Source: Rhodospirillaceae bacterium
Lineage (GTDB): Bacteria; Pseudomonadota; Alphaproteobacteria; UBA6615
DNA length: 64,000 bases
Reading direction: 5' to 3'
Assembly (NCBI GenBank): GCA_018667335.1
Contig: JABIVD010000049.1
Span: 1 to 64,000, forward strand
Both the position numbers and the translations under genes were made by a program. The notes under the pieces are model-generated. The model did not search any database, was not told the DNA's origin, and saw only the letters and a program-made list of their open reading frames with translations. Position 1 is the first letter of the stretch. The number at the start of each line of letters is the position of its first letter. This document shows positions 1 through 64,000 of the stretch, piece by piece.

Positions 1-634
1 CCAGCGGGCCATTCGCGCCGACGGCCTCTGCGAGGTCGGTCGCTGCCGCCAGGACCTGTCCCTTCGGGTGAACATGGTTCACGAAGCCGATGCGGGCCAT
101 TTCGGCGGCGTCGATCACCTTGCCCGACGCAATAAGCTCGATTGCGTGGCTGTGGCCCACGGCCATGGGCAGCCGGTGGGGCGCGCCCGCACCCGGGAAG
201 CCACCCCATTTGGCCTCGGGCAGCATCAGGGTCGAATGTTCACCGGCGATCCGGATGTCGCAGGCCAGTGCCAGTTCGGACGCCCCGGCGACGATCTTGC
301 CGTTGATCGCGGCGATCGTGATCTGGGGCAGTGCCTCCAGCTCATCGAAGATCCGGTTGCCGTCCACGACATAGGCGATCACCTCGTCCTTGGTCATGGC
401 TGCCCGGATCGCCGGGTTCATCAGGCCGGCCGAGAACCACTCGTCACCCGCACCCGTGAAGATCACGACCTGAATGTCGGTGCTGTCCCGCAATTCACCG
501 ATCACCGCGCCCAGATTGCGCAGTGAGTCCGGGTTGAGCCGGTTCTCGTTGTCGGGTGCATTGATCGTGATCGTCGCGACAGGCGGGGCCAGGTTCAGGT
601 GAAGTTCGGGATGGAGTTCTGTCGTGATGGTCAT
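1..634 (-). CDS. Enoyl-CoA hydratase/isomerase (crotonase) family protein, 3' end outside window
   Basis: Reading leftward from an ATG at 634, about 211 residues are visible before the window edge; the C-terminal trimerisation part is missing. The crotonase fold is recognisable from an oxyanion-hole stretch (FSAG near residue 68), a GASELALACDIR block with Glu120 and an LPEAKWGGFPGAG block with Glu140. These two glutamates match the acid/base pair of true enoyl-CoA hydratases, so a hydratase-type reaction on an acyl-CoA is likely; the substrate is not readable. The usual GAD after the oxyanion hole is replaced by GLMNP, so this is a divergent member. It is transcribed away from the hydrolase/antiporter cluster starting at 808, with about 170 bases between the two starts. 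Confidence 0.85.
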   Translation of the reverse strand, partial: MTITTELHPELHLNLAPPVATITINAPDNENRLNPDSLRNLGAVIGELRDSTDIQVVIFTGAGDEWFSAGLMNPAIRAAMTKDEVIAYVVDGNRIFDELEALPQITIAAINGKIVAGASELALACDIRIAGEHSTLMLPEAKWGGFPGAGAPHRLPMAVGHSHAIELIASGKVIDAAEMARIGFVNHVHPKGQVLAAATDLAEAVGANGPL

Positions 635-807
635 GGGTGTCCCCGGGGCGATGTCGAAGTCGCGATTATGCCGGGGAACTGTCGGGTACCCAACTATTGC
701 GCGTGATGACTGGCGGTGAAGGGAAGTTAATTGTAGTTTTGGAAAAACCGCTCCGGGCAAGGAACGGGGCAGAAAAAACGCAGAATCCAAGAGAGGGAGA
801 CACCAAC

Positions 808-2016
808 ATGCCAAAACCACAGTTGCGCGCCGATCAGGGCTGGATTTTCGACAATTTCCTGATGCTGTCGGAGAATGAGGATGTCTTGCATCCGGGCATC
901 ATGGGCACGCGTCTCGGACGCGGCTTCATGATGCAGGATCTGACGGCGGTCTACACCAAAGTTACCGGTCGTCGCTCCTTCCCCAAGGCATGGGCGAAGC
1001 GGGCCGCGAAGCTCGAGACGATGGCCAAGGAAGCCGAGGGCAAGGGCCGTCTGGTCTCCGCGCGCCGACTCTATCACCGCGCTGCCCTGTGCTTCGGCCG
1101 CGCCCAGCATCTGGTGCCGGTCCATCGCAATCCCAACAAGGAAGACTGGTACCGGGCGCTCTATCGGAACTACGACAAGCTGATCGCGCTGTCGGAAGGC
1201 ACCATGGAGAAGGTCTCGCTGGAGTTCGCGCCGGGACACAAGGTCCACGCGATCTTCCAAAAGGCGCCCGGCGACGGCCCGAAGCCCACTGTGCTGATCA
1301 TCCCGGGCATGGACGCCCTGAAGGAAGACGTCGGCAACCCGTTCGAGAACGACTACACGATCCGTGGCATGAACATCTGCAGCATCGATGGTCCGGGGCA
1401 GGGTGAGTGCAACTTCAACGAGACCTGGCTCACCGCCGACAATTACCAGAAGGCCGCGTCCGCCGTGATCGACTGGCTGGTCGCGCGCGACGATGTCGAT
1501 GGCGAGAAGATCGGCGCGATGGGCATGTCCATGGGGTCGCGCTGGGGCGTGCAGGTCGGCGCCGCCGACAAGCGTGTGAAGGCTGTGGTCGGCCAGATGG
1601 CCAATGTCGGAAATTTCGACATCATCTTCGAGCAGGCCCAGCCCAACTTCAAACGCATCTTCATGTACATGACCGGCTACACCGACGAGGACGCCTTCGA
1701 CGAGCATATGAAGAGCCACGACTATCTGCCCGACGTGGCCAAACAGCTGACCGTGCCCCATCTCCTTGTCGCGGGTGACATGGATGAGCTGTGCACGCCC
1801 CAGGACATCGAGACCTTCCGCGGCAATCTCGCGGGGCCGAGCGAGCTGTGGCTGTATGAGGGTATCTTCCATCCCATGGGCGAGGTCTCGGCGGAAATCT
1901 ATCCCGCGATGGCCGACTGGATGCAGACCACGCTGAACGAGGGGCGGCCCGCAGGCTACAAGCACACGGCCTATATCGAGGAAGGCACCACCATCGCCGA
2001 GCATGAGCACGGCTGA
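808..2016 (+). CDS. Alpha/beta hydrolase A (FrsA / dihydropseudooxynicotine-hydrolase-like), 402 aa
   Basis: Two-part protein: a helical N-terminal region (about residues 1-150) and an alpha/beta hydrolase core. Visible catalytic elements are the nucleophile elbow GMSMGS (Ser241), an acid in AGDMDEL (Asp324 or Asp326) and a histidine in FHPMGE (His355). The DGPGQG turn before the nucleophile is typical of FrsA-like and C-C-bond hydrolases. I chose the ATG at 808, although the frame stays open further upstream, because a GAGAGGGAGA ribosome site lies just before it and because the paralogue at 3897 begins with the same residues MPKPQLRADQGW. The two proteins align without gaps over 402 residues, about 68 percent identical by my hand count. 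The substrate is unknown; the enzyme is probably cytoplasmic, with no signal peptide. Confidence 0.85.
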   Translation: MPKPQLRADQGWIFDNFLMLSENEDVLHPGIMGTRLGRGFMMQDLTAVYTKVTGRRSFPKAWAKRAAKLETMAKEAEGKGRLVSARRLYHRAALCFGRAQHLVPVHRNPNKEDWYRALYRNYDKLIALSEGTMEKVSLEFAPGHKVHAIFQKAPGDGPKPTVLIIPGMDALKEDVGNPFENDYTIRGMNICSIDGPGQGECNFNETWLTADNYQKAASAVIDWLVARDDVDGEKIGAMGMSMGSRWGVQVGAADKRVKAVVGQMANVGNFDIIFEQAQPNFKRIFMYMTGYTDEDAFDEHMKSHDYLPDVAKQLTVPHLLVAGDMDELCTPQDIETFRGNLAGPSELWLYEGIFHPMGEVSAEIYPAMADWMQTTLNEGRPAGYKHTAYIEEGTTIAEHEHG

Positions 2017-2064
2017 CCGGGTTCAATCGACACCGAGCACGGTTAACCGGGCGTTCCCGACACC
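2005..2064 (+). repeat. Imperfect 30-bp tandem duplication across the hydrolase A stop codon
   Basis: Units 2005-2034 and 2035-2064 match at about 22 of 30 positions. Each starts GAGCACGG and ends CGACACC. The first unit holds the last codons and TGA stop of hydrolase A; the second repeats that end with TAA in the equivalent place. It looks like an old local duplication of the gene tail and has no clear hairpin or T-run. Confidence 0.7.
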
Positions 2065-2116
2065 GTGAAACGGCGCTGAAACTGTCATAGTCTGGGCTGG
2101 AAAGGATCTCCGCCCG

Positions 2117-3853
2117 ATGCACGAGACCGCCATACCGTTCCTGCGCGAAGTCGTCGTCTTCCTGGTGATCGCGGCGATTCTGGTTCCGCTGTTCCAGCGG
2201 GTCCGGATCAGCCCGGTGCTGGGGTTCCTGCTTGCGGGAGTCGTGATCGGCCCGTTCGGCCTGGGCGCGTTCGCCGACCAGTTTGCGTTTCTCGGCTACG
2301 TCGCAATCACGGACATCGAGAGCGTGCGGGTCCTCGCCGAGTTCGGCGTGGTCTTCCTGCTGTTCCTGATCGGGCTGGAATTGTCTCTCGAACGTCTCTG
2401 GTCCATGCGCCGCCTGGTGCTTGGGCTCGGCTCGACCCAGGTGCTGGTCACCGGTCTGGCCATCGGGGCTGTCGCATTCGCCTGGGGCAATTCCCTCAAC
2501 GCCGCGATCCTCATCGGCGCAAGCTTCGCCCTGTCCTCGACCGCCGTGGTGGTGGAGGAGCTGATCCGGCGCAAGGAATTCTCGACCAGGGTCGGCCGGG
2601 CGTCCTTCTCAGTCCTGCTGTTCCAGGATCTGTCGGTCGTGCCGATCCTGATCCTCGTATCCGCCTTTACCGGTGCTGCCGGTGGCAGTTTCCTCGAGGC
2701 GCTGGCGGTCGGGTTCGGGGTCGCGATTGCCGCGGCCGTGGCGATTTTCGTGCTGGGCCGGATCATTCTGCGGCCGCTGTTCCGGCTGGCCGCATCCGCC
2801 CGCGCGCCGGAGTTTTTCGTCGCCATCACCCTGCTGACGGTGATCGGTGTGTCGGCCACCACCGCCGCTGCCGGGTTGAGTCTCGCGCTGGGCGCGTTCC
2901 TCGCCGGGCTGCTGTTGGCCGAGACCGAGTTCCGCCATCAGATCGAGGTCGACGTGCAGCCCTTCAAAGGCCTGTTGATGGGGCTGTTCTTCCTGACCGT
3001 CGGGATGAGCATCGACCTGCAGGTCTTCGCCGGACTGGCGCCGATGATCATTTTGTCGGTGGTCGGCCTGATCGCCCTGAAGGCCGGGCTGCTGACGATC
3101 CTGGGGCGGATGTTCGGCCTGCCGCTCTCCAGTGCCGTCCATACGGGGCTGTTGCTCGGGCAGGCCGGCGAGTTCGGGTTGTTGGTGGTCGGACTGGCCG
3201 TAGCGGGTGGTTTGATCGCGTCCGAGCCGGGGCAATTCTTCCTGATCGTCGCCGGGCTGGCGATGATGGTGACACCCGTGCTGGCCATCGCCGGCGCGCG
3301 GGTCGCCCACTGGCTGGAGCGCGGTGCCGCCCATTCACTCCATTCACTCCAACCCGCGCCCGACGAGATCGCGGAGATCGGCCATCATGTGATCATCGCC
3401 GGTTACGGCCGGGTCGGTGCGGCCATCGCCGCGTTGCTGCGCGAGGAGCGGATCGACTATGTGGCACTCGATCTGGACTCCGAGCTCGTCGGAAAACTGC
3501 GCGCCCATGACGAGCCGGTCTTCTTCGGCGATGGGCGCCGGGCAGACGTGCTGGCCAAAGTCGGCGCCGAGCGTGCCAGCGCCATCGTCTTGACCCTGGA
3601 TGTAGAGCAGGACGCCGAGCAGGCCGTTCGCGATATCCGCAAGCGTTGGCCCGATGTGCAGGTCTATGCCCGCGCGCGCGATCTCGAACATGCCGCCGTG
3701 CTCGATGCCGCAGGCGCGACGCGGACGATCCCGGAACTGGCGGAATCGAGCCTGCAGATGGGCGCGTTCGTGCTCTCGGGGCTGGGATTGCCCCAGGATG
3801 CGGTGAACACATTGGTCGACCGGCTGCGCGAGCGCGGCTATGAAGGAATTTGA
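2117..3853 (+). CDS. CPA2-family monovalent cation:proton antiporter with RCK domain, 578 aa
   Basis: About residues 1-395 are hydrophobic, with 12 or so membrane segments; an RCK/TrkA-N Rossmann domain follows (GYGRVG near residue 424). The N-terminal FLLAGVVIGPFGLG and VFLLFLIGLELS stretches and the QAGEFG motif are typical of KefB/KefC/YbaL-type antiporters, which export K+ or Na+ in exchange for H+ under nucleotide or ligand control. There is no clear TrkA-C domain; the protein ends soon after the Rossmann fold. AAAGGAT precedes the ATG. It sits between two paralogous hydrolases on the same strand (100-base gap upstream, 43 downstream), so co-transcription is likely; ion specificity cannot be read. 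Confidence 0.9.
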   Translation: MHETAIPFLREVVVFLVIAAILVPLFQRVRISPVLGFLLAGVVIGPFGLGAFADQFAFLGYVAITDIESVRVLAEFGVVFLLFLIGLELSLERLWSMRRLVLGLGSTQVLVTGLAIGAVAFAWGNSLNAAILIGASFALSSTAVVVEELIRRKEFSTRVGRASFSVLLFQDLSVVPILILVSAFTGAAGGSFLEALAVGFGVAIAAAVAIFVLGRIILRPLFRLAASARAPEFFVAITLLTVIGVSATTAAAGLSLALGAFLAGLLLAETEFRHQIEVDVQPFKGLLMGLFFLTVGMSIDLQVFAGLAPMIILSVVGLIALKAGLLTILGRMFGLPLSSAVHTGLLLGQAGEFGLLVVGLAVAGGLIASEPGQFFLIVAGLAMMVTPVLAIAGARVAHWLERGAAHSLHSLQPAPDEIAEIGHHVIIAGYGRVGAAIAALLREERIDYVALDLDSELVGKLRAHDEPVFFGDGRRADVLAKVGAERASAIVLTLDVEQDAEQAVRDIRKRWPDVQVYARARDLEHAAVLDAAGATRTIPELAESSLQMGAFVLSGLGLPQDAVNTLVDRLRERGYEGI

Positions 3854-3896
3854 AACCGGAGCCAACATCCGGAAATTGATGGGGGAGTAGAGACAC

Positions 3897-5105
3897 ATGC
3901 CGAAACCACAATTGCGGGCCGATCAGGGCTGGATCTTCGACAATTTCCTGATGTTGTCGGACAACGAGGACATCCTGCATCCCGGTATCATGGGCAACCG
4001 GCTCGAACGGGGGACCAAGTTCGAGGATCTGAACGCGGTCTACTCGAAGGTCTCCGGCCGCCGGTCCTTCCCCAAGGCATGGGGCAGGCGGGCCGCCGTC
4101 CTCGAGGGCATGGCCAAGGACGCCGAGGCCCGCGGGCGGCTGTACACGGCGCGTCAGCTCTACCATCGCGCCGCGATCTGCTTCGGCCGCGCCCAGCATC
4201 TGATCCCGATCCACGGCCAGGCCCAGAAAGTCGAATGGTTCGAGGGCCTTTATCGCTGCTACGACAAGGTCGTCGAATGGTCCGACGGGACCATGGAATC
4301 CAGGACCATCGAGTTCGCGCCGGGCCAGAACGCCTATGCGACCTTCCACAAGGCACCGGGTGACGGCCCCAAGCCGACGATCATCGCGCTGCCGGGCATG
4401 GACCAGGTCAAGGAAGACGTCTGCAACCCGTTCAACAACGAGTTCATCCCGCGGGGCATGAATGTCTGCGCCATCGACGGGCCGGGGCAGGGTGCGTGCA
4501 ACCGCGACGGCACCTGGCAGACCGAGGACAATTACGAGCAGGCCGCCTCCGCGGTCGTCGACTGGCTGGTCACCCGCGACGATGTGGACACCGACAAGAT
4601 CGGCATCTTCGGCATGTCCATGGGCTCGCGCTGGGGGGTGCTGATCGGTGCTGCGGATCCGCGCATCAGTGCCGTGTGCGGCCAGATGGCCAATGTCGGC
4701 AGCTTCGACATGATCTTCGAGCAGGCCCAGCCCAACTTCAAACGCATCTTCATGTACATGGCCGGCTACAGCGACGAGGCCGAGTTCGATGAATTCGTAT
4801 CCCGCCTGGCCCATCTGCCCGATGCGGCGAAGGGCCTGAAGGTGCCGCACATGCTGGTCGCGGGCGACATGGACGAGCTGTGCTCGCCCGACGATATCGC
4901 CACCTTCCGCGCCGGGTTGGGCGGGCCGAGCGAGCTCTGGCTCTACGAGGGCGTGTTCCACCCCATGGGCGAGGTGGCCGGGCAGATCTATCCGGGCATC
5001 GCCGACTGGCTGCTCGAATCCCTGACCAACGGGCGCCCCGACGGCTACGAGAGGACCGTCTATGTGGAAGACGGCACGACCCTTGCCGATTATGATCACG
5101 GCTAA
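3897..5105 (+). CDS. Alpha/beta hydrolase B (paralogue of hydrolase A), 402 aa
   Basis: Same length and architecture as hydrolase A: helical N-terminal region, nucleophile elbow GMSMGS, acid in AGDMDEL and histidine in FHPMGE, all conserved. Differences are concentrated at residues 31-50, 101-150 and 291-310, mostly in the N-terminal helical part that covers the pocket in this family. This suggests divergence in substrate rather than loss of activity. The ATG at 3897 follows GGGGGAG. The DHDPS-like gene begins 21 bases after its stop, so hydrolase B is probably in one operon with the antiporter and that gene. The natural substrate is unknown. Confidence 0.85.
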   Translation: MPKPQLRADQGWIFDNFLMLSDNEDILHPGIMGNRLERGTKFEDLNAVYSKVSGRRSFPKAWGRRAAVLEGMAKDAEARGRLYTARQLYHRAAICFGRAQHLIPIHGQAQKVEWFEGLYRCYDKVVEWSDGTMESRTIEFAPGQNAYATFHKAPGDGPKPTIIALPGMDQVKEDVCNPFNNEFIPRGMNVCAIDGPGQGACNRDGTWQTEDNYEQAASAVVDWLVTRDDVDTDKIGIFGMSMGSRWGVLIGAADPRISAVCGQMANVGSFDMIFEQAQPNFKRIFMYMAGYSDEAEFDEFVSRLAHLPDAAKGLKVPHMLVAGDMDELCSPDDIATFRAGLGGPSELWLYEGVFHPMGEVAGQIYPGIADWLLESLTNGRPDGYERTVYVEDGTTLADYDHG

Positions 5106-5126
5106 GCGATACCGGGAGAGCCGACG

Positions 5127-6089
5127 ATGACCCAGTTCAAGGACTACACACCGGCGGGCGTGATCCCCGCCGCGATTCTCGCCTTCGACGAGGATTTCGC
5201 GATTAACGAGGCCGAGACCCGGCGCCACCTGTCCTTCGTGGCCGCCACGGACGGCATCAGCGCCGTCACGGTGAATGGCCATTCCTCGGAGATCCACGCC
5301 TGCTCCTTCGATGAGCAGCGCGCCATCCTCGATGTGTCCATGGACGAGATCGGAGACAGCCTGCCCCTGATCAACGGTGTTTATGCCGACGGCAGCCACG
5401 AGGCCGCAAAGATCGCGAAGATGGCCGAGGCGGGCGGCGCGTCCGCGCTGCTGTGTTTCCCGCCTCATTCCATGGGCATGGGCGGCATCCGCCACCGCCC
5501 CGAGATGGCCATGGCCCATTTCAAGACCATCGCCGACGCCACGGATTTGCCGCTGATCGTCTTCCAGTATGGCGACGAGCTGGCCTATTCCCTCGACACG
5601 CTGGTCGGATTGGCCGAGGACATCCCGTCGATCAAGGCGGTCAAGGACTGGTCGCCGCCCCAGGCCCATGCGCGTCACATCAACGCGCTGCAGAACCTGC
5701 CGCGACCGGTGAATGTCCTGTCGACCAACTCCGCCTGGATGATGTCGTCCCTCGTGATGGGCGCGAACGGCCTCCTGTCGGGTGCCGGCTCGGTGATCGC
5801 CGACATGCAGGTCGCCCTGTTCCGGGCCGTGCAGGCCGACGATCTTGCGACCGCGCGTGATGTCGCCGAGCGCATGTGGCACGCCACCGAGGCCTTCTAC
5901 GCCGACCCGTTCGGCGACATGCACAACCGCATGAAGGAAGCGCTGGTCCATCTGGGCCGCCAGGACCGGGCCGTGGTGCGCCCGCCGTTGGTCAAGCTGC
6001 CCGCCGCCGAGATCGCGCGTATCGGTGACGCCATGGCTGCTGCGGGCCTGACCCGCGATGGGTTCGAGGTCCGCGAAGCGGCGGAGTAG
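5127..6089 (+). CDS. Dihydrodipicolinate synthase / N-acetylneuraminate lyase superfamily protein, 320 aa
   Basis: TIM-barrel class I aldolase. The Schiff-base lysine is visible in SIKAVKDWS, and the N-terminus (GVIPAAILAF) is typical of the superfamily. The substrate motifs are unusual: the GTTGE loop of DapA is replaced by VNGHSSE, and the conserved tyrosine of the PYY motif is replaced by PPHSMGMGG. It is therefore unlikely to make dihydrodipicolinate; a separate canonical dapA is present at 33342. It more likely cleaves or condenses a keto acid, possibly one produced by the neighbouring hydrolases. GGGAGAG lies upstream of the ATG. Last gene of the hydrolase/antiporter cluster. Confidence 0.8.
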   Translation: MTQFKDYTPAGVIPAAILAFDEDFAINEAETRRHLSFVAATDGISAVTVNGHSSEIHACSFDEQRAILDVSMDEIGDSLPLINGVYADGSHEAAKIAKMAEAGGASALLCFPPHSMGMGGIRHRPEMAMAHFKTIADATDLPLIVFQYGDELAYSLDTLVGLAEDIPSIKAVKDWSPPQAHARHINALQNLPRPVNVLSTNSAWMMSSLVMGANGLLSGAGSVIADMQVALFRAVQADDLATARDVAERMWHATEAFYADPFGDMHNRMKEALVHLGRQDRAVVRPPLVKLPAAEIARIGDAMAAAGLTRDGFEVREAAE

Positions 6090-6202
6090 CGGACGGGATC
6101 GAAATCATTCCCTAAGACACCAGGCTGATGGTGTTCGAACCGGGTATCGGCTAGGCCGATGGTATCATTGAGGTGGATGTCTGCGCCGAGTAGAATGGCC
6201 TT

Positions 6203-6221
6203 TGCATGGTGCTACCATGCA
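6203..6221. promoter_or_regulatory. Inverted repeat, 8-bp arms with 3-bp spacer, upstream of the PAS kinase gene
   Basis: TGCATGGT and ACCATGCA are exact inverted copies separated by GCT, about 85 bases before the sensor kinase start. The 216-base gap 6090-6305 otherwise holds only a short hairpin after the DHDPS-like gene (ATCGGC/GCCGAT around 6146-6160) without a T-run. The repeat is compatible with an operator, but no regulator gene lies beside it. Confidence 0.4.
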
Positions 6222-6305
6222 TAGATTTTCTGACGAACGCTTGACCTGAAACCCGATGATCTACCTTGCGCCGATCTGGCGCATTGTCGTGCAATACGGG
6301 TGTAA

Positions 6306-9179
6306 ATGCGCAGATACCCCATGGCCATCCCTGACACCGAAGACGCATTGGAAATGCTTGCTGAATTGCAGGCCCGCTACAACGACCTTGTCGATGCGGC
6401 CGCGGATTGGCTTTGGGAAGTCGATGCCGAGATGCGGTTTACCTATGTTTCGGATGGAATGCGGAAGGTCAATGGCGGGGTAGATCCGACGACCTACTAC
6501 GGCAGAACCCGGCAAGAATTGGCGGATGTAGAAGCTGCCGATCCGGCAATCTGGGGGCGCCATCAGGAGACTCTCCGCGCGCGCCGGCCGTTTCGTAACT
6601 TCCGGTTTACCCATATCGGATCCAACGGTGACCGGCACAACTGGTCCGTATCCGGCACGCCGGTGTTCAATGCGGCCGGGGACTTTCTCGGCTACCGCGG
6701 CCTCGGTCGAGATATCACCGAGCGGGCCCGCATGGCCGCGGAAATCGAGCAAGTCAACGCCGAACTACAAAGTGAGATTGGGGAACGCGAGCTTGCCGAG
6801 GAAACTCTCCGCGCGGCGCGCGACGAGCTCGACCAGAGGGTTCAGGAGCGAACGGCGGAGCTCCGGGCGTCAAACGAGGCCTTCGAGAACGAGATCACAG
6901 ACCGCAAGCTGGCCGAGGTAGCGATCCGTGAAAGCGAGCTGCAATATCGTGAACTGGTCGAGCTTTCCCCCGACGGCATTATTGTGCATGTCGCAGGAGA
7001 AATCATATTTGTGAATGATGCTGTTGCCCGAATGTTGGGCTATGGATCGCCGTCGGAATTGGTTGGCATGGAGGCAATCAATCTGATCGCACCAGAATTT
7101 CGGTCCGACATCGATGAACGTCGACGGCAGCTGCTACAGGGCAATTTTTCCGCGCAGCGTTCGGTTGATTTTTTGACATCTGGCGGATCGCGAGTTTCGG
7201 TCGAACGAAACGCGGCGCGTATTATTTGGGAAGGCAAGGAAGCGATCCTCGTATCGTTGCGTGACGTAACCGACCGCGAAATGGCCGAACGACAGCTCGT
7301 CGAAAGCCGGGATCAACTGCGAACGGTCACGAATAATCTGCCGGTCTGGATTGCACGCGTCGATACAGACCGTTGCTACGTTTTCATGAACAAGACCGGC
7401 GCTGCCTGGCTCGCGCGTTCCCCTGAGGAGATCATTGGCCAGTCGATGGGTGATGTTTTTGGCGCGGAACTCGACAAGTTCCGATCATTTGTCGACCAAT
7501 CCCTGGCAGGTGAGTATGTCTCCTTCGTCGAGGAGGTGTCCTATCCCGACGGCAAGACCCGTGTTGTACGCGTCAACTATGTGCCCCAGTTCGACACAGC
7601 TGGAGAGGTCGAGGGTTTTAATTCTCTGATTGAAGATATCACCGAACTCCGGCAGGCCGAGCAGACCATTCGAGACAGCGAGGAACGCTTTCGCGGCATG
7701 ATCGAAAACTCACCCTCGGCGATTTCTCTGAAAGACCTCGAAGGCCGATTTCAGCTCGTGAACTCAAAATTCGAGGAATGGTACGGATATTCGTCCGAAC
7801 AGGTCACTGGTTCAGCGCCCGGAGAATATTTTTCGCCCGAATATGCCGCACTCTACAAGGCCCAGGATGAAGAAGTTTTCGCGACGGATATGCCCAACGA
7901 ATGGCGTCAAAAACTCCCGTTTGCCGACGGCAGCGACCGCTACATGATCATCAACAAATTTCCGGTCCGGAATGGGCGGGGGCGGACGGTTGGTATCGGG
8001 ACCATCACGACCGATATTACCGACCATCAGAAAACCCAGGAACAGCTCCATCAATCACAGAAGATGGAGGCGGTCGGACAGCTGACCGGTGGTATCGCCC
8101 ATGATTTCAATAATCTGTTGGCGGTTGTCCTGGGCAATGCCGAGATTCTGGGGGACAAACTGGGCGAGGACAGCCAACTCGCGGCGATCGAGCGGGCGGG
8201 AAAGCGCGGTGCTGAATTGACCGAACGTCTGCTGTCTTTCTCCAGGCAACAGGTATTGGCGCCGCAGTCGGTCAAGTTGGAGACATTGATTCCCGGCTTG
8301 TTGAATCTCATAAGCCGAACCCTTGGTGAACAGGTAAATATCGTCCAAGAGATGCCTGCAATTCTGTGGCCGGTCCATGCAGATCCGGGGCAGTTCGAGA
8401 ACGCGCTTTTGAATCTGGCTATCAACGCCAGAGACGCGATGCCGGAAGGCGGAACACTGACCGTACACTGCGCCAATATGGTGTATCGCGAACCCGACGA
8501 GCGCTTGGGTGAGGAACTCGCCACCGGTGAGTATGTGCAAATTTCGGTTTGCGATACGGGCTCGGGTATGTCCGACGAAACCCGCGCGCATGCATTTGAG
8601 CCCTTCTTTACCACCAAGGATGTCGGGGCCGGCAGCGGTCTCGGTTTGTCGATGGTGTATGGCTTTGCCCGGCAATCCGGGGGCGGTGTTTTTATCCAAA
8701 GCGCACCGGGCGAGGGCACAGATGTGGTTATGTATCTTCCGCGCAGCGGCAGCGGGCCAACTGAACAGGAAGCCAGTTCGGTTGACGTATTGCAGGCCGG
8801 AAGCGGGGAACTAATTCTGGTTCTGGAAGACGATCCCGACATGGGTATGTTTGTGAGAAATTTCCTGGAAGGATTGTCGTATCAGGTGGAAGTAGCGTCC
8901 GACGCTGCGGCCGCGCAGAAAGTCCTCGATGCGCATGGAACGGAGATTGACCTGTTGCTATCCGACGTGGTTCTGCCGGGTGGTGTTAGCGGACCGCAAT
9001 TTTGCGCCGAGGCAAAGCGCATCAACCCGGCTTTGAGGGTCGTATTCATGACTGGCTATGACCCGGACATCGGAACCGAGGCCGGTGTATCGGAAATAGG
9101 TGATGCGCTGCTGACCAAACCATTCAAACGGGCGGAACTGGCGAATACCCTGTACGAGATATTCCTGTCCAGAAACTGA
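6306..9179 (+). CDS. Hybrid PAS-domain sensor histidine kinase with C-terminal receiver, 957 aa
   Basis: Order of domains: PAS near residues 15-140; a coiled coil around 145-210; PAS domains near 215-330, 335-455 and 460-580; HisKA with the phospho-accepting histidine in GGIAHDFNN (His599); HATPase with the N-box NLAINARDAMPEGG (near 703) and the GSGLGLSM glycine box; then a receiver (VLEDDPDMG near 838) with acceptor aspartate in LLSDVVLP (Asp887). No membrane segments are visible, so it probably senses a cytoplasmic signal. An ATG at 6321 is an alternative start; 6306 has a GGGTG about eight bases upstream. No separate response regulator is adjacent. Confidence 0.9.
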   Translation: MRRYPMAIPDTEDALEMLAELQARYNDLVDAAADWLWEVDAEMRFTYVSDGMRKVNGGVDPTTYYGRTRQELADVEAADPAIWGRHQETLRARRPFRNFRFTHIGSNGDRHNWSVSGTPVFNAAGDFLGYRGLGRDITERARMAAEIEQVNAELQSEIGERELAEETLRAARDELDQRVQERTAELRASNEAFENEITDRKLAEVAIRESELQYRELVELSPDGIIVHVAGEIIFVNDAVARMLGYGSPSELVGMEAINLIAPEFRSDIDERRRQLLQGNFSAQRSVDFLTSGGSRVSVERNAARIIWEGKEAILVSLRDVTDREMAERQLVESRDQLRTVTNNLPVWIARVDTDRCYVFMNKTGAAWLARSPEEIIGQSMGDVFGAELDKFRSFVDQSLAGEYVSFVEEVSYPDGKTRVVRVNYVPQFDTAGEVEGFNSLIEDITELRQAEQTIRDSEERFRGMIENSPSAISLKDLEGRFQLVNSKFEEWYGYSSEQVTGSAPGEYFSPEYAALYKAQDEEVFATDMPNEWRQKLPFADGSDRYMIINKFPVRNGRGRTVGIGTITTDITDHQKTQEQLHQSQKMEAVGQLTGGIAHDFNNLLAVVLGNAEILGDKLGEDSQLAAIERAGKRGAELTERLLSFSRQQVLAPQSVKLETLIPGLLNLISRTLGEQVNIVQEMPAILWPVHADPGQFENALLNLAINARDAMPEGGTLTVHCANMVYREPDERLGEELATGEYVQISVCDTGSGMSDETRAHAFEPFFTTKDVGAGSGLGLSMVYGFARQSGGGVFIQSAPGEGTDVVMYLPRSGSGPTEQEASSVDVLQAGSGELILVLEDDPDMGMFVRNFLEGLSYQVEVASDAAAAQKVLDAHGTEIDLLLSDVVLPGGVSGPQFCAEAKRINPALRVVFMTGYDPDIGTEAGVSEIGDALLTKPFKRAELANTLYEIFLSRN

Positions 9180-9239
9180 GTCTGGCGCGCGGCGCATGGT
9201 TTCCGTAACGCCGCGCCGTGTGCTATCAGCCGCGCTTCC

Positions 9240-11144
9240 ATGCTGACACTGAACAACATCACCGCGCGTCTGGGCGGCCAGACGATCCTCGAAGGCGCTA
9301 CCGCCATGCTGCCCACCGGCAGCCGCGTGGGGCTGATCGGGCGCAATGGCGCGGGCAAGTCGACCCTGCTGAAGATCATCGCCGGACTGCTCGAGGCCGA
9401 CGACGGTTCGGTCGAGACGCCGCGTGGCACGAAGATCGGCTATGTCGCCCAGGAAGCGCCGGGTGGCCCGATGACGCCATTCGAGATGGTGCTCGCCGCC
9501 GACACCGAACGCGTGGATCTGCTGGACGAGGCCGACACCGCGACGGACGCCGAGCGCATCTCCGTGATCCACGAGCGGCTGGGGCTGATCGACGCCCACG
9601 GCGCGCCCGCGCGTGCCGCACGAATTCTCGCTGGGCTCGGCTTCGACGAAGACGACCAGCACCAGCCGCTGTCGTCCTTCTCGGGTGGCTGGCGCATGCG
9701 CGTGGCATTGGCAGGGCTGCTGTTCTCGCGGCCTGACCTGCTGCTGCTCGATGAGCCCTCGAACCATCTCGATCTCGAGGCCGCGCTGTGGCTCGAGACC
9801 TTCCTCAAGACCTATCCCGCCTCGATGGTCGTGGTCAGCCATGAGCGCGACCTGCTCAACAACGTGGTTGACCATATCCTGCACGTGCAGGGCGGCGCGA
9901 TAAGCCTCTATCCCGGCGGCTACGACGCGTTCGAGAAAATTCGTGCCGAACGCCTCAGCCAGGTGGCGTCCATGCGCGTCAAACAGGAAGAAAAGCGCGC
10001 CAAGCTGCAGGCCTATGTCGATCGCTGGCGCTACAAGGCCCACACGGCCCGCCAGGCCCAGAGCCGGATGAAGGCGTTGGCCCGCATGGAGCCCATCACA
10101 GCGGCGGCAGAAGACCCCAGCCTGGTGTTCGATTTCCCGAGTCCCAAGGAGCTGCGCCCGCCGTTGATGGTCCTGGACCGCGCGGCCGTCGGCTATGTCG
10201 CCGACACGCCGATACTGTCGGACCTCAGCCTGCGCATCGACCCCGACGACCGGATCGCGCTGCTCGGCCGCAACGGCAACGGCAAGACCACGCTCGCACG
10301 CCTGCTGGCCGGTCAGCTGGAAGCCATGGCTGGAGACGTAACCTCCAGCAGCAAACTACGCGTTGGCTACTTCGCCCAGCATCAGGTCGAGGAGCTGGTC
10401 GCGGCCGACACCCCGCTGCAGCATATGGCCCGGCTGTTGCCCGACGCCAATCCGGGCATGGTGCGCAACCAGCTCGGGCGGTTCGGGTTTTCCGGTGAAA
10501 AAGTGCATCTTGCGGTCGGCAAGCTGTCGGGCGGCGAGCGGGCCCGCCTCGCGCTGGCCCTGATCACCCGTGACGCGCCGCATATCCTGATTCTCGATGA
10601 GCCGACGAACCATCTGGACGTGGACGCGCGAGAGGCCCTGGTCCAGGCCCTGAACGCGTTCGACGGCGCGGTGGTGGTGGTCAGCCATGATCGCCATCTG
10701 CTGGAGATGACGGCGGACCGGCTGATCCTGATCGACGAGGGCACTGCGCGCGAGTTCGACGGCAGCCTCGATGACTATCGTGATCTCCTGCTGGGGCGCG
10801 GGCAGAGCAAGTCCCGGGAAAGTTCCGGTGCGGATGCCGCACCCAGGGAGAAACGCGGCAACAAGAAGGACGCCCGCCGGGCCGCAGCCGAGGCCCGCGA
10901 GCGAAACAAGGATCTGCGCACGCGTGCGCGCAAGGCCGAGCAGGAAATGGCCAGGCTGACCGATCAGCGGACCGCGATGGATCGGGCCATGTTCGATCCG
11001 GACAATGCCGAGGCACCCTATCGCAATACGGCGGTGAGCGACCTGATGAAGCAGCGCGGCGAGATCGAGAAAAAACTGGATGCTGCCGAGGCGGTTTGGT
11101 TGACAGCCAGCGAAGCGCTCGAGACGGCCGAGGCCGCCGAGTAA
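9240..11144 (+). CDS. ABC-F family ATPase (YheS/Uup-like), 634 aa
   Basis: Two ABC ATPase domains in one chain without membrane segments, the hallmark of ABC-F proteins that act on the ribosome. Walker A motifs are GRNGAGKST and GRNGNGKTT; signatures are SFSGGW and LSGGER; Walker B motifs are LLLLDEPSNHLD and ILILDEPTNHLD. Between the halves is a charged linker (about residues 230-310) that corresponds to the P-site tRNA interaction motif, and the C-terminus carries a charged coiled coil. Length and domain order fit the YheS-like subgroup. The role in translation is family knowledge; the exact subgroup is inferred. Confidence 0.92.
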   Translation: MLTLNNITARLGGQTILEGATAMLPTGSRVGLIGRNGAGKSTLLKIIAGLLEADDGSVETPRGTKIGYVAQEAPGGPMTPFEMVLAADTERVDLLDEADTATDAERISVIHERLGLIDAHGAPARAARILAGLGFDEDDQHQPLSSFSGGWRMRVALAGLLFSRPDLLLLDEPSNHLDLEAALWLETFLKTYPASMVVVSHERDLLNNVVDHILHVQGGAISLYPGGYDAFEKIRAERLSQVASMRVKQEEKRAKLQAYVDRWRYKAHTARQAQSRMKALARMEPITAAAEDPSLVFDFPSPKELRPPLMVLDRAAVGYVADTPILSDLSLRIDPDDRIALLGRNGNGKTTLARLLAGQLEAMAGDVTSSSKLRVGYFAQHQVEELVAADTPLQHMARLLPDANPGMVRNQLGRFGFSGEKVHLAVGKLSGGERARLALALITRDAPHILILDEPTNHLDVDAREALVQALNAFDGAVVVVSHDRHLLEMTADRLILIDEGTAREFDGSLDDYRDLLLGRGQSKSRESSGADAAPREKRGNKKDARRAAAEARERNKDLRTRARKAEQEMARLTDQRTAMDRAMFDPDNAEAPYRNTAVSDLMKQRGEIEKKLDAAEAVWLTASEALETAEAAE

Positions 11145-11159
11145 GCCAACAGGTTCGCG

Positions 11160-12566
11160 CTAGTCCGCGCCGATATCCCAGAACAGACCGGCCATGATTT
11201 GTAGTCCCTCGCGCGCGACGGAGGCGAGCATGTGTTCGTTCGGCGCATGCTGGTTGCACCCGGCATAGGAGTGGGGAATCCACACGGTCGGCATGCCGAG
11301 ATCCTCGGCGAAGATATCGTTGGGGATGCCGCCGCCGATGTTCGGGATCAGCGCCGCTTCACCACCGCTTGTGCCTTGAAGGGTCTCGTTCACCGAGGCG
11401 AGCGCCCGCTGCACCCATTCGTTGTTCGGATCAGACCGCGTGGCCCGCATACCGGCCATCCGGGTGGGCGTCACGTTGATGTCGCGAAAGCCGTGCGCGT
11501 CGAGATGACGCCGCAATGCCGGCAGGATGTCGTCCGGGTCGGTGCCGACCACGTAACGAATCTGGCACACCGCGCGCGCCTCGGGCGCGATCGCATTCTG
11601 AGGCCGTTCCGGATTACCCAGGTCCAAGGCAAGCACAGCGAAGCTGTTCCAGCCATAGACCCGTTCCTCGGGGCTCAAATCTTCTTCGCCCCAGTCGGTG
11701 TCGATGTCGGGGCTGCCATCGCCGCCCGATACCTTCACCTTGGCCAGCAATGCCCGGATGTCCGGGGTGAGGGAGGTCGGGCGCCATTCGGGCACGGCGA
11801 TCTGGCCGCGTGCATCCGACAGGCTGGCGATGGCGTGGGACAGCACCACGCCCGGGTCGCGGATCAGCCCGCCCCAGTTGCCCGAATGGTGGGCGCCGTC
11901 GCGCAGCTTGAGTGCGAGTTCGAAATTCACGAGGCCGCGCGAGCCGAGCACAATGGTGGCGCGCGCCGGGTCGAGGCGCGGACCGTCCGACGCGATCAGC
12001 ACATCCGCGCGCAACCGGTCGGCATGTTGACGGCAGAACTCCCGCAACCCGCGTGAGCCCATCTCCTCGTCGCTTTCGAGCAGGATCGTGCAGTTGAAGC
12101 CCAGCCGGCCGCGTTCCGCGATGACCGCGCGCAGGCCGCCGATGTTGGTCCAGTGCTGGCCCTTGTTGTCGGCGGTACCGCGGCCATAGAGCCGGTCGCC
12201 GTCCGGCGTGACGTTCCACGGCGCGAGCCCGGCACGCCATTTGTCATCCTGGCCCGCGACCACGTCGCCATGGCCGTAGATCAGAACCGACGGAAGATCG
12301 TCGCCTTCGTGGCGTGTGGCCAGCAACACGGGCCCCGCGCCCGGGTCCGGGTTGTCGAAAATCTCCAGGGCGAACCCGAGAGTCCCGAGTTCTGCGCCGA
12401 CAACATCGCCTAAATAGCTCGCGAGCGCCGGATGCGCGCCGGGAAGTTGGCTCTGGGTCGGGTGCGCGACGAGACGCGTCAGTCCGGCGACGAAATCGCC
12501 GCTGTCAAAATGCGTGGCCGCGCGTGCGACCGCGCCGTCGCGCGCCGGCTTTGTGGGTTCAGACAA
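11160..12566 (-). CDS. M20-family metallopeptidase (dipeptidase/deacylase), 468 aa
   Basis: Di-zinc hydrolase of the ArgE/DapE/CPG2 group. Metal-ligand motifs are visible in order: YGHGDVV, GTADNKGQ, the Glu pair in ESDEEMGS, and a late histidine in NQHAPNEH. A central dimerisation domain is expected about residues 210-370. The best start is a TTG at 12566: the codon before it is a stop and no ATG occurs before the metal motifs. That TTG follows directly on the TGA of the upstream cupin gene, so the two are almost certainly translated from one transcript. It converges with the ABC-F gene, leaving 15 bases between stops. Substrate unknown; a peptide or N-acyl amino acid is likely. Confidence 0.88.
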   Translation of the reverse strand: MSEPTKPARDGAVARAATHFDSGDFVAGLTRLVAHPTQSQLPGAHPALASYLGDVVGAELGTLGFALEIFDNPDPGAGPVLLATRHEGDDLPSVLIYGHGDVVAGQDDKWRAGLAPWNVTPDGDRLYGRGTADNKGQHWTNIGGLRAVIAERGRLGFNCTILLESDEEMGSRGLREFCRQHADRLRADVLIASDGPRLDPARATIVLGSRGLVNFELALKLRDGAHHSGNWGGLIRDPGVVLSHAIASLSDARGQIAVPEWRPTSLTPDIRALLAKVKVSGGDGSPDIDTDWGEEDLSPEERVYGWNSFAVLALDLGNPERPQNAIAPEARAVCQIRYVVGTDPDDILPALRRHLDAHGFRDINVTPTRMAGMRATRSDPNNEWVQRALASVNETLQGTSGGEAALIPNIGGGIPNDIFAEDLGMPTVWIPHSYAGCNQHAPNEHMLASVAREGLQIMAGLFWDIGAD

Positions 12567-13070
12567 TCAGGCCAGCTCAAAGGCTTCGCGGCTCACATGA
12601 TCGAGGTTGCGGCCCTCGATGCGGATCAGGCGCGTGTCGCCCTCACGCTTGGGGGCGTGCAGGCGCCCGGCCGGGTAGGCGACGGCCATGCCCGGGTCGA
12701 GGTCATAGGTCTTCACCGGCTCGACCTTTCCCGGGGTGTCGCCCGAGGGTGCCTGCAGCGCCTTGAATTCGGTCATCACGGTCTGGCCGGTCGCCTGGCC
12801 GTAGATTGCCCAGGTCGGCCCATGGTCGTGCGGCGGTGCGGATGCTGAGCCGAGATAGACATGCGCGCAGATGCAGAATCCGAGCTCCGGATCCTCGAAG
12901 AGAATTTTGCGTTTCACTTCGTTGTCCGGGCCGAGATGGGTGCCGACGAACTGTTCATCGGCGAGAAACCGTTCGAGTACGCCGCGCACGGCTTCGAGGT
13001 TTTCGTCGCTCGAGCCCTTGCTCAGGATGTCGTGACATTCGGTGCCGAATTGTTCGATCGTCAAGCTCAT
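12567..13070 (-). CDS. Cupin protein resembling cysteine dioxygenase, 167 aa
   Basis: Small single-domain cupin. A three-histidine iron site typical of thiol dioxygenases is visible: His81 and His83 in PPHDHG, and His138 in RLHAPKR. The WAIYGQATG stretch after the HxH is also seen in cysteine-dioxygenase relatives. Such enzymes oxidise a thiol to a sulfinate with Fe(II) and O2; whether cysteine is the substrate cannot be decided here. It is first gene of a two-gene minus-strand operon with the M20 peptidase, which begins immediately after its stop. AGGGACC lies before the start. It is divergent from the rhodanese gene across a 112-base region. Confidence 0.75.
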   Translation of the reverse strand: MSLTIEQFGTECHDILSKGSSDENLEAVRGVLERFLADEQFVGTHLGPDNEVKRKILFEDPELGFCICAHVYLGSASAPPHDHGPTWAIYGQATGQTVMTEFKALQAPSGDTPGKVEPVKTYDLDPGMAVAYPAGRLHAPKREGDTRLIRIEGRNLDHVSREAFELA

Positions 13071-13182
13071 GGTCTGGTCCCTGGTCTTCGGATGGATGCT
13101 GAAGCGTGTCGAATTTTGTCACGCTGACGCTATCATGCACCGGACCCGCACCGAATCTCAATACACGTAGGTTTACTGTAGA

Positions 13183-14769
13183 ATGACCGATATGAAATCC
13201 GAGATACTACGCGCCGCATTGACTGCGGACGACGAGATAGCGCTGCTTGATCTGCGCGAGCAGGGGGAGTTCGGCGCCTGTCACCTGTTCTGGGCGGTCA
13301 ACACGCCGCTGAGCCGGCTCGAATTCGAAGTAGCTCGATTGGTTCCCCGGCTCGGCACTCCCATTGTTGTCATCACGGCCGGTGACGCGGACCTTGCAGG
13401 TCGCGGGGCCGTGGCCCTGACGGACCTGGGCTATTCCGACGTCACGATCTGTCCCGACACGCCCGATGGCTGGGTCGCCGCCGGCTTCACGCTCTATTCG
13501 GGCATCAACGTGCCCAGCAAGGCGTTTGGCGAGGCGGTGGAGCATCATTACGGCACGCCCGCGCTGCACGCGTCCGAGCTCAAGGCGATGCAGGACCGGG
13601 GCGACGATCTGGTCGTCCTCGATTCCCGCACGTTCGCCGAATACCACAACATGAATATCCCCCAGGGGATCAGCGTACCGGGCGGCGAGCTCGCCTACCG
13701 GGTGCGCGACCTGGCGCCGTCGGAAGAGACGCTGGTCGTGGTCAACTGTGCGGGGCGCACCCGCAGCATTCTCGGCGCCCAGTCGGTCATCAACGCAGGT
13801 ATTCCCAACAAGGTCATCGCGCTGGAGAACGGCACGATGGGCTGGCACCTCGCCGGGCTCGAACTGGAGCATGGCCGGACGGACCGGTTCCCGTCGGGTG
13901 ATCCGGAGTCCCTCGACGCGACGATCGCCATGCGCGACCGGATCGCGGCCGAGCACGGTGTCGAGACGATTGATCGCGCCCGGCTTGCCGAATGGCAAAG
14001 CGAAGCCGAGGGGCGCACGTTGTATCTGCTCGATGTGCGCGACCCTGATGAGTTCGCCACCGGGCACCTGCCGGGATCGCGCTCGGCGCCGGGCGGGCAA
14101 CTCGTACAGGCGACGGATTTCCAGATCGGCGTGCCCAACGGCCGCATCGTGCTGATTGACGATACGGGTGTAAGGGCGACAATGACCGCCCATTGGCTGT
14201 TGCAGATGGGCTGCCGCGATGTGTCTGTCCTCGATGGCGGATTGACCGGTGAGCTGGTGACCGGCGCCGACACCGATGTGCAAACAGCGACAACGCCGAC
14301 AATTGCGGCCGACGCTCTGGCCGCGCGCCTGTCCGATGACGACCTGGCCGTGCTCGATCTCGGCGAGAGCCGGGTGTTCCGGAAAGGACATGTTCCCGGC
14401 GCGCAATGGGCGATCCGCTCGCGGATCGCGGCGACAGGCCCCGCGCTTCCGGACACGGGAACGCTGGTGCTTACATCCGACGACGGGCGGTGCGCAGCGC
14501 TGGCGGTCGAGGAAGCAGAGACACTCACGAATGCGGAGGTTCTGGTGCTGGCTGGCGGCACCAACGCCTGGGTTGCTGCGGGACAAAAGACCGAGGCCGA
14601 CCCCACTTATCCAGCCGACGAGGCCTGCATCGACGTCTATCTGCGCGCCTATGATCGCAACACCGATGTGGAAGCGCGAATGCAGGAATATATCGACTGG
14701 GAGGTTGCCCTGATCGATCAGGTCGCCGCCGACGATGATGTGCAGTTCAAAATGGGGCCGAGTGCATGA
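13183..14769 (+). CDS. Four-domain rhodanese-like protein, 528 aa
   Basis: Four consecutive rhodanese modules: about residues 5-105, 120-230, 245-350 and 365-465, followed by a 60-residue helical tail. Only the second has a catalytic cysteine, in NCAGRTRS (Cys189). The corresponding loops of domains 1, 3 and 4 read TAGDAD, IDDTGV and TSDDGR and lack cysteine, so they are probably structural or binding modules. Rhodaneses carry sulfane sulfur as a persulfide. The last codons overlap the next gene as ATGA (14766-14769), which implies translational coupling to the flavin monooxygenase. No signal peptide is present. Confidence 0.88.
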   Translation: MTDMKSEILRAALTADDEIALLDLREQGEFGACHLFWAVNTPLSRLEFEVARLVPRLGTPIVVITAGDADLAGRGAVALTDLGYSDVTICPDTPDGWVAAGFTLYSGINVPSKAFGEAVEHHYGTPALHASELKAMQDRGDDLVVLDSRTFAEYHNMNIPQGISVPGGELAYRVRDLAPSEETLVVVNCAGRTRSILGAQSVINAGIPNKVIALENGTMGWHLAGLELEHGRTDRFPSGDPESLDATIAMRDRIAAEHGVETIDRARLAEWQSEAEGRTLYLLDVRDPDEFATGHLPGSRSAPGGQLVQATDFQIGVPNGRIVLIDDTGVRATMTAHWLLQMGCRDVSVLDGGLTGELVTGADTDVQTATTPTIAADALAARLSDDDLAVLDLGESRVFRKGHVPGAQWAIRSRIAATGPALPDTGTLVLTSDDGRCAALAVEEAETLTNAEVLVLAGGTNAWVAAGQKTEADPTYPADEACIDVYLRAYDRNTDVEARMQEYIDWEVALIDQVAADDDVQFKMGPSA

Positions 14770-16091
14770 CGACGAAACGCCAACTCCATCTCAATCTCTT
14801 CATCCAGTCGCGGGGCCATCACGAGGCTGCGTGGAACCATCCCGACGCGTCGCCCATGGGGCTGATGGATGTCGGCTACTATCAGGGGATCGCCCAGCGC
14901 GCCGAGGCGGGGCTGTTCGATTCTATCTTCTTCGCCGATATCCTTGCCGCGACGGACGACGCCGCACTCAGCGGCAAAGTCTGGCTGGAGCCGATCACCC
15001 TGCTGGCCGCCATCGCGGCGGTGACCGAGCGGATCGGGCTGATCGCGACCGCGTCGACCACATACTCGCTGCCGTTCAACCTGGCCCGGCAATTTTCCTC
15101 GATCGACCACATCAGCCATGGTCGTGCGGGCTGGAACATCGTCACCACCTGGATGAAGGACGCCGCGCGCAACTTCGGCGACACACGCGATGTCAGCCTG
15201 GATGATCGTTATGTCCTCGCCGAGGAATTCGTCGAGATCATCAAAGGACTCTGGGACAGCTGGGCCGACGACGCGGTGGTCGATGATCGGGAGAATGGCA
15301 TTTACGCGCGTCCTGAACGTATCCGTGCCATCGACCATGACGGCCCGCATTACTCGGTTGCCGGACCGCTCAATCTGCCTCGTTCACCCCAGGGGAGGCC
15401 GGTGCTGGTGCAGGCGGGCTCATCGAATACGGGCCGGGACTTCGCGGCCCGCCATGCCGAAGCGATCTTCACCGCGCATCTGGAGAAGGCGACGGCGCAG
15501 GAGTTCTACGCCGACATCAAGGCGCGTATCGCCAAGGCGGGCCGACAGGCCGATCAGGTTCTGATCCTCCCGGGCGTGAACCCGATGATCGCCTCGACGG
15601 AGGCCGAGGCGAAGCGCCTGGTCCAGGAGCTGAACGAAAGCGCTGACCCCGAGGTCGGACGGCGGACCCTGTCCAGCCGGTTCGGTGGGCATGACTTCTC
15701 CCATCTGCCCCTCGATGAGATTCTGAAGCCTGAAGATTTTCCCCACCCGGATACCGTCGAGGCATCGCGCAGCCGTGCGGTGATGGTTGTGGGGCTCGTC
15801 GAACGCGAGAGCGTGACCTTGCGCCAGCTGCTGGCGAAGCTGGCGGGTGCGCGCGGACACTTCACCTTCGCCGGCACGCCCGAACAGGTGGCCGATCTGA
15901 TCGAGGACTGGTTTCAGGACGGCGCCGCCGACGGCTTCAACGTCATGCCACCGATTTTCCCCGGTATGCTCGACGCGTTTATCGATGAAGTGGTTCCGAT
16001 CCTCCAGGCGCGCGGCCTGTTCCGGACCGAATATGCCGGCACGACCCTGCGTGAGCATTACGGGCTGGACCGCCCGCCGGCGTGGTCGTGA
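14766..16091 (+). CDS. FMN-dependent monooxygenase, NtaA/SnaA/DszA family, 441 aa
   Basis: Luciferase-like TIM-barrel monooxygenase. The N-terminal LHLNLF and the later YSLPFNLARQFSSIDHISHGRAGWN block are characteristic of the NtaA/DszA/DmoA group, which use reduced FMN from a separate reductase to oxidise nitrilotriacetate, sulfones, dimethylsulfide and similar compounds. No flavin reductase gene is adjacent. Its start overlaps the stop of the rhodanese gene by four bases, which favours an organosulfur substrate, but that is inference. Length is normal for the family. Confidence 0.87.
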   Translation: MTTKRQLHLNLFIQSRGHHEAAWNHPDASPMGLMDVGYYQGIAQRAEAGLFDSIFFADILAATDDAALSGKVWLEPITLLAAIAAVTERIGLIATASTTYSLPFNLARQFSSIDHISHGRAGWNIVTTWMKDAARNFGDTRDVSLDDRYVLAEEFVEIIKGLWDSWADDAVVDDRENGIYARPERIRAIDHDGPHYSVAGPLNLPRSPQGRPVLVQAGSSNTGRDFAARHAEAIFTAHLEKATAQEFYADIKARIAKAGRQADQVLILPGVNPMIASTEAEAKRLVQELNESADPEVGRRTLSSRFGGHDFSHLPLDEILKPEDFPHPDTVEASRSRAVMVVGLVERESVTLRQLLAKLAGARGHFTFAGTPEQVADLIEDWFQDGAADGFNVMPPIFPGMLDAFIDEVVPILQARGLFRTEYAGTTLREHYGLDRPPAWS

Positions 16092-16100
16092 GGTAACGCG

Positions 16101-16877
16101 CTAGTCCCACTTTCGCCCGGGCATGTGGTTGAACAGGCTCCGCGCCATACCGCCATCGATGTCGAGCGTCGAGGCGGTGACATAGGATGCGGCGTCCGAC
16201 AGCAGATAGAGAATGCCCTCGGCGATGTCTTCGGGTTGGCCGACGCGCCCCAGCGGTGTCACGTCGGCGCGCGCTTGTTTGACCGCCGGGTCGCGCATAT
16301 AGGCGGTGAGCGGTGTCTCTGTGTGGCCGGGGCAGACCGCGTTGACGCGGATCTGGTGTTCGGCCCATTCCAGCCCGAACTGGCGCGAGAGCATGATCAC
16401 GCCGGCTTTCGTGGTGCTGTAGGCGCCCGCCAGGTTGTAGGGCTGCAGCCCGCCGGTCGATGACAGGTTGACCACGGCACCGGGCGCCTTGTTGTCGATC
16501 CACCAGCGGCCCGCCGCCTGGGTCATCAGGAACGTACCGGTCAGACCAACATCGAGAACCTTGTGCCAATCCGCCAGGGACAGGTCCTCGAGTGGTCCTG
16601 GTCCCATGCGGATGGCGCTGTTCACCAGCCCATCGAGCCGCCCGAATGTCGCGACGGCAAACGCGACGCCGGATGCGCAGGAGTTGGCGTCGGCGACATC
16701 GATGGGGGTGAATGCCGCCGCATCGCCGATCTCGTCGGCAACGGCGCGGCCACCCGCTTCGTCGACGTCGCCGATAACCACTTTTCCGCCATCACCCACA
16801 TATCGGCGCGCGGTCTCCGCGCCGATCCCGCTGGCACCACCTGTGATGATGCAGACCCTGTTGTCGAAACGTGCCAT
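16101..16877 (-). CDS. SDR-family oxidoreductase, 258 aa
   Basis: Classical short-chain dehydrogenase: NAD(P)-binding TGGASGIG at the N-terminus, DVDEAGG after the second strand (acidic residue suggests NAD), NLSST around the catalytic serine and YSTTK as the Tyr-x-x-x-Lys pair, then NAVCPGHTETPL. The C-terminus (IDGGMARSLFNH) is also typical. The frame stays open far upstream, but GAGGAGG about eight bases before the ATG at 16877 and the position of the Rossmann motif settle the start. It converges with the flavin monooxygenase (9 bases between stops). The substrate is unknown. Confidence 0.88.
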   Translation of the reverse strand: MARFDNRVCIITGGASGIGAETARRYVGDGGKVVIGDVDEAGGRAVADEIGDAAAFTPIDVADANSCASGVAFAVATFGRLDGLVNSAIRMGPGPLEDLSLADWHKVLDVGLTGTFLMTQAAGRWWIDNKAPGAVVNLSSTGGLQPYNLAGAYSTTKAGVIMLSRQFGLEWAEHQIRVNAVCPGHTETPLTAYMRDPAVKQARADVTPLGRVGQPEDIAEGILYLLSDAASYVTASTLDIDGGMARSLFNHMPGRKWD

Positions 16878-16997
16878 TTTTGCCTCCTCGCGTTTTACCT
16901 GAAACGAATGTAGCCGCATTTGTCTTTGGACGGCAGATGAAGGGCCTGGCGTCACGCGCGACTTGATTTCGCGTCGAAGTCGGCTCCCAATGCGTGC

Positions 16998-17336
16998 ATG
17001 ACCGAGAAACTGGACCTTGAGAGCTGGCGCGCAAAGCTCCTGACCGAACGCGCCACCCTGACAGATGCAAGTGCTGCGACGGCCGAGAGCCGCACACCCG
17101 TCGCGCTTGATCAGCAGACTGTCGGCCGCCTCTCGCGAATGGATGCCATGCAGGTGCAGGCGATGGCGCAGGCCGAGGAGGAGCGACGCCAGCATCGCAT
17201 GCGCCTCATTTCGGCGGCGTTGTCCCGGCTCGATGAAGACGAGTATGGCTACTGCATGACATGCGGGGTCGATATCCCGGAAAAGCGCCTGGCCATCGAC
17301 CTGGCGGCATCCCAATGTGTCGATTGCGCGAAGTGA
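16998..17336 (+). CDS. DksA/TraR-family C4 zinc-finger protein, 112 aa
   Basis: Helical coiled-coil N-terminal part followed by a C4 zinc finger: Cys86 and Cys89 in YCMTCG, Cys107 and Cys110 in CVDC. This is the layout of small DksA/TraR proteins that insert a coiled coil into the RNA polymerase secondary channel and modulate initiation, sometimes with ppGpp. At 112 residues it is shorter than E. coli DksA (151) and lacks the extended N-terminal helix, so it is a DksA2/TraR-like relative rather than canonical DksA. The pyruvate kinase gene starts 33 bases downstream, so the two may be co-transcribed. Confidence 0.85.
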   Translation: MTEKLDLESWRAKLLTERATLTDASAATAESRTPVALDQQTVGRLSRMDAMQVQAMAQAEEERRQHRMRLISAALSRLDEDEYGYCMTCGVDIPEKRLAIDLAASQCVDCAK

Positions 17337-17369
17337 ATCTGTTCGGCACAGGCATCTAGAAAGACAGTT

Positions 17370-18806
17370 ATGCGACGCAGAAGAAACGTAAAGGTCCTGG
17401 CGACCCTCGGGCCGGCAAGTGCTTCGGAAGAGATGATCCGCGCGCTGTTCGAGGCCGGTGCGGACGCCTTTCGTTTGAATATGAGCCACGGCACCCATGA
17501 CGATGTGCGCGCCATGCATGCGCGTATTCGCGCGGTCGAGGCGGATCTCGGGCGGCCGATTTGCATCCTTGTAGACCTCCAGGGGCCAAAATTACGTGTG
17601 GGCAAGGTCGCCGAAGGCACGGTTCTGGAGGAGGGGACGTCCTTCCGTCTCGAACTCAAACACGGGCCGGGCGATGCCGCGGGTGCGGAGTTGCCCCACA
17701 AGGAAATTTTCCAGGCGATCGAAGCCGGCGCGAGCCTGCTGATCGACGACGGCAAGATACGTCTGGAAGTGGTCGAAGCGGGCAAGGATTTTGCCGACAC
17801 CAAGGTGATGGTGGGTGGGCCGTTATCTTCCAATAAGGGGGTGAACGTACCGGAGGTCGCCTTGCCGGTGCCGGCCTTGTCGCCGAAGGACCGCCGCGAT
17901 CTGGATTTCGCGATGACTCTGGATATCGATTGGATTGCGTTGTCGTTCGTGCAGAGGCCGGACGACGTGGCTGAAGCCAAGAAAATAGTCGCCGGGCGTG
18001 CCGCCGTGATGGCCAAGATCGAGAAACCCCAGGCGCTCGATTACCTGGACGAGATCATCGAGGTCGCTGACGGCCTGATGGTCGCGCGTGGCGATCTCGG
18101 GGTAGAACTGCCGGTGGAGCAGGTGCCTGGTATCCAAAAGGCGATCACCCGCGCCGCACGCCATGCGGGCAAGCCGGTGGTGGTCGCGACGCAGATGCTG
18201 GAATCCATGATCGAGGCACCGGTCCCGACCCGGGCCGAGGTCTCGGATGTGGCGAACGCCGTCTTCGAGGGTGCGGACGCGGTCATGCTGTCTGGCGAGT
18301 CCGCCGCTGGTGCGCATCCGATCGAGGCCGTGGAGATGATGGACCGGGTCGCCCAGTCGGTTGAGGCAGATCCGCAGTTTCGTGACGCGATCGATGCGGG
18401 GAGAACGGATCCCGAGACGACATCGGCGGATGCGATCACGCTGGCGGCGCGTCAGGTGGCCGAGACCCTCAAGGCGGCCGCGATCGTTTGTTATACGGCG
18501 TCCGGGTCCACGGGACTGCGCGCCTCGCGCGAGCGACCCAAGGTGCCGATCCTTGTGCTGACACCCGTTGTCCAGACCGCGCGCCGGCTGGCGCTCGCCT
18601 GGGGCGTGCACTGCGTCGAGACGGAAGACACCACGAGTTTCCTCGACATGGTCATCCGGGCCAGCCGGGTCGCCGAGACCGAAGAATTTGCCAAAACGGG
18701 CGACCGGCTGGTGATCACCGCGGGGGTGCCGTTCGGGACACCGGGCCGGACCAACATCCTGCGGATCGCGACCGTCGGTACCGAAGCGCGTCGGCCGCGC
18801 GCATAG
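17370..18806 (+). CDS. pyk: Pyruvate kinase, 478 aa
   Basis: Converts phosphoenolpyruvate and ADP to pyruvate and ATP. Diagnostic segments: KVLATLGPAS at the N-terminus, RLNMSHG, DLQGPKLRVG, the active-site KIEKPQALD and MVARGDLGVELP, and MLESMIEAPVPTRAEVSD plus GADAVMLSGESA. The length and C-terminal regulatory domain are normal for bacterial type II enzymes. The gene precedes PEP carboxykinase on the same strand, which places opposing steps at the PEP node next to each other; a 146-base gap with its own promoter-like sequence suggests they are separately controlled. Confidence 0.96.
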   Translation: MRRRRNVKVLATLGPASASEEMIRALFEAGADAFRLNMSHGTHDDVRAMHARIRAVEADLGRPICILVDLQGPKLRVGKVAEGTVLEEGTSFRLELKHGPGDAAGAELPHKEIFQAIEAGASLLIDDGKIRLEVVEAGKDFADTKVMVGGPLSSNKGVNVPEVALPVPALSPKDRRDLDFAMTLDIDWIALSFVQRPDDVAEAKKIVAGRAAVMAKIEKPQALDYLDEIIEVADGLMVARGDLGVELPVEQVPGIQKAITRAARHAGKPVVVATQMLESMIEAPVPTRAEVSDVANAVFEGADAVMLSGESAAGAHPIEAVEMMDRVAQSVEADPQFRDAIDAGRTDPETTSADAITLAARQVAETLKAAAIVCYTASGSTGLRASRERPKVPILVLTPVVQTARRLALAWGVHCVETEDTTSFLDMVIRASRVAETEEFAKTGDRLVITAGVPFGTPGRTNILRIATVGTEARRPRA

Positions 18807-18865
18807 CGAACAATTCCACAGTGAACGATGCGTCATTTCGCCCCCAGAATAATCTCTGTGGGCTG

Positions 18866-18900
18866 TTTACATGGGCCGAGTCCTTTGGCTTATAGTTTGA
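18866..18900 (+). promoter_or_regulatory. Possible promoter for pckG
   Basis: TTTACA at 18866-18871 and TATAGT/CTTATA at 18889-18896 give a plausible sigma70-type -35/-10 pair with a spacer of 17-19 bases, 55-60 bases ahead of the pckG start. The region is locally AT-rich compared with its surroundings. Assignment is by eye only. Confidence 0.35.
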
Positions 18901-18952
18901 TAATTCTCGTATAGGAAAACAGGCGACAAAGAGCGCCGGAGGGGACGTCAAG

Positions 18953-20782
18953 ATGGGGCATTCGGCAGACGGTCGAACCCGGAATCAGGGATTGCTGAAT
19001 TGGATCGATGAGGTCGCCGCGCTGACGAAGCCGGACGACATCTATTGGTGCGACGGGTCGAAGGAAGAGTATGACCGCCTGTCGGCCCAGATGGTCGAGT
19101 CCGGCATGCTGATTCCGCTGAACCAGGAATTGCGCCCGGGATGTTTTCTCGCCCGCTCCGATCCCAACGATGTTGCGCGGGTCGAAAACCGCACCTTCGT
19201 ATGCTGGGACGAGGAAGAGGATGCCGGCCCGAACAACAACTGGGTTGCGCCCGACGAGATGCGTGAGACCCTGGACGGATTGTTCGACGGCTGCATGCGC
19301 GGCCGCACCATGTATGTCGTTCCGTTCAGTATGGGCCCGCTAGGCTCGCACATCGCCCATATCGGTGTGCAGCTGTCGGATTCCCCCTATGTGGCGGCGA
19401 GCATGCGGATCATGACCCGCATGGGACAGAGCGCGCTGGATGTGCTGGGCGACGATGGCGAGTTCGTGCCGTGCCTGCACACGGTCGGCGCTCCGTTGGC
19501 GGATGGTCAGGAAGATGTCGTCTGGCCGTGCAACGACACCAAATACATCGTGCATTTCCCGCAAGACCGTTCGATCTGGTCCTACGGCAGCGGCTATGGC
19601 GGCAACGCACTGCTTGGCAAGAAGTGCTTCTCGCTGCGCATCGCCTCGATCATGGCGAAGGAAGAGGGCTGGCTCGCCGAGCATATGCTGATCCTCGGGC
19701 TGGAATCGCCCAAGGGCGAGAAGACCTATGTCGCGGCCGCGTTCCCGAGTGCATGTGGCAAGACCAACCTGGCCATGCTCATTCCGCCGGCCGGCTATGA
19801 GGGCTGGAAGGTCAGCACCGTCGGTGACGACATCGCCTGGATCAAGCCGGGCGAAGATGGCCGGCTCCATGCGATCAATCCGGAAGCCGGGTATTTCGGG
19901 GTGGTGCCGGGAACGTCGACGAAGACGAACCCGAACGCCATGACGATGATCAAGCGCGACACGATCTTCACCAACGTGGCGCTGATGGACGATGGCGATG
20001 TCTGGTGGGAAGGCAAGGACGGCGACGTGCCCGGTCATCTGATCGACTGGCGCGGCAATGACTGGACGCCCGACAGTGACACACCCGCCGCGCACCCGAA
20101 TGCACGCTTCACCGTCGCGGCCGTCAACTGCCCGAGTTTGGATCCGGCCTGGGACGACCCGAGCGGTGTGCCGATTGATGCATTTGTCTTCGGCGGCCGG
20201 CTGAGCACGACGTTCCCGCTGGTCTATGAATCTACCGATTGGGAACATGGCGTCTACATGGCGGCCACGATGGGCTCGGAAGCGACCGCTGCGGCGGACA
20301 ATCAGGCCGCGATCCGGCGCGATCCGATGGCGATGCTGCCCTTCTGCGGCTACAACATGGCCGACTACTGGGCGCATTGGCTCGGGTTCGCGGACAAGGG
20401 CCTGAAGCTGCCCAAAATCTTCCGCGTGAACTGGTTCCGCAAGGACGATGACGGCAAGTTCATCTGGCCGGGCTTCGGCGAGAATATGCGGGTGCTCGAA
20501 TGGGTCTGTGACCGGGTGCATGACAATCGTGATGCAGTCGAAGGTCCGCTCGGCAGTATGCCACGCTACGGGGACCTCAACTGGACCGGGCTCGATTTCA
20601 CCGCCGATGCATTCAGCGGGATCATGGACCTGGCGCGCGACGCGGGCAGCAACGAGGCCCAGTCCCAGAAGGAGCTGTTCGACAGCTTCGCAGGCCGGTT
20701 GCCGGCGGCCATGGAGGCCCAGCGTCAGGCGCTGCTGGAAAGCATGGAGAAGGCGCCGGAGGTCTGGCGGGTCACCAGCTAG
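18953..20782 (+). CDS. pckG: Phosphoenolpyruvate carboxykinase (GTP-type), 609 aa
   Basis: Decarboxylates and phosphorylates oxaloacetate to PEP, the first committed step of gluconeogenesis. It belongs to the GTP family, not the ATP family: about 600 residues, the kinase-1 loop reads PSACGKTN with the hallmark cysteine (near residue 268), and KCFSLRIAS and FGGRLS are also GTP-type. GGAGGGG lies eight bases before the ATG. Many alphaproteobacteria carry the ATP-type PckA, so a GTP-type enzyme is a point of interest. A strong bidirectional terminator follows at 20807-20836. Confidence 0.95.
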
Positions 20783-20806
20783 ACTCAAAGTCCGAAAACG
20801 GAATTG

Positions 20807-20836
20807 AAAGGGCCGCTCTCCGGAGCGGCCTTTTTC
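20807..20836 (+). terminator. Rho-independent terminator after pckG (possibly bidirectional)
   Basis: GGCCGCTC and GAGCGGCC (20811-20818, 20823-20830) form a perfect 8-bp stem with a TCCG loop, followed by TTTTTCTATTTT. An A-rich stretch (GAAAG, AAAACGGAA) on the 5' side could also serve the convergent minus-strand gene ending at 20836. Confidence 0.9.
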
Positions 20837-21219
20837 TATTTTGGCCGAACGATGCTCACATGGGCGGCGACGATGCGCCAGCCCTCGGGCATGCGCGCCC
20901 AGCTCTGGCTCTGGCGCCCGGACCCTTCGCCCATGCTCTCGCGATAGAATTCCAGGTTCGCGGTGCCGAAGTCGCGACCGTATGTGGTGACGATCACCGG
21001 CCCGGTCGTGCGTGCGACGTCGCTCGGATCGCGCGCGGCGCGGAACCCGGCGATCTGGTCGTGGCCATATAGATTCTCGCCGATGCCGTAGCGCAGGGTC
21101 AGGTCATTCGTCCAGAACAGCTCGTTCAGCACGTCGACGTCGTTTGTCGTCAGCGCCGCCTCGTAGCGGTCATGGGCGGCCGTCACTTCGGCGAGGACTT
21201 CGGGGATGTTGATTTCCAT
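20836..21219 (-). CDS. SnoaL/NTF2-fold protein, HpxZ (DUF3225/AtzH)-like, 127 aa
   Basis: Small cone-shaped NTF2-like fold protein. The phrase order ENLYGHDQIAGFRAAR, TTYGRDFGTA and GWRIVAAHVS closely resembles HpxZ, a protein of oxalurate/allantoin catabolism whose biochemical role is not settled, and the AtzH domain of amidase complexes. None of the usual hpx partners (amidase, Ntn hydrolase, transporter) is adjacent, so a purine-catabolism role is only a family-level suggestion. It ends inside the terminator shared with pckG. Confidence 0.7.
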   Translation of the reverse strand: MEINIPEVLAEVTAAHDRYEAALTTNDVDVLNELFWTNDLTLRYGIGENLYGHDQIAGFRAARDPSDVARTTGPVIVTTYGRDFGTANLEFYRESMGEGSGRQSQSWARMPEGWRIVAAHVSIVRPK

Positions 21220-21270
21220 GGGAATGCTCCAGTCAGAAAGTTCATGTGCCCACGTGAAGGACGCGGGTGC

Positions 21271-22956
21271 TTAGCCCTTGGCCTTTGGCCGGCTGTCGCG
21301 CAGGCTCACCGTGCGGTTGAACAGCAGCGCGCCGGGCGCGGAGTTCGTATCGGGCGCGAAATAGCCCAGCCGCTCGAACTGGACCACGCCGTCAGCGTCG
21401 GCCAGTGCGGGTTCGAGGAAGCATGTGTCGCGCACCTCGAGCGAGGCGGGGTTGAGGTCCTCGAGCCAGTCGCGCTCCTTGCCGGGTTCCTCCGCGGCAA
21501 ACAGGTGGTCATACAGGCGCACCTCGGCGGTCACGGCATGGGCGACCGAGACCCAGTGGATCGTGCCGCGCACCTTGCGGCCGTCGGGTGAATCGCCGCC
21601 CCGGGATTCGGGGTCATACGTGCAGCGCAGCTCGGTCACGTTGCCTTCCGCGTCCTTGATGACATCCGTGCAGGTAACGAAATAGGCGAAGCGCAACCGC
21701 ACTTCCCTGCCGATGGTCAGGCGGCGGAATTTGTTCGGCGCGTCGTCCATGTAGTCGTCGCGTTCGACATAGAGCTCGCGGCCGAACGGAATTTTCCGTG
21801 TGCCGGCGCTCTCATCGGTCGGGTTGTTCAGCCCGTCGAGCTCTTCGGTCTCGCCCTCGGGATAGTTCTCGATGACAAGCTTGATCGGGTCGAGCACGCC
21901 CATGCGCCGCGGTGCGGTCTGGTTGAGATGCTCGCGGATCGTGTTCTCGAGATAGGACATCTCGACGAGCCCGTCGGACTTGGTGATGCCCAGACGGCCG
22001 ATGAAATCGCGGATCGCCTCGGGCGGAACGCCGCGGCGGCGCAGTCCGGTCACGGTCGGCATGCGCGGATCGTCCCAGCCGGTGACATGGCCTTCCTCGA
22101 CCAGCTGGCTCAGACGGCGCTTCGACAGCACCGTGTGGCCGAGATTGAGGCGCGAGAATTCATACTGGCGCGGCCGGGCGGGGACCGGGAGGTTGTCGAT
22201 CAGCCAGTCATACAGCGGCCGGTGATCCTCGAACTCCAGCGTGCACAGCGAGTGGGTGATGCCTTCGATCGCATCTGACTGGCCGTGGGCGAAGTCATAG
22301 GTCGGGTAGATGCGCCAGGCGTCGCCCGTGCGGGGATGGTCGGCGCGCAGGATTCGGTACAGCACCGGGTCGCGCAGGTTGATGTTTCCCGATGCCATGT
22401 CGATCTTGGCCCGGAGTACTTTTGCACCGTCCTCGAATTCCCCGGCGCGCATGCGGGCGAACAGGTCGAGGCTCTCCGCCGCCGTGCGGCCGCGATGGGG
22501 GCTCGGGCGCCCGGGTTCGGTCAAGGTGCCGCGATACTCTCGCATTTCGTCGGCTGAGAGGTCGTCCACATAGGCGAGACCGTTCTCGATCAGATGTTGC
22601 GCCCAGGCATAGAGCTGCTCGAAATTGTCCGAGGCGTAGAACAGATTGTCGCCCCAGTCGAAGCCGAGCCAGCGCACGTCGTCCTGGATGGCGCGGATAT
22701 AGCTCTCGTCTTCGCGGGCCGGGTTGGTGTCGTCGAAGCGCAGGTTGCAGGTGCCGCCGAATTCGTCGGCGACGCCGAAATTCAGACAGATCGACTTGGC
22801 GTGACCGATATGGAGGTGGCCGTTCGGCTCCGGCGGGAAGCGGGTGACGATCGCGGCATGCTGGCCGGACTCGATGTCGGCGCTGATCCGGTCGCGAATG
22901 AAATCGCGCGGCGCGGCGTCGGTCTCGTTGTCATCTGGGTTCTGCGTGTCGGTCAT
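21271..22956 (-). CDS. glnS: Glutaminyl-tRNA synthetase, 561 aa
   Basis: Class I aminoacyl-tRNA synthetase that charges tRNA-Gln directly with glutamine. Visible are PEPNGHLHIGHAKS (HIGH motif near residue 45), the NLRFDDTNP block and the VLSKRR KMSKS-equivalent, followed by the beta-barrel anticodon-binding region. PEPNG rather than PSPTG marks it as GlnRS instead of a discriminating or non-discriminating GluRS. The 561-residue length is normal. Many alphaproteobacteria form Gln-tRNA by the GatCAB transamidation route instead, so direct charging here is notable. Confidence 0.94.
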   Translation of the reverse strand: MTDTQNPDDNETDAAPRDFIRDRISADIESGQHAAIVTRFPPEPNGHLHIGHAKSICLNFGVADEFGGTCNLRFDDTNPAREDESYIRAIQDDVRWLGFDWGDNLFYASDNFEQLYAWAQHLIENGLAYVDDLSADEMREYRGTLTEPGRPSPHRGRTAAESLDLFARMRAGEFEDGAKVLRAKIDMASGNINLRDPVLYRILRADHPRTGDAWRIYPTYDFAHGQSDAIEGITHSLCTLEFEDHRPLYDWLIDNLPVPARPRQYEFSRLNLGHTVLSKRRLSQLVEEGHVTGWDDPRMPTVTGLRRRGVPPEAIRDFIGRLGITKSDGLVEMSYLENTIREHLNQTAPRRMGVLDPIKLVIENYPEGETEELDGLNNPTDESAGTRKIPFGRELYVERDDYMDDAPNKFRRLTIGREVRLRFAYFVTCTDVIKDAEGNVTELRCTYDPESRGGDSPDGRKVRGTIHWVSVAHAVTAEVRLYDHLFAAEEPGKERDWLEDLNPASLEVRDTCFLEPALADADGVVQFERLGYFAPDTNSAPGALLFNRTVSLRDSRPKAKG

Positions 22957-23045
22957 GGATTATCGGGGGCCTTCGAATGGAGGCCCTGTCTGCCAGAAAA
23001 CCTCCGATGCGCCAAGTCGGGCTCTTGCATTCGCTGGAAATAAAC

Positions 23046-23075
23046 GCAAACGGCCCGGCAGTGGCTGCCGGGCCG
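23046..23075 (-). terminator. Rho-independent terminator of the VOC gene
   Basis: CGGCCCGGCA and TGCCGGGCCG form a perfect 10-bp stem around a 5-base loop. Read on the minus strand it lies just beyond the stop at 23098 and is followed by TTTGCGTTT, a moderate T-rich tail. Confidence 0.8.
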
Positions 23076-23097
23076 CGCGACTTGAAGTTGAGATCTT

Positions 23098-24060
23098 TTA
23101 CGGGCTGACGTGGTTGATGAATTCCATCGGTGCCGGCTCGCCCCACTGGGACCTGAGGCCCTCCTCAGCGGGGATGTAGCGGGTCTCGTACTCGGCGTTG
23201 AGCGTGTCGGAATCTGCCCAATGCTCGTGGACCCGGCCATACGGATCTTTCCAATAGTCATAGATCTGGCTGCCGAGGACATGGCGGCCGATGCCCCAGA
23301 CATGGTCGTAGTCGCCGGCATCACGCAGATGCTCGTGGCCCATCATCACGTCGTCGAAGTCGGGAACCTCGAACGAGAGGTGGTTCAGTCCGGCATTCTC
23401 GTTGCCGATGTACAGGAACACGTGATGGTCGACGAACTTCTTGCCGCCGTCGATGCGGTTGAAGCTGGCGATCACCTTGTCTTTGTCGTCCTCGACGAAA
23501 ACCTCATCCGACGCGATCAGGCCAATATGGTGACGTATCCAGGCCGTGCATTCGTGCATCTTTGGTGTGCCGATCACGCCATGGCCGATCCGCATGACCG
23601 TGGCCGGTCCGGCTGCCCTGCGCCAGAGTTCGTTGGCGCGTTTATACTTGTCGATGTTTCCCAGATTGTAGGATTGGCGCTCGACGGGAATTTCGTCGAC
23701 GGCTTCGATGCCATGGACGATCTCGATGGTGTAGCCGTTGGGCTCGGTCAGGCGGACCCGCTTGCCGCCGCCGGGCTCATCGATTTCCTCGACGCCGGAC
23801 GCGCTCTCGGCCTCAGCGGCGAGCTTGTGCAGATCGTCTTCGTTGTCGGCGCGGAAGGCGAGGCTGACGAAGCCGGGGTCGCCTTTTTCCGTGACATGAA
23901 GGTGGTGGCTGGCACCGGTGCCGCGCATGAACAGTTTGTCGTTCGTGCGCTCGACCTTAATCATCCCGAAGTTGGTCAGGAACTCTTCCTGAACGTCCAG
24001 ATCGGGTGACTTGATGCGGCCCCATGCGAGATCGGCGACTTTGATGAGTGGTTCAGTCAT
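23098..24060 (-). CDS. VOC-superfamily extradiol (catechol 2,3-) dioxygenase-like protein, 320 aa
   Basis: Two tandem vicinal-oxygen-chelate modules as in type I extradiol dioxygenases, which cleave catechols next to the hydroxyls with Fe(II) or Mn(II). A full 2-His-1-carboxylate triad can be read: His160 in RIGHGVIG, His227 in GLNHLSFEV and Glu279 in VHEHWADSD. The start at 24060 is preferred over an ATG 24 bases upstream because GGAGA lies at correct spacing before it. Divergent from a TetR gene with two matching inverted repeats between them, so it is probably the regulator's target. The aromatic substrate is unknown; length and metal site support an active enzyme. Confidence 0.82.
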   Translation of the reverse strand: MTEPLIKVADLAWGRIKSPDLDVQEEFLTNFGMIKVERTNDKLFMRGTGASHHLHVTEKGDPGFVSLAFRADNEDDLHKLAAEAESASGVEEIDEPGGGKRVRLTEPNGYTIEIVHGIEAVDEIPVERQSYNLGNIDKYKRANELWRRAAGPATVMRIGHGVIGTPKMHECTAWIRHHIGLIASDEVFVEDDKDKVIASFNRIDGGKKFVDHHVFLYIGNENAGLNHLSFEVPDFDDVMMGHEHLRDAGDYDHVWGIGRHVLGSQIYDYWKDPYGRVHEHWADSDTLNAEYETRYIPAEEGLRSQWGEPAPMEFINHVSP

Positions 24061-24170
24061 GCAAATTTTCTCCTGCCCTGCCATTGGTGGCGGTGTTGCT
24101 GGCTACTCTAGACGGAACAGGCGCGGCTCGTGAAGCCTCTAGCCCGGTGTGACGCGTATGAATTAGCATC

Positions 24171-24226
24171 CATACGCTGCCGTATGGTATTGTGCGGACA
24201 CACGGGTGTCAATACGTTGGCGTATG
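24171..24226. promoter_or_regulatory. Twin CATACG-N4-CGTATG operators between the VOC and TetR genes
   Basis: Two 16-bp inverted repeats, 24171-24186 (CATACG-CTGC-CGTATG, perfect) and 24211-24226 (AATACG-TTGG-CGTATG, one mismatch), lie with centres 40 bases apart, close to four helical turns. A further CGTATG half-site occurs at 24155-24160. Position in the divergent promoter region suggests binding by the TetR protein encoded next door. Confidence 0.75.
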
Positions 24227-24264
24227 GGCGCGGGAAACGTGTAGCGGATTTGTCTGGCGAGTAA

Positions 24265-24837
24265 ATGACGAGCAAACGTGAACAATCGCAGGACAGGGAT
24301 TCCTGGCTGGCCGAGGCGCTTGAAATGCTTCGGGAGCTTGGGATCGATCATGTGAAGGTCGAGCCTCTCGCGCAGCGCCTCGGGGTCACCAAGGGCAGCT
24401 TCTATTGGCATTTCAAGGATCGCCGGGATTTGCTGCGCGCGCTCCCGGAATTCTGGGCGCGTCGCCAGACGGATCCGGTGCTGGCCCACGTCCAGTCCAC
24501 GCCCGGAGGGCCGATCGACAAGATGTGGGCCATTCTCGAATTCATCGCCCGCGAAGACCCGGACCAGTATGACAACGCCATGCGTGCCTGGGCCCAGTTT
24601 GACCCGGATGTCGCGACGGCAGTGGCCGCGATTGATGATCGCCGGATGGCGACCGCCCGGTCATTGTTCGAGGAAGCGGGCCTCAGCCCGGCCGATGCCG
24701 CATTCCGGGCTCAGCTCTGGTATTTCTATGATGTTGGCGAGCATGTGACCCGGGATACACCGGACACGGTCGAAGAGCGGCTCGAGCGCGCCGCGCAGCG
24801 GTTGAAGCTTTTGACGTCTGATTTGCGCGGCGTCTAG
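24265..24837 (+). CDS. TetR/AcrR-family transcriptional regulator, 190 aa
   Basis: N-terminal helix-turn-helix about residues 28-50 with the family phrase LGVTKGSFYWHFKDRRDLL, then a variable helical ligand domain. The regulator is divergent from the extradiol-dioxygenase-like gene, and two inverted repeats sit between the two starts, so autoregulation plus repression of the VOC gene by an aromatic ligand is the simplest reading. Its stop overlaps the stop of the convergent gene at 24834 by the four bases CTAG. Confidence 0.88.
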   Translation: MTSKREQSQDRDSWLAEALEMLRELGIDHVKVEPLAQRLGVTKGSFYWHFKDRRDLLRALPEFWARRQTDPVLAHVQSTPGGPIDKMWAILEFIAREDPDQYDNAMRAWAQFDPDVATAVAAIDDRRMATARSLFEEAGLSPADAAFRAQLWYFYDVGEHVTRDTPDTVEERLERAAQRLKLLTSDLRGV

Positions 24838-26033
24838 CCGGCCATCATGATTTCTTGAGAGCTGGATTCGACGCCGAAGACGCCCAGCATGCAATCGATC
24901 AACTGACGGTGTTGATCGCTGTAGATTTGCACACCCGTGCGCCTGATCTGGTCCTCGAGCAGGTTGATCGCGTGTGAATTTCCGCTCAGGCAGGCTGCCA
25001 GATCGACATAGTAGGTGTCGGCGTTGGACAGAAAATCCTTGAAGGGTCCCGGTTTGTTGTCTTCGATAAACAGCCGGTAGCTCTCTTCGTAGTCCTTCAG
25101 TGTGTTGACAATGCTGGCGTAGTTCTCCCGAAACAGGGCGCGCAGCAATTTGATGTCACTTTTAATCTGGTCCTGCGTTTCGCTGCGCAGGCCGCCGAAG
25201 TCGACGGGGAACGCCGTTTTCGGATGGCCGATCCAGGCGAACAGTCGGCGCATCGAGTGCTCGATTTCGGAAAACTGCACCTGATAGTAGCAAATTGCCT
25301 TCCAGGCGAAGAACAGCTCGGGTGCGCGTTCGGGCGGCATCTCCATCCCGTAAACGAAGTCCTCGATCCCGTCGATGTCGCGCGCTTCCCATATTTTCTT
25401 GAGGAATTTCGAGATGTTATGATCGATCTTCGCGCGCACACTCGGGTCGGCGGATTGTTCTCCGTCGGCCATACCCAGCGCCTTGCGCACGAGAGCGTCG
25501 ATCTTCAGGCGGATCGGCTTCTGGATGCGGTTCCATTCATCCAGTGTGATGTTGTAGTAGGCCTCGTTGAGCTTGTCCTCGATCCCGAGTTGCTGTGCCT
25601 TGCACTTCAGAAGGAACGGATCGAGAGTCGGCAACTCGTTGATCATATCCATCATGTCGTTGTCCCAGACGCTGTTTTCGGCCTCGTCATCCTTTGACGG
25701 ATCGAGGCCGCATTTGTGCAACAGCTTTTCGGCCCGACGCTCATCGGTCACCAGGATTGAATCTCCGCCCTCATAGATATTCTTGTGGTTGTAGGGGAAG
25801 TAGATGAGCGTCTCGACGCCGTAACGGCGCTTGCCTCTGACGACGACGGAATCGACAATTTTGAAGACGATGGATTCGTTGAGGTACTTGTTGCGGAACA
25901 TCGGCCCCAGAGGATCGTCGTCGGCGATGTCCGCAGCGATTCCGGCAATGTCCTTCGTTGTCTCGAAGCAATTGAGCGTCGATGACCGCCCGACGTCGAT
26001 CGCGCGGGCAAGTTGTAGTCGATCCATAGACAT
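24834..26033 (-). CDS. Uncharacterised 399-residue protein
   Basis: I do not recognise this family. It is a soluble, largely helical, acidic protein without signal peptide or membrane segments. The N-terminal third contains a possible beta-rich segment (SIVFKIVDSVVVRGKRR) and the rest is helical with many aromatic residues. It is divergent from the three-gene nitrile-hydratase-like set (169 bases between starts), so a role linked to that enzyme is possible but unproven. Base composition is slightly more AT-rich and codon choice looser than in its neighbours, which may indicate acquisition. Converges with the TetR gene through a shared CTAG. Confidence 0.7.
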   Translation of the reverse strand: MSMDRLQLARAIDVGRSSTLNCFETTKDIAGIAADIADDDPLGPMFRNKYLNESIVFKIVDSVVVRGKRRYGVETLIYFPYNHKNIYEGGDSILVTDERRAEKLLHKCGLDPSKDDEAENSVWDNDMMDMINELPTLDPFLLKCKAQQLGIEDKLNEAYYNITLDEWNRIQKPIRLKIDALVRKALGMADGEQSADPSVRAKIDHNISKFLKKIWEARDIDGIEDFVYGMEMPPERAPELFFAWKAICYYQVQFSEIEHSMRRLFAWIGHPKTAFPVDFGGLRSETQDQIKSDIKLLRALFRENYASIVNTLKDYEESYRLFIEDNKPGPFKDFLSNADTYYVDLAACLSGNSHAINLLEDQIRRTGVQIYSDQHRQLIDCMLGVFGVESSSQEIMMAG

Positions 26034-26202
26034 TCTGCGGACTCCGGCCGGACCAGTACTGCAGGCATTCTGCGGCGGAATGATTGAGAAACTCTAAAGC
26101 GCAGGGGGCGGAACCGGGCATTTTCCGGAATTGGCTGACGAAGTTCTTGCCTTGTCGGGGCTGGACCCCGAAAATGACGCTCGCACCACGCGAGGGGAGA
26201 GA

Positions 26203-26529
26203 ATGCGCGGTCCACAGGATTACGGAGGGATGCCGGCAGGGCCGGTCGATCCCGATACGCATGAGCACGTCCCGACCCATTGGGAAAAGACGGTCGATGC
26301 GATGATGATGCTGCTCTTCGATCAGCGCCGGCGTTTGGCGCGGGTCGATGAATCGCGCCGGATGCAGGAGGCGTTGGGCGATGATTATCACAAGTATCCG
26401 TATTACGAGCGCTGGTTGCAGGCGATTTCCTGGCTGATGCTCGAAAAGGGCGTCTACTCCCAGGAAGAGCTTGAGGCCAAAAAGGCCGAGGTTCGGGCTC
26501 GCATGGAGGCGGAAGGCCATGGATCCTAA
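26203..26529 (+). CDS. Nitrile hydratase beta N-terminal domain / thiocyanate hydrolase beta-type subunit, 108 aa
   Basis: Corresponds to only the N-terminal helical half of a nitrile hydratase beta subunit: QDYGGM at the start (DxGG in the family), HWEKTVDAM, and YPYYERWLQAISWLMLEKG as the conserved helix. An Arg-Arg pair (Arg52-Arg53, ESRRMQEAL) lies where nitrile hydratases have their conserved active-site arginine; thiocyanate hydrolase is described with an Arg-Arg pair here. An in-frame ATG exists at 26131, but homology starts at 26203, which has CGAGGGGAGA just upstream. The next gene overlaps its end by 11 bases. In T. thioparus thiocyanate hydrolase this half-subunit is encoded first (scnB), as here. 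Confidence 0.82.
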   Translation: MRGPQDYGGMPAGPVDPDTHEHVPTHWEKTVDAMMMLLFDQRRRLARVDESRRMQEALGDDYHKYPYYERWLQAISWLMLEKGVYSQEELEAKKAEVRARMEAEGHGS

Positions 26530-26803
26530 GTTCCGGCCAGGTGACCAGGTCCAGGTGTTGCAGCGCGATCAGCCCGGGCATGTGCGGACCCCGATGTATG
26601 TGCGGGGCAAGACGGGCGTGATTGAGCGCATTGTCGGTTCGTTCCCCAACCCCGAACTGCTGGCCGTTGGCCATTCGGGCCTGCCCTACAAGATGCTCTA
26701 CCGGGTGAACTTCAAGCAGGGCGAGCTTTGGGAAGATTACGACGGGGAGTCCGACGACACACTTGAGATCGAAATTTACGAACATTGGCTGGCGCCGGTT
26801 TAG
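26519..26803 (+). CDS. Nitrile hydratase beta C-terminal SH3-like domain / thiocyanate hydrolase alpha-type subunit, 94 aa
   Basis: A separate small protein equal to the SH3-like C-terminal half of nitrile hydratase beta: FRPGDQVQV at the start, GHVRTPMYVRGKTG (Arg29 matching the second conserved active-site arginine) and LYRVNF. It begins with ATG at 26519 inside the end of the previous gene, with GGAGGCGGAAGG before it, and the catalytic gamma-type gene follows 22 bases after its stop. Splitting of beta into two chains is known for thiocyanate hydrolase and the toyocamycin nitrile hydratase ToyJKL; standard nitrile hydratases have it as one chain. Confidence 0.82.
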   Translation: MDPKFRPGDQVQVLQRDQPGHVRTPMYVRGKTGVIERIVGSFPNPELLAVGHSGLPYKMLYRVNFKQGELWEDYDGESDDTLEIEIYEHWLAPV

Positions 26804-26825
26804 GCGCGCGGAAAGCGATGACGAT

Positions 26826-27494
26826 ATGAGCGAAACACACGACCACTCACACGACCATGCCCATCCGACGCACACCCATGACGGCAAGCCGATCCAGGAG
26901 GATCCGCTGCCCTCGCTCGAGGCGCAAATTCTCGAGGCATCGGTGCGTGAACTGCTGATCGAAAAGGGGGTGATCTCGTCGGATGATGTGCGTCGCGCGA
27001 TCGACCAGGTCGAAAGCCGCACGCCGGCACTCGGCGCGAAGATCGTCGCCCGCGCCTGGGATGACGCGGAATTCAAGGACAAGCTGATGTCCGACAGCGA
27101 CGAAGCGCTGATGGCGTTCGGTGTCGACATGCGCCCGACCGAGCTGTGCGTGGTCGAGAACACGGACGACGTCCACAATATGGTCGTCTGCACTTTATGT
27201 TCCTGCTATCCGCGACCTGTCCTCGGCATTCCGCCGGCCTGGTACAAGCGGCGTGACTACCGTTCGCGCGCCGTGCGCGAGCCCCGCGCAATTCTGCGCG
27301 AGTTCGGCACCGATATTCCCGAGAAGAAGCAGGTTCGCGTCCATGACAGCAACGCGGATTTACGTTACCTGGTTTTGCCGCAGCGCCCGGATGGCACCGA
27401 GGGCTGGGACCAGGAAAGGCTTGCGCGTCTGGTAACGCGCGACAGCATGATTGGCGTCAGCGATGCACTGGCACCGGCGGATGTCGAAGACTGA
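26826..27494 (+). CDS. Cobalt-type nitrile hydratase alpha / thiocyanate hydrolase gamma-type catalytic subunit, 222 aa
   Basis: Carries the metal claw VCTLCSC: Cys122, Cys125 and Cys127, with Thr between the first pair as in cobalt enzymes (iron enzymes have Ser). Directly after it comes YPR: Arg130 occupies the position of the nitrile hydratase pocket tryptophan and of thiocyanate hydrolase gamma Arg136. Downstream segments (YRSRAVREPR, VTRDSMIGV) look more like nitrile hydratase. The N-terminus is rich in histidine (HDHSHDHAHPTHTHD), as in thiocyanate hydrolase gamma, and may help cobalt loading. I chose the ATG at 26826. No cobalt chaperone gene follows. Confidence 0.88.
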   Translation: MSETHDHSHDHAHPTHTHDGKPIQEDPLPSLEAQILEASVRELLIEKGVISSDDVRRAIDQVESRTPALGAKIVARAWDDAEFKDKLMSDSDEALMAFGVDMRPTELCVVENTDDVHNMVVCTLCSCYPRPVLGIPPAWYKRRDYRSRAVREPRAILREFGTDIPEKKQVRVHDSNADLRYLVLPQRPDGTEGWDQERLARLVTRDSMIGVSDALAPADVED

Positions 27495-27675
27495 AAACGC
27501 TGGTCGGAACCTGGATCAACACATTTGGTGGTGGCCAGCAGGTGTTCCAATCGCGTAAGTCCGGGTGGCCCCGGCGTTTATATGAGTGAGTCGGGTATAT
27601 AAGTGCGTCGGACGCGTCGTCCCGACGGGGTGACAGAATGGGGATTGCGCCGCACGCGGCGTGGGGAGTTCACGG

Positions 27676-29133
27676 GTGATCACAGCGCGAAAGATGCTGG
27701 ACAAACTGTTCCCGGAGCAGCGCGAGCTGATTCTGCGTTCGGGTGGGCAAGTCCGCTATTTGCGTGTGGGCAGGCATGTCCAGATGGGCGTGACCGCGCT
27801 CGCTGCGACGGCGCTCGTGTGGACGGCCTTCTCGACGGTCAGGTTTACATCGCACGACAGTATCGTTTCCGATCGAAACGCGCAGATTTCGGTGCTTCGC
27901 GAAGAGAACACGCGTTTTGAGCGCGAGTTGGCCCAGGTGCGCGAGCGCGAGGATATCCAGCGACGTTCGTTGACCGCGACACAGCAAACGACCGTCGACC
28001 TGGAAACGTCGAACCTGTCGTTAAAGGACGAGGTTGGCACGCTTCAGTCCGCACTCGATGCGCAGAAGCAGCAGGGCGATGCACTTGCGTTTTCCTATCT
28101 GGGTGAGGTGGAAGCTAAGGCGCGTCTCACCGCTGAATCCGAAATACTCACGCGCTCCCGTGAGGAGATGCAGCAGCAGCTCATCGACCGGAGACATGAA
28201 CTTGCAACCGTCGAGGAATCGCGCCGGGTGCTGGACGCCCAGCTGGTGGAATCGCGGGGCGTGCTTGCTGACCTGAAGTCCAATGTCGTGTCGATAGAGA
28301 TCGCTCGCGCGGACCTTCAGGCGAATCTGGATGCCAGCGACCAACGACTGCGTAGCGCCGTGGATGAGAAGCTTGCGATCGATACAAAGCGACAGGCGCT
28401 TGGTGAGCAGGTGGCGGACCTTTCGGCGCGGCTCGAATCCCTTGAGACCGCTCAGGTTGGTGTGGTGTCTCGCCTTGGAGATACCGCCGATCAAAGTGGC
28501 GAGGCGCTCCGCAAAACACTGGATCTAGCCGGTTTGGACGTTGATCGACTGCTCGACCGGATGGCGCGGGAGGCCGGTGAGGGGCGCGGCGTTGGCGGCC
28601 CGCTCTTGGCGATCGACAGCAGCACAATCGAGAGTGCCCCGGGGGCGGGACTTGCCCTGCAGATCGCGACTGTTGAGCGACGGATCGACGACCTGCAAAG
28701 CCTGCAGTCCCTGATGGAACATTTGCCTCTGGCCGCACCACTCGATGAGTTTCGCGTGACCAGCAATTTTGGCCGCCGTATCGATCCGTTCACGAAGCGA
28801 TTGGCACTCCACTCTGGCCTCGATATGGCCAGCCGCCGGCGTGCGCCGGTGCGTGTGACATCGCCCGGCATCGTCACTTTTGTCGGCTGGAAGGGCGGTT
28901 TTGGCAAGATGGTGGAGGTCGATCATGGGCTGGGTGTGCGCACGCGTTATGGTCACCTGGCGGCAATATTCGTAAAGCGTGGTCAGGAAGTGGATTTCCG
29001 CGAGAAAGTCGGTCTCGTCGGCAGCACCGGGCGTAGTTCTGGTGATCATTTGCACTATGAAATAATGGTCGATGGACGGCAGAATGATCCGTCGAACTTC
29101 ATCAAGGCAGGGCAGTATGTTTTCAAAAACTGA
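27676..29133 (+). CDS. M23-family peptidase with coiled coil, 485 aa
   Basis: A short cytoplasmic N-terminus, one membrane segment about residues 38-58, a long coiled coil (about 65-260) and a C-terminal LytM/M23 domain (about 360-485). Zinc residues are visible in LHSGLDMAS (HxxxD) and DHLHYEI (HxH). Such enzymes cleave peptidoglycan peptides or activate amidases. Of two GTG starts, 27676 is chosen because GGGGAG lies seven bases before it. The bactofilin gene begins inside its last 17 bases; the same pairing is known in other bacteria, where the bactofilin positions the peptidase and shapes the cell. Confidence 0.88.
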   Translation: MITARKMLDKLFPEQRELILRSGGQVRYLRVGRHVQMGVTALAATALVWTAFSTVRFTSHDSIVSDRNAQISVLREENTRFERELAQVREREDIQRRSLTATQQTTVDLETSNLSLKDEVGTLQSALDAQKQQGDALAFSYLGEVEAKARLTAESEILTRSREEMQQQLIDRRHELATVEESRRVLDAQLVESRGVLADLKSNVVSIEIARADLQANLDASDQRLRSAVDEKLAIDTKRQALGEQVADLSARLESLETAQVGVVSRLGDTADQSGEALRKTLDLAGLDVDRLLDRMAREAGEGRGVGGPLLAIDSSTIESAPGAGLALQIATVERRIDDLQSLQSLMEHLPLAAPLDEFRVTSNFGRRIDPFTKRLALHSGLDMASRRRAPVRVTSPGIVTFVGWKGGFGKMVEVDHGLGVRTRYGHLAAIFVKRGQEVDFREKVGLVGSTGRSSGDHLHYEIMVDGRQNDPSNFIKAGQYVFKN

Positions 29134-29503
29134 CCGGCATGGCGCCGGCAATGGCGTGCCATCGATCATCAGTGCCGACTTGAATGTCGCCGGCAACCTT
29201 TCGGGCGATGGCGTCATGCAGATCGACGGCACGGTCGATGGCGATGTCCGCTGCGCGGAAGTGACGATCGGGCGGGGTGCGCATGTGGTTGGTCAGATCG
29301 AGTGCGACACGGTGTATGTGCACGGCACGGTCACCGGCGAGATTCGCGCCCGCAGCGTTCGCCTCTCGGCGAGCGCCCGCGTGACCGGTGATATCCAGCA
29401 TGAAGAGCTGTCGATCGAGGCGGGTGCCTATATGGAAGGCAAGCTTCTGCGCCGTGACGCGCAACAGACCAATCTAAATCTGGTTGTCGGCGAGGGCAGC
29501 TAG
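29117..29503 (+). CDS. Bactofilin (DUF583 polymer-forming cytoskeletal protein), 128 aa
   Basis: Right-handed beta-helix protein that polymerises without nucleotides. The repeated short strands (GTVDGDVRC, GRGAHVVGQIECD, GTVTGEIRARSV, GDIQHEELSIEAGA) are characteristic of the family. Start at 29117 overlaps the M23 gene by 17 bases and leaves a 20-residue N-terminal tail before the helix, normal for bactofilins that bind membrane. The stop codon is shared with that of the convergent dehydratase through CTAG at 29500-29503. Together with the M23 peptidase it probably directs local cell-wall remodelling. Confidence 0.9.
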   Translation: MFSKTDRHGAGNGVPSIISADLNVAGNLSGDGVMQIDGTVDGDVRCAEVTIGRGAHVVGQIECDTVYVHGTVTGEIRARSVRLSASARVTGDIQHEELSIEAGAYMEGKLLRRDAQQTNLNLVVGEGS

Positions 29504-30486
29504 GCGTTTTCGATGCAGGCGTTGAACAGCGCCGCATCCACGTTTCCGCCGGACAGAACGGCGACGATCGTTCGATCTTTCGTTTCAATTTTGCCAGACA
29601 AAATAGCGGCTAACGCGACCGCCCCGCCCGGCTCCAGCACGAGCTTGAGCGTGCGCCAGGCATAGGTCATGGCGGCACGCACTTGGTCGTCATCGACGGA
29701 AATACCGGTGACATCATGTGCGTGCATGGCGGCAAACGTCAGGTCGCCCGTGCTTGGTGAAAGCAGTGCGTCGCAGATCGACGTCGCGCCGGTCTCGTTG
29801 GACAGGCGTTGACCGGCGGCGAAAGAGCGTTTCGCATCATCGAACCCGACCGGCTCGACAGCCCGGACCCGCGACGAAGGAACGCGATCCGACAGCGCGA
29901 TGGCGATACCCGCGGTCAGACCGCCACCCCCACAGCAGACGAGGACCTCGTCGGGTGTTGCGTGTTGCTCCATGCATTGTGCGGCGATCTCAAGTCTTAC
30001 GGTGCCCTGGCCTTCAATGGTCCATGGGTGATTGAAGGGCGGCACCAGGGTGGCGCCGGATTTATCGGCGACCGCGGCAGCGATGTCCTCACGTGATTCG
30101 GTCTGGCGATCATAGGCAACAACGTCGGCGCCATATCCGCGGGTGTTGTCTACTTTCGTCCGGGGTGCATCGGCCGGCATGACGATGGTCGCCGGCACGC
30201 CGAAGATCTCCGCGGCGGCTGCGACCCCCTGGGCATGATTGCCGGAGGAGTAGGCGACGACGCCGCGCGCGCGCGCGGCGGGCGGGATCTGATCCAGGAA
30301 ATTGTAGGCCCCGCGGAATTTGAATGAACCGGTTCGCTGCAATGTCTCCGCCTTTAGCAGCACGCGGCCAGCCGTGCGGGCGTTGAGCGCCGGGCTCTCA
30401 AGTAGCGGGGTGCGGACCGCGACACCGGAAAGTCTTTCCGCCGCCGCCGTGATTCCGCCGAGGGTTGGCGGCACGTGTTCCGTCAT
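29500..30486 (-). CDS. Threonine/serine dehydratase-like PLP enzyme, 328 aa
   Basis: Fold type II PLP enzyme. The cofactor lysine is in GSFKFRGAYN, the substrate loop in YSSGNHAQGVA and the phosphate-binding glycine loop in CCGGGGLTAG. This is the catabolic single-domain form: there is no C-terminal ACT-like regulatory domain, so it is the TdcB/serine-racemase type rather than IlvA. It likely releases ammonia from threonine or serine. The start overlaps the stop of the HAD gene by ATGA; it is the last of a three-gene operon with a HAD hydrolase and a lytic transglycosylase. Confidence 0.88.
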   Translation of the reverse strand: MTEHVPPTLGGITAAAERLSGVAVRTPLLESPALNARTAGRVLLKAETLQRTGSFKFRGAYNFLDQIPPAARARGVVAYSSGNHAQGVAAAAEIFGVPATIVMPADAPRTKVDNTRGYGADVVAYDRQTESREDIAAAVADKSGATLVPPFNHPWTIEGQGTVRLEIAAQCMEQHATPDEVLVCCGGGGLTAGIAIALSDRVPSSRVRAVEPVGFDDAKRSFAAGQRLSNETGATSICDALLSPSTGDLTFAAMHAHDVTGISVDDDQVRAAMTYAWRTLKLVLEPGGAVALAAILSGKIETKDRTIVAVLSGGNVDAALFNACIENA

Positions 30487-31187
30487 GCCGGGGTGAGACC
30501 CAGTACGGCGGGCAGCGATGACAGTGTGTCCAGAATGACGTCCGGTTTTGCCGGAAGATGCTCGACCGGTTGCGCGTAGCGGTTAACCCACACCACGCGG
30601 AACCCGAAGGCTCCGGCGCCCGCGGCATCCCAGCCATTCGACGACATGAAGCAAATATTCTCTTTGGCCACGCCCAGCCGGTCGACAGCGAGTTGGTACA
30701 CCCGGGGGTCGGGCTTGTAGATGCCGACATCCTCGACGCTCAATACCGCATCGAGCAAGGCGTCGATGCCCGATGCGGCAGCGGCTGCATTCAGCATGTC
30801 CGGCGATCCGTTCGAGAGGATCGCGGTGCGCATCCCGGCCGCCTTGAGCCGGGTGAGTGTTTCGGTGACTTCGGCGAAGGTGTCGAGTTCGCGGTAGAGC
30901 GCCATCAGGCGTGCGCGCAGATCGGGATTGTCGATATCAACTGCGGCCAACGCGAAGTCCAGCGCTTCCCCCGTGACCTGCCAGAAATCGGCATGGGTGC
31001 CCATCAGGCTGCGCAGCCACGTGTATTGAAGTTGCTTCTGACGCCAGATGTCGGACAGCCGCTCCGCGCTATCGCCGATCTCGTCGCGGCATTGCATGAC
31101 GGCGGAGTTGAAGTCGAGGAGCGTGCCGTAGGCATCAAATACGCAGGCCTCAATGCCCTCGATGCCCTCAATGTGACGATCGCTCAT
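30483..31187 (-). CDS. Haloacid dehalogenase type II (HAD hydrolase), 234 aa
   Basis: HAD fold with all four motifs: nucleophile in FDAYGTLLD, ILSNGSP, the lysine in YKPDPRVYQ and the acid in SSNGWDAAGA. The SSNGWD motif is characteristic of L-2-haloacid dehalogenases, which hydrolyse 2-haloalkanoates to hydroxy acids, and the length is normal. In many genomes such proteins are annotated from homology only, so the real substrate may be a phosphate ester. Overlaps both neighbours by four bases (31184-31187 and 30483-30486). Confidence 0.85.
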   Translation of the reverse strand: MSDRHIEGIEGIEACVFDAYGTLLDFNSAVMQCRDEIGDSAERLSDIWRQKQLQYTWLRSLMGTHADFWQVTGEALDFALAAVDIDNPDLRARLMALYRELDTFAEVTETLTRLKAAGMRTAILSNGSPDMLNAAAAASGIDALLDAVLSVEDVGIYKPDPRVYQLAVDRLGVAKENICFMSSNGWDAAGAGAFGFRVVWVNRYAQPVEHLPAKPDVILDTLSSLPAVLGLTPA

Positions 31188-33163
31188 TGGCCTTGGCCCT
31201 GATTGAAGAGCGGCGTGATCCCGGTTTCGGCGAGCTGGGTGTCGCTCAGGAGATGCCGATAGACCGGAACGGCTTCAAGCACACGCTGCACATAGTTGCG
31301 CGTCTCGCTGAAGGGAATGGTCTCGATCCAGTCGAGCATCTGGATATCACCGGTGCGCGGATCGCCGAATTCCTTGACCCAGCGCACCACCCGGTGTGGC
31401 CCGGCGTTGTATGCGGCGAGCGCGAGGGGTGCGGAACCATCGAAACGTTTCAGCATCTGCGCGAGATAACCGCCGCCGAGGCGAATGTTGTACCCGGGGT
31501 CTGTGAGCAAACGAGAGCGGCTATAGGGCTCGGACAGGCCCTTGGCGATCTGCTGGGCGGTCGCCGGCATCAATTGCATCATGCCGCGCGCGCCAGCGCG
31601 GCTGATGGCGGCGCGGTCGAAGCCACTTTCCTGCCGGATGACTGAAAGAACCAGCGCGTCTTCGAGCTGCGCATTCGCGTCGCGTTTCGGCAGTGGCCAC
31701 AGCGGGTACCCCGCCGCGCCGATGATGTTATCGAGTTGGTTGGCACGTTTTGCCGCGCGCACGGCCTCGCGGGGCCGGTCGACTTCGTTGGCAAGTTGGG
31801 CAACGAGGAGCCGTTCGTCGACGTTCTTCGCCAGGCCGGAAAGGTGCAGAAGGAACGTGCGCAGGCTGGCGTCGGCGCCAAGGGTATGCAGGCGCTGCAC
31901 CAGTACAACGAGCTCGTCAGAGACGAACGCCTCACGGATCAGCGGATCGGCCGGCCGGGTGAATTCGAAACGCGGTGCTTGTGTGCCGAGGGAGAGCAGC
32001 GCCTGTTGGCCATAGAAGGTCGAAGGGTGTTCGGCGGCCCGTTGCCACCATTCGTGCGCGAGCGGGTCGTTTCCGCCTGCCGATGCCGCCCGGCCTTTCC
32101 AGAAGGCGCCACGTGCCCGGCTGATCGGGTACCGCACACCTTCATAGAGCGTGGTGAAATGGTCTTGGGCGGCGCTCGGCGTGTTGAGAAACGAGAGCTG
32201 TATCCAGCCGGCGAGGAATTCGGATTCTGCGAATGCGGCGCCGGCGGACAAGCCGTGCCCCGTGACAAGGCGCGCGGCTTCGGAATAATGCCCGTTCGCG
32301 AGCGCCCGGCGCGCAAGAATCTGGCTTTCCTTCGCCCATTTGTGCGGCTGCGGACGTATGCCCGACAAATCGAACAGGATGTCGCCCGCGCTGCTGTCCA
32401 AGCCCTTGCGGCGGCGCCAGCGCAGCCGCTCGAACCAGAGCTCCGGGGCGTCGCGCATATTCTTCGGAACGCGTGCAATGGCGCCATCGACACCCGCACT
32501 TCGGCGCAGCAAGGCAATCCGGGCTCTGCCGAGCGCGGCCGTTTGCGGATCGACGCGTGTCAGCATGCGTTGCGCCGCGCCAGAGTTCTGCGTCCAGATC
32601 ATTCGGTCGAGACGTGCGCGATGATCGTCCTTGCCGAGATGTGCGCCGTGGCGTTTCAGCAACGCTGCTTCCGCGTGGCGGTCGATGCTGAGTGTGCGCC
32701 AATAGCGCGGGGTCAGTTCGGCGAGGCGTTCACGTTCGCCATTCGCGTACAGTGCGTCGAGATGTGCCAGCGCGCCGGCGCCGGAGATTGGCGGGCTGCG
32801 TTCGAACCAGTTGCGGATATCCTCGCCGGGAACGGTTTCATCGAGGGCCGCCTCGGCGTTTCGGCGCAGTTCGTTGGCGCGCGGCCAATCGGGGTTTGCT
32901 TCGAGGAATGCTGCGATGTCGCTGAAACCGCTCTTCGCGGCGGCACGCTGATAGTCGAGCCACGCGGCGTATTTCGCGATCAGAGGCTCGACACCGCGAT
33001 CCCTGTACAGTCGGACTGCCGTCCAGTTTTCCTGTTCGGCGGCGGCGACCATCTCTCGCGCGTTCTTGTCCGAAGCGCCCGCGAGGCTCGCCGAGGCACC
33101 CCATGAAATTGCGGCTGCGGTGAACAGGGCGAAGAGGCGTCGGGTTGTGGGGCGAACGAACAC
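31184..33163 (-). CDS. Soluble lytic murein transglycosylase (Slt-like), 659 aa
   Basis: Exported by a signal peptide (RRLFALFTAAAISWGASASLA) and probably periplasmic. A long helical superhelix (about residues 40-480) precedes a goose-type lysozyme domain about 500-650 with the catalytic glutamate in IRQESGFD, the GARGMMQLMPATA block and the late AYNAGPHRV. It cleaves the glycan strand to 1,6-anhydromuramyl products. First gene of the three-gene minus-strand operon; together with the M23/bactofilin pair on the other strand it makes this a cell-wall remodelling region. Confidence 0.92.
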   Translation of the reverse strand: MFVRPTTRRLFALFTAAAISWGASASLAGASDKNAREMVAAAEQENWTAVRLYRDRGVEPLIAKYAAWLDYQRAAAKSGFSDIAAFLEANPDWPRANELRRNAEAALDETVPGEDIRNWFERSPPISGAGALAHLDALYANGERERLAELTPRYWRTLSIDRHAEAALLKRHGAHLGKDDHRARLDRMIWTQNSGAAQRMLTRVDPQTAALGRARIALLRRSAGVDGAIARVPKNMRDAPELWFERLRWRRRKGLDSSAGDILFDLSGIRPQPHKWAKESQILARRALANGHYSEAARLVTGHGLSAGAAFAESEFLAGWIQLSFLNTPSAAQDHFTTLYEGVRYPISRARGAFWKGRAASAGGNDPLAHEWWQRAAEHPSTFYGQQALLSLGTQAPRFEFTRPADPLIREAFVSDELVVLVQRLHTLGADASLRTFLLHLSGLAKNVDERLLVAQLANEVDRPREAVRAAKRANQLDNIIGAAGYPLWPLPKRDANAQLEDALVLSVIRQESGFDRAAISRAGARGMMQLMPATAQQIAKGLSEPYSRSRLLTDPGYNIRLGGGYLAQMLKRFDGSAPLALAAYNAGPHRVVRWVKEFGDPRTGDIQMLDWIETIPFSETRNYVQRVLEAVPVYRHLLSDTQLAETGITPLFNQGQGQ

Positions 33164-33341
33164 GGCGGATCCCGGGTGATTCTGAGGTCCGCGAGTGTAG
33201 GGATACCGCTTGCACCTGACCAGTATCGGATTGATATGACAGTTGTATTTGCGCGGTTTGCGCCTTGTTCGGGCACAGCCGAGCCGTTATCGTCCGCGCG
33301 AATATCCGCATGGCCCGCATTTCGTGGGCAGGAGGGCCGAT

Positions 33342-34220
33342 ATGTTCAAGGGATCGCTGACCGCACTCATCACTCCGTTTCGCGACGGCAAGGTCGATGA
33401 GAAAGCATACCAAGGGCTCGTCGAGTGGCAGATCGACCAGGGCACCGACGGCGTGATTCCGGTCGGAACGACCGGGGAATCGCCGACGCTTAGCCATGGC
33501 GAGCATGAACGTGTCGTCGAGATGTGCGTCGAGGCCGCGGCCGGGCGCATTCCCGTGATCGCGGGTGCCGGGTCGAATTCGACTGCGGAATGCGTGCGCC
33601 TGACCCAACATGCTAAGACCGCCGGCGCGGATGCGGCTCTGATCGTGACGCCCTACTACAACAAGCCTTCCCAGGATGGTTTGTATGCCCACTACAAGAC
33701 CGTGGCCGATGCCGTCGACATTCCGATCATCATCTACAACATCCCGCCGCGTTCGGTGATCGACATGTCCACCGCCACCATGGCGCGGCTGGCAAGCGAT
33801 TGCCCGAACATCATCGGCGTCAAGGATGCGACCGCAGATTTGACCCGCCCGCTGGCCATGCGCCAGGAGATCGGCGAGGATTTCTGCATGCTTTCGGGCG
33901 AGGACGCGACCGTCATGTCCTTCCTGGCCAATGGCGGCGACGGCTGTATCTCCGTGACATCCAATGCCGCACCGCGCGCTTGTGCCGAAATGCACGATGC
34001 CTGGCAGGCCGGTGACGTGAAGTCTGCGATGGCGATCAATGCCCGGCTATTCCCGCTGCACAGCGCCCTGTTCGTCGAGCCGAACCCGGTGCCGGTCAAG
34101 TATGCGGCCTCGCTGCTCGACAAGTGCACCATGGATGTCCGCCTGCCGCTGACGCCGGCGAACGAAAACACGCAGAAGCTGGTCCACGACGCGATGGTGT
34201 CGGCCGGACTGCTCAACTAA
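33342..34220 (+). CDS. dapA: 4-hydroxy-tetrahydrodipicolinate synthase, 292 aa
   Basis: Condenses pyruvate with aspartate semialdehyde at the branch point to lysine and diaminopimelate. All key residues are visible: the threonine pair in VGTTGESP, the tyrosine in TPYYNKPSQ, and the Schiff-base lysine in [11 protein letters not shown]. The 292-residue length equals that of E. coli DapA. The start at 33342 has AGGAGG at proper spacing; the frame is open further upstream but the conserved N-terminus [13 protein letters not shown] begins here. It is followed after 21 bases by smpB, probably co-transcribed. Confidence 0.95.
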
Positions 34221-34241
34221 CGGCGCGGCGTCGTACGATCG

Positions 34242-34715
34242 ATGGCTGGAAAATATGCGCCGCCAGGCACGATTGCCGCGCAGAATCGCAAGGCGCGGCA
34301 TGACTATTCAATCGAAGACAATATGGAGACCGGGCTCGTTCTGACGGGGCCGGAGGTCAAATCCCTGCGCGAAGGCAAGGGAAGTCTTGTCGACGCCTGG
34401 GCCGGGGAACGCGATGGCGAACTCTGGATGTTCAACTGCTACATCCCGAAATACGCCCCGGCGAAGAACTTCCCGCATGAGGAACGCAGGCCGCGCAAGT
34501 TGCTGGTGAATCGCCGCGAGATGGACCGGCTGTTCGGTGAGATCCACCGGGAGGGTGTGACCCTCGTCCCCCTGTCGATCTACTTCAACAAACGCGGCAT
34601 CGCCAAGGTCGATCTCGGGATCGCCACGGGCAAGCGCAAATACGACAAACGCCAGGCCGACAAAAAACGTGACTGGGACCGGCAGAAGGCCCGTCTCCTC
34701 CGAGACCACGGATAA
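34242..34715 (+). CDS. smpB: SsrA-binding protein, 157 aa
   Basis: Binds tmRNA and brings it to stalled ribosomes for trans-translation. Diagnostic parts are NRKARHDYSIEDNMETGLVL, GPEVKSLREGKGSL, the FFAxKNFPHEERRPRKLL-like core (AKNFPHEERR) and the basic C-terminal tail (YDKRQADKKRDWDRQKARLL) that inserts into the mRNA channel. Length is normal. No tmRNA gene was recognised in the window. Confidence 0.96.
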   Translation: MAGKYAPPGTIAAQNRKARHDYSIEDNMETGLVLTGPEVKSLREGKGSLVDAWAGERDGELWMFNCYIPKYAPAKNFPHEERRPRKLLVNRREMDRLFGEIHREGVTLVPLSIYFNKRGIAKVDLGIATGKRKYDKRQADKKRDWDRQKARLLRDHG

Positions 34716-34760
34716 TTTATAATTAAAACAGCCGGTTGTTGGCCATTGCTGTTGTCTGCC

Positions 34761-34795
34761 TTGACTTACGTTTACGTTAACGTAAACTTCGAGGA
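34761..34795 (+). promoter_or_regulatory. liuR promoter with overlapping 18-bp palindromic operator
   Basis: TTGACT at 34761-34766 serves as a -35 box. The perfect 18-base palindrome GTTTACGTTAACGTAAAC (34770-34787) fills the spacer and overlaps a TAAACT -10 candidate at 34783-34788 (16-base spacer). It resembles the described LiuR operator. The predicted transcript would start at about the ATG at 34796, with GAGGA touching the start codon, so a leaderless or nearly leaderless mRNA is likely. Confidence 0.8.
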
Positions 34796-35194
34796 ATGAA
34801 GCAAACATTCTCGATATCCGATCTTGCGCGAGAGTTCGACATCACCCCGCGCACCATCCGTCACTACGAGGCTGAGGGCCTGATCACGCCGGCCCGCGAT
34901 GGCCAGCGGCGGATCTATTCCGGGCGGGACCGGGTGCGCCTCGCGCTGGTGCTGCGCGGCAAGCGGCTGGGCTTCTCGCTGGCCGAGGCCAAGGAGATCA
35001 TCGATCTCTATTCAGCACCTCAGGGCGAAGCTTTCCAGCTGCGAACCCTGCTGGAGAAGCTCGACGAGAAACGCGAGATGCTCGAAGACAAGCGGCGCGA
35101 CCTCGATGCGGCGATTTCGAACATGGATAAGTATGCTGCCCGCTGTCGCGACCGTCTGGGGGAAGTTAGAACCCGACGGGAGGCGGCGGAGTAG
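34796..35194 (+). CDS. liuR: MerR-family regulator, LiuR-type, 132 aa
   Basis: N-terminal winged helix-turn-helix (FSISDLAREFDITPRTIRHYE, residues 5-25; quoted here only in its key part) followed by a coiled-coil dimerisation helix and a basic C-terminal tail. There are no metal-binding cysteines in the effector region apart from one, so it is not a metal sensor. The adjacent isovaleryl-CoA dehydrogenase gene and the palindromic operator at its promoter identify it as the regulator of leucine/isovalerate degradation, presumably acting as a repressor relieved by a pathway CoA ester. Confidence 0.88.
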   Translation: MKQTFSISDLAREFDITPRTIRHYEAEGLITPARDGQRRIYSGRDRVRLALVLRGKRLGFSLAEAKEIIDLYSAPQGEAFQLRTLLEKLDEKREMLEDKRRDLDAAISNMDKYAARCRDRLGEVRTRREAAE

Positions 35195-35252
35195 GAATCC
35201 CGCTATTCTGTATACAGGCGGCGGGTAATCCCCGGCCGCGAGGAGACGACAC

Positions 35253-36425
35253 ATGATTCCCAACGAGTATCCGAGCCTGAGTTTCGATCTGGGCGACACC
35301 GCCGACATGCTGCGCGATTCCGTGCGCAGCTTCGCGTCGGACAAGATCGCACCGCGCGCAGAGGCCATCGACCGTGACAATGAATTCCCGATCGATCTGT
35401 GGCCCGAGATGGGTGCTCTCGGGTTGCACGGCATCACGGTCGACGAAGAATATGGCGGGTCCGGGCTCGGCTACCTGGAGCATTGCGTGGCGATGGAAGA
35501 AGTCAGCCGTGCGTCGGCATCGGTCGGCCTGTCCTATGGCGCCCACTCGAACCTCTGCGTCAACCAGATCCACCGCAACGGTACCAAAGAGCAGAAGGCC
35601 CGCTACCTGCCGGATCTCGTGTCCGGCAAGAATGTCGGCGCGCTGGCGATGAGCGAGCCGGGCGCGGGCTCCGACGTGGTCGGCATGCGGACCCGGGCCG
35701 AGAAGAAAGGCGACCGCTATGTCCTCAACGGCACCAAGATGTGGATCACCAACGGGCCGGTGTCCGAGACCTATGTGATCTACGCCAAGACCGACCCGGA
35801 TGCGGGTGCGCGCGGCATGACCGCGTTCATTGTGGAAAAGGGCTTCAAGGGCTTCAGCACGGCCCAGAAGCTGGACAAGCTGGGCATGCGCGGCTCCGAC
35901 ACCTGTGAGCTGATCTTCGACAATTGCGAAGTGCCCGAAGAGAACGTGCTCGGCGAGGTCGGCAGGGGCGTCAACGTCCTGATGTCCGGCCTCGACTATG
36001 AGCGCGCGGTGCTCGCTGCCGGGCCGCTCGGCATCATGCAGGCCTGCATGGATATCGTCGTGCCCTATGTCCATGAGCGCGAGCAGTTCGGTCAGCCCAT
36101 CGGCACCTTCCAGCTGATGCAAGGCAAGCTCGCCGACATGTATGTCACCATGAATGCCTGCAAGGCCTATGTGTATGCGGTGGCCCAGGCGTGTGACCGG
36201 GGTGAGACGGCACGCAAGGACGCGGCGGGCGCGATTTTGTACGCCGCAGAGAAAGCGACCTGGATGGCGCTCGAGGCGATCCAGACCCTCGGCGGCAACG
36301 GCTACATCAACGAGTATCCGACCGGGCGCCTCCTGCGCGACGCCAAGCTCTACGAGATCGGCGCCGGCACGTCGGAGATCCGCCGCATGCTGATCGGCCG
36401 CGAACTGTTCGACGAGACGGCATGA
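35253..36425 (+). CDS. liuA: Isovaleryl-CoA dehydrogenase, 390 aa
   Basis: Oxidises isovaleryl-CoA to 3-methylcrotonyl-CoA with FAD. Acyl-CoA dehydrogenase motifs are present ([20 protein letters not shown]). The catalytic base is in [14 protein letters not shown], the Glu254-type position of isovaleryl-CoA dehydrogenase, and the C-terminal segment reads [14 protein letters not shown], without the glutamate that short- and medium-chain enzymes carry there. This pattern supports the isovaleryl assignment. The start follows GAGGAGA. The next gene starts inside its stop codon (ATGA at 36422-36425). Confidence 0.94.
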
Positions 36426-36805
36426 TGCGGCTGCCGGCGCTCCTTCTGGCGATGGTGCTGCTGCTCGCGGCAGGGCCCGCGTCGGCCATGCCCGAGCGCC
36501 TGTCTGGCCCGGAGATCCGCGACTGGCTGCGCGGCAACACCGTGGTCGGCGCGTGGGCCGGGACACCCTATCGCCAGCTCTTCCGCCCCGACGGCACGAC
36601 CGCCTACAAGGCCGATGGCGTGGCCCTGGATGAGGGACGCTGGTGGGTCACCGACGCGGAATATTGTTCCTGGTGGCAGGGCTCCGGCGAGGCCTGTTAT
36701 CAGGTGTTGCGCGACGGTGACGAACTGATCTGGCGCACCAAGGGTGTGTTCAAGCGCAGCTATATGGCCGAGGTCGTTGCGGGCGACCAGCTGGCGCCGC
36801 GCTGA
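36422..36805 (+). CDS. Exported small protein of unknown function, 127 aa
   Basis: Signal peptide ([19 protein letters not shown]) followed by a compact domain of about 100 residues with three tryptophan-rich blocks ([21 protein letters not shown]) and two cysteines (YCSWW and EACYQ) that could form a disulfide. The layout resembles DUF995-type periplasmic proteins but I cannot confirm the family. It is translationally coupled to liuA by an ATGA overlap. A function in leucine breakdown is not evident. Confidence 0.75.
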
Positions 36806-36826
36806 CGAGAGGATTTAGAGGAAGCC

Positions 36827-37234
36827 ATGCGTCGTATTTCCACCAATTCCGAATTCGAGAAGGCCGTCGGCTACTCCCGCGCGGTCGTCGACGACGACTA
36901 TGTCCATGTCTCCGGTACCACGGGCTTCGATTACGAGACGATGACCATCTCCGAGGACGTTGTGGAGCAGGCCCATCAGGCGTTTGGCAACATCGCGCGC
37001 ACGCTGGCGGCGGCCCGCGTGTCCTTCGCCGATCTGGTGCGTGTGACCTACTACATCGCTGATGCGGACGACTACGAAGCGCTGATGCCGGTCTTCAAGC
37101 AGTATCTCGGGCCGAACCCGCCCGCGGCGACGGCATTGATCGCGCAACTCGTTGATCCGCGTATGAAAATCGAGATCGAGGCCACCGCACGGCGGCCCAG
37201 CCCGAACCGCGGTATGCCCCAGGGGGAAGAGTGA
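36827..37234 (+). CDS. RidA-family reactive-imine deaminase-like protein, 135 aa
   Basis: Single chorismate-mutase-like RidA fold. The arginine that binds the substrate carboxylate in active imine deaminases is present in VDPRMKIEIEATA. RidA proteins hydrolyse 2-aminoacrylate and other enamines made by PLP dehydratases; two such dehydratases are encoded in this window (29500 and 41012). Its stop shares a base with the following start (TGATG at 37232-37236). Confidence 0.88.
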   Translation: MRRISTNSEFEKAVGYSRAVVDDDYVHVSGTTGFDYETMTISEDVVEQAHQAFGNIARTLAAARVSFADLVRVTYYIADADDYEALMPVFKQYLGPNPPAATALIAQLVDPRMKIEIEATARRPSPNRGMPQGEE

Positions 37235-37884
37235 TGCCGTCGGTCGTGATCATCGGCGCGAGCCGGGGCATCGGCCTGGCGTTCGCGGCGGCCTATGCGG
37301 CGGAAGGCTGGGAGGTGCATGCGACCACCCGGACGCCCGAAGACCCCGGGGAACTGGGCGATATCGGCGGCAACGTGACGATCTACGGCCTCGATGTGCG
37401 CAACGGGGAACAGATTGCAGCGCTGGCCCGGGAATTCGAGGGCCGCACTATTGATCATTTGATAAATAGCGCCGGCGTACTGCGCGGTGTGAGCCGGGAC
37501 GAGATGATGGCGGTAAATGCCGACGCGCCGCTCAATATCGTCGCCGCGCTGTTCGACGCCGTCGCCCGCAGCGCGCACAAGAAGATCGCGATCCTGACCA
37601 GCCAGATGGGCGCGCGCCATGGCGGTGGCATCCCGTCGAGCCCGTATGGGGAATCGAAATGCATCCTCAATGACCGGTTCCGCGAGATCGAGCCCGAATG
37701 GCGCGCGGCGGGCGTGACGTCGGTCGTGTTCCACCCGGGCTGGGTGGCGACCGACATGGGCGGGGCCGGTGCGTCGGTCAGCATCGATGAAAGCGTCACC
37801 GGCATGCGCCGCGAGATCGCAGGCCTGTCGCCCGCCGACAGCGGCAAGTTCCTGACCTGGACGGGCGCGGAGCACCCATGGTGA
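37234..37884 (+). CDS. Short-chain dehydrogenase, CsgA/C-factor-like, 216 aa
   Basis: Short SDR with IIGASRGIG and a YGESK catalytic pair, and the ATTRTPEDPG stretch typical of the C-factor-like group. ATG at 37234 is chosen: AGGGGGAAGAG stands just before it. Tandem paralogue of the next gene; both are short members (about 215-220 residues) lacking the longer C-terminal region of classical SDRs. Substrate unknown. Confidence 0.85.
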   Translation: MPSVVIIGASRGIGLAFAAAYAAEGWEVHATTRTPEDPGELGDIGGNVTIYGLDVRNGEQIAALAREFEGRTIDHLINSAGVLRGVSRDEMMAVNADAPLNIVAALFDAVARSAHKKIAILTSQMGARHGGGIPSSPYGESKCILNDRFREIEPEWRAAGVTSVVFHPGWVATDMGGAGASVSIDESVTGMRREIAGLSPADSGKFLTWTGAEHPW

Positions 37885-37912
37885 GTGATCGGGCGACCAA
37901 TCAGGTGCGGAC

Positions 37913-38581
37913 ATGACGACCGTCGCTGTGATCGGCGCGAGCCGGGGCATCGGCCTCGAGCTCGCCCGGCAGTATGCCGCCGACGGGTACAGGGTCCACG
38001 CGACCACGCGCACACCCGATGCGCCGGGTGCGCTGGGCAACGTTGATGGGGACCTGCATCTGCACCAGCTCGATGTGGTCGAGGACGATCAGATCACCGC
38101 ATTGGCCGAAGCCTTGGCGGGCGAGGCGATCGATATCCTGATCCACAGTGCCGGGATCAATGCCGGGCGGGGCGGCGGCAGCCCGGAGATCACGGCGCGG
38201 TCCATGCGGATCAACGCCGAGGCGCCGATCGTCACGGTCGCGGCGCTGCTCGACGGCGTTGCCGCGAGCGGGGAAAAGAAGGTCGCCGTGATGTCGAGCG
38301 TTCAGGGATCGGGCCGCCCGCGCGCGGACAGCCCCGACCTGTATGGCGACAGCAAGGGCGAGCTGAACAAGCGGTTCCGCGCGATCGAGCCCGAATGGCG
38401 CGCGCGAGGCATCACCGCCGTCGCCCTGCACCCGGGCTATGTGCGTACGGATATGACCGGCGCGCATGCGTCGCTTTCGCCGGAAGAAAGCGTGCGCGGT
38501 ATGCGCAATGTTTTGGCCGGGCTGACCGCAAGGGACGGCGGCCGGTTTCTGGATTATCGAGGTAAGGACGTCACATGGTAG
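37913..38581 (+). CDS. Short-chain dehydrogenase, CsgA/C-factor-like paralogue, 222 aa
   Basis: Same architecture as the preceding gene: VIGASRGIG at the N-terminus, HATTRTPDAPG, INAEAP and a YGDSK catalytic pair, then HPGYVRTDM. The pair probably arose by tandem duplication. The carbonic anhydrase start overlaps its last seven bases, so it belongs to the same transcript. Substrate unknown. Confidence 0.85.
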   Translation: MTTVAVIGASRGIGLELARQYAADGYRVHATTRTPDAPGALGNVDGDLHLHQLDVVEDDQITALAEALAGEAIDILIHSAGINAGRGGGSPEITARSMRINAEAPIVTVAALLDGVAASGEKKVAVMSSVQGSGRPRADSPDLYGDSKGELNKRFRAIEPEWRARGITAVALHPGYVRTDMTGAHASLSPEESVRGMRNVLAGLTARDGGRFLDYRGKDVTW

Positions 38582-39246
38582 AATCTGTTCATCGCCTGAT
38601 CGCCGGGTACAAGGGTTTCCGCGCGCGCTACTACGAGCAGCGCCCGGAGCGGATGAAGGAACTGGCGGAACAGGGGCAATCCCCCGAAGTGATGCTGATC
38701 GCCTGCTCGGATTCACGTGTCGAACCGGCGGTGCTGCTCGATATCGAGCCCGGTGAGTTGTTCATCGCACGCAATGTCGCAAACCTCGTCCCGCCCTACG
38801 GCCCCGACGAGAATCCCCACGGAACCAGCTCGGCGATCGAATTCGCGGTCCGGGACCTGAAGGTGAAGCATATCGTCGTGCTCGGACACTCGGCCTGCGG
38901 CGGGATCCAGGCGCTGCGCGAAGCCAATAGGCGTGAACAGAGCGAGCCGGGTGAGGAGGGTGAACGCGAATTCATCGCGCCCTGGATGAAGATTGCCGAG
39001 GCGGCGTGCCCTTGCGATGCCGCCGGCAATGTCCCGGGTCAGGAGAATGTCGAGCAAGACAGCATCCGCATCTCCCTGCGCAATCTCATGACCTTTCCCT
39101 GGATCGCGAGCCGGGTCGCAGACGGAGACTTGAGCCTGCATGGCTGGTGGGTGGACCTGCAGGCGGGCCGGTTGTGCGCTGTCGATCCGCACCGCCAAGA
39201 CATTCACGATCTCGTCGTCGGGCAGGGAGAGTTTGGCGTTGCTTAG
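38575..39246 (+). CDS. Beta-class carbonic anhydrase, 223 aa
   Basis: Interconverts CO2 and bicarbonate with zinc. Ligand motifs are complete: ACSDSRV (Cys and the Asp-Arg dyad) and [10 protein letters not shown] (His and Cys). Sequence form is the common plant-type/CynT-like clade. In this operon it may supply bicarbonate to the downstream biotin-dependent 3-methylcrotonyl-CoA carboxylase. AAGGA precedes the ATG; the gene overlaps its upstream neighbour by seven bases and its downstream neighbour by 14. Confidence 0.92.
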
Positions 39247-40372
39247 CGACGAACAGGTCATGATCCGGGATATGGCGCGGAGCTTTGCCACCGAGCAGCT
39301 CGCGCCGAACGCTGCGGCGTGGGATCGGGAGTCCCGTTATCCCGAAGAGGCCGTTGCCGGCATGGCCGGGCTGGGCCTGCTGGGCATGGTTGTGCCCGAG
39401 GAATGGGGCGGTGCGGGCGCCGACACCCTGACCCACGCGCTGGCCATCGAGGAGATCGCGGCCGGTGACGGTGCGTGTTCGACGATCATGGCGGTGCACA
39501 ACTCCGTCGCATGCCTGCCGGTGCTTAATTTCGGCAGTGCGGAACAGAAAGAACGTTTCCTGCGCCCGTTGGCGACCGGCGAGATGCTGGGCGCGTTCGC
39601 GCTGACGGAGCCTGGTGCGGGGTCGGATGCGGGTGCGATCCGCACCCGAGCCGAGAAGCGCGGCAACAAATATGTGCTCAACGGCACCAAGCAATTCATC
39701 ACATCGGGCAAGAACGCCGACCTGGCGATCGTGTTTGCCAAGACCGACCCGGACGCCGGCGGCAAGGGCATGAGCGCGTTCATCGTGCCGACGGAGACAC
39801 CCGGATATCGGGTGGCGTCGGTCGAGGCGAAGATGGGACAGCGCGCATCGGACACCTGCCAGCTGGTGTTCGAGGACATGGAGTTGACGCCGGATCTTCT
39901 CCTGGGGGAAGAGGGCCAAGGCTACAGGATCGCGCTGTCGAACCTGGAAGGTGGGCGTATCGGGATCGCGGCACAGGCGATCGGGATGGCCCGGTCGGCG
40001 TATGAGCATGCGCTGGCCTATGCGAAGGAGCGCGAGACCTTCGGGCAGCCGATCATCGAGCATCAGGCCGTGATCTTCCGCTTGGCGGACATGCGCACGA
40101 AGCTCGAGGCGGCGCGTCAGCTCACGCACAACGCCGCGCGCATGCGCGACGCGGGCGAGCCCTGTCTGACCGAGGCGGCGATGGCGAAGCTCTACGCGTC
40201 CGAAATCGCCGAGGAGGTCTGCTCCGACGCGATCCAGATTCACGGCGGCTACGGCTACCTGCAGGACTTCCCGGTCGAGCGCATCTATCGCGATGTCCGG
40301 GTCACGAAAATCTATGAGGGCACCAGTGATATTCAACGGCTGATCATCGGCCGGGATATCGCGGCGGCCTGA
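39233..40372 (+). CDS. Acyl-CoA dehydrogenase, short-chain/isobutyryl-CoA type, 379 aa
   Basis: FAD acyl-CoA dehydrogenase with [21 protein letters not shown] and the catalytic glutamate in YEGTSDIQR, the position used by short-/medium-chain and isobutyryl-CoA enzymes, which differs from liuA. The cluster makes isobutyryl-CoA (valine breakdown) a reasonable substrate, though butyryl-CoA cannot be excluded. Translation most likely starts at TTG 39233 or TTG 39239 (GGGAGA just upstream), giving the expected short N-terminus before SDEQVMIRD; a later ATG at 39260 would remove part of the first helix. Overlaps the carbonic anhydrase end. Confidence 0.88.
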
Positions 40373-40405
40373 CGCAACGAAATACAAAGACGAGGAGTAA
40401 GAAAA

Positions 40406-41005
40406 ATGTCCGATGCACCGGTCGAGTTCTTTTATGACTTCAACAGCCCGTATGGCTACGTCGCGGCCCACAAGATCGAGGCCGTCGCGGCGAAACACGG
40501 CCGCACGGTCGACTGGAAGCCGTTCCTGCTGGGCGCGGTGTTCAAGGTGACCGGCGCGGTGCCGCTGCCCCATGTCCCCATGAAGGGCGACTATGCGCGG
40601 CACGATTTCGCCCGCTCGGCGCGGTTTCACGATGTGACCTACAACCCGCCTGCCGATTTCCCCTTCTCGCCGGTCGCCGCCTCGCGCGCCGTCTACTGGG
40701 CGAAGGCAGACGGGAAGGCCGGGGAGATGACACTCGCGCTCTACAACGCGGCACTGGGCGAGGCCCAGGATATCGCGTCTCCGGATGCTGTCGTCGCGAT
40801 TGCGGCGAAGGCGGGCTTCGATGGTTCCGCGCTCGCCGCGGGCCTGCAGGACCCGGCGGTGAAGGAGGAACTCAAGACCGTGACGGACGAGGCCATCTCG
40901 CGGGAGATCTTCGGCTCGCCCTTCATGATCGTGGACGGCGAGGGTTTCTGGGGTGCGGACCGGTTCGACATGGTCGAACGCTGGCTCGAGACCGGCGGCT
41001 GGTAA
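40406..41005 (+). CDS. 2-hydroxychromene-2-carboxylate isomerase / DsbA-kappa GST family, 199 aa
   Basis: Thioredoxin-fold kappa-GST-like protein. The N-terminal FFYDFNSPYGY with Ser14 in place of a redox cysteine and the C-terminal FGSPFMIVDGEGFWGADR are typical of 2-hydroxychromene-2-carboxylate isomerases of naphthalene catabolism. Here no other naphthalene gene is nearby, so a glutathione-dependent isomerase of another compound is at least as likely. A GAGGAG site lies before the ATG. Its stop faces that of the convergent dehydratase with six bases between. Confidence 0.85.
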   Translation: MSDAPVEFFYDFNSPYGYVAAHKIEAVAAKHGRTVDWKPFLLGAVFKVTGAVPLPHVPMKGDYARHDFARSARFHDVTYNPPADFPFSPVAASRAVYWAKADGKAGEMTLALYNAALGEAQDIASPDAVVAIAAKAGFDGSALAAGLQDPAVKEELKTVTDEAISREIFGSPFMIVDGEGFWGADRFDMVERWLETGGW

Positions 41006-41011
41006 GCCGGT

Positions 41012-41977
41012 CTAATCGGACGAGATGATCTCTTGATAGAGCGCGCGGTCGATATTCCCACCCGACAGCACGACCCCGACGGTCTTGCCGGCCATTGCGG
41101 TGCGCTCCTGCATGAGCGCGGCCAGCGCCGCCGCTCCCGCGCCCTCGACCAGATTGTGGGTGGCGCTGAAATAGAGCCGGATCGCAGCCTTGATTTCTTC
41201 TTCGCTGACAGTGATGACCCGCGCGGCATGTTTGCAGATGATCGGTACGGCTGCGGTCGCCGGGACCCGGCAGGCGAGCCCGTCGGCGAAGGTGTCGGCA
41301 CTGTTGGTCGAGACGGCCTCGCCCTTGGCGAACGACAGCGCATAGGCGGGGGCATTCTCCGCGACGACGCCGACGATCTCGGTCGTGAGGCCGAGGGCTT
41401 CACGCGCGGCGATGCAGCCGGTGATCCCGGAACCCAGGCCAATCGGCACATACAGGGTGTCGATCTCCGGCACGGCGGTGAGCAGTTCGATGCCGTAGGT
41501 GGCGACGCCATGGGCGAGTTCGACGGCGAAGGACGGGATCATCTCGAGATCGCGTTCGTCGGCCAGCCCCTCGGCAAATTCCAGCGCAGCCTGAAAGTCA
41601 TGGCCGTGGACCACCAGTTCGGCGCCGAAGGCCTGCATGGCGGCGTTCTTCTCGGCGGAGTTGCCCTCGGGCACGACGATGACGGCGTCGATGCCGTTGG
41701 CCCGCGCACCATAGGCGATGGATTGCCCGTGGTTGCCGCGTGTGGCGGCGATGACGCCTTTTATACCCGGCTTTTGGGCGCGGAGATTGGCCATATGCAC
41801 CAGTCCGCCGCGCACCTTGAAGGCGCCGGTGGGCGTGTGGTTCTCATGCTTCACCCAGACATTCGCACCGCTCGCCGCGGCCAGCAGGGGCCACGCATAT
41901 TGCGGGGTCGGCGCCATCGCGGCGTACACCGTCTCGGCGGCGGTCTCGATCTCGGATTTGGTCGGCAGGTCGTTCAT
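41012..41977 (-). CDS. Threonine/serine dehydratase-like PLP enzyme (EutB-type), 321 aa
   Basis: Second fold-type-II PLP enzyme in the window. PLP lysine in GAFKVRGG, substrate loop in [11 protein letters not shown], phosphate loop in IGLGSGITG. It differs clearly from the enzyme at 29500 (GLGSG instead of GGGG, and a different N-terminus) and resembles the hydroxyectoine-utilisation EutB group that was first described as threonine dehydratase. No ectoine genes are adjacent. It is transcribed against the surrounding liu cluster, between its first and second halves, with a 68-base divergent region before liuB. Confidence 0.86.
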
Positions 41978-42045
41978 CGCCGCATTTTTACCACAGCTTG
42001 CCGGCCTCCGATGGGGGCAAAGGCCGCAACCCGGAGCCGTTCGTC

Positions 42046-43653
42046 ATGACCGTTTTGAAATCGAGCCTCGATACGCGATCCGATTTGTTCGTGGAAAACA
42101 CGACCGCGATGGACGCTGCCGTGGGTGATCTGCGTGAGAAGGTCGGGCAGATCGAGCTGGGCGGCGGCGAAAAATCCCGCGCGCGCCATCTGAGCCGGGG
42201 CAAGCTGCTGCCACGTGACCGGATAAATACGCTCCTGGATGAAGGGGCGCCGTTCATGGAGTTCTCCCAGTTTGCCGGCTGGGAGATGTATGACGATGTC
42301 ATTCCCGCGGGCGGCATCCTGACCGGGATCGGCCGGGTGTCGGGCCGCGAATGCGTGATCGTCGTCAACGACGCGACGGTCAAGGGCGGCACGTATTTTC
42401 CGATCACCGTGAAGAAGCACCTGCGCGCCCAGGAGATCGCGCGGGAGAACAACCTGCCTTGCATCTATCTGGTCGATTCCGGCGGCGCGAACCTGCCCCA
42501 GCAGGATGATGTTTTTCCCGACCGCGACCATTTCGGGCGGATTTTCTACAACCAGGCGACCATGTCGTCGGCGGGCATTCCCCAGATCGCCGCAGTGATG
42601 GGGTCCTGCACTGCGGGTGGTGCCTACGTGCCGGCGATGTCGGACGAGGCGATCATCGTCAAGGACCAGGGGACGATCTTCCTGGCCGGGCCGCCTTTGG
42701 TGAAGGCGGCGACGGGAGAAATCGTCTCGGCCGAGGATCTTGGTGGGGCGGATGTGCACACACGCACAAGCGGCGTGGCGGATCACCTGGCCGAAGACGA
42801 CACCCACGCGCTGTCGCAGGTGCGCCGGATCGTCGCCAACCTGAACCGACCCAAGCGGGTGGACCTCGAGATGGCCGAACCGCGCGACCCGCTCTACGCC
42901 GCCAACGAATTGTATGGCGTCGTCAATGCCGACATCCGCAAGCCCTATGACGTGCGCGAGGTGATCGCGCGCATCGTCGACGGCAGCGATTTCGATGAGT
43001 TCAAGCCACGCTATGGCGAGACGCTGATCACGGGCATCGCGCATATTCATGGCTACCCGGTGGGGATCATCGCCAACAACGGTATCCTGTTCTCGGAATC
43101 GGCCCAGAAGGGTGCGCATTTCATCGAGCTGTGCAGCCAGCGTGGCATCCCGCTGGTCTTCCTGCAGAATATCTCGGGCTTCATGGTCGGCCAGAAATAC
43201 GAGGCCGGCGGCATCGCCAAGGACGGCGCGAAGATGGTCATGGCCGTCGCCTGCGCCAACGTCCCCAAATTCACCGTCATCATCGGCGGCAGTTTCGGGG
43301 CGGGCAATTACGGCATGTGCGGGCGCGCCTACAGCCCTCGGTTCCTGTGGATGTGGCCGAACGCGCGCATCTCGGTGATGGGCGGTCCACAGGCCGCGAA
43401 CGTGCTGGCCCAGGTGACGCGCGACAACATCGAGGGGCGCGGCGAGACCTGGACGGAAGAGGACGAGGCGGACTTCAAGCGTCCGATCGAGGAACAGTAT
43501 GAAACCCAGGGCCATCCCTACTATGCCAGCGCGCGCCTGTGGGACGACGGGATCATCGACCCGGCCGACACCCGCCGCGTGCTCGGGCTCGGGCTGTCCG
43601 CAGCTTTGAACGCACCAATCGAGGAAACACGCTTCGGCGTGTTCAGGATGTAG
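42046..43653 (+). CDS. liuB: 3-methylcrotonyl-CoA carboxylase, carboxyltransferase (beta) subunit, 535 aa
   Basis: Transfers carboxyl from biotin to 3-methylcrotonyl-CoA in leucine degradation. Two crotonase-like halves are visible, with [11 protein letters not shown], the [16 protein letters not shown] block in the N-terminal half and [18 protein letters not shown] in the second. The 535-residue length equals known MCC beta subunits and is longer than the propionyl-CoA carboxylase beta chain. Start chosen at ATG 42046, which gives the family N-terminus. Partner of liuD further downstream; liuC follows after two bases. Confidence 0.94.
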
Positions 43654-43655
43654 GC

Positions 43656-44453
43656 ATGAGCGACGACGCCATCAGATTGAACGTGTCGGGCGGGGTCGGT
43701 CGGATCACCATGGCTCGACCGCAAAAGCACAACGCGTTCGACGACGGTTTGATCGCCGACCTGTCGGCGGCGTTCGAAGCCGCCGGGCGCGATGACGCGG
43801 TCCGGGTCGTGGTGCTGGAAGGCGAGGGGAAGAGCTTCTCCGCCGGGGCCGACCTGGGCTGGATGCAGCGCATGGCCGACTATTCCGACGCCGAGAACCT
43901 CGCCGATGCACGCAAACTCGCCGGCATGATGCGTATCCTCAATGAATTGCCCCGACCGACCATCGCGCGCGTGCAGGGCGCCGCGTTCGGCGGCGGGGTC
44001 GGCCTGGTGGCGACATGCGACATCGCGTTTGCGTCCCAGGCGGCGAGTTTCTGCCTGTCGGAGGCACGGCTTGGCCTGATCCCGTCGGTGATCAGCCCCT
44101 ATGTGGTGGAGGCGATCGGCGCGCGTGCCGCGCGTCGGTACTTCCAGACGGCCGAACGGTTTGACGCCGAAACTGCGCGCGCACTCGGGCTTGTCCACGA
44201 AGTGGTGCCGCACGAACGGCTCGACGGGCGGCTCGAGGAATTGATCGGGACATTGCTCGACAACGGCCCCGCAGCGATGGCCGCCTCGAAGGATTTAATC
44301 CGGAGGGTTGCATCGGGCCCGGTCGATGATGCGATGGTCGAGGACACGGCGCAGCGCATTGCCGATATCCGCGCGACGGATGAGGGGCGTGAGGGCGTGC
44401 AGGCATTTTTGGAAAAACGGGGGCCGAATTGGCAGACGACGACAAAAGCATAA
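43656..44453 (+). CDS. liuC: Methylglutaconyl-CoA hydratase, 265 aa
   Basis: Crotonase fold with an oxyanion-hole FSAGADLGWM, GAAFGGGVGLVATCDIA and LSEARLGLIPSVISPYV. The GGGVGL form, without the usual first glutamate, is normal for bacterial LiuC, while the second glutamate (SEARLGL) remains. It hydrates methylglutaconyl-CoA to HMG-CoA between the carboxylase and the lyase. Position directly after liuB supports the call. The frame extends upstream, but the ATG at 43656, two bases after the liuB stop, is natural. Its last 25 bases overlap the ion-channel gene. Confidence 0.92.
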   Translation: MSDDAIRLNVSGGVGRITMARPQKHNAFDDGLIADLSAAFEAAGRDDAVRVVVLEGEGKSFSAGADLGWMQRMADYSDAENLADARKLAGMMRILNELPRPTIARVQGAAFGGGVGLVATCDIAFASQAASFCLSEARLGLIPSVISPYVVEAIGARAARRYFQTAERFDAETARALGLVHEVVPHERLDGRLEELIGTLLDNGPAAMAASKDLIRRVASGPVDDAMVEDTAQRIADIRATDEGREGVQAFLEKRGPNWQTTTKA

Positions 44454-45379
44454 GCGTCGGCATCAGCCATAAGGGCTGGCTGAGCGCGGTCGGGTTTTCG
44501 GCCCTCATCATGCTGCTGGTCGCGGTGGGCGCGACCGATTTCCTGGGCTCTCTTACCTTCATCATTCTGGGTGCGGTGTTCGGGGCCGTCGGGCTGTTCC
44601 TCTGGATGTTCCCCGGCAGCCGTTTCTTCGTCCTCGTCTTCGCGAATTCGCTCGCGATCTACACGAGCGTTTATGCCTTCCTGCGGCTGGCGAATTTTGA
44701 GGGTTCGGCCCCCTGGGCGATTGCGGTGGGGTATCTGCTGCCGATTTTCGTATTTCTCGTGGCTGTCGCGTTGAAGCGCAGTGAAATCCAACATCTGTCG
44801 CGCGACGAAGAGCTGCTCCGGGAGAATTTGTCCGGTCGAAAATTGATCTGGATTGCGCCGATCTTCGTGATCGCCGCGTCGACCTTTGCGTTGCCGCGGC
44901 TGTCGCTCGACGCTGAGACACTGAGTCTGGTCCTGGTCGGGTCGATGGGTTTGGTCGCAATCTTCGTTGCCGGGGTCAGTCGGCAGATCAGCCTGTTCCT
45001 GATCGACACGGGGCTGCTGTTCGATCAGTTTTTCGTCCGCACGGGCCGGTTGTTCCGCCCTGCGTTCGCGTTCCTCACCCTGTATTCCTTCATCGTGATT
45101 GTGTTTGCCATGATCTTCCGGATCATGGACCGGCTGGCGACCGAGCCGGCCTTCTTTGTCGAGGGTGTGCGCACCACAATCAGTTTTTCAGACAGCCTGT
45201 ATTTCTCCCTCATCACCATGTCGACCGTGGGCTATGGCGACATCACGCCCGCAGCCGAGGCCGTGCGGGTCGTCGCGGCGATCGAGGTCATTCTCGGTAT
45301 TCTGCTGTTCCTGTTCGGGTTTGCGGAAATCATGCGTTATGTCCGCGAAACGGATGGCAAAAACGGAGCTGGTAAATGA
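44429..45379 (+). CDS. Two-pore-helix potassium channel (Ion_trans_2), 316 aa
   Basis: Integral membrane protein with about four N-terminal hydrophobic segments (residues 15-115 plus one pair at 135-175), then an outer helix near 205-230, a pore loop with the K+ selectivity filter TVGYGD (about residues 266-271) and an inner helix near 278-300. No cytoplasmic RCK domain is attached. Translation starts at TTG 44429 within the end of liuC, and its stop shares ATGA with liuD (45376-45379), so it is locked in the leucine operon. A function as K+ channel is supported by the filter; the reason for its location is unknown. Confidence 0.85.
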   Translation: MADDDKSISVGISHKGWLSAVGFSALIMLLVAVGATDFLGSLTFIILGAVFGAVGLFLWMFPGSRFFVLVFANSLAIYTSVYAFLRLANFEGSAPWAIAVGYLLPIFVFLVAVALKRSEIQHLSRDEELLRENLSGRKLIWIAPIFVIAASTFALPRLSLDAETLSLVLVGSMGLVAIFVAGVSRQISLFLIDTGLLFDQFFVRTGRLFRPAFAFLTLYSFIVIVFAMIFRIMDRLATEPAFFVEGVRTTISFSDSLYFSLITMSTVGYGDITPAAEAVRVVAAIEVILGILLFLFGFAEIMRYVRETDGKNGAGK

Positions 45380-47355
45380 TCGCGCGCCTTCTGATCGCCA
45401 ACCGCGGGGAAATCGCGGTCCGGGTCGCGCGTACCGCGCAACGCATGGGCATCCACGTGATCGCGGTTTACTCCGACACGGATGCGGCATCGATGCATGT
45501 GGCGGTGGCCGATGAAGCCGTGCGGATTGGTCCCGATGCCGCGGCCGAGAGCTATCTGGATATCGGTGCCGTGATCGACGCTGCCCGGTCGAGTAAGGCC
45601 GATGCGATTCATCCCGGCTATGGCTTCCTGTCGGAGAACGCCGATTTTGCGGACGCATGTGCCGCGGCCGGAATACGGCTCGTCGGACCGAGTGCGGCCG
45701 CCATGCGGGCGATGGGTGACAAGGCCGCCTCGAAAGACGTGATGTCGAAGGCGGACGTACCGCTGGTGCCGGGCTATCACGGTGCGGACCAGGACCCGGC
45801 CATGCTGGCAACGCAGGCCGCGGAAATCGGATTTCCCGTTCTGATCAAGGCGTCGGCGGGCGGCGGCGGACGGGGCATGCGCATCGTCGAGAGCGCCGGG
45901 GCATTTGATGAGGCGCTGGCGGCTGCACAGCGCGAGGCGCGCGGCGCGTTCGGCAATGATCGCGTGTTGCTCGAGAAGTATCTGACGACCCCCCGGCATA
46001 TCGAGGTGCAGATCTTCGGCGACGACCACGGCAATGTGGTGCATTTGTTCGAGCGGGATTGCTCGTTACAGCGGCGTTATCAGAAGGTGGTCGAGGAGGC
46101 GCCGGCACCGGGCATGACCGATACGCGCCGCGCGGAAATTGGTGCGGCGGCGGTCGCAGCAGCGCGTGCCATCGACTATTCGGGTGCGGGCACGGTTGAG
46201 TTTATCGTCGACGCCACCACGGACGGTGCCAACGGGTCGTTCTACTTCATGGAGATGAACACACGTCTCCAGGTCGAGCATCCCGTCACCGAGTTCGTCA
46301 CCGGGCTGGACCTTGTCGAATGGCAGCTGCGCGTCGCCGATGGCGAAAGCCTGCCGTTGGCGCAGTCCGACATCAAGCTGGACGGACACGCGATCGAGGC
46401 GCGGCTCTATGCGGAAGACCCGGAGCGTGATTTCCTGCCGGCGCCGGGCCATGTCGTGGCGTTCGAGGTGCCCGAGATGGGCGCTTCCGTTCGGATCGAC
46501 ACCGGGGTGAGGACCGGAGACGATATCGCGGTCTCCTATGACCCGATGATCGCCAAGGTGATTGCCCATGGCGCAGACCGGGAATCTGCCATCGCGGCGC
46601 TCGACCGGCTGCTGGCCGAACTTGTGTGTGCGGGCCCGGTGACCAATCAGGCGTTCCTGCGCCGGGCAATCACACATCGGGAATTTGTCGGCGGCGACGT
46701 GGACACGGGTTTTATCGACCGGCATCGCGACATACTCATCCCGCCCCGCGACGGCGTTCCCGATGGCGCGCTGGCGGCGGTGGTGGCACGGCTTCTGACG
46801 CAACGCGGACGGCAGGCTGTCGCGCAAGCCAGCGCGCGCGGTGATGCGAATTCCCCCTGGGCAGCCTCCGATGGTTGGCGCGCCAACCTGCGGAATATGG
46901 AAACACTCGAATTTCGCGATGGCGAGACGGCCTTGTCGGTCTCCGTCGTTCATGGCGCTGATCAGGTCTCGCTGACATTGCCCGACGGGCAAACCGTCGA
47001 TGTGGAGACGGCGGAAGGCGGCTGGTCCGCCTATGCGTCGGGAAACATGTTCTTCGCCGTCGCGGACGGGACCCAGATCCGCCTTGAACGCATCGTGGCG
47101 GTCGAGGAAGCATCCGATCGCGCCGGCGCGGCCGGGGGCCTGAACGCGCCCATGCCGGGCAAGGTCGTCCGGGTGATGGTTTCGCCCGGCGATCAGGTGG
47201 CCCGGGGCCAGACCCTGATGGTGCTGGAGGCCATGAAGATGGAGCATGCGATCAGCGCATCGGGCGACGGCCAGGTGGCTGCGGTGTTCTTCGCCGAGGG
47301 CGACCAGGTGGCTGAAGGCGCGGAATTGTTACAACTCGAACCCGTGGAAGACTGA
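45376..47355 (+). CDS. liuD: 3-methylcrotonyl-CoA carboxylase, biotin carboxylase/carrier (alpha) subunit, 659 aa
   Basis: ATP-grasp biotin carboxylase at the N-terminus ([33 protein letters not shown]), a BT linker domain around residues 450-570, and a C-terminal biotin carrier with the modified lysine in EAMKMEH (Lys621). It works with liuB; bicarbonate for it may come from the carbonic anhydrase in the same region. Start overlaps the channel stop by four bases, and liuE begins one base after its stop. Confidence 0.95.
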
Positions 47356-47356
47356 G

Positions 47357-48259
47357 ATGGCACGACCGGACAGGGTGGAAATCGTCGATGTGGGCCCGCG
47401 CGACGGCCTGCAGGCGGAACCGGTAATGGTCCCGACGGCAGATAAGATCGCGCTGATCGACCGCCTGTCGGATGCCGGGCTGCCGGCGGTCGAGGCGGGG
47501 GCATTTGTCTCTCCAAAATGGGTGCCGCAGATGGCCGACGCGGCCGAGGTCCTGGCCGGAATTCAGCGACGGCCGGGGACGCGGTATCCGGTGCTCGTAC
47601 CCAACGCGCGGGGACTGGAAGGCGCGTTGGCATCCGGGGTGGAGGAGATCGCGATTTTTGGTGCGGCGTCGGAGACGTTCTCCCAGAAGAACATCAACTG
47701 CTCGATCGATGAGAGCCTGGAGAGATTTCGTCCGGTTGCGGAGGCCGCACTGGCGGCGGGGATGAAGGTGCGCGGTTATATCTCCTGCGTGCTCGGCTGC
47801 CCGTATGAGGGCGACGTGGCGATCGAGAGCGTGGTGCGGGTGGCGCGCGAGTTGGACGCCATGGCGTGCTACGAGATCAGCCTGGGCGACACTATCGGGG
47901 TCGGCACGCCAACGCGTGCGCGGGCCATGGTGGAGGCGGTTTCCGGAGTTGTACCCGTCGAACGCCTTGCCCTGCATTTTCACGATACCTATGGCCAGGC
48001 ACTGGCGAATATTCTGGCCTGCCTGGACGCGGGCGTGGCAACTCTGGATACGGCCGTGGCCGGACTGGGCGGTTGCCCCTATGCACCCGGTGCATCGGGC
48101 AACGTCGCAACGGAAGATGTCGTCTATATGCTGGACGGGATGGGCATCGAGACGGGCGTCGATATGACCAAGCTGGTGGATGCCGGTCAGTTCATTTGCG
48201 ACGTTCTGGGGCGTGCACCGACATCGAAGGCGGCCCAGGCAATTCGCTCAAATGCCTGA
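47357..48259 (+). CDS. liuE: Hydroxymethylglutaryl-CoA lyase, 300 aa
   Basis: Last enzyme of leucine degradation, splitting HMG-CoA into acetyl-CoA and acetoacetate. TIM-barrel HMGL motifs: [12 protein letters not shown], the metal ligands in [11 protein letters not shown], and the cysteine-containing flexible loop [14 protein letters not shown]. Length matches bacterial enzymes. The ATG at 47357 is one base after the liuD stop, so it is translated from the same transcript. No strong terminator follows. Confidence 0.95.
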
Positions 48260-48379
48260 TGTATTCGTTTCATGTGCTGCCGCGCGTAAACTTTTGAGTA
48301 ACCATTAAATTATAGACTTCCGTCGTGGCGATTGTTGTCGGTGCGTCCGAGTTTCGATGGGTATCCAAAAGGATTCTGC

Positions 48380-48964
48380 GTGAGTTACCAGCTCGAAGGC
48401 CTGCGAATACTGATCATCGACGACAATGCCCATATCCGGCAATTGTTGCGGACGATCCTGTATGCCGTCGGAATTCGCGCCATCGACGTGGCCGAGGACG
48501 GCGTTAGCGGGTTCGATTCCTTCTGCCGTCTCGAATATGATCTCGTGTTCACGGACTATGAGATGGAACCGATCAGCGGCCTCGATCTCGCGGACATGAT
48601 CCGGACATCGCGCAAGAGTCCGAACCCTTACGTACCGATCATCATGATCTCGTCCTACTCGGATGAGGAGCGCGTTCAGGGAGCCCGTGACCGCGGGGTC
48701 ACCGAATTTCTGGCCAAGCCATTTACGGTAGATGTTCTGATGTCGCGCCTGGAATCCGTCATTGAGGAACCGCGGCCGTTCGTACGGACCGAGAGTTATT
48801 TCGGCCCCGATCGCCGACGCAAGCAGGACAAGCGCTACACCGGGCCGGAACGCCGCAAGGCGGACCTGGAGCAGGTCAAGGTTTCGGTTCGCGATCTTTC
48901 CGAGCAGCAACGCAGCGCGTTGAAGGAAAGTCGCGAGAACGTCGCCAAGATTGCAGGCGACTAA
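48380..48964 (+). CDS. Response regulator receiver protein with basic C-terminal tail, 194 aa
   Basis: CheY-like receiver (residues 1-125): acidic pair in IIDDNAHIR, phospho-acceptor Asp59 in VFTDYEM, SSYSDEE with the conserved serine and KPF lysine near 118. Instead of an output domain there is a 70-residue basic tail with two copies of a Y-x-GP-[DE]-RR motif (YFGPDRR and YTGPERR). GTG at 48380 follows AAGGA at seven bases. An HPt protein gene lies 63 bases downstream, so the two probably form one phosphorelay. Confidence 0.88.
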   Translation: MSYQLEGLRILIIDDNAHIRQLLRTILYAVGIRAIDVAEDGVSGFDSFCRLEYDLVFTDYEMEPISGLDLADMIRTSRKSPNPYVPIIMISSYSDEERVQGARDRGVTEFLAKPFTVDVLMSRLESVIEEPRPFVRTESYFGPDRRRKQDKRYTGPERRKADLEQVKVSVRDLSEQQRSALKESRENVAKIAGD

Positions 48965-49027
48965 CCATCCATTAACTTGCACTATCTATCCTGCGACGTT
49001 GCGAATGGTCGCAAGGATGAGGTTGTC

Positions 49028-49528
49028 ATGGCTGAAAAAAGCCAGGGAAATGGAGCGTATCAGCTCATTACGCCCCCCAATCTTCTGAAGGCGAAGGTTG
49101 GCAAGGGTGGCATGAGTGGAATCGACCCCGAGCTCATCAAGCGTGCGGAAGGTGTCATTGACACCATGGGTGACGATTTCGCGGACTCGGTGACCATCGA
49201 GATCACGCGATTGATGCAGCTGGCAATGGATCTTGAAGACGATCCGTCCAAGGCCGAGAAAGTGCTGAAGAAGGCGCGTCGGATCGGACATGACCTGCGT
49301 GGCCAGGGTGCAACCTATGGCTATGACCTGATCTCGGATGTCGCGTCCTCGCTCTATCGCTACGCTGAGCGTCTCTACAGTTTTGCCGAACTGAACCCCG
49401 ATGTTTTGCGGGCCCATGCAGACGCCATGCGCGCGGTCATCAAAAACCAGGTCAAGGGTGATGGCGGGGAGGTCGGTATCGACCTTGTGAAATCTCTCGA
49501 TTCCCTCGTCGAACAGATGGCGGGTTAA
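49028..49528 (+). CDS. Histidine phosphotransfer (HPt)-like protein, 166 aa
   Basis: Helical protein with an HPt-type motif, RIGHDLRGQGATYGYDL, in which His88 is the likely phosphate acceptor. About 30 residues of disordered N-terminus precede the four-helix core. An ATG at 49028 preceded by AAGGATGAGG is the start. It probably shuttles phosphate to the receiver encoded just upstream; the cognate kinase is not in this neighbourhood, though a hybrid kinase occurs at 6306. Confidence 0.75.
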   Translation: MAEKSQGNGAYQLITPPNLLKAKVGKGGMSGIDPELIKRAEGVIDTMGDDFADSVTIEITRLMQLAMDLEDDPSKAEKVLKKARRIGHDLRGQGATYGYDLISDVASSLYRYAERLYSFAELNPDVLRAHADAMRAVIKNQVKGDGGEVGIDLVKSLDSLVEQMAG

Positions 49529-49587
49529 CCACAGGCGCGAACCCACTTCCCGTTCACCTGCGCCAAGGCCGCTGCTATTGTGCGGCC

Positions 49588-50028
49588 ATGTCTGTTCATC
49601 TCGTTAAACTCGCCGTTGGCATCGAGACCATCGACCATCTGCGCGAGCGCCAGAAACAACGTATCGCCGATCGCAAGGCCGCCGGAGACGGCCCGGTCTT
49701 GCGGATTCTCACCCGCAACACGCCGCGGCGTGGCGATGAGCTGCTGGCAGACGACGGTTCGCTCTACTGGGTGATCAAGGGGCGGATTTTGGTGCGCCAG
49801 AAGATCATCGCGATCGAGCCGGCCACAGCGTCGGATGGCACACCGCGTTGCGCAATTCATCTCGACCGCAAACTCACACGCGTGCAGTCCAAGCGCTCAC
49901 GCCCGTTTCAGGGCTGGCGGTATCTGGAACTCGAGAATGCTCCCTTGGACCTGCCGTCCGGTGCCGAGGCCGAACGCGAGCCGCCGCCTGAAATGGCGGC
50001 CGAGCTTCGCGAGCTCGGCCTGATCTAG
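49588..50028 (+). CDS. DUF1489-family protein, 146 aa
   Basis: Conserved alphaproteobacterial protein of unknown function. Recognised from MSVHLVKLAVGIETIDHL and from the LYWVIKGRILVRQKI and PFQGWRYLE segments. It is basic, soluble and without known catalytic motifs. Its presence is one of the arguments for an alphaproteobacterial origin. Stop codon shared as CTAG with the convergent permease gene. Confidence 0.85.
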   Translation: MSVHLVKLAVGIETIDHLRERQKQRIADRKAAGDGPVLRILTRNTPRRGDELLADDGSLYWVIKGRILVRQKIIAIEPATASDGTPRCAIHLDRKLTRVQSKRSRPFQGWRYLELENAPLDLPSGAEAEREPPPEMAAELRELGLI

Positions 50029-51740
50029 CCGCGTGTGGTGGCTTGCGTGTCCTTGGGTGTGCCGGTGCGCGCGCCGGGGCGGGCCTGGCGCAAGGCGCGG
50101 CTGAGGATGATCACGGGCAGAATGCCGGCGATGACGATCGTCAGTGCGGACAGCGCGCTGCGTTCGAGCTGTTCGTCCGAAGCGAACTGATAGACATGCG
50201 TGGCCAGCGTGTCGAAGTTGAACGGCCGCAGGATCAGGGTCGCGGGCAACTCCTTCATGGAATCGACGAAGACGATGGTCCCGGCGGCGATCAAGCTACC
50301 GCGAACCAGCGGCAGGTGGATTCGCCACAGCGTGCGGCCGGGGCCGGCGCCGAGGCTGCGTGCCGCCATGTCCATGGTCGGCCTGATCTTGCCGAGACTT
50401 GCCTCGACGGCCCCGAAGCCGACGGCCAGAAACCGCACCACATATGCGAAGACGAGGGCGAAGATGGTGCCGCTCAGGATCAACCCGGTGGAGACGCCGA
50501 ACAGGTCGCGCGCGAGACTGTCGATGGCATTGTCGATACGCGCGAACGGGATGATGACACCGACCGCGAGAACCGCACCGGGCACCGCGTAGCCGAGCAG
50601 CGCGATCCGGGATAGCGCACCGAAGCCGCGGCCCGACAGTCGCCGGCCATAGGCGAGGAAGACGGCGATCGAGACCGCGATGAGCGCCGCAGTGGCGGAC
50701 AGGGTGAGGCTGTTCCGGGCGAAGGCGAAAAAGGCCTGGTTCCAGGAATCATCGAAGAAGACGATGGCGTGGCGCAGCAGGACGCCGGCCGGGATCAGGA
50801 AGCCGATGAGGATCGGAACCGCGCAGACCAGGAATGCGGCGAGATGGCGGCCGCCGCGCAGGCGGACGCGCGGGGACGCCTGAAAACGCGATGATGTGTG
50901 GTGATACTGGCGACCCTGGCGGCCGATCCGTTCGAGAGAAATCAGCAGGATCACGAACCCGAGCATGACCAGAGCGATCTGTGCGGCCCCGCCGGCATTG
51001 CCCATGCCGAGCCAGACGTTGAACACGGCGACGGTCAGCGTGTTGACGGCGAAGTAATCGACGGTGCCGAAATCCGCCAGGGTTTCCATCAGGGCGAGCG
51101 CGATGCCGACGACGATGGCCGGACGCGCCAGGGGCAGCGCGACCGTGAGGAACGTCTGCCAGGGACCGCGGCCCAGCGTGCGGCTCACCTCCAGCACGCT
51201 GGAGGACTGCTCGTGGAAGGACGCGCGGGCGAGCAGGTAGACATAGGGATACAGGACGAAGGACATGACGAAGATCGCGCCACCCATCGATCGGATCTCC
51301 GGGAACCAGTAGTCGCGCGCTGTCTGCCAGCCAAAGACATCGCGCAGCAGTCCCTGCACGGGCCCGGCGAATTCGAGAATGTCGGTGTAGACGAAGGCGA
51401 CGATGTAGGCCGGCACCGCCAGCGGGAGGAGCAGGGCCCATTCGAAGACCCGGCGCCCGGTGAAGTCGCATGCGCTGACGAGCCACGCCGAGGCCGTGCC
51501 GATGAGAAACACCCCGATGCCGTTGCCGACCATCAGCAGCGCCGTGTTCCAGCTGTGGCGCGGGAGCACCGTCGATGCCAGATGGGGCCAGATATTCTCG
51601 GTCGGGAACAACGCGATCCAGGCGATGGCACCGATCGGGGCCGCGACGATGAGCGCCACGAGCAGCCCGCCCAGAATCCACACACGCCCCTGAGAGGGGC
51701 GGGTGCTCGACGACAGGGAGGAGAGAGTCGTCATGGACAT
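50025..51740 (-). CDS. Ferric-iron ABC transporter permease (FbpB/AfuB-like, fused halves), 571 aa
   Basis: Two copies of the binding-protein-dependent permease domain in one chain with about 12 membrane segments; EAA-type cytoplasmic loops are visible in VSRTLGRGPWQTFLTVALP and in AARSLGAGPGRTLWRIHLP. This fused layout is usual for FbpB/AfuB iron permeases. It lies 25 bases after the stop of the binding-protein gene in one operon. No ATP-binding subunit follows: the next gene downstream converges and ends here. Confidence 0.9.
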   Translation of the reverse strand: MSMTTLSSLSSSTRPSQGRVWILGGLLVALIVAAPIGAIAWIALFPTENIWPHLASTVLPRHSWNTALLMVGNGIGVFLIGTASAWLVSACDFTGRRVFEWALLLPLAVPAYIVAFVYTDILEFAGPVQGLLRDVFGWQTARDYWFPEIRSMGGAIFVMSFVLYPYVYLLARASFHEQSSSVLEVSRTLGRGPWQTFLTVALPLARPAIVVGIALALMETLADFGTVDYFAVNTLTVAVFNVWLGMGNAGGAAQIALVMLGFVILLISLERIGRQGRQYHHTSSRFQASPRVRLRGGRHLAAFLVCAVPILIGFLIPAGVLLRHAIVFFDDSWNQAFFAFARNSLTLSATAALIAVSIAVFLAYGRRLSGRGFGALSRIALLGYAVPGAVLAVGVIIPFARIDNAIDSLARDLFGVSTGLILSGTIFALVFAYVVRFLAVGFGAVEASLGKIRPTMDMAARSLGAGPGRTLWRIHLPLVRGSLIAAGTIVFVDSMKELPATLILRPFNFDTLATHVYQFASDEQLERSALSALTIVIAGILPVIILSRALRQARPGARTGTPKDTQATTRG

Positions 51741-51765
51741 TCGAAAATTCCGGCCTCAGTGCCCG

Positions 51766-52815
51766 CTAGTCGTTGTACCCGACCTTGTCGACGAGCTTGA
51801 AGGCGTCGGCCCGCAGCGCGGCGACGCGGTCGAGCGCCATGGTGTCGGCTTTCAACTCGCCCATGGAGCGCAGCAGGCCCGCCTGGGGAACGCCTGCGAC
51901 GACCGGGTACTCGAAGTTCTGCTCCGAATACATTTGTTGGGCCAGATCGCCGGTCAGGAACTCCATGAGCATCACGGCATTGTCGCGGTTCGGCGACGCC
52001 TTGGTCAGCGCCATCCCCGAGATGTTCACATGGGTGCCGGTGTCATCGATGGTCGGGAAGACCGGATAGACCGCCTGGGCCCAGGCGAACTGCTCTTTGT
52101 TCTGGAGCATCAGCCCGAAATAGTAGTTGTTGCCGAGTGAGATATCGCACTCGCCCTCGCTGATCGCCTTGACCTGAGCGCGGTCGTTGCCCTGGGGCTT
52201 GCGCGCCAGATTGGACTTCAGGCCGCGCAGCCACGCCTCGGCCTTCTCCTCGCCGTGATGGGCGATCATCGCCGCTGTCAGTGCGACCTGGTAGACATGG
52301 TTGCCGGCGCGGGTGCAGATGCGGCCCGCCCATTTCGGGTCGGCGAGCTCCTCATAGGATTTGGGAGCGTCGTCCTTGGAAACGCGATCCTTCGACGCAT
52401 AGATGATGCGCGCGCGCTGGGTCAGCCCGTACCAATGTCCGTCGGCCTGGCGGAAGGCGGCGGGAATATTCGCGGTCAGCTGCGCCGTTTCCACGGGGGC
52501 CGTGACGCCGCTGTCATAGGCGTCATTCAGCCGCCCGATGTCGACGGTGAAGATCAGGTCGGCCGGGGAGTTGCGGCCTTCCTGCTTGAGGCGCTCGACC
52601 AGGCCCTTCTTGGCGAAGACGACGTTGACCTTCACGCCCGTGTCACGTGTAAAGGCGTCGAACATCGGCTGGATCAGGAACGGCTGACGATAGGAGTAGA
52701 CATTGACCTCACCGCTATTCACGGACGCCTGCTGCTGGGCGATCACGCCCGGGCCGATCAACAAGGCGGCCAGGCCGGCCGCGGCGCCGGCGAGGGCGAA
52801 GGTGCGTTTGCGCAT
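51766..52815 (-). CDS. Ferric-iron ABC transporter substrate-binding protein (FbpA/FutA-like), 349 aa
   Basis: Exported periplasmic protein with a signal peptide (FALAGAAAGLAALLIGPGVIA) and the transferrin-like type 1 fold. Tyrosines expected to bind iron are present in VNVYSYRQP and in EQNFEYPVVAG, and the GLTQRARIIYASKDRV segment is typical. It captures free or weakly chelated ferric iron for the permease encoded downstream. Two dyad elements lie in its upstream region, in agreement with iron-responsive control. Confidence 0.9.
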   Translation of the reverse strand: MRKRTFALAGAAAGLAALLIGPGVIAQQQASVNSGEVNVYSYRQPFLIQPMFDAFTRDTGVKVNVVFAKKGLVERLKQEGRNSPADLIFTVDIGRLNDAYDSGVTAPVETAQLTANIPAAFRQADGHWYGLTQRARIIYASKDRVSKDDAPKSYEELADPKWAGRICTRAGNHVYQVALTAAMIAHHGEEKAEAWLRGLKSNLARKPQGNDRAQVKAISEGECDISLGNNYYFGLMLQNKEQFAWAQAVYPVFPTIDDTGTHVNISGMALTKASPNRDNAVMLMEFLTGDLAQQMYSEQNFEYPVVAGVPQAGLLRSMGELKADTMALDRVAALRADAFKLVDKVGYND

Positions 52816-52842
52816 TTTCTACTCCGAAACGAAGGTGTGCGA

Positions 52843-52912
52843 TTGAGAACTGTTCTTAACTGTGTCGGACCATATTCAACGGCAATCCTATTTGCAAGTC
52901 ATTCTCAATTGC
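52843..52912 (-). promoter_or_regulatory. Putative iron-responsive operators upstream of the ferric transporter
   Basis: Two dyads lie ahead of the binding-protein start at 52815. TTGAGAAC-T-GTTCTTAA at 52843-52859 has one mismatch; TTGCAA...TTGCA at 52892-52912 surrounds ATTCTCAA, similar to Fur/Irr-type sites. The intervening region is AT-rich compared with the surroundings. Assignment to Fur or another iron regulator is inference from the gene downstream. Confidence 0.5.
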
Positions 52913-52992
52913 AGAAGATTCCACGCATTGATCTGGATCAAATGACGCGGATACGGAGCGAATAAATCGATGCAGAGCGGCAGAAGGCGGGG

Positions 52993-54036
52993 CTAGGCCG
53001 CGCGGAATCGTTCCTCTGCCATCTGGTCGGCGACGAAGTTGGTCGCTGCACCTTCGATATCGGCGCGTTCGAAGATTTCCAGCAACGTGTCGTGGACCCG
53101 GTCGAGATGGGTGAAGATTACAGCGTCGTCATGGGCGCCGCCGAAGTCGGCTCCGTGGGCGATTTCGATGATCCCGCCGGCGTTGATCACATAGTCGGGT
53201 GCATACAGAATTCCACGCGCGGCCAGTTCGGCACCATGCCTGTCTTCGGCAAGCTGATTGTTGGCTGAGCCCGCGACGATCTTCGCGCCCAGATCGCCGA
53301 CCGACTGATCGTTGATGACGGCGCCCAGTGCGCAGGGTGCAAACACATCGACGTCTGCGGCGTGAATGTCGTGGGTATCGACGGGCACAGCGCCGAATTC
53401 GTCGACGGCGCGTGCGATCGCTTCGCTGTTGATGTCCGCAACCTGCAACCGCGCGCCGGCGTCGTGCAGGCGCCGCGCCAGGTCGAAGCCGACCGAACCC
53501 AGGCCCTGGATGGCCACCTGGACATCCGCGAGCCCGTCATTGTGCCCCAGCTTGTGGGCGACGGCGGCGCGGATACCCTGAAAGACACCGTAGCCGGTGT
53601 AGGGGGAGGGGTTGCCACTGGTGGCGCTGGTCCCGGTAACATGCTTCGTCACCTTCGCCATCTCGTCCATATCCGCGACGGTCATCCCGATGTCTTCCGC
53701 GGCCACGTAACGGCCGGCGACGCTGTCGACGATCCGTCCCATCGCCCGCATGAGCGCCGGGGACTTGTCTGTCTTCGCATCGCCGATGATGACCGACTTG
53801 CCGCCTCCGAACGGGAGTCCGGCCAGGGCCGACTTGTAGGTCATGCCGCGCGACAGGCGCAGCGCATCCTCGAGCGCGGCGGCTTCATCGGCGTAGGGCC
53901 ACATGCGGCAACCGCCGACAGCCGGCCCCAGATTGGTGTTGTGGATGGCGATGATCGCGCGCAGTCCGGTCTCCCGGTCGAACCCGAACAGGACATTCTC
54001 ATGCTGGTCAAAGGCAGGCGCGGTGTACACGGTCAT
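52993..54036 (-). CDS. Leucine dehydrogenase-like Glu/Leu/Phe/Val dehydrogenase, 347 aa
   Basis: Amino-acid dehydrogenase of the octameric leucine/phenylalanine group. The catalytic lysine region is MTYKSALAGLPFGGGKSVI, the glycine-rich NAD-binding loop is QGLGSVGFDLA, and the length fits leucine dehydrogenase (about 350-370). It would deaminate branched-chain amino acids to 2-keto acids, feeding the liu pathway encoded 5 kb upstream. Start at 54036 has GGAG eight bases before it; an upstream ATG at 54075 is less likely. Confidence 0.86.
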   Translation of the reverse strand: MTVYTAPAFDQHENVLFGFDRETGLRAIIAIHNTNLGPAVGGCRMWPYADEAAALEDALRLSRGMTYKSALAGLPFGGGKSVIIGDAKTDKSPALMRAMGRIVDSVAGRYVAAEDIGMTVADMDEMAKVTKHVTGTSATSGNPSPYTGYGVFQGIRAAVAHKLGHNDGLADVQVAIQGLGSVGFDLARRLHDAGARLQVADINSEAIARAVDEFGAVPVDTHDIHAADVDVFAPCALGAVINDQSVGDLGAKIVAGSANNQLAEDRHGAELAARGILYAPDYVINAGGIIEIAHGADFGGAHDDAVIFTHLDRVHDTLLEIFERADIEGAATNFVADQMAEERFRAA

Positions 54037-54077
54037 GGTGTTCTCCGAGTGTCCGGCGTACTTAACCGGTGGCAACC

Positions 54078-54509
54078 ATGCCTATGGATTTCGCATTTGG
54101 CGCGTTAATCTTCAATGAACATCAAGGACTTGTGTCCGGTTTGAAAGAAGCCGGACGGTATCAGGGGGTGTATGCGTTGGAATGTGACGCCTTGCCCGAG
54201 AGCTCTATAATAATATTTCAATGCCAACCGGATCGATTCGATCCCGTATCGGCGGGTGCAAAGGTGGAGCTAATGCCCGATCCCAAGCAGCGTGTGACGA
54301 TTGAGCCGCAGAAGTGGGAGCAGCCCAGTGGCGCGGCCATGAGCTGTGAAGAATCCATCCTCGTGTTGCGCGAGAACCTCGTCGAGATTCAGGACGTGTG
54401 TCAGGAAGCGCTGGAAGACGCGGTGTTGATGGATGTGTCCGAGGCGCAGTTCCGCAAGGTGCTCCACGCCCTCGTGGACGAACTGGCGAACCCCTATAAA
54501 AAAGGCTGA
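54078..54509 (+). CDS. Uncharacterised 143-residue protein
   Basis: Not recognised. The N-terminal half looks like a small beta domain (LIFNEHQGLVSGLKEAGRY, SIIIFQCQP); the C-terminal 65 residues are acidic and helical, with an MSCEESILVLRENLVEIQ amphipathic segment. No signal peptide or membrane segment. GTG 54069, ATG 54078 and ATG 54084 are alternative starts, none with a good ribosome site. It is divergent from the dehydrogenase (41 bases between starts) and its stop lies three bases from that of the convergent alcohol dehydrogenase. Confidence 0.65.
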   Translation: MPMDFAFGALIFNEHQGLVSGLKEAGRYQGVYALECDALPESSIIIFQCQPDRFDPVSAGAKVELMPDPKQRVTIEPQKWEQPSGAAMSCEESILVLRENLVEIQDVCQEALEDAVLMDVSEAQFRKVLHALVDELANPYKKG

Positions 54510-54512
54510 CGC

Positions 54513-55712
54513 CTAGCCGAGGTCTCCGGCATAGGCCGCCTCGAAGAGTTGCCGAAAACCGGCGGCATCCAGCGCGACCGGATTGGCCAGCGCGGTCGGG
54601 TCGGCCGCCGCCATCTCGGCGAGTTCATCGAAACGTCCAGGCTCCACGCCCAGGCCCGCCAGTGTGTGGGGCATGTCGAACTGCGTGCGCAGCGCCAGCG
54701 TCCAGTCGAGGAAGGCGTCAAACCCCGCCGCGGCGCCATGGCCTTGGCGCGCGAGGCCGAGATAGTCCGACACGCGCGCGAGTTTGGTCTCGATCGCCGC
54801 CCGGTTCCGCTTGAGGACATAGGGCATGACGACCGCATTGGTCAGCCCGTGATGGGTGTCGTAGAGAGCGCCGATCGGATGGCTCATCGCGTGGATCGCG
54901 CCGAGCCCCTTCTGGAAGGCGGTCGATCCCATGGCTGCGGCGGCGAGCATATGAGACCGCGCGGCGAGATCTGACCCGTCGGCCGCGGCGGTCATCAAAT
55001 TCCCGTGGACCAACCGCATGCCCTCTAGCGCGACGCCGTCACACAACGGATTGTCGAAGGGCGAGCAATAGGCCTCGAGGCAGTGGGCGAGCGCGTCCAT
55101 GCCCGTCGCCGCCGTGATGTGTGCCGGCAAGCCGAGGGTCAATTCCGGATCGGCGATCACGATACCGGGCATCATGCCCGGATGGGTGATGATCACCTTG
55201 CGATGGGTGGCCTCGTTCAGCACCACCGAGGAGCGACCGGTCTCCGATCCCGTGCCGGCAGTCGTGGGAATGGCCACGATGGGCAGCGGCGGTGCCGCAC
55301 GGTGCCAGTCCTTGCGGCCTTCCTCGAAGTCCCAGAGGTCGACGCCGTCATCGGACTGCGCTGCGACGAGCGCGATGGTTTTTCCGGCATCGAGGGACGA
55401 CCCGCCGCCGAATGCGATCACGCCGTCGCAACCCGCCGTGCGCAAAGCGTCCACGCCGGACCGGATGTTCGCGCTCACGGGGTTGGGCTTGATGCCCGAA
55501 AACAGGGTTACGGCAACGCCGTCGGCCGCCGCTGCTGCCAGTGTCGTCGTGACCATCTCGAGACCGGCCAGTCCCGGGTCGGTCACGAAAAGCGGCTTGG
55601 TGATGCCCAGGGTCTTGCAGGCGCGTGCGAGCATCGCGATTTTCCCGGCCCCGAACCAGATCGTGGTCGGAAAGCTCCAGGTGCCGCGCAGGACGGCGGG
55701 GTCGTTGGTCAT
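54513..55712 (-). CDS. Iron-containing alcohol dehydrogenase, 399 aa
   Basis: Group III ADH. NAD-binding GGGSSLDAGK; metal ligands in MDALAHCLEAYCS (Asp and His) and in HAMSHPIGALYDTHHGLTN (two His). It oxidises an alcohol or reduces an aldehyde, with the substrate unknown. Its start at 55712 lies 34 bases downstream of the stop of the molybdenum enzyme gene, so alcohol, aldehyde and oxidase steps may belong to one transcript. Confidence 0.9.
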   Translation of the reverse strand: MTNDPAVLRGTWSFPTTIWFGAGKIAMLARACKTLGITKPLFVTDPGLAGLEMVTTTLAAAAADGVAVTLFSGIKPNPVSANIRSGVDALRTAGCDGVIAFGGGSSLDAGKTIALVAAQSDDGVDLWDFEEGRKDWHRAAPPLPIVAIPTTAGTGSETGRSSVVLNEATHRKVIITHPGMMPGIVIADPELTLGLPAHITAATGMDALAHCLEAYCSPFDNPLCDGVALEGMRLVHGNLMTAAADGSDLAARSHMLAAAAMGSTAFQKGLGAIHAMSHPIGALYDTHHGLTNAVVMPYVLKRNRAAIETKLARVSDYLGLARQGHGAAAGFDAFLDWTLALRTQFDMPHTLAGLGVEPGRFDELAEMAAADPTALANPVALDAAGFRQLFEAAYAGDLG

Positions 55713-55746
55713 GCGTTTCTCAAAAAGAAATGCCGGGGTTCAGCCG

Positions 55747-58083
55747 TCAGTTTTGCGCGGCGTTGGCGAGAGATCGCCAGATTTTTTCCGGTGTCGCGGG
55801 CATGTCGAAATCGACGCGCCCGCCCTGGGTCGCGAGCGCATCGGCAATGGCATTCATGACCGCAGGAATAGCGCCGACCATCCCGGCTTCGCCGATCCCC
55901 TTGACGCCCAGTGGATTGGCGGGGGACGGCACGGGATGGAAATCCGTTGTCATGCTGGGAATATCGCGCGCACGGGGCATCGCGTAGTCCATGAACGAGC
56001 CGGTCAGGAGCTGCCCGGTCGCGTCGAAAACGCTGTTTTCCATCAGCGCCTGTCCGATGCCCTGTGCGACACCCCCGTGCACCTGACCATGAACGATCAT
56101 CGGATTGATCACCGTGCCCACGTCGTCGATGGCGACATAGCTGTCGACCACAATGGTTCCGGTCTCGGGGTCGATCTCGATTTCGCAGATGTGGCAGCCG
56201 TTGGGGAAATACTGATCGGTCGCACGGAATTCCTCTTCGCTGTCCAGACTTTCCGGAAGGTTGTCGGGAGTATCATCTGGAGAAAGGCGCAGGGTACGGG
56301 CCGATGACGCCAGTTCCATGATGGCGATTTCCCGGTCGGTTCCGGCAACACGGAAGGTGCCGTCGGTGAACTCGATATCGGCGACAGCAGCCTCCATGAC
56401 ATGAGCGGCCAGCGCGATCCCTTTTTCGATCACCGCGTCGCAGGTGTTGGAGATGGCCGACCCGGTCATGATCATCGAGCGGGAACCGATTGTGGCCAAT
56501 CCGATCGGCACATCGTCGCTGTCGCCCTGGCGAAGCGAAATGGCCTCGTTCGGGATGCCGAGACGTTCGGCGACAACTTGTACGAAACTTGTCTCATGTC
56601 CCTGTCCCTGGCTCTGGCTGGCGACCACGAGATCGAGTTTGTCGTCTTCGCTAAAACGGAGGATTGCGCCCTCGAAGGGCACGGCGCCGACGCATTCCAT
56701 GCAACTCGCCAATCCGCGTCCGCGGAGCTTTCCGGCCGCTGCACTGGCGCGTTGGCGGGCCTCGTAGCCACCCCAGTCCGCCGTTTTCACGGCCTTCTCG
56801 AGCACCGCCTGGAACTCACCGGAATCGTAGGTGCGCCCCGCCGGCGTCTCGTAAGGCATCGCTGAGGGCGGAATAAAGTTACGCCGCCGCAACTCGACCG
56901 GATCCTGCCCGGTCTCACGCGCGGTTTCGTCGATCAGGCGTTCGACGATGAGGGCGGCCTGCTCGCGACCGGCACCGCGATACGGCCCGACGGACCCGGT
57001 GTTGGTGAACACCAACCGCACCGTCACATCGAGGATCGGCGTTCGATACACGAGGGGCAGGCCGTTCGTCATGTTGCGGACAGAAATGAAGGGGCCGTGG
57101 CCGGCGTAGTAGGCGCCCATCGCGTCGTCGACGGTGACTCGCAGCGCCAGGAAGTTTCCTTCGGCGTCCAGCGCCAGGGCGGCGTCGATATTCGCGTCGC
57201 GGGCCTGATTGTCCGACAGAAAATGCTCGATCCGGCTGCCGGTCCATTTCACGGGGCGGCCGACCGCCTTTGCGGCAAACAGGACGGCGGCATCCTCGGG
57301 GTAGGGTTGTTCCTTGACCCCGAAACCGCCGCCGACGTCGTGGGTGCGAACGCGCAGCTTCTCGCCCGGAATGCGCAGCATCTGTTCGGACAGGACCTCG
57401 TGCATGTAATGCACGCCCTGGCTCGCGCAAGTGAGCGTGTAACGCTCGTCCGCGCTGTCGTATTCGGCGAGGCTCGTGCGCACTTCCATCGGGTTTACGA
57501 CAACCCTGTTGTTGCGCAGCTGCAGGCGCGTCACATGCGCGGCGTCGGCGAAGGCTCGGTCGGCCGCGTCCCGGTCGCCATGGGTCCATTCCTGACACAC
57601 ATTCCCCGGCGCCTCGGGCCAGATGACCGGCGCACCGGGCGCCAGCGCATCAGTGATTTCTATGGCGGCGGGAAGTTCCTCGATATCGACCTCGACGAGG
57701 TCGGTCGCATCGTCAGCCTGCGCACGTGTTTCGGCGATCACCACAGCGACCGGCTCTCCGACATGGCGCACAAATGTATCCGCCAGACCGGGGCGCGGGG
57801 TCGGGGTGGGCACGAAGCCGGGGAGCAGGTCGCGCGGGACCTGCCCGTGGAGGCCGGCGGCGACAAGATCTGCGCCCGTGAAGACACCGATCACGCCCGG
57901 GGCGTTGCGCGCCGCTTCTGTCTCGATCTTGCGGATGGTGCCATGCGCGACCTGCGAGCGGACGAAGCTGGCATAGGCCTGGCCGTCGAGGTTGACGTCG
58001 TCGGCGAAGGTGCCGCGGCCGTTCAACAGACGGGTGTCCTCGCGGCGGCGAACTGGTTGTGAAATTCCGAACTTCTCGACCAT
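55747..58083 (-). CDS. Xanthine dehydrogenase/CO-dehydrogenase-like molybdopterin large subunit, 778 aa
   Basis: Molybdenum hydroxylase large chain: N-terminal aldehyde-oxidase/xanthine-dehydrogenase a/b hammerhead (residues about 20-130) then the long molybdopterin-binding domain. VGPYRGAGREQA is the form II-like active-site loop (form I CO dehydrogenases carry AYRCSFR), and the catalytic glutamate is expected in GIGEAGMVG near the C-terminus. The medium FAD and small 2Fe-2S subunit genes that normally accompany it are not adjacent. Start at 58083 is preferred over the ATG three bases upstream because GGGAGG is then at better spacing. Confidence 0.88.
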   Translation of the reverse strand: MVEKFGISQPVRRREDTRLLNGRGTFADDVNLDGQAYASFVRSQVAHGTIRKIETEAARNAPGVIGVFTGADLVAAGLHGQVPRDLLPGFVPTPTPRPGLADTFVRHVGEPVAVVIAETRAQADDATDLVEVDIEELPAAIEITDALAPGAPVIWPEAPGNVCQEWTHGDRDAADRAFADAAHVTRLQLRNNRVVVNPMEVRTSLAEYDSADERYTLTCASQGVHYMHEVLSEQMLRIPGEKLRVRTHDVGGGFGVKEQPYPEDAAVLFAAKAVGRPVKWTGSRIEHFLSDNQARDANIDAALALDAEGNFLALRVTVDDAMGAYYAGHGPFISVRNMTNGLPLVYRTPILDVTVRLVFTNTGSVGPYRGAGREQAALIVERLIDETARETGQDPVELRRRNFIPPSAMPYETPAGRTYDSGEFQAVLEKAVKTADWGGYEARQRASAAAGKLRGRGLASCMECVGAVPFEGAILRFSEDDKLDLVVASQSQGQGHETSFVQVVAERLGIPNEAISLRQGDSDDVPIGLATIGSRSMIMTGSAISNTCDAVIEKGIALAAHVMEAAVADIEFTDGTFRVAGTDREIAIMELASSARTLRLSPDDTPDNLPESLDSEEEFRATDQYFPNGCHICEIEIDPETGTIVVDSYVAIDDVGTVINPMIVHGQVHGGVAQGIGQALMENSVFDATGQLLTGSFMDYAMPRARDIPSMTTDFHPVPSPANPLGVKGIGEAGMVGAIPAVMNAIADALATQGGRVDFDMPATPEKIWRSLANAAQN

Positions 58084-58154
58084 CATGTGCCTCCCATTTT
58101 GCCGATACTATGCGCTTTTCTGTCGTGCCCGCGCTGTGTCTTTCGATCGGTTCA

Positions 58155-59534
58155 TCAGATGAGCTCGAAATAGCGAGCCATCTCGGCGCTGCTGATCGCG
58201 GGATCCATGGGAAGTTGCCGGGCTTCCCAGTCGCGCGACGCCGCGAAGTGATCGACGAATACATCGCCGAACCATTCACGTGCCATGGCGGAACCGGCCA
58301 GGCGTTGACCCGCGTCGGCCAAGTCTGACGGTAGTCGCAGATGGTCGGGGTGATCACGATCATAGGCGTTGCCGGTCTGGGGTGCCGAGGGTTCGGTCCG
58401 CTGTTCAATTCCGTGCAGTCCCGATGCGATCGCCGCCGCCGCAACCAGATATGGGTTCGCGTCCGCGCCGGGCACCCGATACTCGACCCGCTGTGACCTG
58501 GGGCTTCCCGGCAGGGCCCGGATCGCACAGGTGCGATTGTCGATGCCCCAGGTCGCATCGGTCGGCGCCCAGAGGCCCGGTATCAGGCGGCGGTAGGAAT
58601 TCACCGTCGGCGCGACCATGGCCGTGAGTTCGGCCATGTGCATTTCCTGGCCGCCGATGAAATGCCGCATCGTGTCGCTGATGGCGTGTTCGCTCCGGGG
58701 GTCGTGGAATATATTCGTCGCCCCGCCGTCGGCGGTCAGCGACAGATGCAAATGCCCCGATTGGCCGGCCTCTTTCGTGTTCCACTTGGCCATGAAGGTT
58801 GCGATGAGCTCGCGGTTCTGGACGACGGCCTTCGTGTAGGTCTTGAACAGGCTGGCCTTGTCGGCCGCGGCGAGTGCGCCATCCACCTGGAGGGCCGCCT
58901 CGATGACGCCGGCCCCCATTTCCTCGTGGAGACCCTCGATCCCGATGCCCATGGCCGCCATGCTGGAAAAGATGTCGGTGTAGAGCGGGCTCAGGGTGGT
59001 CTGGCGAAGCAGGGAGTAGCCGGTGTTTCCCGACGCCACGGGAACCATGTCCCGGTAATCCTTGGCCGCAGCACTTGCGAGGGTCTCGGCGAAGACGAAA
59101 AACTCATACTCAAAACCCGCGCGGACCTCGAAGCCCAGTGCGGCGGCCCGACCGAGGACCCGTTTGAGCACGCCGCGCGGGCAAACCTGTGCCGCCGCGT
59201 CGGCGAACTCGCACAGGAACATCCAGCAGCCGTCCTCGAACGGAATCTGCCGGCCGGATTCGGGGATGATCCGCACGGGCGTGTCGGGAAACCCCGTGTG
59301 CCAGCCCGTGTACGCGCAATTGTCATAGAGCTGGTCATTGATGTCCCAGCCGAGGACCACGTCGCAGAACCCGAACCCGTCCTCCAGTGCGCTGAGGAAC
59401 TTGTCCCGGTGCATGAACTTGCCGCGCAGGAGGCCGTCGATGTCGGTGAGCGCGACCTTCACGTAGTCATGGGGACTCTGACGCACCCGTGCGGCTGCGT
59501 CCTCGATGTCCTTGATGTGCGCTGGTGTACTCAT
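58155..59534 (-). CDS. Glutamine-synthetase-family protein (PuuA/GlnT-like), 459 aa
   Basis: GS fold with a beta-grasp N-terminal domain (VKVALTDIDGLLRGKFM) and catalytic domain: FEYEFFVF with metal-binding glutamates, HLHLSLTADGG, NSYRRLIPGLWAPTDATWGIDNRT and the C-terminal EYRVPGADANPYL. It belongs to the GS relatives that ligate glutamate to amines or act on other substrates instead of making glutamine; it lacks the GlnA adenylylation loop. The start at 59534 is the first ATG giving the family N-terminus. It is followed by the molybdenum gene after a 71-base gap. Substrate unknown. Confidence 0.85.
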   Translation of the reverse strand: MSTPAHIKDIEDAAARVRQSPHDYVKVALTDIDGLLRGKFMHRDKFLSALEDGFGFCDVVLGWDINDQLYDNCAYTGWHTGFPDTPVRIIPESGRQIPFEDGCWMFLCEFADAAAQVCPRGVLKRVLGRAAALGFEVRAGFEYEFFVFAETLASAAAKDYRDMVPVASGNTGYSLLRQTTLSPLYTDIFSSMAAMGIGIEGLHEEMGAGVIEAALQVDGALAAADKASLFKTYTKAVVQNRELIATFMAKWNTKEAGQSGHLHLSLTADGGATNIFHDPRSEHAISDTMRHFIGGQEMHMAELTAMVAPTVNSYRRLIPGLWAPTDATWGIDNRTCAIRALPGSPRSQRVEYRVPGADANPYLVAAAAIASGLHGIEQRTEPSAPQTGNAYDRDHPDHLRLPSDLADAGQRLAGSAMAREWFGDVFVDHFAASRDWEARQLPMDPAISSAEMARYFELI

Positions 59535-59677
59535 GGCAGGTCCCGGGCCGAATTCATCGCGTCGGGATACTAAGGCCCATGGATCGGGTCGCCAACGCTC
59601 TCCAGGAGTTGAATTCCCCTCGATTGCGTTTTTGTGCCAGATTGCCTGAACCACGGCACTGAGAACGGAACCATGCG

Positions 59678-59905
59678 ATGAGTATCGAAGTCATTGTCAT
59701 TCTGGCGGCCATCGCCATTTGTATTGTCCTCGGCACCTGGTCGGCGCTCGTCACCAAGGATACGTGGGACACGAAACCGGCGGAAGGCGAGGATAGTTTC
59801 GACTATCACAAGGCCACGCTGGGCATTCATCAGGAGCCGGGCGAGGAAGATTGGGAAAAGGATCTCGACGCCCTGCGCTGGGACCAGAAACACCGTCTCT
59901 GCTGA
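59678..59905 (+). CDS. Small membrane-anchored protein, 75 aa
   Basis: One N-terminal membrane segment (residues about 4-24) followed by an acidic, soluble tail with several tryptophans (TWDTKP, EEDWEKD). Not recognised as a known family. Reading direction and coding bias look genuine; a GAACGGAA sequence precedes the ATG but no strong ribosome site. It converges with the 2OG oxygenase gene with 15 bases between stops. Confidence 0.6.
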   Translation: MSIEVIVILAAIAICIVLGTWSALVTKDTWDTKPAEGEDSFDYHKATLGIHQEPGEEDWEKDLDALRWDQKHRLC

Positions 59906-59920
59906 GACTCGTTCCGGCGT

Positions 59921-60943
59921 TCAGTCCCAGTCCTCGGCGTAGGCGAAATTTCGCGCCGCATAGTCCGCGTGAAACTCACCGAACGTGACCGGCGGATACT
60001 TCGCCGGATGATCCGTGTCGGTGCAACTCGGCACGCATTCCATCAACGCATCCACATTGGGATAGAGGAAGAAGATGTTCGAGTGGCGGTCGGTATCGGC
60101 GGCCGCGCGAACCCGATGGGGCGTGGCCTGGTACACATCGTTGACCCAGCGACACAGGGTGTTGCCGGTGTTGAACAGCAGGCCGCCCGGGACCACCGGT
60201 TGCGCGATCCATTCGCCCGACGGGGTGAGGATCTCGAGTCCGGGATGGGTGGCCGGCGGAATCAGCGACAGGAACGAGAGATCTTTATGACCCGGCAGTG
60301 AGATTTCCTCACTCTGGTCGGGGATCGGGGGGTAGTGGGCGATCCGGGTCATGGAGCTTGATCGTTCGAAGTGCGGATCGAAGAAGTCCGGCGCCATCCC
60401 GAGCGCGACAGACAGGACCGGCAGAAGTTTCCGCGCGAAGCCCTCGAACGTCACGTGGAAAGCCATGAATGCGTCGTGTACGCCGGGTGCCGTGGCTTCA
60501 TCGGGCCATTTGTTGTGGCCGCGGAAGCGCCGGTTCCTGCCGTAATCCGGATCGTCGGGCGCGAGATCGAAGGTAAACTTGTAGGCCTCGCTGACCTGCG
60601 CCTTCTGCGCGGTTTTGTGGGTCTCGAAGGTGTCTGTATGCACCGACACATTTGGCGGCATGTAGCCACACTGGTGACGGTTCATCCGTACCTTCAGCTT
60701 CTCGTCCATCGGCAGCCCGTGGAACCGGCGCGACGCGTCGAACGCGCGCGCGATGACATCTTCGTCGATCCCGTGGTTGATCAGGAACAGGAAGCCCATG
60801 CCCGTGCAGGCCGCGTGGAACGCCGTGGCAGCGTTCTGGACCGCGTCAGGCGTGCCGGCGAGCACAGGCCCGATATCCACGATCGGAATTTCGTTGGGGT
60901 CGATGGTGGCGGTCGGCCGGGCGATGTCGTTCTGAAGAGACAT
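59921..60943 (-). CDS. 2-oxoglutarate/Fe(II) oxygenase, isopenicillin N synthase-like, 340 aa
   Basis: Double-stranded beta-helix oxygenase. Metal triad: the HxD in LPGHKDLSF and the distal histidine in YQATPHRV; the RxS co-substrate motif is RHS shortly after. The N-terminal IPIVDIGPVLAG and NHGIDEDV also fit the family. It probably hydroxylates or desaturates a small molecule with O2 and 2-oxoglutarate. Start at 60943 has GGAGA at eight bases. Follows the UDG gene in direction, separated by 126 bases. Confidence 0.88.
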   Translation of the reverse strand: MSLQNDIARPTATIDPNEIPIVDIGPVLAGTPDAVQNAATAFHAACTGMGFLFLINHGIDEDVIARAFDASRRFHGLPMDEKLKVRMNRHQCGYMPPNVSVHTDTFETHKTAQKAQVSEAYKFTFDLAPDDPDYGRNRRFRGHNKWPDEATAPGVHDAFMAFHVTFEGFARKLLPVLSVALGMAPDFFDPHFERSSSMTRIAHYPPIPDQSEEISLPGHKDLSFLSLIPPATHPGLEILTPSGEWIAQPVVPGGLLFNTGNTLCRWVNDVYQATPHRVRAAADTDRHSNIFFLYPNVDALMECVPSCTDTDHPAKYPPVTFGEFHADYAARNFAYAEDWD

Positions 60944-61069
60944 TTGCGATCTCCTGCAGCGGTCATGCTGTCTCTGTGACCATAGCATTTCCCGCATCGG
61001 GCGTCCTGCGGGCCCGGGTTGCCGTTTCGAATCCCGATGGCTCGAATCCCGATGACGCCGCAATGATAG

Positions 61070-61651
61070 CTAGTCCGCTAGAAGCTTGTGCACCGCTTTG
61101 CGCAGCGCCGGCAGCACGTCGTCTTGGAACCAGGGGTTTTTGCGCATCCATATATTGTTGCGTGGGCTGGGATGGGGCATGGGCAAGGCCTGTGGCCAGA
61201 AGTCCCGCCATGCGCGGACGGTCTCGGTGAGGTTCTTGTGCGGGTTGTCGGGCAGATGATGGGCCTGCGCGTACTGGCCGACCACGAGGGTCAGTTCGAT
61301 GTTGGGGAGGAGATCGAGGAGCGGGCGGCGCCATTGCGGGGCACATTCCGGGCGCGGTGGCAGATCACCAGATTTTCCGGTGCCCGGATAGCAGAACCCC
61401 ATCGGCAGGATGGCCAGCTTGTCGGGGTCGTAAAAAATCTCGCGGTCGACCTGCAACCAATCACGCAGGCGGTCGCCGCTTGGGTCGTCGAACAGGATGC
61501 CGCTCTCGTGGACCTTGCGCCCCGGCGCCTGGCCGGCGATGAGGATGCGGGCCTTGGGTCCGGCCTGGAGTACGGGCCGTGCCCCATGGGGCAGGGCTGC
61601 TGCGCAAATGTCGCAACCGCGGACCTCTTTCAACATGGTCGAGAGGCTCAC
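61070..61651 (-). CDS. Uracil-DNA glycosylase family protein, 193 aa
   Basis: UDG-superfamily fold. The first active-site motif is GQAPGRKVHESG (GQAPG as in families that handle uracil in varied contexts) and the second is PMPHPSPRNN, with His and Pro-Ser-Pro as in single-domain relatives. Excision of uracil from DNA is the family activity, although members of this group are often untested. GTG at 61651 is the start, with AGGAG nine bases before it. The C-D-I-C near the N-terminus hints at a partial metal or iron-sulfur binding site. Confidence 0.8.
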   Translation of the reverse strand: MSLSTMLKEVRGCDICAAALPHGARPVLQAGPKARILIAGQAPGRKVHESGILFDDPSGDRLRDWLQVDREIFYDPDKLAILPMGFCYPGTGKSGDLPPRPECAPQWRRPLLDLLPNIELTLVVGQYAQAHHLPDNPHKNLTETVRAWRDFWPQALPMPHPSPRNNIWMRKNPWFQDDVLPALRKAVHKLLAD

Positions 61652-61836
61652 TGATTATTTCTCCTGGCGTGTTTTGTCACGCCGGTATCGCGTGGCCGAA
61701 TGTCGAACTGACGCGTGAAGATTGCCGTGCTGAATGGCGTTCGCGTTTCACACAATCAATTCGTTGGAATACTCATTCCGGCAAGCCTGCCAATTCTCTC
61801 ACAAACTCGTGACGCAGAGTGACTTTATGCGAAGGG

Positions 61837-61899
61837 GTGGATCATCATCTAATGCTCATGATCATCGTGCTTCTCCATTCGAAACACGTTTGGAGATAA
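61837..61899 (+). CDS. Possible 15-20-residue leader or small hydrophobic peptide
   Basis: A GTG at 61837 or ATG at 61852 opens a frame ending with TAA at 61897-61899, followed at once by a second TAA at 61901. The 15-residue version reads MLMIIVLLHSKHVWR, a hydrophobic core with a basic end. AAGGGG stands just before the GTG and about 14 bases before the ATG. The frame stops only two bases before a terminator stem, the layout of leader peptides or toxin-like small RNAs. Coding is not proved. Confidence 0.3.
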   Translation: MDHHLMLMIIVLLHSKHVWR

Positions 61900-61901
61900 C
61901 T

Positions 61902-61931
61902 AACGGCGGCGGAGACGCCGCCGTTTTTTTT
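61902..61931 (+). terminator. Strong orphan rho-independent terminator
   Basis: AACGGCGGCG and CGCCGCCGTT form a perfect 10-bp GC-rich stem closed by the loop GAGA, followed by eight T (61924-61931). There is no conventional plus-strand gene in front of it, so an unannotated RNA or leader must end here. Confidence 0.9.
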
Positions 61932-61950
61932 CCGCAATGATCATGCGGAA
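61930..61950. promoter_or_regulatory. Inverted repeat between the terminator and the DUF3179 start
   Basis: TTCCGCA and TGCGGAA are exact inverted copies around ATGATCA, directly behind the T-run. The palindrome ATGATCAT inside it (61937-61944) also occurs at 61858-61865, 79 bases away. A paired operator or second hairpin is possible. Confidence 0.45.
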
Positions 61951-61976
61951 TTTAGACTGAACACGAAAGCTACGGG

Positions 61977-62978
61977 ATGTTCGTTATGCCACTTCTCACC
62001 ACCCAAAAATGGGGCCGTGTTGGCGCCCTCATCGGCGCCGGCCTGCTGTTCCTCGCCGTGTCCGCCAGCGGCCAGGCCAATCCGGCCTTCTGGCAGCTCG
62101 AATGGCCGAATACCGATTTCTCGAAATCGGCCGTGCCGTTTGACGAAATTTTCTCGGGCGGCGTGCCGAAGGATGGCATTCCCCCGATCTACAACCCGCG
62201 CTTTGGCACCATTGCCGAGGTGGACCGCCTCTATAAGGGCACCGAACCGGTGATCACCGTCTCGGTCAACGGCGCGGCCCGCGCCTATCCGCTGGGCATC
62301 CTGATGACCCATGAGATCGTCAATGACGAGCTCGGCGGCAAGCCGATCGCGGTTACCTTTTGTCCGTTGTGCAACTCGGCGGTCGTCTTCGACCGCAACG
62401 TCGATGGCCAGGTCCTCACATTCGGCGTGTCCGGCAAGCTTCGGTTCTCGGACCTGGTGATGTGGGATCATGAGACCGAAAGCTGGTGGCAGCAGTTCGT
62501 TGGCGAAGGCATCGTCGGTGAGATGACCGGCACCCAGCTGACCATGCTGCCGGTCCGCGTCGAGGCGTTCGACCTGTTCAAGGAGCGTTTCCCCGAGGGT
62601 GAGGTTCTCCTGAGCCCGCGCGGTGGTGCCGGCTTCAACCCCTATGCCGGTTACGACAGCTCGTCGCGTCCGTTCCTGTATCGCGGCAGCTTCCCCGAGG
62701 GCATTCGTCCGCTCGACTATGTGGTTGCGGTGGACGGCGAGGCCTGGTCGATGGATCTGCTCGCCAAGGAGAAGCGGGTCGAGACCGATGAACTGGTCCT
62801 CACCTGGGAATCCGGCCAGAACTCGGCGATGGACGCCCGCAACATCTCCCAGGGCCGCGACATCGGCAACGTGACGGTGCAGCGCAAGGAAGGCGACAAG
62901 CTCGTCGACGAGGTGCACGACGTGACCTTTGCCTTCTCGTTTCATGCGTTCAACCCGGACGGCGCGATCAACAAATAG
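61977..62978 (+). CDS. DUF3179-domain exported protein, first of a tandem pair, 333 aa
   Basis: Signal peptide (VGALIGAGLLFLAVSASGQA) followed by one DUF3179 domain. The domain has FCPLCNSAVVFDR with a C-P-L-C pair that could bind a metal or form a disulfide, ESWWQQF, and TWESGQNS near the end. No biochemical function is established for the family. The ATG at 61986 is an alternative start, with a GGGA eight bases upstream. It probably shares a transcript with the next gene, which starts 28 bases later and encodes the same domain. Confidence 0.88.
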   Translation: MFVMPLLTTQKWGRVGALIGAGLLFLAVSASGQANPAFWQLEWPNTDFSKSAVPFDEIFSGGVPKDGIPPIYNPRFGTIAEVDRLYKGTEPVITVSVNGAARAYPLGILMTHEIVNDELGGKPIAVTFCPLCNSAVVFDRNVDGQVLTFGVSGKLRFSDLVMWDHETESWWQQFVGEGIVGEMTGTQLTMLPVRVEAFDLFKERFPEGEVLLSPRGGAGFNPYAGYDSSSRPFLYRGSFPEGIRPLDYVVAVDGEAWSMDLLAKEKRVETDELVLTWESGQNSAMDARNISQGRDIGNVTVQRKEGDKLVDEVHDVTFAFSFHAFNPDGAINK

Positions 62979-63005
62979 CGTCAGCCGACTGCGCCGGATC
63001 AGCTG

Positions 63006-64000
63006 TTGAAAAAACTTCTGAACAAGCATTTGGGCACAGGGGAGGGCCGGTCCCGGTTGGGACTGGCCTTCACCGTTTTTGCGATCGCGGCATTCTCGCT
63101 GTGGTTCGCGCTGCCGGGCGCGTTTGCGCAGGGCATCTCGAAATGGGAGCGGGAGTTTCCCGGCACCAATTTCGAGACCCGGATCATCGAGCTCGACGAG
63201 ATCAATGATGACGGGAATACGCGGGATTCAATTCCGCCGGTGCGGGATCCGAAATATGTGCCCGTCTCGGAGGTCAAGGATATGGGCCCGCTCGAGCCGG
63301 TGCTGTCGGTTGGTATCAATGGTGATTTCCGGGCCTATCCGCTGCGCATCCTGCTCTGGCACGAGATCGTCAATGAGGTGATCGGCGGCACGCCGGTGCT
63401 GATCAGCTACTGCCCGCTGTGCAATTCGGGCGTGGTGTTCGACCGCCGGGTTGGTGAGCAGCTGTTGGAGTTCGGCAATACCGGGCGGCTGCGGCACCGC
63501 GACATGGTCATGTATGACAAGGAGACCGAGAGCTGGTGGCAGCAATTCACCGGCGAGGCGCTCATCGGTGATCTCTCGGGCAAACGCATGACCCCGGTTC
63601 CGGCCCGCCTGGAATCGCTTGCCCGGTTCCGTGAACGCGCGCCGGACGGCCAGGTGCTGGTGCCCGAGAATGATGGCGCGCGGCCCTACGGATCATCACC
63701 CTATGTGGGCATGGACACCCAGCGTATCCCGCGCGCGCTTCAGGCGGTTCACTTCCCTTATCCACTGCCGGAAGGCGTGAGCCCGATGGACCGGGTGGTG
63801 GTCGTGGGTGACGAGGCCTGGACCCTCGCGGCGCTGCGCGAGAATTCGCCTGTCGTGGACGATGATCTGGTGCTGACATGGGAATCCGGCCAGAACTCCA
63901 TCCACGACACGCAACTGATCTTCCGGGGCCGCGACGTGGGAAATGTCGTGGTCCAGAGAAAGTCCGCCGACGGTGCCAAGGACGTGCCCTATGACGTGGT
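63006..64000 (+). CDS. DUF3179-domain exported protein, second of the pair, 3' end outside window
   Basis: About 331 residues are visible before the window edge. It has a signal peptide with a basic start (MKKLLNKH if TTG 63006 is used) and a hydrophobic core FTVFAIAAFSLWFALPGAFA. The same domain landmarks recur: YCPLCNSGVVFDR, ESWWQQFTGEA and TWESGQNS. The start is a TTG; no ATG occurs before the mature domain, and a second TTG at 63054 is possible. Paralogue of the preceding gene, clearly related but diverged in the stretch between the two cysteines and the tryptophan motif. Confidence 0.85.
   Translation, partial: MKKLLNKHLGTGEGRSRLGLAFTVFAIAAFSLWFALPGAFAQGISKWEREFPGTNFETRIIELDEINDDGNTRDSIPPVRDPKYVPVSEVKDMGPLEPVLSVGINGDFRAYPLRILLWHEIVNEVIGGTPVLISYCPLCNSGVVFDRRVGEQLLEFGNTGRLRHRDMVMYDKETESWWQQFTGEALIGDLSGKRMTPVPARLESLARFRERAPDGQVLVPENDGARPYGSSPYVGMDTQRIPRALQAVHFPYPLPEGVSPMDRVVVVGDEAWTLAALRENSPVVDDDLVLTWESGQNSIHDTQLIFRGRDVGNVVVQRKSADGAKDVPYDV

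Follow-up and report, generated by a model that had tools for sequence, protein, structure and literature searches.

A predicted C-C hydrolase-like gene linked to an atypical DHDPS-superfamily gene in an uncultured alphaproteobacterial family

The closest described relatives of the hydrolases analysed here are 2,6-dihydroxypseudooxynicotine (DHPON) hydrolase of the pAO1 nicotine pathway (PDB 2jbw) and the polyketide-trimming C-C hydrolases AntI, Ayg1p and Wdyg1p (6hxa, 8qd1 and 8qd7), which serve pigment biosynthesis. In PMC11165489, a loop of the GLDG/GLDS type is described as contacting the ligand in AntI, and the loop aspartate of Ayg1p is assigned to a tautomerism network. The alpha/beta hydrolase that we call HydA has the two-domain fold of DHPON hydrolase, and it resembles AntI, Ayg1p and Wdyg1p in overall fold, in its GXSXG triad and in the GxD loop, at 15–21% identity. 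It is also distant in sequence from DHPON hydrolase (~22% identity) and has other gene neighbours; no polyketide synthase was found among the scanned neighbours of the hydrolase loci.

The gene for HydA lies in a 64,000-nucleotide stretch of alphaproteobacterial DNA (contig JABIVD010000049.1, the window), where the layout given in the preliminary description was borne out. Four open reading frames follow one another on the plus strand: HydA, an FrsA/DHPON-hydrolase-like protein of 402 residues from the ATG at 808 (808..2016); a KefB/KefC-like CPA2 antiporter of 578 residues (2117..3853); HydB, a 402-residue paralogue of HydA (3897..5105); and a DHDPS-superfamily aldolase-like protein of 320 residues (5127..6089). 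The gaps calculated from these coordinates are small, at 100, 43 and 21 bp in gene order. The arrangement is more than chance: related genomes show the neighbourhood again, and all four genes have a dN/dS of 0.04–0.13 in comparisons with relatives. A sequence scan found no promoter-like sites in the gaps between the four genes; its total count was near chance expectation and so carries little information (2 promoter-like sites observed against 1.6 expected, and 3 terminator-like sites against 2.9).

The best structural match of the HydA model (mean pLDDT 73.5, poor over residues 1–57) was 2jbw, with a VIA Z of 32.4 over 333 residues at 22% identity (model residues 14–392). The next entry scored 5.5 Z units lower; the further matches were AntI (26.9), FrsA (26.8) and Ayg1p (26.5). 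The match to the FrsA/DHPON hydrolase/AntI/Ayg1 group takes in the N-terminal helical domain, and HydA residues 1–48, near-invariant, lie outside the sequence match to 2jbw. With a nicotine-pathway C-C hydrolase as the best solved relative, the earlier view of the pair as hydrolases of the C-C hydrolase or esterase kind holds. The fold alone does not prove C-C cleavage, since FrsA scores nearly as high in the structural comparison and is not known as a C-C hydrolase of such a kind. Both proteins match PF06500 (48.4 and 40.3 bits; cut-off 22) and fall below the FrsA-specific NCBIfam model NF003460 (48.7 and 45.3 bits against a cut-off of 477), so that, judged by curated score, they appear not to be FrsA proper.

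HydA and HydB are identical at 274 of 402 positions (68%) without gaps, in agreement with an earlier hand count. The predicted Ser241-Asp326-His355 triad, with its GXSXG nucleophile, is present in the alignment of both proteins and aligns with the triad of 2jbw. In HydA, Ser241 (GMSMG) is encoded at 1528..1530, and Asp326 and His355, placed by alignment, at 1783..1785 and 1870..1872; Ser241 of HydB is at 4617..4619 (all plus strand). The loop Gly167-Met168-Asp169-Ala170 of HydA (1306..1317, plus strand), counterpart of the GLDG/GLDS loop of Ayg1p and AntI, aligns with GLES in 2jbw, and in HydB becomes Gly167-Met168-Asp169-Gln170 (4395..4406, plus strand). All 32 aligned rows have this loop as GMDA or GMDQ, whereas the esterase and MHETase rows carry an HG-type loop. 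Residue 170 aligns as alanine in 15/15 HydA rows and as glutamine in 9/9 HydB rows, a difference that offers a direct handle on the probable substrate divergence of the paralogues. The two had been said to differ mainly in the cap; this did not survive the count, with 39 differences in the 130 residues 1–130 against 89 in the 272 residues 131–402, densest at residues 101–130 (17/30) and 361–402 (21/42). Gene conversion between HydA and HydB was considered and rejected, as no clear tract was seen: third positions at shared residues agree at 0.615 for HydA–HydB within genomes, against 0.595 (A–B), 0.620 (A–A) and 0.623 (B–B) between genomes, and these sites look saturated.

The DHDPS-superfamily protein matches PF00701 at 99 bits and has the barrel fold (Foldseek 1.3e-15; model pLDDT 70.3). 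Classical DHDPS and N-acetylneuraminate lyase members have a GTTGE loop and a tyrosine; as previously noticed, this protein has neither, with NGHSSE (5274..5291) in place of the loop and Phe146 (5562..5564) at the conserved-tyrosine position. Its Schiff-base lysine is kept as Lys173 (5643..5645), which is invariant in 17 aligned rows; all three features were placed by alignment, on the plus strand. The score for DapA is likewise not reached (91.8 of 206.15 bits). Relatives with 47–49% identity occur on Delftia pLME1 and on Variovorax and Rhodococcus plasmids, and the aligned Delftia and Rhodococcus sequences share NGHxSE, Phe146 and an HNRMKEA stretch with the locus protein. The pLME1 relative sits near chlorocatechol-type genes; no HydA relative was found near the plasmid relatives within the stretches examined.

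Conserved synteny of the four families, suggested earlier as a check, was found for part of the cluster. HydA and the aldolase are linked in 12/15 HydA-bearing genomes (12/13 where the contig continues) and form the conserved core of the locus; HydB joins this core in two genera only, and the antiporter is present in 8/15. One genome (G011) has HydA, HydB and the antiporter with the aldolase absent, and another (G014) has the aldolase with HydA absent from the locus. Further downstream, the order of the M20 and glutamyl-tRNA-synthetase genes is likewise the same in both contexts, so part of the HydA–aldolase linkage may be background synteny. In the tree all aldolase-adjacent HydA proteins group within a single 15-row clade (support 99/98), and HydB in a separate clade of 9 rows (100/100). 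The hydrolases form a new clade, mainly in one uncultured alphaproteobacterial family of mostly marine bacteria, in which FrsA-like genes are expanded (21/24 genomes, against 0/36 others). A lone paralogue of other genera, 'HydC' (loci L018, L020, L023 and L026), could be orthologous to HydB, a grouping compatible with the tree (not rejected, p 0.257) and not established.

A TPP enzyme is encoded near Hyd genes in MarineAlpha3 loci, and near HydA–DHDPS in L015, L017 and L019. In the window genome, its 78% ortholog is found on a different contig, where the 16 kb examined contain no HydA relative, and a pathway shared by this enzyme and HydA is therefore not claimed. The neighbours in L016 gave no functional clue. 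Among the papers listed by a literature search, with few subscription journals covered, none announces a description of this cluster or of the FrsA-like expansion in its title or the opening of its abstract; the terms hydrolase, dihydrodipicolinate and Alphaproteobacteria are all absent from PMC6946804.

The antiporter has PF00999 and TrkA_N domains, the exchanger and TrkA_N arrangement of KefB/KefC CPA2 antiporters, and stays under the curated cut-offs both for KefC, its best NCBIfam match (438.2 bits against 752), and for CPA2 (227.1 bits against 238.3). Its low dN/dS shows purifying selection. That selection, the shared strand with small gaps and its place beside the hydrolases in 8/15 genomes would agree with the preliminary description, in which all four genes formed one degradation system and the antiporter coped with the acid formed. 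This reading is nevertheless highly improbable: the antiporter is lacking from the locus in 7/15 genomes, occurs in two different positions, and persists as a deletion remnant in two loci where both hydrolases and the aldolase are retained (residues 1–34 fused to 516–578 in L013; residues 529–578 only in L011). The proton-load role is accordingly not supported. In E. coli, formation of glutathione adducts leads KefC to acidify the cytoplasm, and the KefC match could be taken to mean that a Kef-like antiporter protects against a reactive compound which the hydrolases produce or clear; with the score under the KefC cut-off and the losses and remnants in relatives, this too is very unlikely. The antiporter is an optional neighbour, not a required part of the locus, and has been taken out of the proposed mechanism; in some species it shares the gene run, where it would be either a passenger or a gene for general stress.

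A more serious competitor, though the less probable one, is that HydA and HydB are ordinary FrsA-like esterases, lactonases or peptidases without C-C cleavage, beside an aldolase by chance. Their Pfam matches, which also include esterase and peptidase families, are consistent with it, as are the FrsA score and the kept order of unrelated genes around the locus; the clear lead of a C-C hydrolase among the structural matches and a GxD loop unlike the HG-type loop count against it.

With middling confidence we favour the view that HydA and the DHDPS-like protein make up a small catabolic unit in a single alphaproteobacterial family, in which HydA is likely a C-C hydrolase that would feed the aldolase. 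HydA would belong to the DHPON hydrolase/AntI/Ayg1 group and work with the Ser241-Asp326-His355 triad; we infer that it most likely cleaves a C-C bond next to a ketone, in retro-Claisen fashion, with an ester as the alternative substrate. Asp169 of the GMD loop may assist a keto-enol step, and the aldolase, forming a Schiff base at Lys173, would next cut a 2-oxo-acid product. HydB would be an old duplicate, probably acting on a related but different substrate, with Gln170 for Ala170 by the GMD loop.

These results show that the real part of the reported cluster is the HydA–aldolase pair, joined by HydB in two genera. They also name a clade of C-C-hydrolase-like enzymes in uncultured, mostly marine bacteria and a lineage-specific expansion of this enzyme group. 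More speculatively, and on balance improbably, the family may own a private toolkit of DHPON-hydrolase-type C-C hydrolases for hard-to-degrade dissolved organic matter, in which Ala170 or Gln170 partly sets the substrate and HydA supplies a pyruvate-type aldolase that lacks the tyrosine; this hydrolase-to-aldolase route would be a previously undescribed one. The clade and the expansion may bear on the use of resistant dissolved organic matter by such bacteria.

Four open reading frames occupy positions 808-6089 of the window: the alpha/beta hydrolase HydA (808-2016), a KefB/KefC-like CPA2 antiporter (2117-3853), the second hydrolase HydB (3897-5105) and a DHDPS-superfamily protein, here called the aldolase (5127-6089). 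All four are on the plus strand, with gaps of 100, 43 and 21 bp; the preliminary description had likewise put them on one strand with small gaps. Their dN/dS values against relatives are 0.036-0.129. An enoyl-CoA hydratase-like gene upstream of HydA is divergent and is cut by the start of contig C37, base 1 of which is the window start (genome 3.55 Mb, 62 contigs). As a unit, the layout, which had been read as a single degradation route, is a case of ordinary gene proximity, in which a conserved pair stands together with a duplicate and with an antiporter that is optional.

The conserved pair is HydA and the aldolase. In genera g1 and g6 of the window's family HydB comes after HydA and, in most cases, the aldolase after HydB. 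Genera g2 and g7 have the aldolase after HydA, separated from it at locus L014 by a short unlabelled ORF. The aldolase is present at the HydA locus in 12 of the 15 HydA genomes; one HydA locus (G011) is without it, and in two genomes (G003, G023) a contig end is too close to HydA for its position to show. Across 24 genomes of the family, 12 have both genes, three HydA alone, two the aldolase alone and seven neither (Fisher 0.010, kinship ignored). G014 lacks HydA at the locus, with the aldolase in its usual place between a purU-like and an M20 gene, and G017 has an aldolase fragment where a contig ends. HydC, the lone paralogue of g2 and g7, lies at a separate place in four genomes, near an FMN dehydrogenase, two ABC exporters, and Gfo/Idh and GMC oxidoreductases. 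At L026 (10001-11298) the HydC match is in two pieces with a frameshift-like break near residue 353. The HydA-HydB-aldolase locus occurs twice in genome G002, the copies (L011, L013) lying on separate contigs.

The antiporter follows HydA in four genomes (G000, which is the window's genome, and G003, G005 and G006; the G003 contig ends inside it) and HydB in three others (G011, G020, G022). The same position after HydB is probable in G023, since its contig ends just past an 11-residue match to the antiporter start and the remainder is on another contig. Seven HydA genomes (G002, G004, G007, G012, G015, G018, G019) have no intact antiporter at the locus. In G002, L013 (11268-11558) joins antiporter residues 1-34 in frame to 516-578, an internal deletion, and L011 (11212-11361) retains only the C-terminal end, residues 529-578. 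Purifying selection acts on the intact antiporters (dN/dS 0.08-0.10), which are therefore functional somewhere; the hydrolases and aldolase nevertheless persist without one.

A tree of 32 hydrolases and six outgroup rows, with two L022 proteins left out, placed all HydA proteins in one clade of 15 (support 99/98) and HydB in one clade of nine (100/100). The HydA/HydB split predates the parting of g1 and g6. HydC may be the HydB ortholog, as a tree that groups the two was not rejected (p 0.257). HydA-type proteins were found in 15 of 60 relatives (E 1e-100), in five of 385 genomes drawn evenly from the class (E 1e-60), all of these in the window's family, and in a draw of 398 phylum genomes only in the window's genome (E 1e-45), as was the aldolase (E 1e-60). 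A named-genome scan gave 22 hydrolase loci, 18 of them assigned to genomes of the family; L016, L021, L025 and L027 are outside the family genomes searched. Weaker relatives (~36%) occur on Haloarcula and Cupriavidus plasmids. FrsA-like genes (PF06500, E 1e-10) are present in 21 of 24 family genomes, up to eight each, and in none of 36 other class members searched (Fisher 2.5e-13, kinship ignored). Among the genomes searched their expansion is confined to the window's family. The window's genome has FrsA-type paralogues at at least ten places, on contigs C5, C11, C13, C19, C37 and C56.

HydA and HydB are identical at 274 of 402 positions without gaps. Their differences had been placed mainly in the cap, a view the counts do not bear out: they are spread over residues 1-130 (39/130) and 131-402 (89/272). 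Both pass the FrsA-like Pfam cut-off of 22 (48.4 and 40.3 bits) and are far below the NCBIfam FrsA cut-off. The best solved sequence relative is 2,6-dihydroxypseudooxynicotine (DHPON) hydrolase (HydA 7.5e-18; 3.9e-19 with a profile), and an AlphaFold2 model of HydA (mean pLDDT 73.5; residues 1-57 poor) matches its structure with Z 32.4 across 333 residues, followed by AntI (26.9), FrsA (26.8) and Ayg1p (26.5). The sequence match starts only at about residue 49; residues 1-60 form an N-terminal segment nearly invariant within the clade. Ser241, Asp326 and His355 are, by alignment, the expected catalytic triad.

AntI, Ayg1p and Wdyg1p trim polyketides through C-C bond breakage. According to PMC11165489, the AntI GLDS loop contacts the naphthol ligand and Ayg1p Asp188 is part of a keto-enol tautomerism network. 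All 32 aligned hydrolase rows have GMD at this loop position; the aligned residues of DHPON hydrolase are GLES. The following residue is Ala in 15/15 HydA rows and Gln in 9/9 HydB and 4/4 HydC rows; the remaining four have Gln (L016, L025) or Ala (L021, L027).

In the aldolase, Lys173 and Phe146 are each found in all 17 aligned rows, and NGHSSE or NGHASE replaces GTTGE in 15, the two exceptions being the second, divergent DHDPS proteins that L017 and L019 encode. These second genes (~18% identical), each with a cupin, are inserted on the opposite strand between HydA and the aldolase (L017 11244-12691; L019 11245-12692). Relatives with 47-49% identity are on catabolic or large plasmids of Delftia, Achromobacter, Variovorax and Rhodococcus; that of Delftia pLME1 has a MaoC-type gene on one side and a transporter gene on the other, with chlorocatechol-type genes close by. 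Around the aldolase relatives in Delftia, R. jostii and Rhizobium, the stretches taken (L059, L061, L062) yielded no HydA relative.

Beyond the aldolase, a multi-PAS hybrid histidine kinase gene (6306-9179) lies between it and an ABC-F gene. Its GC is lower (0.57), G006 (L057) has no kinase at that place, and it is probably a recent insertion. At 12567-16091 are genes for a cupin-like protein, a rhodanese protein (four matched stretches) and an NtaA/DmoA-type FMN monooxygenase, which may have a role with sulfur compounds; the order of the cupin and rhodanese genes is found again in relatives.

The best-supported account of the locus is a two-step catabolic unit in which HydA would act by hydrolytic cleavage, with a C-C bond next to a ketone as the most likely target, and the DHDPS-like protein would follow with retro-aldol or related lysine chemistry. 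At L015, L017 and L019 the neighbourhood also encodes a CoA ligase, a TPP enzyme and an FAD monooxygenase that resembles salicylyl-CoA 5-hydroxylase, with a molybdenum-hydroxylase large subunit encoded upstream. In the nicotine pathway a molybdenum hydroxylase, a C-C hydrolase and an FAD hydroxylase act in sequence. Some of these steps are described in PMC11656995. This parallel hints that the HydA unit may act on an aromatic or heteroaromatic substrate. In the window's genome, however, these neighbours are not beside HydA; an FAD-monooxygenase match (49%) and a TPP ortholog (78%) are on other contigs. Three findings merit attention: the DHPON-hydrolase-like enzymes make up a new clade, this clade is paired with an aldolase-like protein that lacks the usual tyrosine, and FrsA-like genes have expanded in the window's family.
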